Assembly: GCA_035640355.1 (NCBI GenBank)
Contig: DASQWI010000024.1
Location: 1 to 50,197 of the forward strand
Direction of reading: 5' to 3'
DNA: 50,197 bases
Origin: Actinomycetota bacterium
GTDB taxonomy: Bacteria > Actinomycetota > UBA4738 > HRBIN12
A model generated the notes under the pieces. That model was given only the letters and a program-made list of their open reading frames with translations. It did not search any database and was not told the DNA's origin. A program made the translations under genes and the position numbers. Below are positions 1 to 50,197 of this stretch, one piece after another; the stretch's first letter is position 1; each line of letters opens with the position of its first letter.

Positions 1-1
1 C

Positions 2-1504
2 CAGGACACCAACCGCGCCCAGTACCACCTGGTGAACATGCTGGCGGCCAAGCACCGCAACCTGTGCGTGGTAGGAGACGCGGACCAGGGCGTGTACTCC
101 TGGCGAGGGGCGACCATCCAGAACCTGCTGGACTTCGAGCACGACTATCCCGACGCCGCCATCTTCGTGATGGAGCAGAACTATCGCTCCACCCAGAGCA
201 TCCTCCAGGTGGCGAACGCGCTGATCGAGCACAACGTCCAGCGCAAGCCGAAGAGCCTGTGGACGGAGATCGCGGGCGGCGAGCTCGCCGTTCGCTTCCG
301 CGCCGACGACGAGCACGAGGAGGCGCTGTTCGTCGCGGAGGAGACCCATCGACTTGTCGAGGACGAAGGGCACCCGTATTCCGACATCGCCATCTTCTAC
401 CGGACCAACGCGCAGAGCCGCGTCCTGGAAGATGTCTTCATTCGCGCAGGCACGCCGTACCGAGTGATCGGCGGTGTGCGTTTCTACCAGCGCAAGGAGA
501 TCCGCGACGTCATCGCGTACCTCCGTTTGCTGCTGAACCCGCAGGATGTGGTCGCGGCCCGACGCGTGATCAACACACCGAAGCGCGGGATCGGCGACGC
601 GACGGTGACGGCCATCGAGGGGTTCGCCGCGATCGAGGGCGTCCCCTTCTTGGAGGCGGCGCGACGGGCGGACGAGATCGGTTCGCTCGCGACGAGGGCC
701 AGGGGCGCGATCGCCGGGTTCGTGCACGTCATTGACACGCTCGCCGCGGCTGTCGAGTCCGGCGCCGGACCGCAACGGATGATCGAGGCGGCCGCCACCG
801 AGTCCGGGTACCTGCTCGACCTGGAGACCGAACGGACGGTCGAGGCCGAGGGGCGGATCGAGAACATCCGGGAGCTCGGGGGCGTGGCGGCCGAGTTCGC
901 TCAGCGCGATCCCGAGGGCACGCTCGCCGACTTCCTCGAGCAGGTGTCCCTGCTCGGTGAGCAGGACGAGTACGACGAGGAGGCGGGGAGCGTGACGCTG
1001 ATGACGCTCCACAACGCCAAGGGCCTCGAGTTTCCGGTCGTGTTCGTCATCGGGCTCGAGGACGGCATCTTTCCTCACTACCGCTCGATGGGCGACCCCG
1101 CGCAGCTCGAAGAGGAACGGCGACTGATGTACGTAGGCGTGACGCGTGCTCGCGAACGCCTGTACCTGACGAACGCGTGGAGCCGAGCGCTGTTCGGACA
1201 GACGTCGTACAACCCGCCGTCGCGATTCTTGTCCGAGATTCCGAACGAGCTCGTCCGGTCACTGGAGGGCGACGACGTGGCTGACGCGGACGGCTCGGCC
1301 TCCCCGATCCGCGAGGCGGTGATGGGGCGACCGCAGTCCGTCGACATCTCGGCCGGCGACACCGTCGTCCACGACAAGTGGGGCGAGGGAGTCGTCGTCA
1401 CGGTGAACGGACGCGGCACCGACGCCGAGGCGACGGTGCGGTTCGAGGACGCGGGGGAGAAGCACCTACTCCTCGCGTACGCGCCGCTTCGGAAGGTGGG
1501 CTGA
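2..1504 (+). CDS. pcrA: UvrD/PcrA-type ATP-dependent DNA helicase, 5'-truncated
   Basis: C-terminal 500 residues of a superfamily 1A 3'-5' DNA helicase, which acts in nucleotide excision repair and clearance of replication blocks. The reading frame is open to the left edge (QDTNRAQYHLVN is classic PcrA sequence), so the Walker A part lies outside the window. Visible motifs in order: VVGDADQGVYSWRGA (motif III), EQNYRST (motif IV), TLHNAKGLEFPVVF (motif V) and EERRLMYVGVTRARERLYL (motif VI). The last 50 residues, with VHDKWGEGVV, match the C-terminal extension of actinobacterial/Firmicute PcrA. UvrD versus PcrA naming is by family resemblance only. The next gene carries an SOS box; this gene's own promoter is not in view. 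Confidence 0.95.
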   Translation, partial: QDTNRAQYHLVNMLAAKHRNLCVVGDADQGVYSWRGATIQNLLDFEHDYPDAAIFVMEQNYRSTQSILQVANALIEHNVQRKPKSLWTEIAGGELAVRFRADDEHEEALFVAEETHRLVEDEGHPYSDIAIFYRTNAQSRVLEDVFIRAGTPYRVIGGVRFYQRKEIRDVIAYLRLLLNPQDVVAARRVINTPKRGIGDATVTAIEGFAAIEGVPFLEAARRADEIGSLATRARGAIAGFVHVIDTLAAAVESGAGPQRMIEAAATESGYLLDLETERTVEAEGRIENIRELGGVAAEFAQRDPEGTLADFLEQVSLLGEQDEYDEEAGSVTLMTLHNAKGLEFPVVFVIGLEDGIFPHYRSMGDPAQLEEERRLMYVGVTRARERLYLTNAWSRALFGQTSYNPPSRFLSEIPNELVRSLEGDDVADADGSASPIREAVMGRPQSVDISAGDTVVHDKWGEGVVVTVNGRGTDAEATVRFEDAGEKHLLLAYAPLRKVG

Positions 1505-1575
1505 TCGAGCCTGGTTCGGTGGGCGGAGAGCATCGCGCCTTCTCGGTGTGATTTCTCTTTCGTGACGCTGAAGTG

Positions 1576-1604
1576 TTGACTTTCGAACGTACGTTCGATA
1601 TACT
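1576..1604 (+). promoter_or_regulatory. sigma-70-type promoter of the HNH gene
   Basis: TTGACT at 1576-1581 and TATACT at 1599-1604 with a 17-bp spacer, close to consensus. It predicts transcription from about 1611, which excludes the GTG at 1573 as the HNH start. The spacer is occupied by a LexA box. Confidence 0.75.
1584..1597 (+). promoter_or_regulatory. LexA (SOS) operator
   Basis: CGAACGTACGTTCG is a perfect 14-bp palindrome and fits the Gram-positive/actinobacterial SOS consensus CGAAC-RNRY-GTTCG at every position. It lies between the -35 and -10 boxes, where bound LexA would block RNA polymerase. Confidence 0.85.
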
Positions 1605-1674
1605 TGTTGTCCCTCCCCCGAGCCGCGAAGCCTTCGTCGGCCCCATCGAAGGCGGTCAGAAGGTTCGGGAACCC

Positions 1675-2835
1675 TTGATACAGAACGATGCCGACGCCGT
1701 CGTCGGTGAGCTGGACGAGGTCCACCGCCGCTTCGCGTCCGACGAGCGTGACCTGCTGCGTCTCATCGCTCGGGCCGACGCAGTCCGGGTTTGGAAGAAC
1801 TCCGGTGCGAGAGACATGGCGTCATGGCTCTCTATCCGCTACGGCATCACGGTCTGGAAAGCGCGTCGGTGGCTCCACGCGGCGCACGCCCTCGAGACGC
1901 TTCCGGCCTTGGCGCACGCGCTGGCGAGCGGCCGACTCGGCATCGACAAGGTCGTCGAGCTCGCGCGCTTCGCCAGCTTCGAGGACGAGGACGGCCTCAT
2001 CGCATGGGCCTCGCGAGTCTCTGTGTCGGCCGTTCGTCGCCGCGCCGATCTCGCCGTCCGGCGCGCGATCGAGGAGGTTCGCGCCGCGGATCGGCAGCGC
2101 TTCGTGAATTGGTGGTATTCGGAGGATGGAGCTCGGTTCGGCATCGAAGGCGAGCTCCCCGCGGCCGACGGCGCCGTCGTGGCCAAGGCGATCGACCGGC
2201 TTGCCGAGCGTATCCCCACGATGCCGGGGGAGGACGGCGAGCTGTTCGCGAGCGCGCGCAAAGCAGACGCGCTGGTGGCCCTGTGCTCGTCGCGGATCGG
2301 GGAAGATCCGGACACCGATCGCGCTACGGTCGTCGTCCACATGCGCGAGGGCGCGTCGGCCGCGGGATCACCGAGTGGCGCGGACATCGAAGACGGCCCC
2401 GTGATCGCTTCACAAACGGCGGAGCGGCTGCGCTGCGAGTCGAGGACGCAGACGGTCGTCGAGGATGCGGCCGGCGAGCCGCTCGCGCTGGGACGGATGA
2501 GCAGGTTCCCCTCAGCCGCGATGCTTCGTCAGCTTCGCTACCGAGACGTCGGATGCACGTTCCCGGGCTGCGGATCGGTGCGGTTCGTGAAGGCGCACCA
2601 CATCGTGTGGTGGCGGCATGGTGGCCGGACGGACCTCGACAACCTGGTGCTCGTGTGCACGTTCCATCACCGGCTCCTTCACGAGCACGGCTGGACGGTC
2701 GCGAGGCCTGGGGGTGCCGTCGGATGGTTCCGACCAGATGGCACGAGGTTCGTTCCCGGCCCCGCGCCGCCCGAGCTGCCGATCAAGATCCCCGAAGCTT
2801 TTCGGTTACGCCACGGACTTCCAAGCAGGTGGTGA
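1675..2835 (+). CDS. DUF222/13E12-type HNH endonuclease domain protein
   Basis: About 386 residues: an N-terminal DUF222 region (helical, WLSIRYGIT..ARRWLHAAHAL) and a C-terminal HNH nuclease module with CTFPGCG, KAHHIVWW, DLDNLVLVC and HHRLLHE, giving the Cys pairs and His residues of the metal site. It belongs to the actinobacterial 13E12-repeat family; some mycobacterial members are SOS-regulated. Start: a GTG at 1573 is in frame but lies upstream of the predicted transcription start, so I use TTG 1675, preceded by AGAAGG at about 10 nt. The LexA box predicts induction by DNA damage. The biological role of the family is not settled; nuclease activity is inferred from the motif. Confidence 0.85.
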   Translation: MIQNDADAVVGELDEVHRRFASDERDLLRLIARADAVRVWKNSGARDMASWLSIRYGITVWKARRWLHAAHALETLPALAHALASGRLGIDKVVELARFASFEDEDGLIAWASRVSVSAVRRRADLAVRRAIEEVRAADRQRFVNWWYSEDGARFGIEGELPAADGAVVAKAIDRLAERIPTMPGEDGELFASARKADALVALCSSRIGEDPDTDRATVVVHMREGASAAGSPSGADIEDGPVIASQTAERLRCESRTQTVVEDAAGEPLALGRMSRFPSAAMLRQLRYRDVGCTFPGCGSVRFVKAHHIVWWRHGGRTDLDNLVLVCTFHHRLLHEHGWTVARPGGAVGWFRPDGTRFVPGPAPPELPIKIPEAFRLRHGLPSRW

Positions 2836-2884
2836 GTCGACGTCGATCCGTTACCGGAAGGGGCGAAGTTGTCGGCGTCGCTTG

Positions 2885-3052
2885 TTACCGGATGAGGGCG
2901 ACGTAGCCGGCGACGACGATCACGATCCCGGCAACGACCGGCGCGATCACCCACGCGAGGCCCAGTCGCCCTCGGTAGGGCCCGACGGTGCCGATCTTCG
3001 TCGTCGGCTTCAGGCCCGGAGGGCGAAAGCGGATGCGTTTTCGACCCAACAC
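2885..3052 (-). CDS. small single-span membrane protein (55 aa, hypothetical)
   Basis: A short frame filling the gap before the mutase gene. The N-terminal 30 residues are basic and proline-rich (GRKRIRFRPPGLKP), followed by one hydrophobic helix (WVIAPVVAGIVIVVAGYVAL) and a C-terminal arginine, typical of a small inner-membrane protein with positive-inside topology. Start GTG 3052, with TTG next to it as an alternative; only a weak GGA ribosome site is seen. It is transcribed away from the mutase gene and towards the end of the HNH gene. No family recognised; the reading rests on the clean helix and charge pattern. Confidence 0.5.
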   Translation of the reverse strand: MLGRKRIRFRPPGLKPTTKIGTVGPYRGRLGLAWVIAPVVAGIVIVVAGYVALIR

Positions 3053-3107
3053 CGATCCGAGTATCGCAGCGTGCCGAGCTTTCGAACGACCGACGCGCGG
3101 CCCTCGT

Positions 3108-3113
3108 TAGACT
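3108..3113 (+). promoter_or_regulatory. -10 box, probably leaderless start of the mutase B12 subunit gene
   Basis: TAGACT ends 9 nt before the ATG at 3123, so transcription would begin at or next to the start codon. No convincing ribosome binding site precedes the ATG. Confidence 0.45.
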
Positions 3114-3122
3114 GACCGCGGA

Positions 3123-3530
3123 ATGCCTGGTAAGCCGCGCATCGTCGTCGCCAAGCCGGGCCTTGATGGTCACGATCGTGGCGCCAAGGTCGTGGCGCGA
3201 GCGCTTCGCGACGCGGGGTTTGAGGTCATCTATACCGGTTTGCACCAAACGCCCGAGCAGATCGTCGAGACGGCCATCCAGGAGGATGCCGACGCGGTCG
3301 GTCTGTCGTGCCACTCGGGCGCACACATGACGCTGTTCCCCAAGGTCGTTGCGTTGCTCCGCGAACGGGACGCTGGCGACGTGCTCGTCTTCGGCGGCGG
3401 CATCATCCCCGCCGCTGACGTTCCTCGGCTGGCGGAGGCCGGCGTCGAGAAGATCTTCACGCCCGGAGCGTCGACCCGCGAGATCATCGCGTGGCTCGAC
3501 GACCGGCTCTCGCACGAGCGGGCGAGCTGA
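3123..3530 (+). CDS. mcmA2: methylmalonyl-CoA mutase, cobalamin-binding subunit
   Basis: 135-residue free-standing B12-binding domain, the equivalent of the C-terminal domain of one-chain mutases. It carries the base-off/His-on signature DGHDRG (D15, H17, G20), where the His coordinates cobalt, then SCHSGAHM and GGGIIP segments lining the nucleotide tail pocket. It should pair with the catalytic subunit encoded at 22701-24281. The stop codon touches the GTG of sucC (0 bp between), so it forms an operon with sucCD. That places production of succinyl-CoA and its conversion to succinate plus nucleoside triphosphate in one transcript. Confidence 0.92.
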
Positions 3531-4676
3531 GTGGACCTGTACGAGCACCAGGGCAAGGAGCTGTTCGCGAGGTACGACATCCCAGTGCCGAGAGGGATCG
3601 TCGCGACAACCGCCGAAGACGCCGCCCGCGCCACGGAGGAGCTCGGCGGGCGGTCGGTCGTGAAGATCCAGGTCCAGGTCGGCGGACGCGGCAAGGGCGG
3701 CGGCGTTGCCCTTGTCGACTCGCCGCAACACGCGGCGGAGGAAGCCGAGCGGATGCTACGCGACGGCTTCAAGGGGATGGCCGTCACGCGCGTCCTCTGT
3801 GAGGAGCTACTCCCGATCGCCCGCGAGTTCTATACGTCGCTCTTGCTGGATCGTTCGACCGGGCGGTACCTCGCGCTGATGACCGCCGAGGGCGGAGTCG
3901 ACATCGAAGAGCTCGCGCGGACTCGGCCGGAAGCGATCCGGCGCGTTCAGGTCGACCCGAGCATCGGGATGCGGCCGTTCCACGTTCGCGAGCTTGCGGC
4001 GGCACTCCCTTCGGAGTCACGACGGGGCGCGGCCGACATCATCGGGAAGGCCTACCGCATGCTCCTGGAGGTCGACGCGACGCTCGTCGAGATCAATCCA
4101 CTCGTGCAGCTCGAGGACGGTCGCGTCGTCGCCCTCGACTCCAAGGTGACGATCGACGACAGCGCGTTGTTCCGTCATCCCGACATCGAGTCGTTCCGTT
4201 CCGCGTTTCCCATCGATCCGGTCGAGGCGCGCGCGAAGGAGAAAGGCCTTCAGTACGTGAAGCTCGACGGCGACGTGGGGATCATCGGCAACGGCGCGGG
4301 GCTCGTGATGTCGACGCTCGACGTGGTGGCGCAGGCCGGCGGGCGAGCGGCGAACTTCCTCGACGTCGGCGGCGGCGCGAGCGCCGATCAGATGGCCACG
4401 TCGCTCGAGGTGGTCCTGTCCGACCCGGCGGTCAGCTCGGTATTGATCAACATCTTCGGCGGGATCACCCGCGGCGACCTGGTTGCACGAGGTGTGCTCG
4501 AGGCGCTCGAACGCGTCCAGCCGAAGGTTCCGATCGTGGTTCGCCTCGACGGGACAAACGCAGCCGAGGGCCGGAAGATCCTCGCCCAAGCGCAGCATCC
4601 AAACATCGTGTCTGCCCCGACGATGATCGAGGCCGCGCAACTTGCGGCGGCCCTCGCGAGCGGCGCCGCGGCGTGA
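3531..4676 (+). CDS. sucC: succinyl-CoA synthetase (ADP-forming), beta subunit
   Basis: 381 residues, normal length. N-terminal ATP-grasp domain (MDLYEHQGKELFARYDIPVP start, KIQVQVGGRGKGGGV nucleotide loop, LVEINPLV metal region) and C-terminal ligase-CoA domain (GIIGNGAGLVMSTLD, LDVGGGAS, INIFGGITRGD). With SucD it interconverts succinyl-CoA and succinate with substrate-level phosphorylation in the TCA cycle. GTG start abuts the preceding stop, implying coupled translation. Confidence 0.97.
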   Translation: MDLYEHQGKELFARYDIPVPRGIVATTAEDAARATEELGGRSVVKIQVQVGGRGKGGGVALVDSPQHAAEEAERMLRDGFKGMAVTRVLCEELLPIAREFYTSLLLDRSTGRYLALMTAEGGVDIEELARTRPEAIRRVQVDPSIGMRPFHVRELAAALPSESRRGAADIIGKAYRMLLEVDATLVEINPLVQLEDGRVVALDSKVTIDDSALFRHPDIESFRSAFPIDPVEARAKEKGLQYVKLDGDVGIIGNGAGLVMSTLDVVAQAGGRAANFLDVGGGASADQMATSLEVVLSDPAVSSVLINIFGGITRGDLVARGVLEALERVQPKVPIVVRLDGTNAAEGRKILAQAQHPNIVSAPTMIEAAQLAAALASGAAA

Positions 4677-4704
4677 CGGCCGTTCGCGCGCCCGCGAGCG
4701 CGCC

Positions 4705-4737
4705 GTGAGCGCACGGTGAGCGCACCGTGAGCGTCCT
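4705..4737 (+). repeat. three 11-bp tandem units across the sucD start
   Basis: GTGAGCGCACG, GTGAGCGCACC and GTGAGCGTCCT follow one another, the third containing the sucD GTG start. Because the unit is 11 bp, the upstream GTGs are out of frame with sucD. Confidence 0.6.
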
Positions 4738-5596
4738 CGTCGGGCGGGACACGCGACTGCTGGTCCAGGGCATCACGGGCAACGAGGGGACGTTCCATAC
4801 CCGTCGCAACCGCCACTACGGCACGAACGTCGTCGCGGGCGTGACTCCCGGGAAAGGCGGGCTGGACGTCGACGGCATTCCGGTGTTCGAGACGGTCGCC
4901 GACGCCGTCCGCGAGACGGACGCGAACGCGTCGATGATCTTCGTCCCACCGCGGTTCGCCGCCGATGCGATCCTGGAGGCTGTCGACGCGGGGATCGGCG
5001 TCGTCGTCGCCATCACGGAGGGCATCCCCGTCCGCGAGATGGCCGAGGTGAGCGCGTACCTCGATGGGCGTTCATCGGTCCTCGTCGGCCCGAACTGCCC
5101 CGGCGTCATCTCGCCCGGGGAGGCGAACGTGGGGATCATCCCCGGCGAGGTGTGCACGCCCGGGCGTGTCGGACTCGTCTCGCGATCGGGAACGCTCGTG
5201 TATCAGATCGTTCACGAGCTCACGAGACGCCATCTCGGGCAATCGACGTGCATCGGGATCGGCGGCGATCCGGTGCACGGGATCGGCTTCATCGACGCGC
5301 TCGCGCTGTTCTCCGACGATCCCGACACGGAGATCGTCGTCATGGTCGGCGAGATCGGCGGCGACGACGAAGAGCGCGCGGCCACGTTCATCTCCGAACG
5401 TGTCGGCAAGCCCGTCGTCGGCTACATCGCGGGGTTCACGGCGCCCCCGGGGAAACGGATGGGCCACGCCGGCGCGATCGTGACGGGGTCGAGCGGCACG
5501 GCGCAGGCCAAAGCGGAGGCGCTCGAGGCGGCCGGGGTGAAGGTGGCGCGCACGCCGACCGAGGTCGCAGAGCTGGTCCAGGTCGCGCTGTCGTGA
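4727..5596 (+). CDS. sucD: succinyl-CoA synthetase, alpha subunit
   Basis: 289 residues, standard length. N-terminal CoA-binding Rossmann domain ([23 protein letters not shown]), [10 protein letters not shown] in the middle, and the phosphohistidine loop [12 protein letters not shown] with active-site His247. Partner of SucC upstream. The only in-frame start here is GTG 4727. Its stop overlaps the GTG of the next gene by 4 bp (GTGA), extending the operon. Confidence 0.97.
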
Positions 5597-6930
5597 GCCG
5601 GGGTGGCCTCCGCCACCTCGGTGAAGCACTCGCGCGAGGCGCCGTGACGTTCGTCGTCCTCGCCGCGATCGGCCAAACCCTCGCGTTCGGTGCACGGATC
5701 GTCGCCGGGACCGGTCCCTCGGTCGTCACGACCGCGAAGATCGGCGCGATCTACGTCGGCGCGTTCAACCACATCGCTATCGAGGTTCATGTCGCCGACG
5801 ACGCGTCGATGGCTGGCGGTTCCGGCTCGACATCCGTCTCGATCGGCGTCGCCTTTCTCGCGGTCACCGCCCTCGGGTTATGGCTGGTGTTCCGGAGTGG
5901 TCGCTCCGTCGCCCAACGGGCCGGCGGAACCGTTCCTCGACGGATGCTGCTCGGTGCGGCGGTTGCGCCGGCGTACGCCGCATTGGTCTTCGCACTCGCA
6001 TTGTTTGTCGAGGTCCGGACGTCGCTTCGGTTCGGTGGATTCTCGTCCCCGGATCTGCGCGTGTCGCTCTCGGCCTGGCAGGCGCTCGTGCTCCCGTTCT
6101 CTCTCGCGGCGGCCGCGGGCGCGTCTGGCGGCATCGCCTCCGCGTTGGCGAGCGCCGAGGCGACGGTTCCGCTGCGAGCCGCACGTGCCGCGATCGCGGG
6201 AGGGTGGCGGATGTTCGTCCTCGGTCTCGCGCTTTCGATCGGCGGGCTGTTCGTCGCCGGTGTGGCGCAAGCCGACGACGCCGTCGCGTTCCTCACGCCG
6301 TCAACGGCAAGCTATTGGAGGGCGGTGTTCGACCGCCCGGATGTCGGTGTTGCCGCATTCGCGCATCACGTCGCCGTGGTTCCGAACGAGGCGATGTGGA
6401 CGCTCGTACCGGCGATGGGCGGCTGCGATGTGATCCGCGGAGACATCGACGCGGATCTTCTCTGTTACGGACGATTCGCCGGACTCAAAGCGCCAAGCTC
6501 CGGCAACGGTCTTCTCCTGCCGGTCGGGCACGGCGGGCTCCCGTCGGAGCAACTGCCGGACCTCTACCTCGCCTTTCTTCTCGTTCCCGCCGTGGCGACG
6601 CTCCTGGGCGGGCGCCACGCCGCCGCGGTCGCCGAGCGTGCCGGTCGGAAGGGGTGGTCCATCGGCGCCGCGAGCGGACTCGTCTTCGCAGCGCTCGTCG
6701 CTGCGGGTTCGCTCCTCGCGACGGTCGTGATCACTTACGGCGCCGCGGGCGGAGCCAACGCGGGATGGATCCTGTTCGGTCCGCACGCGCTCACGGGGAC
6801 GGCGCTCGCGATCGGCTGGGGATGCATCGGCGGTGCGGTCGGTGCGGCGACGACCTCACGCGCTCGAACGCCAACCGAAGCGGGCCTCGACGGAGGGCGA
6901 AACGCGTCGGGCCGTGATGTCAGCTGGTGA
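5593..6930 (+). CDS. polytopic membrane protein, DUF6350-like
   Basis: 445 residues with about eight hydrophobic segments (roughly 17-37, 83-99, 117-138, 158-185, 203-224, 325-340, 357-382, 395-420) and a long loop near 230-320 containing two Cys. No enzymatic motif recognised. The GTG start overlaps the sucD stop by 4 bp, and the position between sucD and purN matches that of DUF6350 membrane proteins in Streptomyces and relatives; the family call rests on topology and synteny, not on a search. The in-frame run upstream of 5593 is a shadow of sucD. The 3' end overlaps the convergent gene by 11 bp. Confidence 0.75.
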
Positions 6931-7381
6931 AACCGCCGGTATCCGTCGGCGGCGGCCCCATGGTTGTGCCGCCGGTCGTCGCGCCGGCCTGGTGTTCCTG
7001 CCAGCGCATCCAGCCGCCGTAACCGATCGCCAGCGCGAGCAGCAGGCCGATCCACGCGAAGATGTAGATGGAGTCGCTGTCGACGATGATCTTCAGGATG
7101 GTGAACAGCAGGATCCCCGCCGCGAGCCCTGCGCTGATGAGCGCGCGGGGGGCGTTGATCTCCATGTTCGCAAGCGCGAGGCCTTCCCAAACGAGCAGGG
7201 CGATGACGAGCAGCAGGTTCAGCACGCCGATGCCCTCGATCCCGCTTGCGGTGATGCACTGGCCGACGAAGCAGACTCGCTGCCAGGCGAGGAGAAGATC
7301 GATCAGATAGAGGACGCCGGCGCCGAGCAGGATCTTGCTCGCCGTCGACAGCTTGGACATGTCAAAACCGGTCTGCGACAT
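6920..7381 (-). CDS. four-span membrane protein (153 aa, hypothetical)
   Basis: Four hydrophobic helices (about 17-32, 51-71, 79-100, 105-123) between a short basic N-terminus and a Thr/Gly/Pro-rich tail (GATTGGTTMGPPPTDTGG). Cys37 and Cys42 lie in the first external loop and could form a disulfide. The ATG at 7381 is set by a strong AAAGGAG seven nt upstream; the frame continues further upstream but without membrane or coding character. Probably co-transcribed with the zinc-finger membrane protein 71 bp upstream. Function unknown. Confidence 0.75.
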   Translation of the reverse strand: MSQTGFDMSKLSTASKILLGAGVLYLIDLLLAWQRVCFVGQCITASGIEGIGVLNLLLVIALLVWEGLALANMEINAPRALISAGLAAGILLFTILKIIVDSDSIYIFAWIGLLLALAIGYGGWMRWQEHQAGATTGGTTMGPPPTDTGGFTS

Positions 7382-7452
7382 GACGCTCCTTTCGCGGGCT
7401 TCCCATTGGCCGCCCGGCAACCCGCCTATCGAACACCGTGCCTGCAATCGAG

Positions 7453-8055
7453 TCAAACATGAACGCCGACGCGGCCACGCGAGCGGATGCGGGCACCGAT
7501 GGCGGCGATCGTCGCCGCGAAACCCGCGCCGAGGGCGACCCAGGGGCCGAGCCACGGCGAGGTGAACGGCCGGGGCCGAACCAACGCCAGCACGCAGGCC
7601 GCGGCGACTGCCACTCCAGCGAGCGTTGCGAGCACGTCGAGGACGGGCGGCGCGCGGCGTGTGAACGATCCGATAAGCGAGATCACGAGCCCGAGGCTGG
7701 CGGCAATAGCTGCCACCATCGACCATGCGGGTGTGTCGCTCCATGCTCCGAGCACGTCCGAGCCCGCCCCGAAACGGCTCCATGGCAGCGCGGTGGAGAT
7801 GACCGCGACGGCGAAGGCGACGGTCGCCGCAACCCGCGCGCGCTGCGCCGGATCACGCTCCGGGACCTCGGGAAGCGAGGGGTCCGGCCCGATCGCCGCC
7901 TCCAGGCACTCTGGACCAAGCACGCGGCCTCGCACCGGAACGGCGCATCCCAGACACAACGGGCGCCCGCATCGGTCGCAGGTCGCGACCGACGCTCGCG
8001 ATGGATGCGACCGGCACCGTTCGGTCCCTCGCGACGCGCGTTCTTCGGTCACCAC
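7453..8055 (-). CDS. membrane protein with N-terminal B-box-like zinc finger
   Basis: 200 residues. The first 50 hold a Cys/His cluster C14-x2-H17...C26-x2-C29...C34-x2-C37...C50, as in B-box-type zinc-binding modules found at the N-terminus of many actinobacterial membrane proteins. Four hydrophobic helices follow (about 75-92, 107-130, 138-160, 167-187). GTG start at 8055 (a second GTG is next to it); a TACGCT box 6 nt upstream suggests a leaderless transcript. It is divergent from purN. The role is unknown; the zinc module probably mediates protein contacts. Confidence 0.72.
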   Translation of the reverse strand: MVTEERASRGTERCRSHPSRASVATCDRCGRPLCLGCAVPVRGRVLGPECLEAAIGPDPSLPEVPERDPAQRARVAATVAFAVAVISTALPWSRFGAGSDVLGAWSDTPAWSMVAAIAASLGLVISLIGSFTRRAPPVLDVLATLAGVAVAAACVLALVRPRPFTSPWLGPWVALGAGFAATIAAIGARIRSRGRVGVHV

Positions 8056-8061
8056 GGTCGA

Positions 8062-8067
8062 AGCGTA
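8062..8067 (-). promoter_or_regulatory. -10 box for the zinc-finger membrane protein
   Basis: TACGCT on the minus strand, 6 nt before the GTG at 8055, giving a leaderless or near-leaderless mRNA. Confidence 0.4.
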
Positions 8068-8168
8068 CCGCCGGCGTTGTTACCTTCCCGAGCGACGCGA
8101 GCTCCGACGGTCACGACCGCGCGGTATTCAACTGAGGTCGTTTGACGCTTCTCGACGAGGTGCCTAGC

Positions 8169-8792
8169 GTGCGCGCCGTGGCGGACGCGCGAGTCGCCGT
8201 TCTCGCGTCGGGGGAGGGCACCAATCTGCAGGCCCTACTCCACGATCCCGTCGTCGGTCCTTGGATCGTCCTCGCGGTGAGCGATCGTGCGAACGCACGC
8301 GCGCTCGAGCGCGCGCGCTCGCACGAGGTCGAGACCGTCTTTCTCGATCCGTCCGCCCACAACGACCGGGTCTCCTTCGACCGGGCGCTCCTCGAGATCC
8401 TCCTCGCTCGCTCGATCGACGTCGTTGCGCTCGCCGGGTTCATGCGGATCGTGGGTCCCGACGTCGTCCGCGCGTTCGCCGGCAGGATCCTGAACGTCCA
8501 CCCCGCGCTGCTCCCGGCATTCCCGGGAACGACCTCGGTCGCGGACGCGCTCGCGTGGGGAGTGAAGCTCACCGGCGTCACGGTGCATTTCGTGGACGAG
8601 GAGGTCGATCACGGGCCGATCGTCTTCCAGGACGCCGTTCCCGTTCACCCGAGCGACGATTGGGATTCTCTCGAGGAACGGGTGCATGAGGCGGAGCACC
8701 GTTTGCTGCCGGCTGCGATCCGCGCGCTCGTCGAGGGCCGCATCACGATCGAAGGACGCATCGTCAGGGTGCTGGAGAAAGCGCCCGCGTGA
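8169..8792 (+). CDS. purN: phosphoribosylglycinamide formyltransferase
   Basis: 207 residues. Third step of purine synthesis: transfer of formyl from 10-formyl-THF to GAR. Motifs: VAVLASGEGTNLQAL (GAR phosphate loop), NVHPALLPAFPG with catalytic Asn and His, and VHFVDEEVDHGPI with the catalytic Asp. The frame opens at TTG 8142, but GTG 8169 has GAGGTG six nt upstream and gives the usual short N-terminus. Next to purH; the formyl donor is supplied by the FolD gene downstream. Confidence 0.94.
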   Translation: MRAVADARVAVLASGEGTNLQALLHDPVVGPWIVLAVSDRANARALERARSHEVETVFLDPSAHNDRVSFDRALLEILLARSIDVVALAGFMRIVGPDVVRAFAGRILNVHPALLPAFPGTTSVADALAWGVKLTGVTVHFVDEEVDHGPIVFQDAVPVHPSDDWDSLEERVHEAEHRLLPAAIRALVEGRITIEGRIVRVLEKAPA

Positions 8793-8846
8793 CGCTCAGC
8801 CGCCGAGGAGCCGCCACGTGAGCTCAGCCGGCGTGGAGGTGCCGGT

Positions 8847-10385
8847 GTGAGCCCCGTTCGCCCGGTGCGACGTGCTCTGCTCGCCGTGTACGACAAGACG
8901 GGAATCGTGGAGCTCGCGCGGGAGCTGGCGGACCACGGCGTCGAGATCGTCTCGAGCGGTGGTACCGCCACGACGCTCCGAGACGCCGGCGTCGCCGTCA
9001 CGCCGGTCGAAGACGTGACGGGGTTTCCCGAGATGCTCGGCGGACGGGTGAAGACGCTCCATCCACGCATCCACGCGGGGATCCTCGCGGATCGCCGGAA
9101 GCAGGAGCACGATGAGGAGCTCGCGCGTCACCAGATCGAGCCGTTCGATCTCGTGGTGGTGAACCTCTATCCCTTCCGCGCGACGGTTTCGCGCAGCGGG
9201 GATGACGACGAGGTGATCGAGAACATCGACATCGGCGGCCCGGCGATGGTTCGCGCTGCAGCCAAGAACCACGCTTCTGTCGCGGTCGTCATCGATCCGG
9301 GGTCGTACCGCGACGTGCTCCGCGAGATCGGCGCGAGCGGGGGCGTGAGCGACGAAATGCGTCGGACGCTCGCCGCCGAGGCGTTCGCCCACACGGCCGC
9401 GTACGACGTCGCCGTCGCGGAGTGGTTCGCGCAGACCTCGCAGGGCATGGCTCCGTTCGTCGGGCTCTCCCTGGAGAAGGTGGCCGATCTTCGCTACGGC
9501 GAGAACCCGCATCAGCAGGGAGCGCTCTACCGGGAGTCGGCGGGTTCGGGCGTTCTCGAGGGCGCGCGGGTGCTGATCGAGGGCAAGGAGATGTCGTTCA
9601 ACAACTGGCTCGACGTCGACGCCGCGTTCGGTCTCGCCGCGGATCTGCCGGAGTCGGCGTGTGTGATCGTGAAGCACAACAATCCCTGCGGCGCCGCCGT
9701 CCGGGACGACGCGGCGAGCGCGTACGCGGCGGCGTTCGAATCGGATCAGGTGTCGGCGTTCGGCGGCATCGTCGCCTTCAACGTGGTCTGCGACGAGCGA
9801 GCGGTCGAGGCGATGCGCGAGGTCTTCACGGAGGTCGTCGTCGCGCCATCGTTCACCGACGACGCGCTCGCGGCACTCGGCGATCGGAAGTCGCTTCGGG
9901 TCATCGAAGCACCCCTGGCGAAACCGGGCGGCATCGAGATCCGCGCCGTCCGCGGAGGTGCGTTGGTCCAGGACCGCGATGACGTACGAACGCCGCGCGA
10001 AGACGCCAAGGTCGTGTCGGCGAGGGAGCCGTCCGTGGAGGAATGGGCGGACCTGATGCTCGCGTGGACGGTCGCCGCGCGCGTTCGGTCGAACGCGATC
10101 GTCCTCGTGAACGGGGGCGCGACGGTCGGCGTGGGCGCGGGTCAGATGTCGCGGGTCGACGCGTCATGGATCGCTGCGCGGAAGGCGGGCGACCGGGCCA
10201 AAGGCGCCGCGATGGCCAGCGACGCGTTCTTTCCGTTCGCTGACGCCGTGGAGGTCGCTGCAGACGCCGGTGTCACGGCGATCATCCATCCGGGCGGTTC
10301 GATCCGAGACGAGGAAGTCCTCGCCGTCGCCGAGGCGCGCGGCATGGCAGTCGTCGTGACGGGACGACGCCACTTCCGCCACTAG
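8847..10385 (+). CDS. purH: bifunctional AICAR formyltransferase / IMP cyclohydrolase
   Basis: 512 residues, full length. N-terminal MGS-like cyclohydrolase domain (ALLAVYDKTGIVELARELADHG, SSGGTATTLRDAGV, GGRVKTLHP) and C-terminal AICAR transformylase domain (LRYGENPHQQGALY, VKHNNPCGAA, SDAFFPFADAVE, IHPGGSIRDEEV). Performs the last two steps to IMP. GTG start with GGAGGT six nt upstream, 54 bp after purN and likely co-transcribed. A short GC hairpin follows the stop. Confidence 0.97.
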   Translation: MSPVRPVRRALLAVYDKTGIVELARELADHGVEIVSSGGTATTLRDAGVAVTPVEDVTGFPEMLGGRVKTLHPRIHAGILADRRKQEHDEELARHQIEPFDLVVVNLYPFRATVSRSGDDDEVIENIDIGGPAMVRAAAKNHASVAVVIDPGSYRDVLREIGASGGVSDEMRRTLAAEAFAHTAAYDVAVAEWFAQTSQGMAPFVGLSLEKVADLRYGENPHQQGALYRESAGSGVLEGARVLIEGKEMSFNNWLDVDAAFGLAADLPESACVIVKHNNPCGAAVRDDAASAYAAAFESDQVSAFGGIVAFNVVCDERAVEAMREVFTEVVVAPSFTDDALAALGDRKSLRVIEAPLAKPGGIEIRAVRGGALVQDRDDVRTPREDAKVVSAREPSVEEWADLMLAWTVAARVRSNAIVLVNGGATVGVGAGQMSRVDASWIAARKAGDRAKGAAMASDAFFPFADAVEVAADAGVTAIIHPGGSIRDEEVLAVAEARGMAVVVTGRRHFRH

Positions 10386-10387
10386 AT

Positions 10388-10398
10388 CCCGCTGCGGG
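10388..10398 (+). terminator. short GC hairpin after purH
   Basis: CCCG-CTG-CGGG starting 2 nt after the purH stop, with no T-run. A weak candidate; a second inverted repeat follows at 10410-10433. Confidence 0.3.
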
Positions 10399-10409
10399 GA
10401 CGGACGCTT

Positions 10410-10433
10410 GCGCATCGCGCTCGCTTCTTGCGC
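10410..10433. repeat. inverted repeat between purH and folD
   Basis: GCGCA and TGCGC (5-bp stem) enclose 14 nt whose reverse complement contains AAGCGAGCG, resembling the core of the palindromic elements at 15947, 22641 and 24306. It may be a degenerate copy or a bidirectional terminator. Confidence 0.35.
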
Positions 10434-10481
10434 CCCCCGCACCGCCGAAACCCGTTCGGCCGCAGCGGTTCGGGGCGCCGA

Positions 10482-10487
10482 TAAGAT
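10482..10487 (+). promoter_or_regulatory. -10 box of folD, leaderless type
   Basis: TAAGAT ends 8 nt before the GTG start of folD; no ribosome binding site is present in between. Confidence 0.5.
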
Positions 10488-10495
10488 GTCCGCCC

Positions 10496-11362
10496 GTGAC
10501 CGCGCGCATCCTCGACGGACGAGCCATCGCCGCTCAGATCCGAACCGAGATCGCCGAGCGGGTGATGGCGGTCGTCGACCGAGGCGTTCAACCGGGACTC
10601 GCGGCGGTTCTCGTCGGCGACGACGAGGGCTCGCGCATCTACCTCGGCTCGAAGCACAAGGCGAGCGCTGACGTCGGCATCCGATCCGAGCAGGTGGACC
10701 TGCCTGCATTCGTCACACAGGGTGAGCTTCTCGCCACGATCCGCCGGTTGAACCGCGATCCCGAGATCCACGGCATCATCGTTCAGCTGCCGGTGCCGCG
10801 GCACATCAGTGAGCTGGCCGTGCAGACGACCATCGACCCGGCCAAGGACGTCGATGGATTGCACCCGCTGAACGTCGGTCTCATGGTTCGGGGCGACCCC
10901 TCGTTCCCGCCGGCGACGCCGTACGGGATCGTCGAGCTCCTCCTGCGGAGCGGAGTCGAGCTCGAGGGCGCCGAGGTCGTCGTCGTCGGCTACGGCGAGC
11001 TGGTCGGTGCCCCGCTGTCGATCATGCTCGCGCAGGACTCCATCCGGGGGAACGCGACGGTCACGATCTGTCACGTGAGGACGCGCGACCTCGCCTCGCA
11101 GACGCGCCGCGCAGACATCCTCGTCGCGGCCGCCGGGACTCCTCAGCTCGTCACCGCGGACATGGTGAAGCCGGGAGCCGTGGTGATCGACGTCGGCGTG
11201 CATCGGACCGAGTCGGGACTGGTCGGCGACGTGAAGTTCGATGAGGTGAAGGAGGTCGCCGGCGCGATCTCGCCGGTTCCCGGTGGCGTGGGTCCCATGA
11301 CGACGGCGATGCTCTTGTTGAACACCGTGGCCGCCGCCGAGGCCGCGATCGGCGTCCGTTGA
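10496..11362 (+). CDS. folD: methylene-THF dehydrogenase / methenyl-THF cyclohydrolase
   Basis: 288 residues, normal FolD size. Motifs: ILDGRAIAAQI at the N-terminus, VGDDEGSRIYLGSKHKA with the catalytic Lys, QLPVPRHI, PAKDVDGLHPLNVG and PVPGGVGPMTTAML near the C-terminus. In the NADP site the usual GRSxxVGxP is replaced by VVGYGELVGAPLS, so GR-S becomes GY-G. That is unusual and may alter cofactor preference. It supplies 10-formyl-THF for PurN and PurH. The stop overlaps the start of the next gene (TTGA). Confidence 0.93.
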   Translation: MTARILDGRAIAAQIRTEIAERVMAVVDRGVQPGLAAVLVGDDEGSRIYLGSKHKASADVGIRSEQVDLPAFVTQGELLATIRRLNRDPEIHGIIVQLPVPRHISELAVQTTIDPAKDVDGLHPLNVGLMVRGDPSFPPATPYGIVELLLRSGVELEGAEVVVVGYGELVGAPLSIMLAQDSIRGNATVTICHVRTRDLASQTRRADILVAAAGTPQLVTADMVKPGAVVIDVGVHRTESGLVGDVKFDEVKEVAGAISPVPGGVGPMTTAMLLLNTVAAAEAAIGVR

Positions 11363-12315
11363 CGCCGCGCTCCTCGAGCGGGCTCGAGGCGATCGTTCAT
11401 TCGGGCCGGTTCGCCGTCACGTCTGAAGTCGTGCCCCCGCGATCTGGGGATCTCTCGTCACTCACCGGGCAGGCGCGAGGGCTCGTCGGGTACGCCGACG
11501 CGGTCAACGTCACGGACAACCCCGCGGCGAGCGCGCACATGTCGCCGCTTGCCGGCGTGGCGGCGACGGCGCAAGCGGGGCTGGAGCCCACCCTTCAGCT
11601 GACGGTTCGCGACCGGAACCGGCTTGCGCTCACCGCCGATCTCCTCGGCGCGTGGGCACTCGGCGCGCGCAATGTGCTCTGCCTCACCGGGGACCCGTTG
11701 TCCGTCGGCGATCATCCGGACGCGAGGGCAGCGGACGATCTCGACGTGACTGAGCTCATCCGGCTCGGAATGGCACTCCGAACGGGAGGGCGTCTCCAGT
11801 CGGGCCACGAGATCGACGAGCCCCCGCGCTACTTCGTCGGCGTGGCTGATAGTCCGCTTGCTCCGAACTACGACCCCGCTCGGCTGGAAGCGAAGCTCGA
11901 CGCGGGTGGAGCCTTCGTCGTCACGCAGATCACGTACGACCTCGAGGCGCTGCTGGCGTGGGTGGACGTCGTTCGCACTCGTGGAATCCCTCAACGCGTG
12001 GCCGTGCTCGTCGGCGTGGCGCCGATCCGGAGCGCCAAGCAGGCACATTTCCTGAACGACCATCTCCCCGGCGTCTCGGTCCCGCAGCCCCTGCTCGCGG
12101 CCCTCGACGATGCGACGGCAGCGGAGGCGGAGGCCCTCGGAACGGCGCAGTGCGTCGAGCTCATCACACGGCTGCGAGAGGTACCGGGGATCGCTGGCGT
12201 GCACGTGATCGGCCTCGGACACGAAGGCGCCGTTCGCCGCGTGATCGAGCGCGCAGGTCTGTTGCCTCGCCCGTCCCCCGGCGACCGTGCGGGCGACGAC
12301 GACGCCTCGACGTGA
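11359..12315 (+). CDS. methylenetetrahydrofolate reductase family protein (MetF-like)
   Basis: 318 residues, a TIM-barrel MTHFR-type protein. Features: TSEVVPPRSGD near the N-terminus (conserved Glu of the active site), ADAVNVTDNPAASAHMSPL, NVLCLTGDPLSVGDHPDA (flavin-side loop), FVVTQITYDLEALLAW and an HVIGLGHE end. It should convert methylene-THF to methyl-THF; it resembles the short form common in actinobacteria and archaea more than E. coli MetF, and the electron donor cannot be read from sequence. TTG start overlaps the folD stop by 4 bp, so translation is coupled to folD. Confidence 0.85.
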   Translation: MTPRSSSGLEAIVHSGRFAVTSEVVPPRSGDLSSLTGQARGLVGYADAVNVTDNPAASAHMSPLAGVAATAQAGLEPTLQLTVRDRNRLALTADLLGAWALGARNVLCLTGDPLSVGDHPDARAADDLDVTELIRLGMALRTGGRLQSGHEIDEPPRYFVGVADSPLAPNYDPARLEAKLDAGGAFVVTQITYDLEALLAWVDVVRTRGIPQRVAVLVGVAPIRSAKQAHFLNDHLPGVSVPQPLLAALDDATAAEAEALGTAQCVELITRLREVPGIAGVHVIGLGHEGAVRRVIERAGLLPRPSPGDRAGDDDAST

Positions 12316-12355
12316 CGCTGAGTGGCCTACCCGCCCTCGTTGCTCTGTGCGGTGT

Positions 12356-13531
12356 TCACCCGCGTTCTTCGATCGGCACCCAGACCTGGTCGCGTGGACC
12401 GATGTACTCGGACGACGGCCTGATGATCCGGTTGTCGGCGTACTGCTCGCGGACGTGGGCCGTCCACCCGGCCATGCGCGCCACCGCGAAGATCGGCGTC
12501 ATCAGGTCGGTGGGGATGCCGAGCACGTGGTACACGCTGGCCGCGTAGAAGTCGACGTTCGGGTTCAGGCCCTTTTCGTGGAGCGCCGCTCGCTCGACCT
12601 CCTCGGAGATCTGGTACCACCGCAGGTCGCCGTGGCGCTCGCCGGTCTCCTTCGACAGGCGCTTGAGGATGCGGGCTCGAGGGTCCATCGTCCGGTACAC
12701 CGCGTGACCGAACCCCATGATCTTCTCCTTGCGCGAGAGCCGATCCTTCACGTAGGCCTCGGCTCGATCGGGCGATCCGATCTCTTCGAGCATCTTCATC
12801 GCCTCTTCGTTCGCGCCGCCGTGCAGCGGGCCTTTCAGCGCCGCGATCGCGCCCGTGATGGCCGAGTGCATGTCGGCGAGCGTCGACGCGATGATGCGTG
12901 CAGTAAACGTCGAGGCGTTCATCGTGTGGTCGGCGTACAAGGTGAACGTCGTGTCGAGCACGTCGGCGTCCTCCTGCGACGGCTCGACGCCGGTGAGCAT
13001 GTACAGGAAGTTCGCGGCGTGGGCCAGTTTCGCGTGCGGCTCGACCATCTCTTGTCCCGTTCGGAGCCGGTGGTACTGCGAAAGGAACGTCGGCGTTCGC
13101 GCGACCAGGCGGAGGGCCTTCCGCTCGTTTGCCTCAGGTGAGCTGTCCCACCCGTCGGGGTCGTACGCCGACGCCGCGGAGACGCTCGTTCGGAGCATCG
13201 ACATCGGCGACGTCTGTTGGGCGAGCGTCGGCATGACGTCCGAGATGAACTTGTCCGCCTCGCGGTTCTCGATCATGAACTCCACGAACGAGTCGAGCTC
13301 CGCGCGGGTGGGGAGCCGGAGGCGATGGAGAAGGTGGACGACCTCCTCATACGTCGCGTTGGCCGCGAGGTCCTCGATCGGATACCCCGCGTACCACAGC
13401 CGCCCGTTCTCGCCGTCGATGTCCGACAGCCGTGTTTGGGCGGCGACGACCTCGCGCAGCCCCTTTTCCTGAGGGGTCCGCATGGCGTTCGTTTGGCTCG
13501 CCGTGCTTTCCCCGTGCCCCGTCTCGCTCAC
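12356..13531 (-). CDS. gltA: citrate synthase
   Basis: 391 residues, short Gram-positive/actinobacterial type without the E. coli N-terminal regulatory domain. The catalytic triad is present: H237 in GPLHGGANE, H276 in GFGHAVYR and D327 in NVDFYAASVYH. Condenses oxaloacetate and acetyl-CoA. Members of this clade sometimes act as 2-methylcitrate synthase; the TCA neighbourhood and lack of prpBD nearby favour citrate. GTG start with GGAG 8 nt upstream. It is divergent from the adjacent isocitrate dehydrogenase, sharing an 80-bp promoter region. Confidence 0.93.
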   Translation of the reverse strand: MSETGHGESTASQTNAMRTPQEKGLREVVAAQTRLSDIDGENGRLWYAGYPIEDLAANATYEEVVHLLHRLRLPTRAELDSFVEFMIENREADKFISDVMPTLAQQTSPMSMLRTSVSAASAYDPDGWDSSPEANERKALRLVARTPTFLSQYHRLRTGQEMVEPHAKLAHAANFLYMLTGVEPSQEDADVLDTTFTLYADHTMNASTFTARIIASTLADMHSAITGAIAALKGPLHGGANEEAMKMLEEIGSPDRAEAYVKDRLSRKEKIMGFGHAVYRTMDPRARILKRLSKETGERHGDLRWYQISEEVERAALHEKGLNPNVDFYAASVYHVLGIPTDLMTPIFAVARMAGWTAHVREQYADNRIIRPSSEYIGPRDQVWVPIEERG

Positions 13532-13613
13532 GGGTGCTCCGATCTCGGCCGGTGAACCGGTCCTATCCTGACGAGACTACCGCGCGCCACGGTTCGCGAG
13601 GCGGAGGAGACCT

Positions 13614-14696
13614 GTGTCCCATCGCGTGACGCTCATACCCGGTGACGGCGCCGGGCCGGAGCTGATGGACGCCGCGCGACGCGCCGTCGAGGCGACCGGC
13701 GTCGACATCGACTGGGACGTCCAAGAGGCGGGCCAGGGCGTTGTCGATCGCGAGGGAACCGCGCTCCCGCTGCGCGTGCTCGAGTCGATCCGTTCGAACC
13801 GCGTCGCGCTGAAGGGGCCGCTCACTACCGCGATCAGGGGTGACCAGCGGAGTGCGAACGTCGCCCTGCGCGTCGAGCTCGACCTCTACGCGTGCCTCCG
13901 GCCGTGCCGCCTGTACCCGGGCGTTCGATCTCGCTACGAGAACGTCGACATCGTCGTCGTGCGCGAGAACACCGAGAACAGCTATACGGGGATCGAGTTC
14001 GAGCACGACGAGCCGACGACCGCCGAGATCATCTCGTTCATCGAACGCTCGACCGGTCAGCACATCCGCGAGGACGCCGGCCTGTCGATCAAGTCGGTGA
14101 GCGAGGGTGCGAGCGAGCGGATCGTGCGCTTCGCGTTCGAGTACGCCCGGGCGAACGGTCGGCGCAGGGTCACCGCCGGACACAAGGCGAACATCATGAA
14201 GTTCTCCGACGGCCTGTTCCTGGAGACGGCGCGTCGAGTCGCATCGGAGTACGCGGACGTGTCGTTCGACGACCGGATCATCGACAACCTCACGATGCAG
14301 CTCGTCCAGCGTCCGGAGGACTACGACGTCCTCGTGCTGCCGAACCTGTACGGGGACATCCTGTCGGACCTCTGCGCTGGTCTCGTCGGCGGCCTCGGGG
14401 TCGCGCCCGGCGCAAACCTCGGCGACGGGTGCGCGGTGTTCGAGGCGACGCACGGGAGCGCCCTGAAGTACCGGGGAACGAACCGCGCCAACCCAATGGC
14501 CTTGATGCTCTGCGGTGCGATGATGCTGCGCCACCTCGGCGAGGTCGACCCGGGCGATCGACTCGAAGCCGCCGTCGCGGCGGTGATCGCGGAGGGGCGG
14601 ACGGTCACCTACGACCTGAAGGCCGCCCGCGACGACCCTGATGCGACCGGAACCTCTCAGGTCGCCGACGCAGTCGTCGAGCGCCTCCGCTCGTAG
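13614..14696 (+). CDS. icd: isocitrate dehydrogenase, predicted NADP-type
   Basis: 360 residues, beta-decarboxylating dehydrogenase. The isocitrate loop SANVALR (S80, N82, R86) separates it from isopropylmalate dehydrogenase; R96, R117, Y124, K191 and NLYGDILSD (D248, D252) complete the site. At the adenosine pocket it has K285-Y286, matching K344-Y345 of E. coli NADP-IDH, and VTYD near the C-terminus with Y333 at the place of Y391; the equivalent of R395 is Ala. GTG start preceded by GGAGGAG. A paralogue at 17429-18493 carries the NAD pattern. Cofactor use is inferred from these residues only. Confidence 0.85.
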   Translation: MSHRVTLIPGDGAGPELMDAARRAVEATGVDIDWDVQEAGQGVVDREGTALPLRVLESIRSNRVALKGPLTTAIRGDQRSANVALRVELDLYACLRPCRLYPGVRSRYENVDIVVVRENTENSYTGIEFEHDEPTTAEIISFIERSTGQHIREDAGLSIKSVSEGASERIVRFAFEYARANGRRRVTAGHKANIMKFSDGLFLETARRVASEYADVSFDDRIIDNLTMQLVQRPEDYDVLVLPNLYGDILSDLCAGLVGGLGVAPGANLGDGCAVFEATHGSALKYRGTNRANPMALMLCGAMMLRHLGEVDPGDRLEAAVAAVIAEGRTVTYDLKAARDDPDATGTSQVADAVVERLRS

Positions 14697-14755
14697 CGGC
14701 TCGGCGGCGCGCGATGGGTACGATTCCAGCGCCTTCGGCCAACGAGGAGCGTGCG

Positions 14756-15679
14756 ATGCGGGTGACGGTCGTCGGAAGCGGATTCGTCGGACAGACCACG
14801 GCGATGCGCCTGCTCGAGCGCGGACTGGGTGACGTGGTGCTGATCGACATCGTCGAAGGGCTGCCACAAGGGCTCGCGCTCGATCTCCGTCAGTCCGCCC
14901 CGGTCGTCGGGTTCGAACCGGCCATCACCGGCACGAACGAATACGCAGACACGGCAGGCTCCGACGTCGTCGTCATCACCGCGGGGTTCCCGCGCCAACC
15001 CGGCATGAGCCGGATGGACCTCCTGGGCAAGAACGCCGGAATCGTGCGCGAGGTGGTCGAGCGCGTCGTGCCGGTATCACCGAACGCGATCCTCATCGTT
15101 GTGACGAACCCGCTCGACGAGATGACGTTCCTCGCCGCGGACGTCTCCGGGTTCCCCAAGGAACGCGTCATGGGGATGGCAGGCGTCCTGGACTCGGCAC
15201 GTCTGCGCGCGTTCATCGCGGAGGAGCTCGGCGTGTCGCCGCTCGTCGTCGACGCCATCACGCTCGGCTCTCACGGGGAGTCGATGGTGCCGCTGCCGCG
15301 CCACGCCACCGTGGACGGGAAGCCTCTGGTCGAGCTGGTCGACGAGGAGACGCTCGAACGGCTCTACGCCCGCACGCGCGACGCGGGGGCGGAGATCGTA
15401 GGCCTCCTGAAGAAAGGGAGCGCCTACTACGCGCCGTCGGCGTCGGTCGTGAACATGGTCGACGGGGTGGCGGGCCGCCACGACGACGTGCTCCCCGTCT
15501 GCGCGTGGTGCACCGGCCAGTACGGGATCGACCAGATCTACGTCGGCGTCCCGGTTCAGCTGTCGAGTGCGGGCGTCCGCGAGATCGTGGAGCTCGATCT
15601 GAACGACGATGAGCTCGCCGCGCTCCGGCGCGCGGCGGAGGGTATCCGCGCGAAGTGTGCGGCCCTGACGAACCTGTGA
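14756..15679 (+). CDS. mdh: malate dehydrogenase (LDH-like type)
   Basis: 307 residues. VVGSGFVGQTTA Rossmann loop, D31 after beta-2 (NAD preference), the mobile loop GFPRQPGMSRMDLL with substrate Arg80 and Arg86, VTNPLDEMT, Arg150, and catalytic His173 in GSHGESMVPL. The second loop Arg marks malate rather than lactate specificity. ATG 14756 is chosen because GAGGAG lies 7 nt upstream; an ATG at 14714 is in frame but poorly supported. Follows the isocitrate dehydrogenase by 59 bp, likely with its own TACGAT box at 14719. Confidence 0.94.
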   Translation: MRVTVVGSGFVGQTTAMRLLERGLGDVVLIDIVEGLPQGLALDLRQSAPVVGFEPAITGTNEYADTAGSDVVVITAGFPRQPGMSRMDLLGKNAGIVREVVERVVPVSPNAILIVVTNPLDEMTFLAADVSGFPKERVMGMAGVLDSARLRAFIAEELGVSPLVVDAITLGSHGESMVPLPRHATVDGKPLVELVDEETLERLYARTRDAGAEIVGLLKKGSAYYAPSASVVNMVDGVAGRHDDVLPVCAWCTGQYGIDQIYVGVPVQLSSAGVREIVELDLNDDELAALRRAAEGIRAKCAALTNL

Positions 15680-15717
15680 CCGCCGCTCACCTCTGACCGG
15701 ACGGATCGACGCTTTCG

Positions 15718-15723
15718 TACGAT
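15718..15723 (+). promoter_or_regulatory. -10 box of the Cys-rich small protein gene
   Basis: TACGAT, 7 nt before ATG 15731, fits the leaderless pattern seen elsewhere in the window and decides between the ATGs at 15722 and 15731. Confidence 0.4.
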
Positions 15724-15730
15724 GAGGCCG

Positions 15731-15901
15731 ATGCGCCGCTTCGTCGCGCTGCTCGCCGAGCACGTTCGGAACTTCTTCACGAACTGGCGCGAGTACGACG
15801 CGCCGGTCCCCACGAAGCTCCGGCTCACGGTTCGAAACCGCGTGCGGGCCACGTTCTCGCGGGCCCAGTGCTGCGGACATCCCGGCGAGCCGGGCTGTTG
15901 A
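15731..15901 (+). CDS. small Cys-tailed protein (56 aa, hypothetical)
   Basis: An open frame between mdh and fumC. The N-terminal half is amphipathic (MRRFVALLAEHVRNFFTNWR), the middle is basic (PTKLRLTVRNRVRATF), and the C-terminus is CCGHPGEPGC, a compact Cys/His cluster that could bind a metal or cofactor. An ATG at 15722 adds three residues, but the -10 box overlaps it. Coding character is supported by the ordered hydrophobic/basic layout and exact fit in the gap. I have the impression that close relatives occur in other uncultured actinobacteria, but cannot confirm that here. Function unknown. Confidence 0.65.
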   Translation: MRRFVALLAEHVRNFFTNWREYDAPVPTKLRLTVRNRVRATFSRAQCCGHPGEPGC

Positions 15902-15915
15902 CAGGTTCCACGCGA

Positions 15916-15933
15916 GGGACCCGGTCGGGTCTC
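15916..15933 (+). terminator. hairpin after the Cys-tailed small gene
   Basis: GGGACCC-GGTC-GGGTCTC, a 7-bp stem with one G-T pair, 14 nt after the stop codon; no T-run follows. Could end the short transcript upstream of fumC. Confidence 0.4.
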
Positions 15934-15946
15934 GGGGCCTCCTGGA

Positions 15947-15980
15947 TAGCACACTGAGCGGGGCGGACGGCGTGCGGACC
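15947..15980. repeat. palindromic intergenic element, copy 1 (before fumC)
   Basis: Core TAGCACACTGAGCG followed by GGGCGGACGGCGTGCGG; GCAC and GTGC form the ends of a stem. It matches the element at 24306-24339 at 26 of 34 positions by eye. Confidence 0.5.
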
Positions 15981-16003
15981 CGGGTCTACGGGAGGGACAC
16001 GGA

Positions 16004-17413
16004 GTGACGGCGTTCCGCGTGGAGAAGGACACGATGGGCGAGGTTCGGGTTCCCGCAGACGCCTACTACGGCGCCCAGACGCAGCGCGCGCTGGAGAACT
16101 TCCCCGTCTCGGGAATCCGGTTCCCCCGGCGCTTCATCGGGGCCATCGGCCTGGTGAAATCGGCCGCCGCGACCGTCAACGCGGAGCTCGGTCTGGTCGA
16201 GCCTCGAGCGGCCCAGGCGATCGCCGCGGCAGCGGACGAAGTCGTCGAGGGGCGGCTCGACGGCGAGTTCGTCCTCGACGTCTTCCAGACGGGGTCCGGC
16301 ACGTCAACGAACATGAACGCGAACGAGGTCATCGCGAACCGCGCGATCGAGATGCTCGGCGGCGAGCGCGGCAGCAAGGACGTCCATCCGAACGATCACG
16401 TCAACGCGTGCCAGTCGTCGAACGACGTGATCCCGACGTCGATCCGGATCGCGGCGCTCCTGGGCATCTCCGAGGACCTGATCCCCGCGCTCGAGCGACT
16501 GCATGCGTCGCTGGCTGCGAAGGCCCGTGAGCTCGACGACGTCGTGAAGGTGGGACGGACCCATCTCATGGACGCGACGCCCGTGCGGCTCGGTCAGGAG
16601 CTCGGGGGATATGCGATGCAGGTCGAGAAGGGGATCGAGCGCCTCCGGTCCACGACCGAACGGCTCGCCGACCTTCCGCTCGGCGGCACGGCGGTGGGGA
16701 CGGGACTGAACGCGCATCCGCGGTTCGCCTCGAGGACGATCGCGCTGCTGGCGGAACGCATCGGCCACCCACTCCGGGAGGCGGCCGATCACTTCGAGGC
16801 GCAGGGTGCCCAGGACGCGCTGGTCGAGACGAGCGGGGCGCTGAAGACCGTCGCGGTCTCGCTGATGAAGATCGCGAACGACATCCGCTGGATGGGCTCC
16901 GGTCCGCGCGCGGGGCTCGCCGAGCTTCGGCTGCCGTCCCTGCAGCCGGGCTCCTCGATCATGCCGGGCAAGGTCAATCCCGTCGCCGCCGAGGTCGTTC
17001 GTCAGGTCGCGGCCCAGGTGATCGGCAACGACACCGTCGTGACGGTCGCGGGCGCGCTCGGCGACTTCGAGCTCAACGTGATGATGCCCGTCATGGCGCA
17101 CAACCTGCTGCAGTCGATCGAACTTCTCACACGAGCCGCGTCGCTGTTCGCCGATCGCGCGGTCGACGGGCTCGACGCCGATCGAGAACGGGCGCTGCTG
17201 CTCGTCGAGCAGTCGTTCCCCATCATCACCGCCCTGGTGCCGAAGATCGGCTACGACGCCGCCGCCGACATCGCCAAGGAGGCGGTGGCCACCGGGCGCA
17301 GCGTCCGCGAGATCGCCGCCGAGCGAAAAGTGCTCGGTCCGGAAGAGCTCGACGAGGCGCTGGACGTTCGAAGGATGACGGAGGGCGGGATCTTCGGCCC
17401 GGGCGCCGGTTAG
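16004..17413 (+). CDS. fumC: fumarate hydratase, class II
   Basis: 469 residues, full length, oxygen-stable fumarase of the aspartase/fumarase superfamily. Motifs: [29 protein letters not shown], the TH pair in [11 protein letters not shown], and the family signature [12 protein letters not shown] carrying the catalytic Ser loop. GTG start with a GGAG just upstream. It stands alone on the plus strand between the small Cys-tailed gene and the convergent isocitrate dehydrogenase (15 bp apart). Confidence 0.97.
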
Positions 17414-17428
17414 TTCCGCCTGCCCCAG

Positions 17429-18493
17429 CTAGCGGGCCGCTTCGGCGGCGATCGCCTCGGCGACCTCGCCCGTCGTGGATCCTCCGCCGAGGTCAGGCGT
17501 TCGGACGTCTCCGCGTTCGAGCACCGTATCGACGGCCGACTCGATCGCCGACGCGCGATCGCCATCGCCGACGTGACGGAGGAGCATCGCCCCAGACAGG
17601 ATCATCGCAATTGGGTTCGCGACCGCTCGTCCGGCGATGTCGGGCGCGCTGCCGTGAACAGGTTCGAATACGGCGTACTCCCAGCCGAGGTTCGCGCCGG
17701 CCGCCAGACCCAGTCCACCGACGAGACCCGCGCACAGGTCGGAGAGGATGTCGCCGTACAGGTTCGGCAGCAGCAGCACGTCGAACGTCTCGGGGTCGCG
17801 CGTCAGGCGCATCGAAAGCTGATCGATCTGCATGTCCTCGAACACAACGTCCGACTGGTCCGCTGCCTCCTGTTGACCGATCGACAGGAACAGCCCATCC
17901 GAGAACCTCATGATGTTCGCCTTGTGCCCGAGGGTGACCTTGCGCCGTCCGTTCGACCGCACGAACTCGAACGCGAACCGGACGATCCGGCGTGCCCCCG
18001 TGACGCTGATCGGCTTGACCGTCAGTCCGGCGTCCTCGCGAACCGTGCGTCCGGTCAGCCGCCGAAGCTCGTGGCGGAGGGCCGCGGCCTGCGGCGTTCC
18101 GCGTTCGAACTCGATCCCCTGATACAGATCCTCGGTGTTCTCGCGGATCACGACGAGATCGACGTCATGGTGACGGGTGGGCACGCCCGGCAGCGATCTC
18201 GACGGCCGAACCGCGGCGAACAGGTCGAGCTCCTGACGCAGGGCCACGTTGACGCTCCGGAATCCGGTTCCCACCGGCGTGGTGACCGGTCCCTTGATCG
18301 CGACACGCGAGCGTTCGACTTGCTCGAGGACCCGATCGGGCAGCGGCGTCCCCTCTCGTTCGAGTACCGCCGCGCCGGCCTCCTCGACGACCCATTCGAC
18401 CACGGCCCCAGTTGCCTCGACGACGAGTCGCATCGCGTCGGCGACCTCGGGACCGATGCCGTCGCCGGGGATGAGCGTGACGAGGTGAGCCAT
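17429..18493 (-). CDS. isocitrate dehydrogenase, predicted NAD-type
   Basis: 354 residues, paralogue of the gene at 13614. It keeps the isocitrate loop SVNVALR (S80, N82, R86), ENTEDLYQGIEFE (Y124), K191 and NLYGDILSD. At the cofactor pocket it has D285-I286 in GSAPDIAG and RTPDLGG at the C-terminus, the pattern of NAD-dependent IDH; the sister protein has K-Y there. A 3-isopropylmalate or tartrate dehydrogenase role is less likely because of the SxN pair. It lies 31 bp downstream of sdhB on the same strand but has its own -10 box in the gap. Confidence 0.85.
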   Translation of the reverse strand: MAHLVTLIPGDGIGPEVADAMRLVVEATGAVVEWVVEEAGAAVLEREGTPLPDRVLEQVERSRVAIKGPVTTPVGTGFRSVNVALRQELDLFAAVRPSRSLPGVPTRHHDVDLVVIRENTEDLYQGIEFERGTPQAAALRHELRRLTGRTVREDAGLTVKPISVTGARRIVRFAFEFVRSNGRRKVTLGHKANIMRFSDGLFLSIGQQEAADQSDVVFEDMQIDQLSMRLTRDPETFDVLLLPNLYGDILSDLCAGLVGGLGLAAGANLGWEYAVFEPVHGSAPDIAGRAVANPIAMILSGAMLLRHVGDGDRASAIESAVDTVLERGDVRTPDLGGGSTTGEVAEAIAAEAAR

Positions 18494-18500
18494 GGACTCG

Positions 18501-18506
18501 ACCCTA
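18501..18506 (-). promoter_or_regulatory. -10 box of the NAD-type IDH gene, leaderless type
   Basis: TAGGGT on the minus strand, 7 nt before the ATG at 18493, with no ribosome binding site in between. Confidence 0.45.
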
Positions 18507-18524
18507 TCCGCCGCGACGGCCCGG

Positions 18525-19298
18525 CTAGAACCGGTCGAACAGGATCGAGCGCTTCACGTCCTGGATCGCCTTGGTGACCTCGATCCCGCGTGGGCACGCG
18601 TCCGTGCAGTTGAACGTCGTCCGGCAGCGGAACACGCCGTTCTTCTCGGCGAGGATCTCGAGGCGCCGCCTCCCGCCCTCGTCGCGCGAGTCGTAGACGA
18701 ACCGGTGGGCATTGACGATCGCGGCGGGGCCGACGTACTCCTCGTCACCCCAGAAGATCGGACACGAGGTTGTGCACGCCGCGCACAGGATGCATTTGGT
18801 GGTGTCGTCGTACCGGTGACGTTCCTCGGGTGACTGGAGGCGTTCCTTCTCCGGTTCGCCCGAGTCGTTGATCAGGTACGGCAGCACGGACCGATACCCG
18901 GCGAAGAACGGCTCCATGTCGACGATGAGGTCCTTCAGCACGGGGAGGCCGCGGATCGGTTCGACGGTGACGCGTGGTGCCACGTCGCGAACGATGATCT
19001 TGCACGCCAGGGCGTTTCGTCCGTTGATCATCATCGCGTCGGAGCCGCAGATCCCGTGCGCGCACGAACGTCGAAGCGCCAACGTCCCGTCCAGGTACCA
19101 CTTCACGTGGTGAAGCGCGTCGAGCAGCCGGTCGTCCGGTTCACTCTCGATCGTGAACTCGTCCCACCACGATTCCTGGCCGCGGGTCTCGGGGTTGTAG
19201 CGGCGGATCCTCAACGTCAGCGATACCCGTCCACCGGCGCCCGCCGCCCGGCGGTCGGATGCCTCCAGGACGTCGCCGAGGCCGTTGCCGTCGTCCAT
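18525..19298 (-). CDS. sdhB: succinate dehydrogenase iron-sulfur subunit
   Basis: 257 residues. N-terminal 2Fe-2S ferredoxin domain with CAHGICGSD and a distal C in NALAC; the third ligand is Asp, as in E. coli SdhB. C-terminal domain with CILCAACTTSCP (4Fe-4S) and the second cluster segment CRTTFNCTDACP (3Fe-4S plus return Cys). Passes electrons from SdhA flavin to quinone. ATG overlaps the sdhA stop (TGATG). A 24-residue Gly/Asp-rich lead precedes the domain, so a later start is possible. Confidence 0.96.
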   Translation of the reverse strand: MDDGNGLGDVLEASDRRAAGAGGRVSLTLRIRRYNPETRGQESWWDEFTIESEPDDRLLDALHHVKWYLDGTLALRRSCAHGICGSDAMMINGRNALACKIIVRDVAPRVTVEPIRGLPVLKDLIVDMEPFFAGYRSVLPYLINDSGEPEKERLQSPEERHRYDDTTKCILCAACTTSCPIFWGDEEYVGPAAIVNAHRFVYDSRDEGGRRRLEILAEKNGVFRCRTTFNCTDACPRGIEVTKAIQDVKRSILFDRF

Positions 19299-21034
19299 CA
19301 GTACTTGCGCTCCATCGGGATGTACGGCCCGAGCTTCACCGGCTTGGTCTCCAGCTCGATCGAGCCGTCCGCCTTACGGTACGCGAGCGAGTGCTTCAGC
19401 CAGTTCGCATCGTCGCGGAGCGGGTGATCCTCGCGGTAATGACCGCCCCGGCTCTCGTCCCGAGCGAGGGCCGCCGCGACGAGCGCGTCCGCGCAGTCCA
19501 GCATGAAGCCCAGCTCGATGACCTCGGTGAGCTCCGTGTTGAAGGCCTTGCCCGTGTCCTGAACGAAGACCCGTTCGTACCGCTCCCGCAGCCCGACGAG
19601 GACGTCGGCCATCTTCTGCAGGCTTGTCTCCGAACGCACCACGAACGCCAGGTCGAACATCTGCTCCTGGAGCTCGGCGCGGATGTCGGCGGCGTTCGCG
19701 CCCTCGGGCCGGTTCAACAGCCCGTCGATCGTCTCGCGTACCCGCACGTCCGGGGCGTCGGGCAGGTCCGGTAGGTCTGCGTCGCGCGCGAACTCGCTCA
19801 TGTGGAGTCCACCACGACGCCCGAACACGACGATGTCGAGCAGCGAGTTGGTCCCCAGGCGGTTGGCTCCGTGGACGCTGACGCACGCACATTCGCCGGC
19901 CGCGTACAGGCCCGGAACCGGCGACTCCTCCTCGCCCACGACGACCTGGGCATCCGTGTTGGTGGGGATCCCGCCCATGGCGTAGTGCGCCGTCGGCTGG
20001 ATCGGCACCGGCTCTCGCGTGGGCTCCACGCCGAGGTACACCCGCGCGAACTCCGTTACGTCCGGCAGCTTCTCCTCGATCACATCGTGTGGAAGGTGTC
20101 GAACGTCGAGGTACACCGCGTCGCGTCGAGGCCCGACGCCTCGTCCTTCCTTGATCTCCTGGTAGATCGCGCGCGAGACGAGGTCTCTCGGAGCGAGGTC
20201 TTTCACGGTCGGCGCATAGCGCTCCATGAACCGCTCGCCCTCGGAGTTGATGAGGATGCCGCCTTCGCCGCGCACGGCCTCGGACAGCAGGATGCCGAGC
20301 TTGTACACGCCGGTCGGATGGAACTGGAAGAACTCCATGTCCTGCAGAGGGATGCCGCGGCGGAACAGCACCGCGGGACCGTCGCCGGTGAGCGTGTGCG
20401 CGTTCGAGCTCACCTTGAATATTCGGCCGTACCCGCCGGTCGCGTACAGCACCGATTTCGCGCGGAACACGTGTATCTCGCCGGTCGCAAGTTCGTACGC
20501 GACGACTCCCGCGCATCGGCCGTCCGAGAGCAGCTGGTCGAGCACGTAGAACTCGTTGAAGAATCGAACGTCGCGTTTGACGCACTGCTGGTACAGCGTC
20601 TGCAGGATCATGTGGCCGGTTCGATCGGCGGCGTAGCACGCGCGCCGTACCGGCGCCTCACCGTGGTTGCGCGTGTGACCGCCGAAGCGCCGCTGATCGA
20701 TCCGACCCTCGGGCGTTCGGTTGAACGGCAACCCCCAGTGCTCGAGCTGGTAGACGGCGTCGACGGCCTCTTCCGTCATGAGCTGCGCCGCCGGCTGGTC
20801 GACGAGGTAGTCGCCGCCCTTCACCGTGTCGAACGCGTGCCACTCGGGGTAGTCCTCCTCGACGTTCGCCAGCGCCGCACACATCCCCCCCTGTGCGGTG
20901 CCGGTATGGGAGCGCGTCGGGTACAGCTTCGAGATGACGGCGGTCCGGACGCGGTCGGCCGCCTCGATCGCCGCGCGGAGTCCTGCCCCCCCCGCGCCGA
21001 CGATCACGGCGTCGTACGTGTGGACGGTCGTCAT
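19298..21034 (-). CDS. sdhA: succinate dehydrogenase flavoprotein subunit
   Basis: 578 residues, complete. [19 protein letters not shown]-binding fold at the N-terminus, SHTGTAQGG with the His that covalently binds [11 protein letters not shown] and VRGEGGIL in the substrate domain, the HYAMGGI and [12 protein letters not shown] segments, and a C-terminal helical domain. Oxidises succinate to fumarate. Order sdhC-sdhD-sdhA-sdhB with tight junctions indicates one operon. ATG start 4 bp after the sdhD stop. Confidence 0.97.
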
Positions 21035-21038
21035 GTCG

Positions 21039-21491
21039 TCAGGACGGGCGAGGCCAAGCGTTCGGATCGAACGTGAACACGATGACCGTTCCCAGGACGA
21101 ACAGGACGAATCCGGTGAGCGCGAACAGCACGTTCAGCGCGAATCGCGCGCCGGGCCAGCGGACGTAGTCCTGCACCGTCACGCGCAGTCCGTTGACGCC
21201 GTGGAGGAGCGCGAGGACCAGGAGCGCCCAGTCCCACGTGCGCCAGAGCGGGCTCTGCCAGCGGAGCTGCACGAACTCGAAGTCGACGCGCGAAACGCCC
21301 TCGTCCAGCACGTGCATGATGAGGACGTGGCCGACGGCGAGAACGAGCAGCGCGACGCCGCTCACGCGCATGAACAACCAGGACCAGAGCTCGAACCCGC
21401 CCGCGGGACGATCGCGGCGGTCCCGCCGAACCCCCGTCCCTCGACCGGGCGGGAGGGCCGGTGGCGTTCCGGTACGTGTCCCGACGCTCAC
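21039..21491 (-). CDS. sdhD: succinate dehydrogenase membrane anchor subunit D
   Basis: 150 residues with a Pro/Arg-rich N-terminus and three helices (about 35-60, 85-103, 118-142). The conserved heme/quinone area shows VGHVLIMH and [17 protein letters not shown], as in other SdhD anchors. GTG 21491 overlaps the sdhC stop by 4 bp (GTGA); the longer in-frame extension upstream is a shadow of sdhC. Confidence 0.9.
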
Positions 21492-21889
21492 AGGTCCCAC
21501 CCGAAGGCGAGGTTGAGGATCTCGCGACCCATGATCCAGGTGATCGGGATCATGCTGCCCAGGAACAGAACCGTCGACGCGGCCGAGATCGGCTTCATGT
21601 ACCGAGTGGTCGACGGCCAGAAGTCGAACACCATGATCTTCAGGCCGTTGATCGCGTGGTACAGCACGGCCGCGACCAGACCGAGCTCGAGCACCCGCAC
21701 GACCCAGTTGTGGTAGACCTCGGTCACCCGGTTGTAGGCGTCGGGCCCCCAACCGACGACCGCGGTGTCGACCACGTGCGCGAACAAGAACAGGGTGACG
21801 GCGAGTCCGGTGATCCTGTGCGCGAGCCATGACCATTGGCCGGGACTGCCCTTGTAGAGCGTGCCGACGTCAGCCCTTCGTTTGGCCAT
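21488..21889 (-). CDS. sdhC: succinate dehydrogenase cytochrome b556 subunit
   Basis: 133 residues, three helices. SWLAHRITGLAVTLFLFAHVVD is split here as HRITG and the heme-ligand region LFAHVVD; a second His lies in LYHAINGLKIMVFDF. First gene of the sdhCDAB operon. ATG start with AGGGGAAG about 6 nt upstream. The O-methyltransferase gene ends 27 bp upstream on the same strand and may share the transcript. Confidence 0.93.
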   Translation of the reverse strand: MAKRRADVGTLYKGSPGQWSWLAHRITGLAVTLFLFAHVVDTAVVGWGPDAYNRVTEVYHNWVVRVLELGLVAAVLYHAINGLKIMVFDFWPSTTRYMKPISAASTVLFLGSMIPITWIMGREILNLAFGWDL

Positions 21890-21916
21890 GGATGCTTCCC
21901 CTCAGACTAGCGCCGT

Positions 21917-22576
21917 TCAGACCGTACGCATGGCAACGAGCACGCCCTGGCGCGTCGGGTTGATCACCGAAACGTAGCGCTCGTCCTCGGCGATCAACGC
22001 GTTGTGCTCCCGGATCGCCGCCGGCCACTCGCCGTCGGTGAGGACGGATCCTCCGCCGTAGGACAGGGTGTTGTCGCACAGGTACAGGCCGCCGACCCGG
22101 ATCCGGTCGCGAACCGCGCGCCACGCGTCGGGGTACTCGTGCTTGTCGATGTCGCTGAAGACGACGTCGAATTCGCCGTCGACGCCCGCGAAGCTCCGGA
22201 GCGCGTCGCCGACATGCCAGCGGACGGGGTCCGCCAGACCGGCTCGCGAGAGGTACTCGATCGCCCTCGGCTCGTTTTTCGGGTCACCGTCGGTGCAGTG
22301 GACCTCCCCGCCGGAACCGACGGCGCGTGAGAACCAGTACGCCGAGTAGCCGAAGCCGGAACCGAGCTCGAAGACGCGTCGAGCGCGGATCGAACGGGCA
22401 TGCAGCTCCAGGGTGACGCCGACGAGCCGGTCGACGATGGGAAAGTCGCGCTCGGCGGCGTACGTCTCCATCTCGAGCAACGTGGGTTCGTCGAACCGGG
22501 TGAGGAGCGTCCGCATGTACTCCTCGATACGCGGATCGACGACGTCCATCTGCTCCGGGGTTCGCACGACGACCAT
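21917..22576 (-). CDS. class I SAM-dependent O-methyltransferase
   Basis: 219 residues, similar to the bacterial COMT-like family (Methyltransf_3/24). [20 protein letters not shown] is the SAM-binding motif I, HCTDGDP the acidic loop, and [15 protein letters not shown] supplies the metal-binding Asp; LYLCDNTL resembles the DN pair of the family. The substrate is unknown; a small hydroxylated molecule is likely. It lies upstream of sdhC on the same strand and is divergent from the mutase gene. Confidence 0.85.
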
Positions 22577-22635
22577 TTCGTTCCGCGTGCCCCCCCATCA
22601 CCCCCGTCGCGATGCTACCCGTTACGCTGGAGGAG

Positions 22636-22704
22636 GTGCGGGGGACTCAAGCGGTGAGCGAGCGGTATCGAGCGAACGCGGTCCCCGGCAAGGAGAGCGC
22701 ATGA
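22636..22704 (+). CDS. candidate leaderless leader peptide (22 codons)
   Basis: A TACGCT box at 22623-22628 stands 7 nt before a GTG that opens a 22-codon frame beginning [16 protein letters not shown] and ending with a TGA that overlaps the ATG of the mutase gene (ATGA). The arrangement is that of translational coupling. The frame also spans a palindromic repeat, so it could be accidental. Confidence 0.25.
22641..22686. repeat. palindromic intergenic element, copy in the mutase leader
   Basis: GGGGAC and GTCCCC form a perfect 6-bp outer stem around an interior containing GTGAGCGAGCG and AGCGAACGCG, the same core words as the elements at 15947 and 24306. Confidence 0.4.
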
Positions 22705-24281
22705 CCGAGACTCGGCGCGAAACCGCGTCCGGGATCGAGCTCCGCGACGTCTACGGGCCCGAGGATCTCGAGGGGAACGATCTCGACGCGGACATCGGCG
22801 CACCCGGTTCGCCGCCGTTCACGCGCGGGATCCACTCGAGTATGTACCGACGGCGTCTGTGGACCATGCGCCAGTACGCGGGGATGGGGACCGCCGGCGA
22901 GACGAATCGACGTTTCCGCTACCTGCTCGAACACGGGCAGACCGGGCTGTCGGTCGCGTTCGACCTCCCGACGCAGATGGGACTTGATTCGGATCATCCG
23001 CGCGCCGAGGGCGAGGTCGGGAAGACCGGCGTGGCGATCGATTCCATCGATGACATGCATCGACTGCTCGAGGACATCCCGCTCGATCGCGTGTCGACCT
23101 CGATGACGATCAACGCGACCGCTCCGATCCTGCTGGTGCTGTATGAGCTCGTCGCAGAGGAGCGTGGTTTCGACGCGGCCGCGCTGTCGGGGACCGTGCA
23201 GAACGACCTTCTGAAGGAGTACGCGGCGCGCGGCACGTACATCTATCCACCCAAGCCGTCGATGCGTCTGATCACGGACCTGTTCGCGTACTGCGGCGAG
23301 CGGCTCCCTCGATGGAACACGATCTCGATCAGCGGGTACCACATGCGCGAGGCAGGGGCGACCGCGGTGCAGGAGGTCGCGTTCACGCTAGCGAACGGCA
23401 TCGCGTACGTGCATGCGGCGCTCCAGGCCGGCCTCGACATCGACCGGTTCGCGCCGCGGCTCTCGTTCTTCTTCGCCTGCCACATGGACTTCTTCGAGGA
23501 GGTGGCGAAGTTCCGTGCGGCGCGCAGGATGTGGGCGCGCATCATGTCGGAACGGTTCGGCGCGAAGGATCCGCGCAGCTTGGTGCTGCGGTTCCACACG
23601 CAGACCGGCGGAGCGACGCTCACCGCGCAGCAGCCCCAGAACAACATCGTGCGGACGGCGATCGAGGCGCTCGCCGCGGTGCTCGGTGGGACGCAATCGC
23701 TGCACACGAACTCGTTCGACGAGGCGTTCGCGCTCCCCACGGAGGGAGCGGCGAAGATAGCCCTCCGGTCCCAGCAAATCATCGGGTACGAGACCGGCGT
23801 CGCGAACGTCGTCGACCCGTTCGGCGGTGCGTACTTCGTCGAGGCGCTCACCGACGAGATCGAGGATCGCGCACGCGCCTACCTCGACAAGATCGACGGG
23901 TTCGGCGGTGCCGTCGCCGCGATCGAGGCCGGGTTTTATCAGGACGAGATCCACGAGTCGGCGTTCCACATCCAGCAGGGCATCGAGTCGGGCGACCGCG
24001 TCGTCGTCGGCGTGAATCGATTCCACGATCCAGATGAGCCGTCCGTCGAGTTGCAGCGGATCGGCGAGGAGGAGGTCGGCGCGCAGGTGGAGCGCCTACG
24101 ACGGCTTCGCCGGGAGCGTGACACCGCGGTCGTGGAGCGCGCCCTCGGCGCCGTTCGCACCGCGGCAACCGGGACGGACAACGTCCTGCCGGCGATGCGT
24201 GAGGCGCTCCGTGCGCGGGCGACGCTCGGCGAGGTGTCGGATGTCCTGCGCGACGTCTTCGGTGAGTACCGCCCTCACTGA
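22701..24281 (+). CDS. mcmA1: methylmalonyl-CoA mutase, catalytic (large) subunit
   Basis: 526 residues: the (beta/alpha)8 CoA-mutase domain without a B12 domain, which is encoded separately at 3123. [17 protein letters not shown] and [18 protein letters not shown] are family signatures. Y59 in MRQYAGM and R177 in KEYAARGTY align with Y89 and R207 of methylmalonyl-CoA mutase; isobutyryl-CoA mutase has Phe and Gln there, so substrate assignment is firm for the family. Interconverts (R)-methylmalonyl-CoA and succinyl-CoA by a radical mechanism. ATG 22701 has AAGGAG 5 nt upstream; the in-frame extension to 22413 is a shadow of the divergent methyltransferase. Confidence 0.94.
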
Positions 24282-24305
24282 GGGCACCGTGAGGGGGAGC
24301 GGGGG

Positions 24306-24339
24306 TAGCACAGTGAGCGAAGCGAACGTTGTGCGGCCG
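24306..24339. repeat. palindromic intergenic element, copy 2 (before npdG)
   Basis: GCACA (24308-24312) and TGTGC (24330-24334) enclose GTGAGCGAAGCGAACGT. Counterpart of the element at 15947-15980. Confidence 0.5.
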
Positions 24340-24347
24340 CATTGACG

Positions 24348-25040
24348 ATGGACGTCGCCATCGTCGGCGGTACGGGGGAAGAGGGGTTCGGGCTGGCGCT
24401 TCGCCTGGTAACGGCGGGCGTGGGCGTCGTGATCGGCTCTCGGTCGGAGGAGCGCGGCGCCGCCGCAGCGACTCGCGCCGTCGAGGTGCTCGGGGTGGGC
24501 GCGAACGTTGCCGGCACGACGAACGAGCTCGCCGTCTCGCAGACGGACACCGTGATCGTGACCGTCCCGTTCGAGGGGCAAGCCGAGACGTACCGCACGA
24601 TCAAGCCGCACCTCCGAGCCGGCGCCGTGGTCATGGACGCGACGAGCCCTCTCGCGACCGCCGTCGGGGGGAGAGCGTGGCACGTGGTCCGTCCATGGCA
24701 CGGTTCGGCGGCCGAGCAGGCGGCGGCCATCGTCGGCGAGGGAGCGCGGATGACGGCGGGGTTTCACACGATCTCGGCGCGTGCGCTGATGGACGTCGAA
24801 CGACCGATGGAGAGTGACGTGCTCGTTTGCGGCGACGATCACGAAGCGAAGACGATCGTGGGCGCGTTGGTCGAACGGATCCCGGGGCTCCGGTGGGTCG
24901 ACTGCGGTCTGCTGTCGCAGGCCCGGATCGCCGAGACGATGACGGCGCTCCTCGTGTCGATCAATCGCCAGTACGGCATCCACGACAGCGGGTTCCGCAT
25001 CACCGGTCGGGACGATTGGGGCTCGAAGGAGAGCGACTAG
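24348..25040 (+). CDS. npdG: F420H2:NADP+ oxidoreductase
   Basis: 230 residues, F420-dependent NADP reductase (Fno/NpdG) family. The N-terminal Rossmann motif VAIVGGTGEEGFGLALRL and the NADP 2'-phosphate loop IGSRSEERG are present; later VTVPFEGQ, DATSPL, HVVRPWHGS and GFHTISARAL fit the F420 side. Moves hydride between cofactor F420 and NADP, and so indicates that the organism makes F420, as many actinobacteria do. ATG 24348 is preferred over TTG 24342. Its 3' end overlaps the convergent DUF5317 gene by 41 bp. Confidence 0.9.
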   Translation: MDVAIVGGTGEEGFGLALRLVTAGVGVVIGSRSEERGAAAATRAVEVLGVGANVAGTTNELAVSQTDTVIVTVPFEGQAETYRTIKPHLRAGAVVMDATSPLATAVGGRAWHVVRPWHGSAAEQAAAIVGEGARMTAGFHTISARALMDVERPMESDVLVCGDDHEAKTIVGALVERIPGLRWVDCGLLSQARIAETMTALLVSINRQYGIHDSGFRITGRDDWGSKESD

Positions 25041-25617
25041 GCGAGCCATCCTCTGCCGCGTGCGTTGGCGTCGGCACGCGGTGGAACCGAACGGGGACCA
25101 ATCGAGACCCACAGGTCGCGTGGATCGAGTAGGCAGCGCCGACGGCGATGAGGACGTCGCCCACGCTGAACACGTTCGCGAACGGCCACGACGCCGGTAT
25201 CGCGAAGACGTCGCCGAGGAAGAGCAGATTGGGATCGGCGAGCACGTCCGAGTTCACGAACCCGCTGGGGTCGGCTTCGAGCCCGGCCGATCGAACCGCG
25301 GACGCCGAGGCCGGCATCACGCCGCCGTTTGCCGCGATGGCGATCCCGTTCAGTAGGGCACCGACCGCGATCACCCACAGACCGGGGATCGCTCGGTTTG
25401 CCCACACGAACGCGAGGCCCACCGGGAACGACGCGACGTGCGCCGTGATCCGCCACGCATCTGCGTCGCCCGGGATCACGAATGCTGCGACTTGCAGGGC
25501 GACGGCCGTCGCAAGAAGCCACAGCGATCGGAACCCGAGGTCGAGCAGCGCCGACAGCCTCCCGCCCGCGATCGGGACCAGCGCGCCTGCCAACGCGACG
25601 AACACGACGAGCAGCAC
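25000..25617 (-). CDS. DUF5317 family membrane protein
   Basis: 205 residues with five hydrophobic segments. The run NGGVMPAS, LGDVFAIPASWPFANVFSVGD and LIAVGAAYSI is characteristic of the DUF5317 family, which is frequent in Gram-positive bacteria and has no known function. GTG 25617 is set by AAAGGA 6 nt upstream. The last 20 residues are Ser/Pro/Arg-rich and lie over the end of npdG in the opposite strand, so the tail may be a recent read-through extension. Confidence 0.8.
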   Translation of the reverse strand: MLLVVFVALAGALVPIAGGRLSALLDLGFRSLWLLATAVALQVAAFVIPGDADAWRITAHVASFPVGLAFVWANRAIPGLWVIAVGALLNGIAIAANGGVMPASASAVRSAGLEADPSGFVNSDVLADPNLLFLGDVFAIPASWPFANVFSVGDVLIAVGAAYSIHATCGSRLVPVRFHRVPTPTHAAEDGSPSRSPSSPNRPDR

Positions 25618-25960
25618 GGAGGATCCTTTCGTATTGGCCTTTCGGCCCGCGACTTCCCCTATCGGCGGGCCGATCCTCGTGCCTGAGCCCTCGATCGGTG
25701 ATGCCGGGCCGCATGGTGAGGGCATGTCTCGCGGGCCAAACGGCGTCCCCCGACGTCAGACTCTGAAACCTCCGGTCCGACGAGTAATCCGTGCGAACGG
25801 ACGATGGCTCGGGGTGGGGACACCGAACTACGGTAACGACGGTTCGGACGGCCTATTGAGTCGCACGACAACGCGACCGATAGCAACCCCGGGCAGTGAG
25901 TGTCAGCGGCCAGCTCGAGGGGGCGCCATCGCCCCGGCTGTCGGAGGAGGTGAGACGGCA
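25618..25960. other. 343-bp intergenic region with paired segments
   Basis: No gene seen. It holds the 5' leader of the DUF5317 gene, a GNRA-type hairpin TCCGT-GCGA-ACGGA (25788-25801), an alternative pairing GTCCG (25775-25779) with CGGAC (25798-25802), and a CCGAAC/GTTCGG stem (25823-25847). A promoter-like TTGAGT-17-GATAGC follows. I could not match the structures to a known riboswitch class. Confidence 0.5.
25856..25884 (+). promoter_or_regulatory. putative promoter of the microprotein-histidine kinase operon
   Basis: TTGAGT (25856-25861), 17-bp spacer, GATAGC (25879-25884). It would start RNA near 25891, downstream of the paired segments at 25775-25847. Confidence 0.4.
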
Positions 25961-26062
25961 GTGCAGAACCTCTTGAAGCGCGCGTGGTACTCGCCGGCGC
26001 TTCTTGTCGTCCTCGTGTACGTCCTCGGCGCGCCGCGCAAGTGGCGACCGTATGCCTTCTAA
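25961..26062 (+). CDS. membrane microprotein (33 aa) upstream of the histidine kinase
   Basis: Short frame MQNLLKRAWYSPALL... with one hydrophobic helix (residues 11-23) between basic flanks (KR before, RKWR after), ending PYAF. GTG start is preceded by GGAGGAGG, the strongest ribosome site nearby, at about 11 nt. Its TAA lies inside the first codons of the kinase gene (11-bp overlap), and the kinase itself has no clear ribosome site, so translation is probably coupled. It may be a regulator or partner of the kinase membrane domain; no family recognised. Confidence 0.5.
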   Translation: MQNLLKRAWYSPALLVVLVYVLGAPRKWRPYAF

Positions 26063-27605
26063 GCGTGACCTCGCGGTCGTAGTTCCCAGCCGAGAACACG
26101 ATGAAGGGGGCGATGCCCCGACGTCGCTCGCGGCACGAGCGTACGTCGGGGCTGTCACCGTTGTGGGGCTTGGTCTCCTCGGTCCACTCCTCATCCGGCT
26201 CGACCTGGACGCAATCGCCGCAAACACGATCACCTTCTGGCTGTTGGCCGCGCTGGCGCTGATCGGCGAGCTGTTTCCGATCACGCTGCCGCGAGAGAGC
26301 AACGTCGAGGAGATCGGCACCTCCACCACGTTCGGCTTCGCGGTACTCCTCGCGTTCGGCACGGCGGCGGCGGCGATCGTCTTCGCCGCCGCGACGATCG
26401 TGGCCGACGTCCTCTACGGCAAGCGCCCGTTCAAAGTCCTGTTCAACGTGGCCCAGTACACGATCTCGGTGGCGGCCGCGGGTGCCGTCTACGAGGCGAT
26501 CGGCGGCACGGCTCGCATCTCTCCGGGGTCCCTGATCGCTATCTTTGCGGCGGCGGCGGTGCTCTTCCTGGTCAACGACGTCCTTACCGGAGTGGGGCTC
26601 GCGCTTGCACGAGGCGAACCGATCGTTCGCTACCTGCTCGCAGACTTCTGGTTCCAGGCCGCAACGGCGATGGCCCTCGTCGCGATGTCGCCGGTGGCTC
26701 TGATCGTGGCCGACCGCAGTCTGCTTCTGGTGCCGCTCCTCGCTGTCCCCGTCGTCGCGGCGCATTGGGGCGCCACGACATCGCTCGAGAACACGCGCTT
26801 GGTTGCCCGGCTCGAGTACGCCCTCGAGCAAGAGAAGATCCTGTCCCGGATGAAGGACGACTTCATCGCCGTCGTCTCGCACGAGCTACGGACACCACTG
26901 ACGTCGATCCAGGGCTACCTCAAGACGCTTCTGCAGCTCGGGCCGGGTCTTGGTGACGAGCAAGGGCGCTCGTTCCTGGAGGCCGCCGACCGGCAGGGGG
27001 ATCGTCTTCGCCGCTTGATCGAACAGCTACTCGCCGTCGCCAAGCTCGAGGCGAAGGTCGAGCCACTGCAGCTCTCGGTCGTCTCGTTGGAGGAGATAGC
27101 CGATGACGTCGTCCTCGAGCTCACACCGAGCGCACACGGTCACACGTTCGACCTCAGGTTCCGACCGGGGCTGCCGCTCGTGGAGACCGACGATGCCCGG
27201 ATCCATCAGATCCTGTCGAACCTGGTCGAGAATGCGCTCAAGTACTCGCCACCCGACACGCGCGTCACGATCCGGGGGCAGGAACGCGGCGGCGGCGTCG
27301 CCATCATGGTCGAGGACGAAGGTGGCGGCATTCCCGTCGCGGCGCAGGACCGCATCTTCGAGCGGTTCTTCCAGGTCGACAGCTCGGCCACGCGAAGCGT
27401 CGGCGGCACCGGTCTCGGCCTGTACATCTGCAAGAAGACGAGCGAGGCGATCGGCGGTCGCGTGTGGCTCGAGCGATCGACCAGCGAGGGGACGAGTTTC
27501 GGGCTGTGGCTACCGTGGGCTTTGTCATCGCCCGAAGCGATCGCCCCCGCGGAGCTCATCGCTCCGGAGAGCATTCGGGAGCACGCCGCGGCGCTCAGTC
27601 GATGA
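26052..27605 (+). CDS. membrane sensor histidine kinase
   Basis: 517 residues. The N-terminal 235 residues hold about eight membrane helices (MASE-like sensory region), followed by a short coiled linker (LEYALEQEKILSRMKDDF), HisKA with phospho-acceptor His277 in VVSHELRTPLTS, and HATPase with N box LSNLVENALKYSP, G1 VEDEGGGIP, F box IFERFFQVD and G2 GGTGLGLYI. No response regulator is adjacent, so it is an orphan here. ATG 26052 is favoured because it opens right after the microprotein frame. The 3' end overlaps the convergent biotin carboxylase gene by 11 bp. The signal is unknown. Confidence 0.9.
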   Translation: MPSKRDLAVVVPSREHDEGGDAPTSLAARAYVGAVTVVGLGLLGPLLIRLDLDAIAANTITFWLLAALALIGELFPITLPRESNVEEIGTSTTFGFAVLLAFGTAAAAIVFAAATIVADVLYGKRPFKVLFNVAQYTISVAAAGAVYEAIGGTARISPGSLIAIFAAAAVLFLVNDVLTGVGLALARGEPIVRYLLADFWFQAATAMALVAMSPVALIVADRSLLLVPLLAVPVVAAHWGATTSLENTRLVARLEYALEQEKILSRMKDDFIAVVSHELRTPLTSIQGYLKTLLQLGPGLGDEQGRSFLEAADRQGDRLRRLIEQLLAVAKLEAKVEPLQLSVVSLEEIADDVVLELTPSAHGHTFDLRFRPGLPLVETDDARIHQILSNLVENALKYSPPDTRVTIRGQERGGGVAIMVEDEGGGIPVAAQDRIFERFFQVDSSATRSVGGTGLGLYICKKTSEAIGGRVWLERSTSEGTSFGLWLPWALSSPEAIAPAELIAPESIREHAAALSR

Positions 27606-29325
27606 CGGCGAGCGTGTCGCCCGCCTGAACCACCAGTCCTTCGCGGACCGGTAGCTCCGATACGACACCCTCGCGCGGCGCGGGGATCGCGTTCTCCATC
27701 TTCATCGCCTCGAGGACACATACGACGTCGCCGGCCTGGATCTCCTGGCCCACCTCGACCAGCACCCGGAGGACCGTGCCCTGCATCTGAGCGGTGACGA
27801 CGCTGTGCACGGCCTGGTCGTGGTGCGCGGTCAGGCGACTGGGAGGCCGGGGCGCGGTGTCGCGACGCTGGTCGAAGATCCGCACGGGCACGCGCCGACC
27901 GTCCACTTCGACGAGGAGCTCGGCGGGGACCGGCGGTTTCACCTCGGTCGGCGGGGGTTGCGGGCCCCCCGCGGGGAGCTCGAGCTCCGCGTCACGTAGG
28001 GCCTTCTCGAGCCACGTCGTCGTATGCGTCGACTTGCGGAACGCTCGCGCACCGAGGATCCACCGGTGCAACGGGATCGTCGTCGGAACGCCCTCGACGC
28101 GGAACTCGCCGAGTGCGCGGAGCATCCGCTCGATCGCGCGCTCGCGCGTATCACCCGACACGACGAGCTTCGCGAACATCGAGTCGTAGTCGGAGGGAAT
28201 CTCTCGTCCGGCCTCGATGAACGAGTCGACGCGGACGAACGGACCGGACGGCTCTCGGTACCGCGTGACGCGACCGGGTCCGGGCAGGAAGTTCCGCGCG
28301 GGATCCTCGGCGTTGATGCGGCACTGGATGGCGTGCCCGCGCGGAGCGACGTCGTCGAGCTCGAGCTTGTCGCCGAGTGCGACGCGGATCTGGAGCGCGA
28401 CGAGGTCGAGACCGGTGACCATCTCTGTCACCGTGTGTTCGACCTGAAGGCGCGTGTTCATCTCCAAGAAGTAGAAGGCGCCGTCCTCGTCGACGATTCC
28501 CTCGACCGTGCCGGCGTTGACGTAGCCCGCCTCCTTGGCGAGGGCCAACGCCGACTCGCCGATCCGCGCGCGAAGCTCCGGGTCGACGACCGGCGAGGGC
28601 GTCTCCTCGATCAGCTTCTGGTGGCGCCGCTGCACCGAGCAGTCGCGCTCGCCCAGGAAGAACGCGTTGCCGTGCGTGTCCGCGATCACCTGCGCCTCGA
28701 CGTGGTGCGCGCGATTGATGTATCGCTCGAGGAAGATCTCGGGTCGCCCGAAGTACGCCGTGGCCTCGCGTGCCGAACGCGTGAGCGCAGCCGTGAGCTC
28801 TTCGGGCTTCCTGACGACGTGCATGCCGCGACCGCCGCCGCCGAACGCAGCCTTCACGAGCACCGGATAGCCGATGCGGTCTGCCTCCCGCGGCGCATCC
28901 TCGATCGTGACCGGCTCGGGCGTCCCCGGGACGATGGGAACGCCGATGCGGTCGGCCGCCTGTCTGGCGACGGCCTTGTCGCCCATCATCTCGATGGCGT
29001 CTGCCGGCGGCCCGATGAAGGTGATGTTGGCCTGTTCGACTGCGCGGGCGAACTGGGCGCGCTCGGACAGGAAGCCGTAGCCGGGGTGAACCATCGTCGC
29101 CCTCGACTTGGCGGCCGCTTCCAGGATCGCCCCGATCGACAGGTAGGACTCGGCGGGGAGCGGCGGACCGATCCGGTACGAGTGATCGGCCATCTCGACG
29201 TGGAGCGCGTCGCGATCGGCGTCGCTGTACACGGCGATCGACGTGTAGCCGAGCTCTCGTACGGTCCGGATGATGCGGACGGCGATCTCGCCACGGTTCG
29301 CGATGAGGATCCGAGGTTTCGCCAC
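27595..29325 (-). CDS. accA: acetyl-/propionyl-CoA carboxylase alpha chain (biotin carboxylase-BCCP)
   Basis: 576 residues. Biotin carboxylase part: PRILIANRGEIAVRIIRT start, HPGYGFLSE, the ATP-grasp glycine loop FGGGGRGMH, RDCSVQRRHQKLIEE, EMNTRLQVEHTVTE (catalytic Arg/Glu), then a C-terminal BCCP domain with EAMKMEN and biotinyl Lys542. Carboxylates acetyl- or propionyl-CoA together with a carboxyltransferase subunit that is not in the window. The methylmalonyl-CoA mutase genes nearby favour a propionyl-CoA role. GTG start; it faces away from birA, which encodes the enzyme that biotinylates it. Confidence 0.93.
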   Translation of the reverse strand: MAKPRILIANRGEIAVRIIRTVRELGYTSIAVYSDADRDALHVEMADHSYRIGPPLPAESYLSIGAILEAAAKSRATMVHPGYGFLSERAQFARAVEQANITFIGPPADAIEMMGDKAVARQAADRIGVPIVPGTPEPVTIEDAPREADRIGYPVLVKAAFGGGGRGMHVVRKPEELTAALTRSAREATAYFGRPEIFLERYINRAHHVEAQVIADTHGNAFFLGERDCSVQRRHQKLIEETPSPVVDPELRARIGESALALAKEAGYVNAGTVEGIVDEDGAFYFLEMNTRLQVEHTVTEMVTGLDLVALQIRVALGDKLELDDVAPRGHAIQCRINAEDPARNFLPGPGRVTRYREPSGPFVRVDSFIEAGREIPSDYDSMFAKLVVSGDTRERAIERMLRALGEFRVEGVPTTIPLHRWILGARAFRKSTHTTTWLEKALRDAELELPAGGPQPPPTEVKPPVPAELLVEVDGRRVPVRIFDQRRDTAPRPPSRLTAHHDQAVHSVVTAQMQGTVLRVLVEVGQEIQAGDVVCVLEAMKMENAIPAPREGVVSELPVREGLVVQAGDTLAVID

Positions 29326-29381
29326 GCGGTCCGCTCCGGCAGCCGATAATCGAGGACCCCCGAAGGGGAGTCAAACCTCCG

Positions 29382-30134
29382 ATGCTTTCCGAACAGGCGC
29401 TTTCGCGCGCGCTCGCAGGGGCGGGGCTGCGCGCGCCCGTGCGATTCGACGAGGTTACCGGTTCGACCCAGGCCACGGCGGTGCGGATGGCGATCGACGG
29501 CGCGCCGGAGTGGACCCTCGTCGCGGCGAGCCACCAAACCGCTGGCCGCGGACGCCTGGGCCGAACATGGACGGACCAACCGGGGCACGCCCTGTTGTTC
29601 TCACTCGTCCTGCGACCGCCGCTCGAGCCGGATTCGATCGGCACAATCTCGTTGCTGGCCGGCACCGCCTTGACCACGGCGTGTCGCGACGTCGCTGCGG
29701 CGGATGCCACGTGCAAGTGGCCGAACGACGTTCTGGTGAACGGTCGCAAGGCCGGGGGAATCCTGGCCGAGGCACGCGTAGCGGTATCGAGCGTCGAATT
29801 CGTCGTGGTCGGGATCGGCGTCAATCTCGGGTCGCCGCCGAGCGATGTTCCGAACGCCGCAGCCGTCGAGGCCGACGACGAGACGCTGTTGACGGCGTTC
29901 CTCCACCGGTTCGCCCAGGGATACCGGCCGTCGAGCGAGTCGTTCGGGCACGACGTGGTCGCGTCGTACCGGAACGTTTGCTCGACGCTCGGCACCCAGA
30001 TCCGCGCGCGGACGACCGGTGGGAACGTAGTTGAAGGCGACGCCGTCGACGTCGACGAGACCGGCGCGCTCCTCGTCCGAGTCGGCGAAGCGGTCGAGCG
30101 AGTTCGGTTCGGTGAGGTCGAGCACCTGCAGTAA
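29382..30134 (+). CDS. birA: biotin-[acetyl-CoA-carboxylase] ligase
   Basis: 250 residues, monofunctional ligase without the DNA-binding domain of E. coli BirA, so it should not act as a repressor. Motifs: GSTQATA, the biotinyl-AMP loop TAGRGRLGRTW, KWPNDVLVNGRKAGGILAE, VVVGIGVNLGSPP, and a small C-terminal SH3-like domain. Attaches biotin to the Lys of the BCCP encoded next door. A GATAAT box at 29345 and GGGGAG 11 nt before ATG 29382 support the start. Confidence 0.95.
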   Translation: MLSEQALSRALAGAGLRAPVRFDEVTGSTQATAVRMAIDGAPEWTLVAASHQTAGRGRLGRTWTDQPGHALLFSLVLRPPLEPDSIGTISLLAGTALTTACRDVAAADATCKWPNDVLVNGRKAGGILAEARVAVSSVEFVVVGIGVNLGSPPSDVPNAAAVEADDETLLTAFLHRFAQGYRPSSESFGHDVVASYRNVCSTLGTQIRARTTGGNVVEGDAVDVDETGALLVRVGEAVERVRFGEVEHLQ

Positions 30135-30137
30135 GCT
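30132..30137 (+). promoter_or_regulatory. -10 box of the PH-domain gene, overlapping the birA stop
   Basis: TAAGCT includes the birA TAA stop and ends 8 nt before the ATG at 30146, another leaderless-type arrangement. Confidence 0.35.
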
Positions 30138-30145
30138 CCCGCCCG

Positions 30146-30784
30146 ATGGCGTTCCCGCGACGGCTGCTCATCGAGGGCGAGGAGCTCGTGCTCGATCTTC
30201 GTCCGCACTGGATCGCGCTCGTCGCTCCGATCTTCGTGACGGTGCTCGTCGTCGTGGGGTGGATCCTCGCGCTGATCTACGCGCCCGACGACGGCTCCGC
30301 CAGGACCGCGGTGCTGTGGATCGCGCTCGCCGCCGGAGCGCTGATCCTGCTGTGGTATCCCGTGCGCGCGTTCGTCGCCTGGATTACCTCGACCTTCGCC
30401 GTGACGAGCGACCGAGTGATCCATCGCGAGGGCTTCATCGCCAAGCGGACGATGGAGATCCCGCTCGAGGCCATCAACGACGTTCGGTTCCAGCAGTCGG
30501 TGTTCGAACGGATGGTCGGAGCGGGCGACCTGGTGATCCAGTCCGCGAGCGAGTTCGGCCGGAACGTGTTCGCGAACATCCGCCATCCCGAAAGCGTGCA
30601 AAGGACGATCTACGAGCAGGGAGAGCGCAACAAGGAACGGATGTACCAGTCGAATGCATCCCGCCCATCACCGGCCGCGCCGTCGGTGACGACCGAGCTC
30701 GAGCGCCTGGCGGGGCTGCGCGATCGCGGCGTTCTCACCGAGGCGGAGTTCCAGAACCAGAAGAAGAAGATCCTCGGCGACTGA
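30146..30784 (+). CDS. bacterial PH-domain membrane protein with SHOCT tail
   Basis: 212 residues. Two helices (about 22-45 and 55-75), then a bPH2/YdbS-type domain (TSTFAVTSDRVIHREGF, IPLEAINDVRFQQSVFERMVGAGDLVI), a Ser/Pro linker, and a C-terminal SHOCT motif (LERLAGLRDRGVLTEAEFQNQKKKIL). Proteins of this type often follow birA in actinobacteria. Role unclear; bPH domains are thought to work at the membrane, and SHOCT modules are oligomerisation tails. Confidence 0.85.
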   Translation: MAFPRRLLIEGEELVLDLRPHWIALVAPIFVTVLVVVGWILALIYAPDDGSARTAVLWIALAAGALILLWYPVRAFVAWITSTFAVTSDRVIHREGFIAKRTMEIPLEAINDVRFQQSVFERMVGAGDLVIQSASEFGRNVFANIRHPESVQRTIYEQGERNKERMYQSNASRPSPAAPSVTTELERLAGLRDRGVLTEAEFQNQKKKILGD

Positions 30785-30870
30785 CCGCGATCGGCCGCGC
30801 GGCGCTGCCCAGTGATGTTGCGAACCGCACGCTCGATCCGCACGACTGCCTGCTCTGCGAGGATGGCCAC

Positions 30871-31356
30871 GTGGCCGTGGTCAACGAGGTCGAGCTTCCC
30901 GGGATCGGCGTCCGCTACGAGTTCGTGACCGAGGGCGGTGCTCGCGTCGGCGTGGTCCACCACCGAACGGGAGAACGCGAGCTCGTCCTCTACGAGCGCG
31001 CCGATCCCGACACGAGTCACGATCTCCTCCGGCTTGGACCCGAGGACAGCCGGACACTCGCTGAGCTATTGGGCGTCTCCCAGGTGGCGAAGGAGCTCGT
31101 CGAGCTGCAGCGGCAGGTCGAGGGTCTCGCCGTCGACCGGCTGCCGCTCCCCGCCACGTCGCCGTACGCGGGCAAGACCGTGGGGACCACGGCCGCACGA
31201 ACGCGAACCGGCGTCTCGATCGTCGCGGTGCTGCGCGACGACGCCGCGTTCCCTGCGCCTGGTCCCGAATTCGGTATCGAGGCGGGCGATGTCCTCGTGG
31301 TCGTGGGGACGCCGCGGGGGATCGAAGAGCTCGTCGTCCTGTTACACACGGGCTGA
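30871..31356 (+). CDS. TrkA-C/RCK_C regulatory subunit of a cation:proton antiporter (KhtT-like)
   Basis: 161 residues. The N-terminal part (VNEVELPGIGVRYEF, GARVGVVHHRTGERELVLY) matches the KhtT-type cytosolic domain, and the C-terminal 75 residues form an RCK_C domain (GVSIVAVLRDDAAFPAPGPEFGIEAGDVLVVVG). It should gate the antiporter encoded 3 bp downstream in response to a ligand such as a nucleotide or ion. GTG 30871 is chosen: GAGG lies 8 nt upstream and the protein then begins where family members do. The in-frame sequence back to 30031 is non-homologous. Confidence 0.85.
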   Translation: MAVVNEVELPGIGVRYEFVTEGGARVGVVHHRTGERELVLYERADPDTSHDLLRLGPEDSRTLAELLGVSQVAKELVELQRQVEGLAVDRLPLPATSPYAGKTVGTTAARTRTGVSIVAVLRDDAAFPAPGPEFGIEAGDVLVVVGTPRGIEELVVLLHTG

Positions 31357-31359
31357 GGC

Positions 31360-32520
31360 GTGCGCGACGCGCTGTTCCTCGTCGAGCTCGGCGGGGTGAC
31401 CCTCCTCCTGGCGGTTCTGTCGCGGATCGCCGCCCGCTTCGGTTTTTCCCCGATCCCGCTCTACCTGGTGGCCGGGCTCGCCTTTGGCGAAGGAGGCGTC
31501 GCACCGTTGGTGACGGCCGAGGGGTTCATCGCGGCGGGCGCCGAGATCGGACTGATCCTGCTCCTGTTCACGCTGGGCCTGGAGTACTCGGCTCGGGAGC
31601 TCGTGGATGCCCTTCGCGCTTCAACGACCGCGGGCGCACTCGACGCACTCCTCAATGCGACGCCGGGACTCGCGCTCGGGCTGATCATGGGGTGGGATCT
31701 CGTCCCCGCGATCCTGTTCGCCGGGATCACGTACATCTCGTCCTCCGGGGTGATCGCCAGGACCATGGACGACCTGGGATGGATGGGCAATCGGGAGACG
31801 CCCATCGTCCTCGCCATCCTGGTGGTCGAGGACCTGGTGATGGCCGGCTACCTTCCTTTCGTCACCGTCCTGCTGGTCGGCGGCGGCGTGGCGCGCGTCG
31901 TGATAGCCGTGCTCATCGCCGTCGTCGTTGTGGGCGCAGTGCTCGCCGCCGGCGCGCGGTTCGGCCCGGCGCTCAGTCGCCTGGTGTTCAGTCATTCGGA
32001 CGAGGCGATGCTGTTCGGCATCCTCGGGGTGCTTCTCCTCACCGCAGGTATCACCGAGGCGTTGAACGTCTCTGCAGCGGTCGGCGCGTTCCTGGCGGGG
32101 ATCGCGTTCTCCGGACCGGCAGCAGAACGCGCTCGTTCGTTGGTAGTTCCGCTCCGCGCCGTCTTCGCCGGCGTGTTCTTCATCTTCTTCGGGTTTCGCA
32201 TCGATCCCGGCTTTCTGCCCGACGCGGTGGTGCCAGCCCTCCTGCTCGCCGTGGTCGGTGGGGGAACGAAGTTCCTCACCGGGTGGGTGGCGGCGGGTCG
32301 CGGCGGGATCGGCCGGCGCGGTCGCATCCGTGCGGGCGCGGCGCTGATCGCCAGGGGCGAGTTCTCGATCGTCATCGCCGGCATCGGCGTCACGGTGGGC
32401 GTCGAGCCCGAGCTCGGACCGCTCGCCGCCGCGTACGTGCTGCTGCTGGCGATCGCCGGACCGATCGCGGCGCGGTTCGCGGACCGCGTTCGCCCCGCGC
32501 GGGCGACGGCGACGGTCTGA
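31360..32520 (+). CDS. CPA2-family cation:proton antiporter (KhtU/KefB-like)
   Basis: 386 residues, about twelve helices, Na+/H+ exchanger fold. The GLEYSARELVDALRAS helix, the ISSSGVIARTMDDLGW segment and LAILVVEDLVMAGYLP with its acidic pair are typical of CPA2 members. No C-terminal RCK domain; that function is provided by the upstream gene, as in KhtTU. Exports K+ or Na+ in exchange for protons across the inner membrane. GTG start 3 bp after the regulator stop. Confidence 0.9.
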   Translation: MRDALFLVELGGVTLLLAVLSRIAARFGFSPIPLYLVAGLAFGEGGVAPLVTAEGFIAAGAEIGLILLLFTLGLEYSARELVDALRASTTAGALDALLNATPGLALGLIMGWDLVPAILFAGITYISSSGVIARTMDDLGWMGNRETPIVLAILVVEDLVMAGYLPFVTVLLVGGGVARVVIAVLIAVVVVGAVLAAGARFGPALSRLVFSHSDEAMLFGILGVLLLTAGITEALNVSAAVGAFLAGIAFSGPAAERARSLVVPLRAVFAGVFFIFFGFRIDPGFLPDAVVPALLLAVVGGGTKFLTGWVAAGRGGIGRRGRIRAGAALIARGEFSIVIAGIGVTVGVEPELGPLAAAYVLLLAIAGPIAARFADRVRPARATATV

Positions 32521-32561
32521 CGGTTGGCCGCACGATCGCGAGCGATGGGAGAATCGAGGAC

Positions 32562-33731
32562 GTGGAGCCGCGCGTCGCGGTCGTAGGGATCGGTCACGCG
32601 GGGTTCGCCCCTATCACGGCCGGTGTCTCGTACAAGGAGCTGATGTTCGAGGCGGCGCAGCGCGCCTACTTCGACGCCGGCGTCGATCCGAGGACGGGCG
32701 TCGACTCGTTCGTGTGCTGCTCGGAGGACTTCCTCGAGGGAACGTCCATCTTCGACGAGTACGTGCCGGATCAACTCGGCGCCGTGCAACGGCCGGTGCA
32801 GACGGTCGCCGGCGACGGACTGTTCGGATTCGTGACGGCGCTCATGCTGATCCGTTCGGGGATCGCGTCCGTCGTCGCGGTCGAGGCGCACAGCAAGGTT
32901 TCGGACGTTCGCTCGCTCGGAGCCATCGAGGCGTTCGCCCTCGACCCGGTTCTGAACCGGCCGCTCGGTATCTCGACGCTGAACGTGGCGGGTCTCGAGA
33001 TGAACGCGTTCCTCGAACGCACCGGGCTCTCGGAGGAGCACTGCGCGATGGTCGCCTCGAAGAACCGTACGAACGCGCTCGACAATCCGCGTGCGGCGTA
33101 TCCGGCGCAGCTTTCCGTCGAAGACGTCGACGACTCGACACCGGTCTCGTGGCCGCTTCGCGACCTCGAGGTTGCGCGGCGCGCCGACGGCTGCGTCGTG
33201 ATCGTCCTGGCATCCGAGGAACGCGCGCGAGAGCTGACCGAGGCGCCGGTGTGGGTCCTCGGCGCGGGGTGGGCGTCGTCGAGCCCGTCGCTCGAGAGCC
33301 GGCCGTGGGGACAGGCCGAGTCCACGACGCGCGCGGCGGAGATGGCCTACCGGCTCGCGGACGTCGGAGATCCCGCCGAGGAGATCGATCTCGCTGAGGT
33401 CGACGACGTCTATGCGTTCCGCGAGCTCGAACACCTCGAGGCGCTCGGAATCGCCGACGGCCCCGAGCTCGCCTCGCTGCTCGAGGACGGCGACCTCGAC
33501 ATCGGCGGCGAGATGTCCGTGAACGCGTCCGGCGGTTCTATCGGTCAGGGGAACCTGTTCGAGGCGAACGGGCTCGTCCGGGTGCTGGAGTGCGTGGAGC
33601 AGCTCCGCGGCGAAGCGGGAGAGCGTCAGGTCGACGAGGCGTACGTCGCCGTCGCGCAATCGACTCGCCAGGTGCCGAGCACATCGTCGGCCGTGGTGGT
33701 CCTGGCGAACGATGCGGGGGCCCGGGGATGA
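32562..33731 (+). CDS. thiolase-fold protein lacking canonical catalytic residues (1)
   Basis: 389 residues, thiolase superfamily in the SCP-x/lipid-transfer-like branch: PRVAVVGIGHAGFAPITAGVS start, SVVAVEAHSKVSDV, VASKNRTNALDNP, and VNASGGSIGQGNLFEANGL at the C-terminal loop. Canonical thiolases have a nucleophilic Cys, a GHPxGATG His and a C-terminal Cys. Here the first site reads VAGDGLFG, the His loop reads GQGNLFEANG, and no C-terminal Cys is seen, so ordinary thiolysis is doubtful. Related DUF35-partnered proteins include aldolases such as Ltp2. GTG 32562 with GAGGA upstream; the frame back to 31692 shadows the antiporter. First gene of a four-gene operon. Confidence 0.82.
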   Translation: MEPRVAVVGIGHAGFAPITAGVSYKELMFEAAQRAYFDAGVDPRTGVDSFVCCSEDFLEGTSIFDEYVPDQLGAVQRPVQTVAGDGLFGFVTALMLIRSGIASVVAVEAHSKVSDVRSLGAIEAFALDPVLNRPLGISTLNVAGLEMNAFLERTGLSEEHCAMVASKNRTNALDNPRAAYPAQLSVEDVDDSTPVSWPLRDLEVARRADGCVVIVLASEERARELTEAPVWVLGAGWASSSPSLESRPWGQAESTTRAAEMAYRLADVGDPAEEIDLAEVDDVYAFRELEHLEALGIADGPELASLLEDGDLDIGGEMSVNASGGSIGQGNLFEANGLVRVLECVEQLRGEAGERQVDEAYVAVAQSTRQVPSTSSAVVVLANDAGARG

Positions 33732-34090
33732 GGCTCGAGGGCGTCGATCACGTGTGGTTCTGGGTGAGCGACATGGATCGCGCGGTCGAGTTCTACGCGG
33801 ACAAGCTCGGGCTGTCCGTCCTTCGCCGAGGGGATCGATGGACCGAGCTCGACGGCGGCACGGTGCGCCTCGGACTGCACGGCCACGTCGACGGACACGT
33901 GGCAGATCACGGTGGTACCGCCGTCTTCCTCGTCCACGACCTGGATGCGGCGAAGGCGTCGCTCGAGGAACTCGGCGTCGTGTTCGACGAGCACATGGGC
34001 GAGGTGTCGGGCTACGCCCGGTACGCGTCGTTCGGCGATCCGGACGGCAACTCGATGCAGATCATCGAGTACCTATCGGAGCGCGGCTGA
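33728..34090 (+). CDS. VOC-superfamily (glyoxalase/dioxygenase fold) protein
   Basis: 120 residues, one VOC module of two beta-alpha-beta-beta-beta units. HVWFWVSDMDRAVEFYADKLG starts the first unit (His7 a likely metal ligand), GGTAVFLVHDLDAA the second, and FGDPDGNSMQIIEY carries the terminal Glu ligand. ATGA overlap with the thiolase-like gene before it and TGATG overlap with the one after, so it belongs functionally with them. It lacks the longer layout of methylmalonyl-CoA epimerase; substrate unknown. Confidence 0.85.
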   Translation: MRLEGVDHVWFWVSDMDRAVEFYADKLGLSVLRRGDRWTELDGGTVRLGLHGHVDGHVADHGGTAVFLVHDLDAAKASLEELGVVFDEHMGEVSGYARYASFGDPDGNSMQIIEYLSERG

Positions 34091-35835
34091 TGGCACGTCG
34101 CGTCGCGGTGGTCGGCGCCGGCATGACGAAGTTCGTTCGGCGCGCACAGGAGACCGGGAAGGAGCTCGCCTGGGAGGCGTCGCGGGCGGCGCTCGACTCG
34201 TGCGAGCTTACCCTCGATCACGTCGACGCCGTGTGTCTGACGAGCGCGCCAGACGCGTTCGATGGGGTGCACATGAAGGGCGAGTACCTGTCCGACGGCG
34301 CGGGCGGGTTCGGCAAGCCGTTCATCCGTACGTACGTCGGCGGCGGCAGCGGCGTGTTCACCGCGATCCAGGCCTGGTACACGGTCGCCAGCGGCATGGC
34401 GGACGTCGTGCTCGCCGTCGCCGAGGAGAAGATGTCCTCAACGCAGCCGCACCCGCAGGGGGCGTTCCTCACGATCTTCGACAACGTCCTGGAGCGGCCG
34501 CTCGGTCCGAACCTGCTGTGGATCTTTGCCCTCGAGATGAACCGGTACATGAGCGTGTACGACCTCGACAAGCGCGACATCGCACAGATCGCGGTCAAGA
34601 ACAAGCGAAACGCGGCCGGACACCCCGCCGCGCTGCTGGGACAGAGCGACATCACGGTTGACGACGTGCTCGGGTCCGAGACGCTCGCTTGGCCGGTGCA
34701 GCGACTCGACGTGTCACCCATCAGCGACGGAGCGGTCGCGGTCGTCGTGGCGAGCGAGGAAGCAGCGCGCAGGATCACGGACCGACCGGTGTGGATCGAT
34801 GGCGTCGGTTGGAACCTCGACACGACGTACTGGACGAACCGCGATCTGGTGTTCCCCGAGTATGTCGCCAACGCCGCGCGCATGGCCTACGACATGGCGG
34901 GCGTGACCGAACCGCGCAAGCAGATCCACGTCGCCGAGCCGTACGACCCGTTCGACTACAAGGAGCTGCATCATCTCGAGGGGCTGTTGCTGTTCGAACC
35001 GGGCAAGGCTCCCGAGGCAGCGCGCGATGGCGTGCTGAATCGCGACGGCGACCTACCGAGCTGCCCGTCCGGCGGTCTGCTCGGCGTGGGGAACCCGATC
35101 GCCGCGGCGGGTCTGATGAAGATCGCCGAGCTGTACTGGCAGCTGCGGGGCGATGCGGGCGAGCGGCAGGTTCCCGGAACGCCCGAGCGCGGCGTCGCCC
35201 AGGCGTGGGGCGACCTGATGCAGGTGGGAACGGTGGTCGTCATGGGACGTGACGGCGTATCGCGATCGTCCGGCTCGTTACCGACGGAGCCCTCCACGAC
35301 GGCCGCTGCGACGTCACTTCCGGTCGTCCAGACGCCGCCGTACGCCACCGCGGGACATCCCTTGTCCGACACGGAGTTGCGCGGGGCCGTTGGCGCGGTG
35401 GATCACGCCGTGGACGCCCGGTACGAGTGGGACGCCGGTGTTGCCGTCGGCCGGTTCCTCGACGGTCTCGCGGAGGGGCGGATCCTCGGCCGCGAGTGTC
35501 GCGGCTGCGGCCGCGTCCTCGTCCCGCCCCGCATGTTCTGCGAACGGTGCTTCCGGGCGACCGACTCATGGGTCGACGTTCGGCACACGGGCAGCGTGGA
35601 GACCTTCTCGATCTGCCACGTCGCGTGGGACATGACCCCGCTCGATGAGCCGCAGCTTCCGGCGGTGATCTCGATCGACGGCTCGGATGGCGGTTTCCTC
35701 CATGTCCTCGGCGAGGTCGCGCCCGACGACGTTCGCGTGGGGATGGCCGTCGAGGCAGTATGGAAAGCCGAGGTCGATCGCACCGGTTCGATCCTGGACA
35801 TCGCGTACTTCCGCCCACGGGCGACGGGGGACTGA
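34090..35835 (+). CDS. thiolase-fold protein fused to a DUF35 Zn-ribbon/OB domain
   Basis: 581 residues. Residues 1-390 are thiolase-like (RRVAVVGAGMTKFVRR start, DVVLAVAEEKMSSTQP, CPSGGLLGVGNPIAAAGL); 415-581 are DUF35 with rubredoxin-like C-x2-C pairs (CRGCGRVLVPPRMFCERC) and an OB fold, joined by a Ser/Thr-rich linker. The nucleophile position reads YVGGGSGV without Cys, and the His loop reads GNPIAAAG, so the usual residues are replaced, as in the sister protein. DUF35 domains in archaeal thiolase/HMG-CoA synthase and in Ltp2/ChsH2 complexes bind and pass acyl-CoA. A fusion of both parts in one chain is unusual. The preceding gene overlaps it by 1 bp. Confidence 0.85.
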   Translation: MARRVAVVGAGMTKFVRRAQETGKELAWEASRAALDSCELTLDHVDAVCLTSAPDAFDGVHMKGEYLSDGAGGFGKPFIRTYVGGGSGVFTAIQAWYTVASGMADVVLAVAEEKMSSTQPHPQGAFLTIFDNVLERPLGPNLLWIFALEMNRYMSVYDLDKRDIAQIAVKNKRNAAGHPAALLGQSDITVDDVLGSETLAWPVQRLDVSPISDGAVAVVVASEEAARRITDRPVWIDGVGWNLDTTYWTNRDLVFPEYVANAARMAYDMAGVTEPRKQIHVAEPYDPFDYKELHHLEGLLLFEPGKAPEAARDGVLNRDGDLPSCPSGGLLGVGNPIAAAGLMKIAELYWQLRGDAGERQVPGTPERGVAQAWGDLMQVGTVVVMGRDGVSRSSGSLPTEPSTTAAATSLPVVQTPPYATAGHPLSDTELRGAVGAVDHAVDARYEWDAGVAVGRFLDGLAEGRILGRECRGCGRVLVPPRMFCERCFRATDSWVDVRHTGSVETFSICHVAWDMTPLDEPQLPAVISIDGSDGGFLHVLGEVAPDDVRVGMAVEAVWKAEVDRTGSILDIAYFRPRATGD

Positions 35836-35839
35836 CACC

Positions 35840-36310
35840 GTGCTGGAGAAGCTCGAGCGGCCGGACGAGGTTCGGCGGTGGAAGGGCCGGATCCCTGTCT
35901 CGCACCGCTACACCCCCGGGGTTGCCGGCGACGTCTTCTTTGCGGCGCTCCGGGATCGCGGCGTGCTCCTCGGCTCGCGGTGCGACTCGTGCGACTACAC
36001 CTACGTTCCGGCACGGCTGTTCTGCGAGCGCTGCTTCACGGAGCTTGCAGCCGACACGGAGGTCGGCCCGGGCGGCCGGCTGGTGTCGTTCACGATCTCC
36101 TACACCGGCCTCGAAGGGGAGCCGCTCGAGCAGCCGGTCACGATCGGCCTCGTCCGGCCGGATGGAGCCGCCGCCGCGGTCGTCCATCGCATCGTCGAGA
36201 CGGGGGACGAGCCGCTCGAGATCGGTCAACGCATGGAGGTCGTGGTGAAGCCCGAAGAAGCCCGAACGGGCTCGATCGAGGACATCGAAGGGTTCAGGCC
36301 GACCGGCTAG
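35840..36310 (+). CDS. stand-alone DUF35 Zn-ribbon/OB-fold protein
   Basis: 156 residues: N-terminal helix, zinc ribbon CDSCDYTYVPARLFCERC, then an OB fold (GGRLVSFTISYTGLEGEPLEQPVTIGLV and following strands, written here in part). Four bp after the fused thiolase gene, so in the same operon. It probably partners the first thiolase-like protein, giving two thiolase/DUF35 pairs, one fused and one split. CoA-ester channelling is inferred from studied DUF35 complexes. Confidence 0.88.
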   Translation: MLEKLERPDEVRRWKGRIPVSHRYTPGVAGDVFFAALRDRGVLLGSRCDSCDYTYVPARLFCERCFTELAADTEVGPGGRLVSFTISYTGLEGEPLEQPVTIGLVRPDGAAAAVVHRIVETGDEPLEIGQRMEVVVKPEEARTGSIEDIEGFRPTG

Positions 36311-36317
36311 AGGCGCG

Positions 36318-38264
36318 TCAGCGCCAGGCGACGGTAACGACGGCGACGGGCTCGGCGATACCTTTCAGCGGGACCGAGCGCGGGTTCGACACCGTAACGC
36401 TGGTCAGAGGCTGGACGGTCGAGGCGCTCGCCACGATCTCGCCGGCGCCGGCGATCGCGCCGATCCGCGCAGCGGCGTGGACACCCCTTCCGAAATAGTT
36501 CTTGCCCGCTCGCGTCGCATCCGCCGCGTGAACGCCGATCCGGACCTGCGGCGCGAATCCGTGGTCGCGGCGATGCTCTGTGAGGCGAGTCTGGATCTCC
36601 TTCGCGCACGCGACCGCCGAAGCCGCGTCGGGGAAAGCCGCGAAGAACCCGTCGCCCGTGTGGTCCACCTCCTCGCCGCGGTGGATCGCGATGCACGCCC
36701 GGAGCGTCTCGTCGTGCCAGCGGCGAAGGTCCTCCCACGCCTCGTCGCCGATCGCTTCGAGCAGCGCCGTCGAGCCGACGATGTCCGTAAACATGAACGT
36801 GCGCTGCGCCACCTCTCGACCCACGGCGCGCTGGAGCTCCGCGAGACGATCCGAGGCGACGCGAACGTCCGGCACGGCGCCGAGTCGATCGAACGCGGCG
36901 CGCGCCGTCTCGAGCTCGAGGACCGCGCCGTCCACGTCGCCGTCGGCGGCGAGCGCGGCCCCGAGGAGTGTGCCCGCACGGGCCGTCTCGTACGGCGCGT
37001 CGATCTGGCGCCACAGTTGGCGCGCCTTGCGGAACCGCTTCGACGCGCTCGCGGGAGCGCGGTCGGCGAGATCGGCCAGGCCGTGCGCCCACTCGGCGCT
37101 CGCGACGATCGCATCCGCCGGGTAGTCGGCCGCGATGCCGTCGAGTTCCTTCGCGGCCGCCGCCGCCGTCTTCGAGTCGCCCCGGGCCCACGCGATCTCC
37201 GCCTGCGCCGGCAGCAGCCGCGCGCGGCTCAGGCGGTTCCAGGTCTCCTCGGCGAGGCTTCCGCGGATCGACGCCGCGGCGGCATCGATCTTCCCCTGAC
37301 GAAGCAGCAGCAACGCGCGGCCCGGTTGGGGATCCTCGCCGATCTCCTGCGCCTGGCGGAACGCGTGCTCCGCCGCCGCTTCATCGCCCATGCGGAGGTG
37401 GATCTCGCCGAGCTCGTGGAACGCCGACGCGGCATGCATGGGGCTGAAGTCGTACAGCTCGTCGGTCGCCCGGCGGAGCTCGGACTCCGCCGCCGTCCAC
37501 GTCCCCAGCAGCCGCATGATCTCGGCCCGGTGGACGCGACAGATGCCGGGGAACCCGTTGATCGATTGCCGCTCGCACCACCGCGTGGCGGCCTCCGCCC
37601 ATTCGCTCGCACGACGGTAGTCGGCGAGGTTCCGGCAGACGTTGATGACGTTGCAGAACACCACGCCCGTCGTGTACGCGCCGAGCTCATTGCCGACCGC
37701 GGCCGCGCTCACGTCCTCGAGCAGCGCCCATCCCTCGTCGACTCGCCCTAGGTCGACCAGCACCATGCCGCGGTACATCGCCGCCCAGGCGCGGAGCTTT
37801 GCCTCGCCCAGGCGTTCGGCGACGGCCGCCCCGACCTCGAGATGCGACAGCGCGTGGTCGAGCTCACCGCGCGACCAGGCGAGCTGCCCGTGCGCGATCG
37901 CCACGTACCCGTGCACGACCGATTCCGGTTCGCCCTCCAGGAGCCGTTCGGCGCGGTTCAGCCATCCCTGGGCCACCGACTTGGCAAGCTTCGCGCCGTA
38001 CTGGCGACGGAGCGTGATCGCGACGAGCGCGGCGCGGAGCTTCTCGTCGCGCTCCACGTGCTTGCCGTACGAACGTTCCCACGCCTCGATCGCCTCCGCG
38101 GGCCGGCCGACCCACCACGCGGCTTTGGCGAAGAGCTCGAGGTCGTTGGCGTCCAGACGGCCTGACGCCCACGCCGGCCGGAGGGCGTCGTACGCCTCGG
38201 GCCACGCCCGACGCGCCACTGCGTCGCGACCGAGCTTCTCCTCGGGTGCATGCGTCGACTTCAC
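36318..38264 (-). CDS. class III nucleotide cyclase with N-terminal TPR-like region
   Basis: 648 residues. Residues 1-470 are helical repeat sequence (many A/E/L-rich pairs such as AFHELGEIHLRMGDEAAAEHAF), typical of TPR sensors; 488-648 form a guanylyl/adenylyl cyclase domain. Metal Asp494 (FTDIVGST) and Asp538 (HTGDGFFAAF) are present, as is Arg600, but the transition-state Asn is His596 (GRGVHAAAR) and the base-selecting Lys is Asp534. This pattern recurs in actinobacterial cyclase-like proteins, and activity cannot be assumed. GTG start. Convergent with the DUF35 gene (7 bp apart). Confidence 0.85.
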   Translation of the reverse strand: MKSTHAPEEKLGRDAVARRAWPEAYDALRPAWASGRLDANDLELFAKAAWWVGRPAEAIEAWERSYGKHVERDEKLRAALVAITLRRQYGAKLAKSVAQGWLNRAERLLEGEPESVVHGYVAIAHGQLAWSRGELDHALSHLEVGAAVAERLGEAKLRAWAAMYRGMVLVDLGRVDEGWALLEDVSAAAVGNELGAYTTGVVFCNVINVCRNLADYRRASEWAEAATRWCERQSINGFPGICRVHRAEIMRLLGTWTAAESELRRATDELYDFSPMHAASAFHELGEIHLRMGDEAAAEHAFRQAQEIGEDPQPGRALLLLRQGKIDAAAASIRGSLAEETWNRLSRARLLPAQAEIAWARGDSKTAAAAAKELDGIAADYPADAIVASAEWAHGLADLADRAPASASKRFRKARQLWRQIDAPYETARAGTLLGAALAADGDVDGAVLELETARAAFDRLGAVPDVRVASDRLAELQRAVGREVAQRTFMFTDIVGSTALLEAIGDEAWEDLRRWHDETLRACIAIHRGEEVDHTGDGFFAAFPDAASAVACAKEIQTRLTEHRRDHGFAPQVRIGVHAADATRAGKNYFGRGVHAAARIGAIAGAGEIVASASTVQPLTSVTVSNPRSVPLKGIAEPVAVVTVAWR

Positions 38265-38305
38265 GACGCCATGGTGCCACAGGCGGTCCGGCCGACCACT
38301 CGGGC

Positions 38306-38311
38306 TAAGGT
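38306..38311 (+). promoter_or_regulatory. -10 box of the acyl-CoA dehydrogenase gene, leaderless type
   Basis: TAAGGT, 6 nt before the GTG at 38318; no ribosome binding site is present. Confidence 0.4.
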
Positions 38312-38317
38312 TAGTTC

Positions 38318-39475
38318 GTGGACTTCGACCTCACGGACGAACAGCGAAGCTTCCAAACGCTCGTACGCGAGTTCGCCGAGGAGATCGTGGCGCCGGCCGC
38401 GGCCGGCTACGACGAGCGCGAGGAGTTCCCGCTCGAGGTCGTGAAGCGCATGGGCGAGCTCGGCCTGTTCGGCGTCCCGTTCCCCGAGGAGTACGGCGGC
38501 CAGGGCGGCGACCTGGTGACGTTCTGCCTGTGCCTCGAGGAGATCGCCCGGTGGGACTCGTCGGTAGCGATCACGCTCGAGGCCGCGGTCGGCCTGGCGG
38601 CGAACCCGATCTACCGGTTCGGGACCGAGGAGCAGAAGCGACGGTGGCTCGAGCCGATGGCGCGCGGCGAGGCGCTCGGCGCGTTCGCCCTGACCGAGCC
38701 CGGTGGCGGATCCGACGCCCGCGCCATCAGAACGACGGCTCGGCTCGACGGCGACGAGTGGGTGATCGACGGAACGAAGGCGTTCATCACGAATTCGGGA
38801 ACACCGATCACGTCGGCCATCCTGGTCGCGGCGGTGGATGCCGAGATCGGCGACGGCGCCGTCACCACGATCGTCGTACCGAGCGGAACGCCCGGGCTCA
38901 CGATCGGCGCGGCATACCGCAAGATCGGTTGGCGGGCCAGCGACACGCACGAGGTGTCGTTCGACCGCTGCCGCGTCCCCGCCCATCACCTGCTCGGCGA
39001 ACGCGGACGCGGGTACGCGCAGTTCCTCGAGGCGCTTGCGGACGGGCGCGTCGCGATCGGCGCCCTTTCCGTCGGTCTCGCCCGCGGATGCCTCGAGGAG
39101 AGCGTGAAGTACGCGAGCGAGCGCCAGGCGTTCGGCAAGCCGATCGGATCGTTCGAGTCGCTCCAGTTCAAGATCGCCGACATGAAGGTGGCCGTCGAGA
39201 CCGGTCGGCTGGCCGTGTTGAACGCGGCGTGGCGGCGCGATCGGGGGAAGCCCTTCGCGACGGAGGCGTCGGTAGCCAAGCTCTACGCGAGCGAGGTGGC
39301 GACCACGTGCGCCCGCGAGGCCGTGCAGGTCCACGGCGCCTACGGCTACGTCGAGGAGTTCCCCGTCGCGCGCTTCTACCGCGACGCCAAGGTGTTGGAG
39401 ATCGGCGAGGGGACAAACGAGATCCAGCGCCTGTTGATCGCGCGCGCATTGGGACTGCCGGGCACGGAGCTGTAG
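38318..39475 (+). CDS. acyl-CoA dehydrogenase
   Basis: 385 residues, complete three-domain ACAD. FALTEPGGGSDARAIRTTA (FAD/substrate loop), AFITNSGTP, VQVHGAYGYVEEFPVARFYRDAK in part, and IGEGTNEIQ with Glu364 at the catalytic-base position used by short- and medium-chain enzymes. First oxidation of an acyl-CoA with electrons passed to ETF. It is near a thiolase-like operon and a 3-hydroxyacyl-CoA dehydrogenase, but chain-length specificity cannot be read. A perfect hairpin follows the stop. Confidence 0.94.
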   Translation: MDFDLTDEQRSFQTLVREFAEEIVAPAAAGYDEREEFPLEVVKRMGELGLFGVPFPEEYGGQGGDLVTFCLCLEEIARWDSSVAITLEAAVGLAANPIYRFGTEEQKRRWLEPMARGEALGAFALTEPGGGSDARAIRTTARLDGDEWVIDGTKAFITNSGTPITSAILVAAVDAEIGDGAVTTIVVPSGTPGLTIGAAYRKIGWRASDTHEVSFDRCRVPAHHLLGERGRGYAQFLEALADGRVAIGALSVGLARGCLEESVKYASERQAFGKPIGSFESLQFKIADMKVAVETGRLAVLNAAWRRDRGKPFATEASVAKLYASEVATTCAREAVQVHGAYGYVEEFPVARFYRDAKVLEIGEGTNEIQRLLIARALGLPGTEL

Positions 39476-39496
39476 CGCGCCACGTGATGTGGCGCG
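39476..39496 (+). terminator. perfect hairpin after the acyl-CoA dehydrogenase gene
   Basis: CGCGCCAC-GTGAT-GTGGCGCG: perfect 8-bp stem, 5-nt loop, starting right after the stop codon. No U-tract follows, as is common for actinobacterial terminators. Confidence 0.6.
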
Positions 39497-39575
39497 GGCG
39501 CGAGCGTCCGTTCTTGGCCGACGACGATGCTTGCATCGGGCCAACGCGTGGGGCAGGCTCGAACGGCCGCGCGAG

Positions 39576-39605
39576 TTGACAACCCCGTAGCCGGCTCGGT
39601 AAGCA
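39576..39605 (+). promoter_or_regulatory. promoter of the M23 peptidase gene
   Basis: TTGACA (39576-39581), 18-bp spacer, TAAGCA (39600-39605), 12 nt before the ATG at 39618. Consensus -35, weaker -10. Confidence 0.6.
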
Positions 39606-39617
39606 GGGAACCCTTCC

Positions 39618-40778
39618 ATGGCCGAGAAGTCGATGCACGCCCCCAGCCGTCTCTCCGGCCTGCTCTATGCAGCTGTCGCGCTGCTGCTCCTCGCGGCGCT
39701 CTCGCCGGTAGCGAGTGCGCAGACCTCGACGGAGGAACAGCTCGAGGACGCGGAGGCGGAAGTCGACCGGCTCGTCGCGGAAATCTCGCAACAGGAAGGG
39801 GAGCTCGACGGCCTCATGGCCCAGGCCGCCGAGATGTGGCAGCGGGTCCAGGACGCCGAAGCTCGCTTCCAGCAGATCAGTGCGGAACTCGACAAGACGA
39901 GGGAGAACCTTCACGACGCGCAGAACGAGTTCGCGGCGCTTCAGAGGCGGCTCGACGCGCGCGCGCGAGAGACCTTCATGGCCGGGCCGGGGACCGAGCT
40001 CGAGTTCCTGTTCGGTTCGACCTCGCTGGTCGACCTGTCCGCTCGGCTCGAGTACGTGAGCGCCGTCAGCGAGACGGACGTCGACCTGGCCATCGACGTG
40101 CAGAACCTCAAGAACGAGCTGGCGGCGGAGAAGCAGGAGGAAGAGCGCCTCCGGGCGAGTCGCGCGGCCGCGCTTCAACAGGCCCGGGAACAAAAGGCCG
40201 CTGTGGACGCGAACCTCGCCGAGCAACAGCGAATCCTGGACGACCTCGAGGCGAAGAAGGCGAAGGCCGTAGAGCTCGCCAAACGGCTCGACCGCAAGCG
40301 GCAACGAGAGCTCGAGGCGCTAACCGGGGTCCAGTTCTTCGACGGCGTGTTCGAGGTCTGTCCCGTCGATCCGCCGCGCGCGGTGTCAGACGGGTTCGGC
40401 GCGCCTCGCTTCGGCGGCGGATACCACCCGCACGCCGGAAACGACATCATGGCGCCGATGAACACGCCGATCCGCGCGACGTTCGACGGGACGGCGAGCA
40501 CGTCGGTGAACGGCCTCGGGGGGTACGCCGTCTACGTGTACGGCGCGCACGGGTACACGTACAACGCGCATCTCGCGCAACCGGGGGTGACTGGGTCCGT
40601 CAACGCCGGCGACATCATCGGGTACGTCGGAGTCTCGGGCGACGCAACGACGCCCCACAACCACTTCGAGTGGCACCCCTATCAGATCCCGGAGAACTGG
40701 CCGGTCAGTCCCTACGGGTATTCGGTGATCGGTTCGGCCGTGAATCCCTGGCCGCTCCTCTCCCAGGCCTGCTACTAG
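39618..40778 (+). CDS. secreted coiled-coil M23 (LytM-type) metallopeptidase
   Basis: 386 residues. Signal peptide 1-36 (LLYAAVALLLLAALSPVASA), a long coiled coil (about 38-230, with EEQLEDAEAEVDRLVAEI and later E/K/R-rich heptads), then an M23 domain with HPHAGNDIMAP (zinc His and Asp) and the HxH motif in PHNHFEWHP. Resembles NlpC/EnvC-type cell-wall hydrolases and activators exported to the cell surface, likely acting at division or wall turnover. The metal ligands look complete, so it may be active. Its 3' end overlaps the convergent gene by 74 bp. Confidence 0.9.
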   Translation: MAEKSMHAPSRLSGLLYAAVALLLLAALSPVASAQTSTEEQLEDAEAEVDRLVAEISQQEGELDGLMAQAAEMWQRVQDAEARFQQISAELDKTRENLHDAQNEFAALQRRLDARARETFMAGPGTELEFLFGSTSLVDLSARLEYVSAVSETDVDLAIDVQNLKNELAAEKQEEERLRASRAAALQQAREQKAAVDANLAEQQRILDDLEAKKAKAVELAKRLDRKRQRELEALTGVQFFDGVFEVCPVDPPRAVSDGFGAPRFGGGYHPHAGNDIMAPMNTPIRATFDGTASTSVNGLGGYAVYVYGAHGYTYNAHLAQPGVTGSVNAGDIIGYVGVSGDATTPHNHFEWHPYQIPENWPVSPYGYSVIGSAVNPWPLLSQACY

Positions 40779-41646
40779 ATCGCCGTCGGCCGCGCGTCCG
40801 TTCGTCGCGTCGCCCGCGAGGGTCGGTTCGTTTCCTCAAACCACGGCGTCGACGCGCCGATGGCCGGCGCGTGGGTCGGAGCGCCAATACGGCGCCCGCC
40901 GCGAGCGCGATGAGTCCCACCACGATCCCGATCGTTGCGACGTCGCCGCCGCCGTCCGTGGTCGGCGCCGGCGACGCGCGCACTCCCGTCTGAACGACGG
41001 CCACGTAGCCGAGCGTCTCGATCGGTCCGTCGGCCTGCTGGATGCCGCGGAAGTCGTTCGTCTCGACCGAGGTCCATGACTCGCCGTCTGGGGAGACGAT
41101 CACGGCGTGCTGCCAGTGGTCGGTCGAGATGAACGGGTACACGAGCACGACGCGCACGCCTTCGGTCTGGAGAGGAGCCGGGTCGCCCGACGGGACGTAG
41201 TTCCCGCGCAGCCGATACACGTTGCCGAGGATCCGAAGTGGCGGCTCAGGGGGTTCGACCGTGCCGGGCGGGAGTGGTTCGATGCGGACCCGAACGCTCT
41301 GTTGTTGCGCCGCGTTCCCAAATGCACCGCGCGGCAGCACGAGGGTCACCTGGGCGTCGTCGGTCGACACGATCGCAGTCGCGCTTCCTCTGTTGCCGAG
41401 CTTCACCACCGTCGTCACGGGCGTCGGTTCGACGTTCGTCGACGCGAGCTCGGGCGGGGGATCGACCCATCGGTACGGCGCCGGCGGGACGAGTCCGTCG
41501 AGCAGCGGGCGTTGGGCGAGCGGGCTCAGTTGTCCCGAGAACCACGCCGTGGCGATGTAGGCGGCGACAACGGCGCTGCCGACCGCGAGGACCGTTCGGC
41601 TGGGCGTGCCGGAAGGCCCGCGGAGCCGTCGTGGGCGGTCCTTCAC
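40705..41646 (-). CDS. membrane-anchored extracytoplasmic protein (hypothetical), end of the CopCD operon
   Basis: 313 residues. One N-terminal helix (TVLAVGSAVVAAYIATAWF) acts as signal-anchor; the middle is a beta-rich exported region (SATAIVSTDDAQVTLVLPRGAF, YVPSGDP, HAVIVSPDGESW); a second helix lies near 255-275 (IGIVVGLIALAAGAVLAL), then an Arg-rich tail. GTG 41646 overlaps the previous stop by 4 bp (GTGA). The tail runs 74 bp into the peptidase gene on the other strand, so the true C-terminus may be shorter if a frameshift is present. No family recognised. Confidence 0.65.
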   Translation of the reverse strand: MKDRPRRLRGPSGTPSRTVLAVGSAVVAAYIATAWFSGQLSPLAQRPLLDGLVPPAPYRWVDPPPELASTNVEPTPVTTVVKLGNRGSATAIVSTDDAQVTLVLPRGAFGNAAQQQSVRVRIEPLPPGTVEPPEPPLRILGNVYRLRGNYVPSGDPAPLQTEGVRVVLVYPFISTDHWQHAVIVSPDGESWTSVETNDFRGIQQADGPIETLGYVAVVQTGVRASPAPTTDGGGDVATIGIVVGLIALAAGAVLALRPTRRPSARRRRGLRKRTDPRGRRDERTRGRRRSSSRPGRGAARDSRPNRSPNTRRD

Positions 41647-42887
41647 GGGAGCGGATCGATCGGCTCGATACGCGACGTCGCGTACCGCGGCGGCCACACG
41701 ACGGCGTACTCGCCCGGCGCCTGCCACTGCCACACGACGCTCGCGGCGAGGACGTTCGCACCGGCCGTCGCCGTCCCGGCCTCGCCGAACTGGAGACCGC
41801 TGCCGTTCGGCAGCGACCCGATCGGAAGGCGCGTTCGGTTCGCGGAGTCCGCCATCGCCTTCGGTGTAAGCGAGTCGGCGTTCTGCGCCACGACGCCGAG
41901 GAGCGCCCACGCGCCGGAGAACCCGGCGAGCGCGGCGGCGCTCATCGACTCGTCGAATCGGTCCGCGTACGCGTCACGGGCCCGCTCGAGCAGCGCGCGT
42001 CCGCCGGCGGTCAGACCGCGATCGTTCAGCGCCTCGGAGTCGGGCTTGTCCGACGCGAACAGCCCGACGGCTTGCTTGCCGAGCGTCGTGCCGAACTCCG
42101 GCATGCAGTAGCTCGATGACGTTCCGATCGCCGTGAGGACGTCGAGGCCTTGGCGAACCATCTCCCGGCGCATCGCGATCGCGTCCTCCAGGTACGCGGA
42201 CACGAACACGACGTCGGGCTGGGCCGCAGTGAGCTCGCTGATCAGTCGCGTCATGTCGACGGTCCGCGGGTCGTACGGGAGCGTCGCGGCGAGGGTGTAA
42301 TCACGCCGTTCGAGCTCGTCCAGCGCACCCTTCGCGACCGCACGCCCGTACGCGTCGTCGACGAGGGTCACGGCATAGCGCAGCTTCGAGGCGTCCCTAC
42401 CGAGCACCGGCGCATCCCTGTCGGCAACGAAGGCGATCGCGTTGCGGCCGAGGACCGCGCCGCTCGGGGCGACTCGGAAGACGAGCTCGCCCGCGCCGCC
42501 GCCGGTCATCTCCCCCACGGCGCCGGTCTCCCAGAACAACATGCTCCGTCGTGCCGCGGCGTCCGCCGCCGGCGCCGAGATCGTGCTGCCGTAGCTTCCG
42601 AGCACGACGGCGATGCCCTCTCGGTGGAGTTCCTCGACCGCGCCCGGCGCGGCGTCGGCAACCGGAACGTCGAGCGGAACCAGCTCGATCGGCCGGCCGT
42701 CGACGCCGCCGTCCGCGTTCACGAGGTCGACGGCGACCTGAACGCCCCGGTACTCGTCGACACCACCCGGCCCCTGCGATCCGGACAGGGGGTACACCGC
42801 ACCGACACGGATCGGTGCCGGCGCGGGCGAGCACGCCGCACCCGCCACGAACACGGCGGCTATCGAGAGAGCCAGTGCACGCCTCAT
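41643..42887 (-). CDS. ABC-type branched-chain amino acid substrate-binding-like lipoprotein
   Basis: 414 residues. Lipoprotein signal (LALSIAAVFVAGAAC, lipobox GAAC), then a two-lobed periplasmic binding fold of the LivJ type (IRVGAVYPLSGSQGPGG, GVQVAVDLVNADGGV, VVLGSYGSTISAPAADAA, VFVSAYLEDAIAMRREM). No permease or ATPase genes are nearby, so it is an orphan binding protein and may act as a sensor or receptor rather than in uptake. ATG 42887 overlaps the CPBP gene stop by 4 bp; the in-frame extension upstream is spurious. Confidence 0.87.
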   Translation of the reverse strand: MRRALALSIAAVFVAGAACSPAPAPIRVGAVYPLSGSQGPGGVDEYRGVQVAVDLVNADGGVDGRPIELVPLDVPVADAAPGAVEELHREGIAVVLGSYGSTISAPAADAAARRSMLFWETGAVGEMTGGGAGELVFRVAPSGAVLGRNAIAFVADRDAPVLGRDASKLRYAVTLVDDAYGRAVAKGALDELERRDYTLAATLPYDPRTVDMTRLISELTAAQPDVVFVSAYLEDAIAMRREMVRQGLDVLTAIGTSSSYCMPEFGTTLGKQAVGLFASDKPDSEALNDRGLTAGGRALLERARDAYADRFDESMSAAALAGFSGAWALLGVVAQNADSLTPKAMADSANRTRLPIGSLPNGSGLQFGEAGTATAGANVLAASVVWQWQAPGEYAVVWPPRYATSRIEPIDPLP

Positions 42888-43453
42888 CGCAGGATCGCCA
42901 CCGCGTTGGCGAACGCGTGCGTGCCCGCCGGCACGAGCCACGTGCCGGACGCCCACCGCTGCCACCCGAAGAGGGCCCCCGCGCCCAGGTCGACGGGAAG
43001 GGCCGCGACGCCATACGCCGGCAGGTGCACCATGGCGAACAGGATCGCCGAGCCCGCGATGGCAACGAGCGCGCCGTACTTGGCGAGTCGCGCGTACGCG
43101 ACACGGCGAAAGAGCCCTTCCTCCGCGACCGCGGCGAGGAGTGACAGCGGCAGCGCGAGGGACGGGTGCGGCGTTGGTACCGACGGGCCGGCGATCGTCG
43201 ACGCGAAAACGATCGAGGCCGCGCCGATCGCCAGGACAATTGAGGGCGCGACGCGCGGACGTTCGTTCGCGACCGGCACAGCCAGCGAGGATGCCGCGAG
43301 CACCAGGTACGCCGTGGCGAACAGCTGCACGCGCGCGTCGGGCGCGACGCCGACGAACGGGCGCGCGAGCAGCACGACGCTTCCGGCTGCCACGATGACG
43401 AGGGTCGCGCGCGCCGACCGCTGCGCGCTGATGGTGCGGACGTCGGCGCTCAT
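42884..43453 (-). CDS. CPBP-family intramembrane protease-like protein
   Basis: 189 residues, about six helices, with the family motifs EEGLFRR (motif 1, Glu-Glu...Arg) and FAMVHLPAY (motif 2, FxxxH); the third His/Asn motif is near HAFANAVA at the C-terminus. Members include Rce1-like prenyl proteases and bacteriocin-immunity proteins. A type II-like glutamate protease role is inferred. ATGA overlaps on both sides tie it to the lipoprotein genes around it. Confidence 0.85.
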   Translation of the reverse strand: MSADVRTISAQRSARATLVIVAAGSVVLLARPFVGVAPDARVQLFATAYLVLAASSLAVPVANERPRVAPSIVLAIGAASIVFASTIAGPSVPTPHPSLALPLSLLAAVAEEGLFRRVAYARLAKYGALVAIAGSAILFAMVHLPAYGVAALPVDLGAGALFGWQRWASGTWLVPAGTHAFANAVAILR

Positions 43454-43872
43454 CCGCGCGCCTCGAACACGATTGTCGCGATCACGCGCGGGTCGAACGG
43501 CGCGTGATCGTTCGCCACGAACTCCACCGTCAGTCGGTGGACGCCGGGCGCGACGTCTCTGATCCGCTGCCGTGTGCCTTCGGTCATCGAGATGACCTCG
43601 TCGTCGAGCAGGACGTGGAGATGGCCCTCGTCGGGCGCGAGCTCCGTCGTCGTCTGCGGGACGATCCTGGCACCCTCCAGGTCGACCCGCAGATCGACCG
43701 TCGAGCCGCGGACGATCTCTCCGTTCCCCGGAGAGGTCACGGCAAGCTCGGCCGAGCTGCTCGGCCTGGGGATCAGCGAGAGCGTGGCGGTGGGGGAGCC
43801 GCCCGATCCGTCCGAGCCGCCGCATGCGGCGAGCGCTGCTCCGACCAACACGATCGTGATCGTGCGTCTCAT
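43450..43872 (-). CDS. DUF4399-like lipoprotein with GHxH motif
   Basis: 140 residues. Lipoprotein signal (ITIVLVGAALAAC, Cys17), a Ser/Gly linker, then a single beta-sandwich domain with VPQTTTELAPDEGHLHVLLD, SMTEGTRQR, APGVHRLTVEFVANDHAPFDP. The GHxH pair and the late DH resemble DUF4399 proteins. It is clearly paralogous to the membrane-anchored protein at 45815-46327. In a CopC/CopD operon the His cluster suggests metal binding, but that is inference. Overlaps both neighbours by 4 bp. Confidence 0.8.
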   Translation of the reverse strand: MRRTITIVLVGAALAACGGSDGSGGSPTATLSLIPRPSSSAELAVTSPGNGEIVRGSTVDLRVDLEGARIVPQTTTELAPDEGHLHVLLDDEVISMTEGTRQRIRDVAPGVHRLTVEFVANDHAPFDPRVIATIVFEARG

Positions 43873-45818
43873 GTCTCGAAACGCTGCTCGAACGCCGCCG
43901 AAAGGACGCTGCCGTCACGCGCCTCCGCCGTGACGTCGAACGACCATACGCCGGGCGTCAGCTCGATGTTCGCGGCGAAGTGTCCCCGACCGAGCCGCAG
44001 CAGGTCAGGTTCGAATCGCTCATCAGACGGCGCCGTCACTCCGATCACGGCGGATCGTAGCGGGAGCTCTTCCGCGCCCTCGAAGGCCGTCACGTGCACC
44101 TGGTTCGTTCGTCCCGGTGTTCCGGGATCGACGTACGCCTGGATCTGAACCTCGCCGCCGAGGAAGATCGTGTACAGGTCCGGCTGGCCGGGAGCGCGGG
44201 AGACCTCGACGCGCTGGTCCGGCACTCGGGGAGTGACACGAAGGTCGACCGTTGTCGAGTCGCCGGCGCCCTGGACGAGCACAGTGACGCTCCAGGTACC
44301 GGGCATCGCCAGCGTTGTCGACTCGGCGTGCCACGTGCCGTCTTCCATCGGTTCGAGGTCGAGCTCGGAGGCGACCTCCGGTCGCGCCGGAAGGTCGAAT
44401 CGCAGGCTCACCTGTTGCGCGTCGACGGGTTCGCCCGTGTCGAAGTCGGTCACGTCGGCTACGAACTCGTTCGGCCCGACTGCGCCCGGCGATATCTGCA
44501 GACGCACCCTGGTCGTCGTGGCGAAGTCCGAGCCCGTCACGACGAGCGGTCGTTCGGCAGGAGCGAGGTCCGATCCTTCCTGCGGCGGCAGTCCGGTCAT
44601 GACGCCTGTCACCGCGAAGACCGTCGCGGCCAGTCCGAGCTCGGCGCCCACCGTTCGAAGGAGCGGGCGCGAGCCGGCGCGTTCGATCCGCGCGACGTTC
44701 CGGAACCGATTCAACGCGCCGAGCCCGACGAGCGGAACCACCACACCGAGCTTCACGACGAGCGCCGTGCTGTAGTCGTTCTCGAACGGGTCGAGCCACC
44801 ATCCCAATCCGCCGAGCTCGTTCGCTGCGCGGAGGAAGCCGGATACGAACAGCATGGCGAGCCCCACGGCCGCGAGGTTCGAGAAACGCCGAACCGTCCT
44901 CGGTTCGAGACCGCGTCGCAGCGATAGGACGAGCCACGCGAGACCGCCGATCCACGCGCCGACCGCCATGAGGTGAAGCCACTGTTCGCCGACCGCGGTG
45001 ACCGATCCGCCGGCATGACCGGTCAGCGCCCGCACGAACATCGCGGCGGCCGTCGCGGCGGCGAGGAGGGCGAGCGTGGCCCGGCTCGTATGAACCGCGG
45101 CGACGAGCGTGGCAAGGCCGGCCACGCCGACGGCGATCGCCAGGCCGACGAAGTCACCTCCCGCCTTCGAGGAGAGCAACGTCCCTAGCGGTACCGACAA
45201 CACCGCACGCTCTTCCAGTGTGATGACGACCACGCCGACGGCGACGCCGATCCACGCGACCGCCAGGACCGCCGGGCGGGCAATCGTGTTCGGACCGAAG
45301 ACGACGAGACCGGCGACGGCGGCACCGAACAGAACGGCCAACCCGACGTACAGGCCCCACTTTCCGGTGACGGCGAGGGGACTCGGCGGCGGCGTCTCGT
45401 CGCGGGGAACGACTCCACTGACCTCTCCTCGAGTGACACCAACGCCGAACGTGAACGCGCCGGCCGTGACGTGGCCGTCGGTCTCGGAGACGGTTCGCCA
45501 CGTGACGGTGTAGACGCCGTCGTCCAGTTCGGGAAGGCCGAACCGGATCTCGCGTTCCGTGCCGGGCACGCGTTCGGGCGGGCCGGTGGTGGCCACCGGG
45601 ACGCCACCGGCGTCGACGCCGATCGTCGTGAGTGACACGTCGGGCGGCTCGGTGAACGTGAGACGGATCTCGTCCGGCGGCGCCTGGAGGATCTCACCAC
45701 TCGCGGGGTCGGACTCGTCGAGCGCGGCATGGGCGAGTGCGGGCGTCGAGAACCACGTCGTCCCGAGGACCACGCCAACCCCCGAGAGGAGCGCGATCCG
45801 CGAGACGAGGCGTCTCAT
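43869..45818 (-). CDS. CopC-CopD fusion with C-terminal YtkA/FixH-like domain
   Basis: 649 residues in three parts. Signal peptide and CopC (1-130): mature N-terminus [15 protein letters not shown] with the copper His, and [13 protein letters not shown] near its end. CopD (about 150-430): eight helices including [23 protein letters not shown]-terminal part (about 450-649): beta-sandwich domains of YtkA type ([37 protein letters not shown]). CopC binds copper in the periplasm and CopD is implicated in its import. The fused third domain suggests an added metal or chaperone function. ATG 45818 overlaps the upstream stop by 4 bp; the frame to 46289 is a shadow. Confidence 0.88.
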
Positions 45819-46327
45819 CGTTCTTCCGTGAAGAACTCGACGGCCGTCACGACTGGCGGCGCGAACGGCACGTGATCCGCGGCGACGAACTCGGCCATCA
45901 ATCGATGCGGTCCGGGGGCGAGGTCGTCGAGCGGCACGCGCTGTTGGGTCCCGTAGGTCATCGAGACGATCTCGCCGTCGAGGTACAGATGGATGTGTCC
46001 GGTGTCGGGCGTGACGTTCGTCGTCGTCTGTTGAACGACCTGTCCGCCTTCGAGGCGGAGGCGGACGCCCAGCCATAGGCCGGAAACGCTCGCACCCGGC
46101 GACGGTTCGACGAAAGCGATCGAGGCCGTCGACGTGGGACGAGGCCCAGCCGCCTGTTGTGGGAACAGCAACGACGGGACCGCCAACGCGGCAAAGAGCG
46201 ACGCGGGCGCGAGCGCAACAAGCGACCAGGCGCCCCATCGCGGGAGCCGGTAGAACCCGCGATGCCGGATGCGCGTGAGCCCGATCCACGCGAGCACGAC
46301 GCCACCGCTGACGAGCGCGGTGGACAA
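45815..46327 (-). CDS. membrane-anchored DUF4399-like protein with GHxH motif
   Basis: 170 residues: two helices (about 4-18 and 33-55) and an exported domain with [50 protein letters not shown], aligned along its length with the lipoprotein at 43450. Start: TTG 46327 is the first usual codon, but the in-frame sequence just upstream reads [11 protein letters not shown], which looks coding, so a rare start codon or sequence error is possible. Overlaps CopCD by 4 bp. The His motif suggests a copper-handling helper. Confidence 0.75.
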
Positions 46328-46356
46328 CAGCTCGTCGGCGCCGCCGGCATGCGCGA

Positions 46357-47031
46357 TTAGGCCCGTGCCGGTCTCCTTCGCGCCGCGACGAGTGCGGCGA
46401 CGGCGGTGATCACTCCGAGGGCCCCGACGACGACGCCGATCAGCCCAAGCGTCCGCGCTCCCGCCGCGTCGTCTGACGCTTCCGTCGATGCGGCGCGCAC
46501 GTCGTCGATCGCTGTGGTGAGCCGCGGCACCTCACGGTCGATGCGGTCCGCGAGCTCGCCTGTCGTTGGGTCCTGCTCAGGGAACTGGATCTCTGCCGGA
46601 TCGTTCACGTCGCCAAACGTCCGCGGACCCGACGTGAACGACTCGTCGATCTCCTCGTCCGCGATGGTCCCGCTGAAGTGGAACGTGTAGTGACCCGGAC
46701 GGGTCGGGATGAACCACGCGCGATAGTCGCCAGGCTCGCCGGACGCGCCGACGGCGAAGTTCGGCTCGAGCTGAAGCGCCATGGTCTGGTCGCCGAACTC
46801 GACCTCGACGTCGACGGTGTCGCCGAGATCGACGACCGGCTCGCCGCCGTGGCTCAGGATCAGCTGCACGCTGTTCGGCTGGCCGGCGTATGCCGGCTCG
46901 GTCCCGAACCCCACGACCATCTCCAGGTCGCCGTGCGTCCGTCCTTCATGAGCGGATGCGGCCGGCGCGAGGCCGACCACGACGATCGTGACGATGGACG
47001 CGGTCAGCGTGCGCGTCACGTTCTTGGACAA
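46357..47031 (-). CDS. exported, C-terminally anchored protein of the CopCD operon
   Basis: 224 residues. Signal peptide ([17 protein letters not shown]) with a mature end [11 protein letters not shown], rich in His, an Ig-like beta domain ([40 protein letters not shown]), a charged helical stalk, and a C-terminal helix plus RRRP tail. It recalls YcnI-like copper proteins, but I could not confirm this family. TTG start is supported by AAAGGAG 6 nt upstream. It precedes the DUF4399-like gene by 29 bp. Confidence 0.75.
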
Positions 47032-47090
47032 TGCCCTCTCCTTTCGGGACTTGCGTTGGCGCGGCTCAGCCGCGCCTGCAACGACGGAAG

Positions 47091-47684
47091 TCAGCGAAGG
47101 GGAGGTGCGCGTTGAGCGCTCGACCGGTGGGCGTCCCGGTGACGATGGACGTCGTTCGCCGCCGGAAGCGCGAAGGCGGGAACGAGCCTTGGAGTCGGTA
47201 GCGCCGTCCACCTCGCGCCGACGAGACGGGCCGAGGATCGCGCGATCCACCGAAGGACCGCCGAGCCGACGAACGCCACGACGACCTGCGCGGCGAAGCC
47301 GACGACGAGCAGGTGTTCGTGGACGAGATCCGCGAGCGGCGCGCCCGTTGCGATGCGCTCCATGAATTCCTGACCCGCGAACGCGCTCGCCTGCACCACA
47401 GCAAGTCGCGCCGCGAGCGTGAGCCAACGATCCGACGCCGACTCCCGCCGCGAGAGGATGCCGCCGATCGCTGCCGCGGACGCGCCGGCGAACGCGAGGA
47501 TCAGCGCCAGTTGGGCTGCCGCGGGCAGGTAGTCGTGACCGGTGCGCGAGAGAACCAGGTCACGGTGATGTGGATCGGGCATCGCCAGGACGTACGCCAG
47601 CGCGTGACCGAGCACGAGGCCGGCGACGGCGAACGCGAATACCGAGGTACGGCGGAGCCTGCCTACCGATGTCCAGTTGCGCAC
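47091..47684 (-). CDS. four-span membrane protein with periplasmic His residues, first gene of the CopCD operon
   Basis: 197 residues with four helices (about 15-34, 54-72, 85-108, 120-145). Several His fall at helix ends: GHALAY, PHHRDL, TGHDYL and VHEHLL, an arrangement that could ligate copper or heme. The last 30 residues are Ala/Arg/His-rich. GTG 47684 is used; a TACAAT box lies about 40 nt upstream. It is divergent from the 3-hydroxyacyl-CoA dehydrogenase gene. Not recognised as a named family. Confidence 0.7.
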   Translation of the reverse strand: MRNWTSVGRLRRTSVFAFAVAGLVLGHALAYVLAMPDPHHRDLVLSRTGHDYLPAAAQLALILAFAGASAAAIGGILSRRESASDRWLTLAARLAVVQASAFAGQEFMERIATGAPLADLVHEHLLVVGFAAQVVVAFVGSAVLRWIARSSARLVGARWTALPTPRLVPAFALPAANDVHRHRDAHRSSAQRAPPLR

Positions 47685-47723
47685 GGGTTTTGTCTCGATG
47701 CGATCGGATCGCGGTACCGACCG

Positions 47724-47729
47724 ATTGTA
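47724..47729 (-). promoter_or_regulatory. -10 box for the CopCD operon
   Basis: TACAAT on the minus strand; the same bases in the other direction contain TACGCT (47728-47733), a possible -10 box for the divergent dehydrogenase gene. No clear -35 boxes or metal-regulator operator were seen. Confidence 0.4.
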
Positions 47730-47763
47730 CGCTTGGCCTCTGACATCGGTTCGGCCGGAGGCC

Positions 47764-48624
47764 ATGCGCGGCGAAGACGTTCGAGTGCTCGGGGTGGTCG
47801 GCTCCGGGTTGATGGGCTCGGGCATCGTCGAGGTCGCCGCTCGCGCCGGCCAACAGGTGGTCTACCTCGAGGCGAGCGACGAGCTCGTCGAGTCGGGGCG
47901 CCACCGCATCGAGACGTCCATGGCGCGCGCGGTGGAACGCGGAAAGCTCGATGCCAACGTGAGCGACGAGGCCCTTGCGCGCGTCTCGGGGACGACCGAC
48001 CCGAACGATCTCGCCGACGTGGATCTGGTCATCGAGGCCGCGACGGAGGACGCCGATACCAAGCGCGACGTTTTTCGCCGCCTCGATGAGGTGGTCCGGC
48101 CCGAGGTCGTGCTCGCCTCGAACACGTCGTCGATTCCCATCGTCGACCTCGGCGCGGCGACCAAACGCGCGGACCGCGTGATCGGCATGCACTTCTTCAA
48201 TCCGGTTCCGGTCATGGGACTGATCGAGATCGTGAAAGCGATCACGACGTCGGACGAGACGGTCGAGTTCGCTCGCGAGTACGGTGCCGCGCTCGGCAAG
48301 ACCACGGTGCTCTCGCGCGATCGCGCGGGATTCATCGTGAACACGCTGTTGATCCCATACCTGAACGATGCGATCAGGATGCTCGAGGAAGGCTTCGCCA
48401 GCCGTGAGGACATCGACGCCGCGATCGACCTGGGGCTCAACCACCCGATGGGGCCGCTCCGGTTGGCCGATCTGATCGGCCTCGACACGTGCGCGCAGAT
48501 CGGCGACGTGTTGTACGAGGAGTTCAGGGACGCCCGGTTCGCGCCTCCGCCGCTGCTGCGGCGGATGGTGGCGGCGCACCGGCTCGGCCGCAAGAGCGGA
48601 CGCGGCTTCTACGAGTACGACTGA
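47764..48624 (+). CDS. 3-hydroxyacyl-CoA (3-hydroxybutyryl-CoA) dehydrogenase
   Basis: 286 residues, stand-alone HAD of the Hbd/PaaH type. LGVVGSGLMGSGIVEVAARAG NAD fold is given in part as GSGLMGSG; NTSSIPI and MHFFNPVPVM (catalytic His) follow, then the C-terminal helical domain with DLGLNHPMGPLRLADLIGLD, shown in part as NHPMGP. Oxidises (S)-3-hydroxyacyl-CoA with NAD+. ATG 47764 has GGAGG just before it; GTG 47785 is an alternative. Likely works with the acyl-CoA dehydrogenase encoded in the same window. Confidence 0.93.
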   Translation: MRGEDVRVLGVVGSGLMGSGIVEVAARAGQQVVYLEASDELVESGRHRIETSMARAVERGKLDANVSDEALARVSGTTDPNDLADVDLVIEAATEDADTKRDVFRRLDEVVRPEVVLASNTSSIPIVDLGAATKRADRVIGMHFFNPVPVMGLIEIVKAITTSDETVEFAREYGAALGKTTVLSRDRAGFIVNTLLIPYLNDAIRMLEEGFASREDIDAAIDLGLNHPMGPLRLADLIGLDTCAQIGDVLYEEFRDARFAPPPLLRRMVAAHRLGRKSGRGFYEYD

Positions 48625-48645
48625 CTCGAACGCGAGCCGGCCGCG

Positions 48646-49770
48646 TCATTTCTCGCCGAGAGCTCGCTCGTAGACCTGGAGTGTCAAGCGCGCCGTCTCG
48701 TCCCAGCTGAACCGCTGGGCCTGTGCCCGCGCCCGAGCCGCCATGCGATCGGCGAGCCCGACGTCCGACACGAGCGACGAGATAGCCTGCGCGATCGACC
48801 GCACCGAGCGCGGATCCACCCCCAGCGCCGCGTCGCCCGAGACCTCGGGAACGGCGGACGTGTTCGAGGCGACGGTCGGGATGCCTCGAACCAACGCCTC
48901 GAGCACCGGCAGACCGAACCCCTCGTACAGCGATGGATAGGCGAACACGTCCGCCGCGCGGTAGACGGCGTCGAGCTCGTCGGCCGAGATCTCGCCGGTC
49001 ATGACGATCTCCCCCGGCCCCTGCAGCGCGAGCTCGCGCATCAAGGATTCGTGATGCCATCCGAGCGGCCCCGCGAGCACGAGCGCGTGAGGGAAGCCCT
49101 CGGCCGCAACGCGCCGGTACGCGCGCACCAGCCGGAGGAGGTTCTTGCGCGGCTCGAGCGTCCCCACGAACAGGACGTACGGTCCCCGGATCTTCAGCCG
49201 GGCCAGCACGTCGTCGGCGTCGAGCTTGCCTGCGGGCAACGAAGCGGCGAGCGGAACGACGTGGAGCTTGCTCGGGTCGACGGCGGTTCTCGAAAGGAGA
49301 TCCTCCGCGGTGGTCCGCGACGGCGTGACGATCGCATCGGCCCGCCGAACTGTCGCACGCACGCCGAGGCGGTAGACGACCCGCCATCTGGGCGGGAACG
49401 CTCCGGGCAGGACGTCGAAGGCGAGGTCGTGGACGGTTACGACGAGACGTTGCCTCGCGCCGGCGGGCGCGACGCCGGCATGGTTGGTGACGTGGACGAT
49501 GTCCACCCCGGCCAGAGGGGCGGGGAGCGGCGGTCGGCCGACGACGTTCCACCGGAGGTACAGCGAGCGCATCCTCCCCCGGAGCTCGTGCATGGGGTGC
49601 TCTCGCATCCACGGTTCCGGCGGCTCGGGGGAGTCGAATCTCGAATGGAACAACGTCATCTCGACCGCGGGATCTCGATTCGCAAGCTCCGGCACCAGGT
49701 GGCGGATGTAGGTGCCGATCCCGCCGGGCGCGTTCAGGAACAACTGGTCGACTTGGAGCGCGACCTTCAT
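48646..49770 (-). CDS. GT4-family glycosyltransferase
   Basis: 374 residues, GT-B fold. N-terminal acceptor domain begins MKVALQVDQLFLNAPGGIG (GGIGTY loop); the C-terminal nucleotide-sugar domain has YVLFVGTLEPRKNLLRLV, MTGEISADELDAVYRAADVF and the EX7E motif in YEGFGLPVLEAL. Likely mannosyl- or rhamnosyl-transfer in surface polysaccharide or glycolipid synthesis; sugar not predictable. ATG 49770 overlaps the cupin stop by 4 bp; the start at 49824 would add an unrelated lead. Confidence 0.9.
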   Translation of the reverse strand: MKVALQVDQLFLNAPGGIGTYIRHLVPELANRDPAVEMTLFHSRFDSPEPPEPWMREHPMHELRGRMRSLYLRWNVVGRPPLPAPLAGVDIVHVTNHAGVAPAGARQRLVVTVHDLAFDVLPGAFPPRWRVVYRLGVRATVRRADAIVTPSRTTAEDLLSRTAVDPSKLHVVPLAASLPAGKLDADDVLARLKIRGPYVLFVGTLEPRKNLLRLVRAYRRVAAEGFPHALVLAGPLGWHHESLMRELALQGPGEIVMTGEISADELDAVYRAADVFAYPSLYEGFGLPVLEALVRGIPTVASNTSAVPEVSGDAALGVDPRSVRSIAQAISSLVSDVGLADRMAARARAQAQRFSWDETARLTLQVYERALGEK

Positions 49771-50063
49771 CGCGACGCCTCGATGCACGAGCAGCCCTCG
49801 GCACCGACCGTCGCCGTATGCCACGTTCCGGGTGGGAGGTCGAGGCGGTCGCCCGGTTCGAGCATCGTGTCACCGTCGTCGAGGTGGAACGTGATCGAGC
49901 CGTCGAGGCAGAACAGGACCTTGTGGTAGTCGTGCGCGTGCCGGGCGTAGGTATCGCCGGGACCGTTGACCCACGAGCGAGGCGCCGAGCAGCGCTCCTC
50001 CAGGAAGATCCGGAGCGCCGTGTCGCGGTCGTCCACCGCTCGCTCGATCTTGCTCGCACCCAC
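49767..50063 (-). CDS. small cupin-domain protein
   Basis: 98 residues, a single cupin. Motif 1 is partial: RHAHDYHKVLFCLDGSITF supplies three His and G; motif 2 is PGDRLDLPPGTWHTA with the last His. It could bind a divalent metal or a sugar ligand. Between an unidentified partial gene (15 bp upstream) and the glycosyltransferase (4-bp overlap), so part of a polysaccharide-related operon. GTG start. Confidence 0.85.
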   Translation of the reverse strand: MGASKIERAVDDRDTALRIFLEERCSAPRSWVNGPGDTYARHAHDYHKVLFCLDGSITFHLDDGDTMLEPGDRLDLPPGTWHTATVGAEGCSCIEASR

Positions 50064-50078
50064 CGGACGGAGGTCGCC

Positions 50079-50197
50079 CTACAGAACGTCGCCGCGGCCG
50101 TGGACCGGCGGGATGCCACGACGCGCGTACGGTGCGTAGGTTCCGACGCCCCAGGGGGCGTGCGTGTAATGCCGAGCTTGGAGCGCGCCCAGGCCCG
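50079..50197 (-). CDS. 3' end of an unidentified gene, truncated by the window edge
   Basis: 38 C-terminal codons in frame to the right edge, ending at TAG (50079-50081). The readable end includes ARHYTHAPWGVGTY and YARRGIPPVHGRGDVL, ordered and protein-like, unlike the other frames here. It lies 15 bp upstream of the cupin on the same strand. No family recognised from so little sequence. Confidence 0.55.
   Translation of the reverse strand, partial: GLGALQARHYTHAPWGVGTYAPYARRGIPPVHGRGDVL

Follow-up and report, generated by a model that had tools for sequence, protein, structure and literature searches.

Eight open reading frames (hereafter A to H) lie in one consecutive order on the minus strand at positions 47684-40705 of the window, by which we mean the whole 50,197-nucleotide stretch of Actinomycetota DNA that was analysed, and the gene order, strand, and interval are those given in an earlier note on this sequence. 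The genes and the short overlaps that join them are as follows.

47091..47684, minus strand: gene A, His-rich membrane protein of 197 aa with 9 His; GTG start
46357..47031, minus strand: gene B, exported beta-sandwich protein with a C-terminal transmembrane (TM) anchor; TTG start
45815..46327, minus strand: gene C, membrane-anchored DUF4399-like (GHxH) protein; TTG start given
43869..45818, minus strand: gene D, YcnJ-type importer with CopC (30-126), CopD membrane part, YtkA (433-513), and a fourth C-terminal domain
43450..43872, minus strand: gene E, DUF4399-like lipoprotein with GHLH; first gene of the separable E-F-G-H module
42884..43453, minus strand: gene F, CPBP/Rce1-like intramembrane protease; EExxxR, FxxxH, and HxxxN present
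41643..42887, minus strand: gene G, orphan LivJ-type (Peripla_BP_6) lipoprotein with an SSSYC motif
40705..41646, minus strand: gene H, anchored protein of no known family, with N- and C-terminal TM segments and a basic tail
45818-45815, minus strand: overlap C/D, ATGA
43872-43869, minus strand: overlap D/E, ATGA
43453-43450, minus strand: overlap E/F, ATGA
42887-42884, minus strand: overlap F/G, ATGA
41646-41643, minus strand: overlap G/H, GTGA

The five successive 4-base overlaps previously claimed for this operon were thus all recovered, four as ATGA and one as GTGA, and the junction between A and B is a gap of 59 nt. A crude gene call of the whole window gave 15 further junctions between close neighbours on one strand, and only two of these overlap in this manner, so that five in succession are not background. 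Moreover, all five are present again in one relative (L021), as are E/F, F/G, and G/H in another (L037), and this retention, along with the low overlap rate in the window, argues that A to H are one tightly coupled unit and not a chance arrangement. The products are membrane or exported proteins only, as had been proposed, with hydropathy and lipoboxes in agreement for every one of them. Also in keeping with the earlier description, we saw neither a metalloregulator nor a P-type ATPase inside the operon, and the same was true of an ABC permease, a multicopper oxidase, and an efflux gene. At its far end (40705-40778), the operon runs 74 bp into the 3' end of a convergent M23 peptidase gene, the shared part encoding the basic tail at the C-terminus of H. 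With regard to gene C, there is no ATG, GTG, or TTG ahead of the TTG at 46327, and its relatives start some 10 codons earlier (M-IAHAGG), so that the true start is probably about 10 codons upstream. Here, on the minus strand of 46327-46366, an AAGGAG is found 6 nt ahead of an in-frame ACG at 46366, so that C may use a rare start codon or the assembly may contain an error.

In D, the CopC (residues 30-126, 72 bits), CopD (307-407, 57 bits), and YtkA (433-513, 37 bits) Pfam domains all score above their cut-offs, and the alignment reveals a fourth C-terminal extracellular domain at about 535-649. Its description as a CopCD fusion was therefore right about the two domains named, but incomplete, as it left out YtkA and this further extracellular domain. 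The CopC histidine brace (mature N-terminal His and second His) is present in D, where H30 aligns with residue 1 of the solved mature CopC and H116 with the second histidine. In an alignment of seven sequences, H116 and D114 are invariant, and H30 is found in all six that cover its position. H268 and H282 are likewise invariant in these seven sequences. The experimentally studied YcnJ of Bacillus subtilis is a CopC-CopD-YtkA copper importer that acts in uptake, with CopC and CopD histidines required for growth under copper limitation, the essential one in CopD being H295 (of which H282 of D may or may not be the counterpart), and with a YtkA domain that helps cytochrome c oxidase (PMC13344008). 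YcnJ also exchanges Cu(II) with YcnI, a protein with an N-terminal-His copper site and a C-terminal anchor (PMC12362106). D shares with YcnJ the three domains, their order, and the histidine-brace residues of CopC, but carries the fourth C-terminal domain in addition. In comparison with ycnKJI, the A-H operon lacks both a YcnK-type regulator and a DUF1775 protein, and contains A, C, E, F, G, and H as additional genes. Copper handling by D can hence be regarded as well supported by homology, and the suggestion of copper acquisition centred on this protein is borne out by its YcnJ domain layout and its CopC copper ligands.

Gene A, which occupies a conserved position in front of B and has a C-terminal RxPP motif, matched no Pfam or NCBIfam family. 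For gene B, there was no match to any Pfam family, DUF1775 (PF07987) included, and nothing credible emerged when its sequence profile was compared with solved structures. However, its mature N-terminal histidine (H28) and E45 are invariant in all sequences of two alignments. The structural model of B, of middling confidence overall (mean pLDDT 70, with most sandwich blocks at 84-93), consists of strands at 28-133, a long helix, and then a C-terminal TM-like helix at 194-218, and its best solved match is CrdA from Helicobacter pylori (TM 0.69-0.72 by target length). Nonetheless, CrdA has no histidine and a Met-rich site (PMC9182242), whereas B has the invariant N-terminal His, E45, and a membrane anchor. 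Like YcnI, B is an extracellular beta-sandwich (according to the model) that begins with a histidine once mature and is anchored at its C-terminus, though this is a resemblance in likely working and not family membership, given that DUF1775 is not matched, and the Trp of the YcnI copper site has no conserved equivalent in B. DUF1775/YcnI is absent from this genome, and was found in one of 27 genomes of the class, there about 135 bp behind a CopCD. Because of the mature N-terminal His, the C-terminal anchor, and the CrdA-like model, B may stand in for YcnI, although it does not belong to that family.

The first accounts of CopC and CopD concerned copper resistance, and this origin, the copper resistance determinant CrdA as the best structural match of B, and the several His-bearing extracytoplasmic domains would all suit an operon that serves mainly in copper tolerance by binding or sequestering excess copper. 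Yet the lack of a P-type ATPase, a multicopper oxidase, and an efflux gene speaks against such a function, as does YcnJ, the nearest architecture, which acts in uptake (PMC13344008), and we consider copper tolerance an unlikely main role.

The two GHxH proteins reported earlier are indeed present, as C and E, and their GHxH region matches DUF4399 (PF14347), but with 26.2 and 26.3 bits they fall just under the curated cut-off of 28; C differs further from this family by its two added TM segments. Nevertheless, H84, H86, and H123 (E numbering) are invariant in 15 sequences of both the C and E types. A profile of C and E found no credible relative by sequence among solved structures, and the portion of the literature on DUF4399 that was accessible gives no function for the family. 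The model of E (pLDDT 80) shows an Ig/FN3-like sandwich of a generic kind, and as CopC ranks no higher than 43rd among its structural matches, we draw no copper inference from it.

Among the remaining products, F and G are clearly what they had been taken to be. F is a CPBP/Rce1-like (PF02517) protein, scoring 54 bits and thus above the cut-off, and it keeps all the catalytic motifs of these glutamic intramembrane proteases (EExxxR, FxxxH, and HxxxN); across 12 sequences, E112, R116, H143, H179, and N183 are invariant and E111 nearly so. What sets it apart from them is its location within a metal operon and the lack of a known substrate. In this respect, the C-terminal TM segments of B and H are both followed by basic residues, and F gives weak matches to the MrtJ, MrtS, and MrtX models, which would suit a sorting protease acting on these two anchors as the Mrt enzymes act on their CTERM targets. 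We rejected this reading as very improbable, however, as the scores are far below the cut-offs (25 bits versus 75 for MrtJ, 18 versus 130 for MrtS), there is no common motif ahead of the B and H anchors, and A-B-C-D loci without F (L039 and L044) keep the same B anchor.

G is a Peripla_BP_6 protein (104 bits) that also matches solved LivJ-type proteins, and it is an orphan as claimed, because no ABC permease or ATPase adjoins it in the operon; the eight LivH/M-type permease matches in the genome lie on other contigs. In LivJ-type proteins, the glutamate of the GEG motif binds the amino group of leucine. When G is aligned with a solved LivJ-type protein, Thr256 occupies the position of this glutamate, so that G, in spite of sharing the fold of the LivJ/HAAT branched-chain amino-acid binding proteins, is probably not an amino-acid binder of the usual kind. 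Unlike in those proteins, Thr256 is followed by an SSSYC motif, which occurs in every relative read (as SSSFC in L081) except L085. For L080, whose row in one alignment had slipped out of frame and was disregarded, G was read separately. At this last locus (from G049), a proline-rich exported protein takes the place of F between E and that same G (2419-2973). Finally, H has a DG-PPxPYRWVxPP motif, and neither a match to any known family nor, with its profile against solved structures, anything credible was found.

The gene neighbourhoods of relatives reveal that the operon is conserved, and that it comprises two separable modules, A-B-(C)-D and E-F-G-H, the second of which is passed on as a block and mostly found immediately after D. 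The A-H order is identical in L021 (G016) and L026 (G006), and in the former the operon is bordered, as in the window, by acyl-CoA dehydrogenase-like and M23 peptidase genes. In G015, the positions of D, G, and H and the spacing of the open reading frames fit this order (D, G, and H being read, E and F placed by spacing), G013 (L027) retains it with only G missing, and in G019 (L037) C is located behind H. The sister genus g2, on the other hand, has A-B-C-D without E-H at a site with the same dehydrogenase and M23 flanks (L039 and L044), and E-F-G-H elsewhere, directly behind a FUR-family gene in the two species that allow this to be seen (G003 and G004). In more distant loci (L038, L040, L042 from Dormibacterota, and L043), B-D is kept with or without A and a GHxH protein.

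We then counted G at E<=1e-60 among 396 genomes drawn evenly from the phylum and found it in 22 of these, from seven families, bearing in mind that such counts come from sampled, often fragmented genomes and that related species are not independent. Leaving aside four genomes owing to contig ends (G001, G038, G074, and G199), D immediately precedes E...G, in the same orientation, in 11 of the 18 decidable ones (G000, G006, G015, G016, G019, G032, G046, G052, G060, G065, and G080). There is no link to D in G002-G004, G049, and G063, with E/F-G being detached from D in the last two, and in G111, D is about 2.3 kb off and on the opposite strand. F was read directly in G032, G046, G052, G060, G063, G065, G074, G080, G101, G111, and G199. 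With such a conserved association, the partners are not mostly found away from CopCD, the outcome that the earlier note had named as counting against its idea. Its interpretation as a whole is partly supported: the partners do associate with CopCD, but as two separable modules and not as fixed parts of the putative complex for copper acquisition or sensing. Several local variants were also noticed. A small membrane protein with only the fourth domain of D occupies the place of D in G101 (L087, 5103-6059), and apparently three tandem H-like genes are behind G in G111 (L086, 3015-5579). In three genomes, at L080 (671-1963), L086 (7475-8707), and L088 (993-2084), E-F-G-H is adjoined by a recurring membrane protein whose mature form probably starts with His (AHGVG/AHTTG), and the two copies tested matched no Pfam family.

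As to which metal is involved, copper is the default on account of D, B, and the comparison with YcnJ, and the fold of G is uninformative in this regard. The FUR-family gene before E-F-G-H in g2 has FurB/Zur, the Zur-type regulators of Mycobacterium and Streptomyces, as its best solved matches, and its product and the Zur encoded in the znu-type zinc operon of the genome studied here share 60% identity across 119 aa. Because E-F-G-H in this sister genus is directly behind a Zur-like regulator, E to H may answer to zinc or another metal. One can thus envisage A-D as a copper importer and E-F-G-H as an independent metal or stress module, for zinc or nickel, which merely shares its promoter, and a NicO-family metal transporter gene immediately behind A-B-D-C in L038 (12467-13384) would also fit. 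Nevertheless, the regulator link is confined to one genus, no Zur-box-like site above chance was found in the window, around the regulator loci (L065 and L066), or in L021, and D stands directly before E in the 11 of 18 decidable genomes, with overlapping frames in the window and L021. We accordingly view this independence of E-F-G-H as somewhat unlikely. Zur control of the window operon was itself discarded, the only box-like match (2 mismatches) being at 28416, outside the operon and at chance level. At L065 (G004) and L066 (G003), the Zur-like gene before E-F-G-H ends a run of glycosyltransferase genes. The zinc uptake operon of the own genome (L071, 9241-12275; ZnuA/AztC-like, ATPase, permease, and Zur) contains, where its znuA-like gene starts, a Zur-box-like sequence with one mismatch, and a NicO-like gene (L072, 7114-7980) lies beside the other FUR gene of this genome.

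Taken together, A to H are best explained as an operon of the YcnJ type for the uptake and trafficking of Cu(II) that includes a conserved accessory module for recognition and proteolysis, a reading to which we give a probability of roughly 0.6. In such an operon, B and the CopC domain of D would capture Cu(II) outside the membrane and hand it to the CopD channel of D, and C and E, together with the domains at the C-terminal end of D, might hold extracytoplasmic copper or hand it on, for instance to heme-copper oxidases. E-F-G-H would then have an accessory role in recognition: G would bind a small molecule outside the cell, which may be a copper complex, and F would cut or control one of the anchored proteins H, B, or C. 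These last two steps, recognition of a ligand by G and control through proteolysis by F, are the weakest of this mechanism, and the roles of F, G, and H, as well as the metal specificity of E to H, are inferred. A more specific version, in which E-F-G-H recognizes extracellular copper complexes, would have G, with its SSSYC motif, capture a copper-ligand complex or copper-scavenging molecule without an ABC permease, the GHxH lipoprotein deliver to CopCD, and a signal pass via intramembrane proteolysis by F; this we hold to be quite improbable.

The operon as such is real and conserved, and while the YcnJ-type importer is known, its four-gene companion E-F-G-H may be new, no description of such an accessory unit having been found in the literature searched. 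Bacterial copper import is poorly understood relative to export. By recurring behind a YcnJ-type importer in several families of the phylum, E-F-G-H points to steps of copper capture or control that are undescribed for YcnJ and YcnI, a pointer based on its protease with intact catalytic motifs and its orphan ligand-binding lipoprotein. Moreover, the operon supplies a functional context for DUF4399-like proteins and for the unnamed families of A, B, and H.
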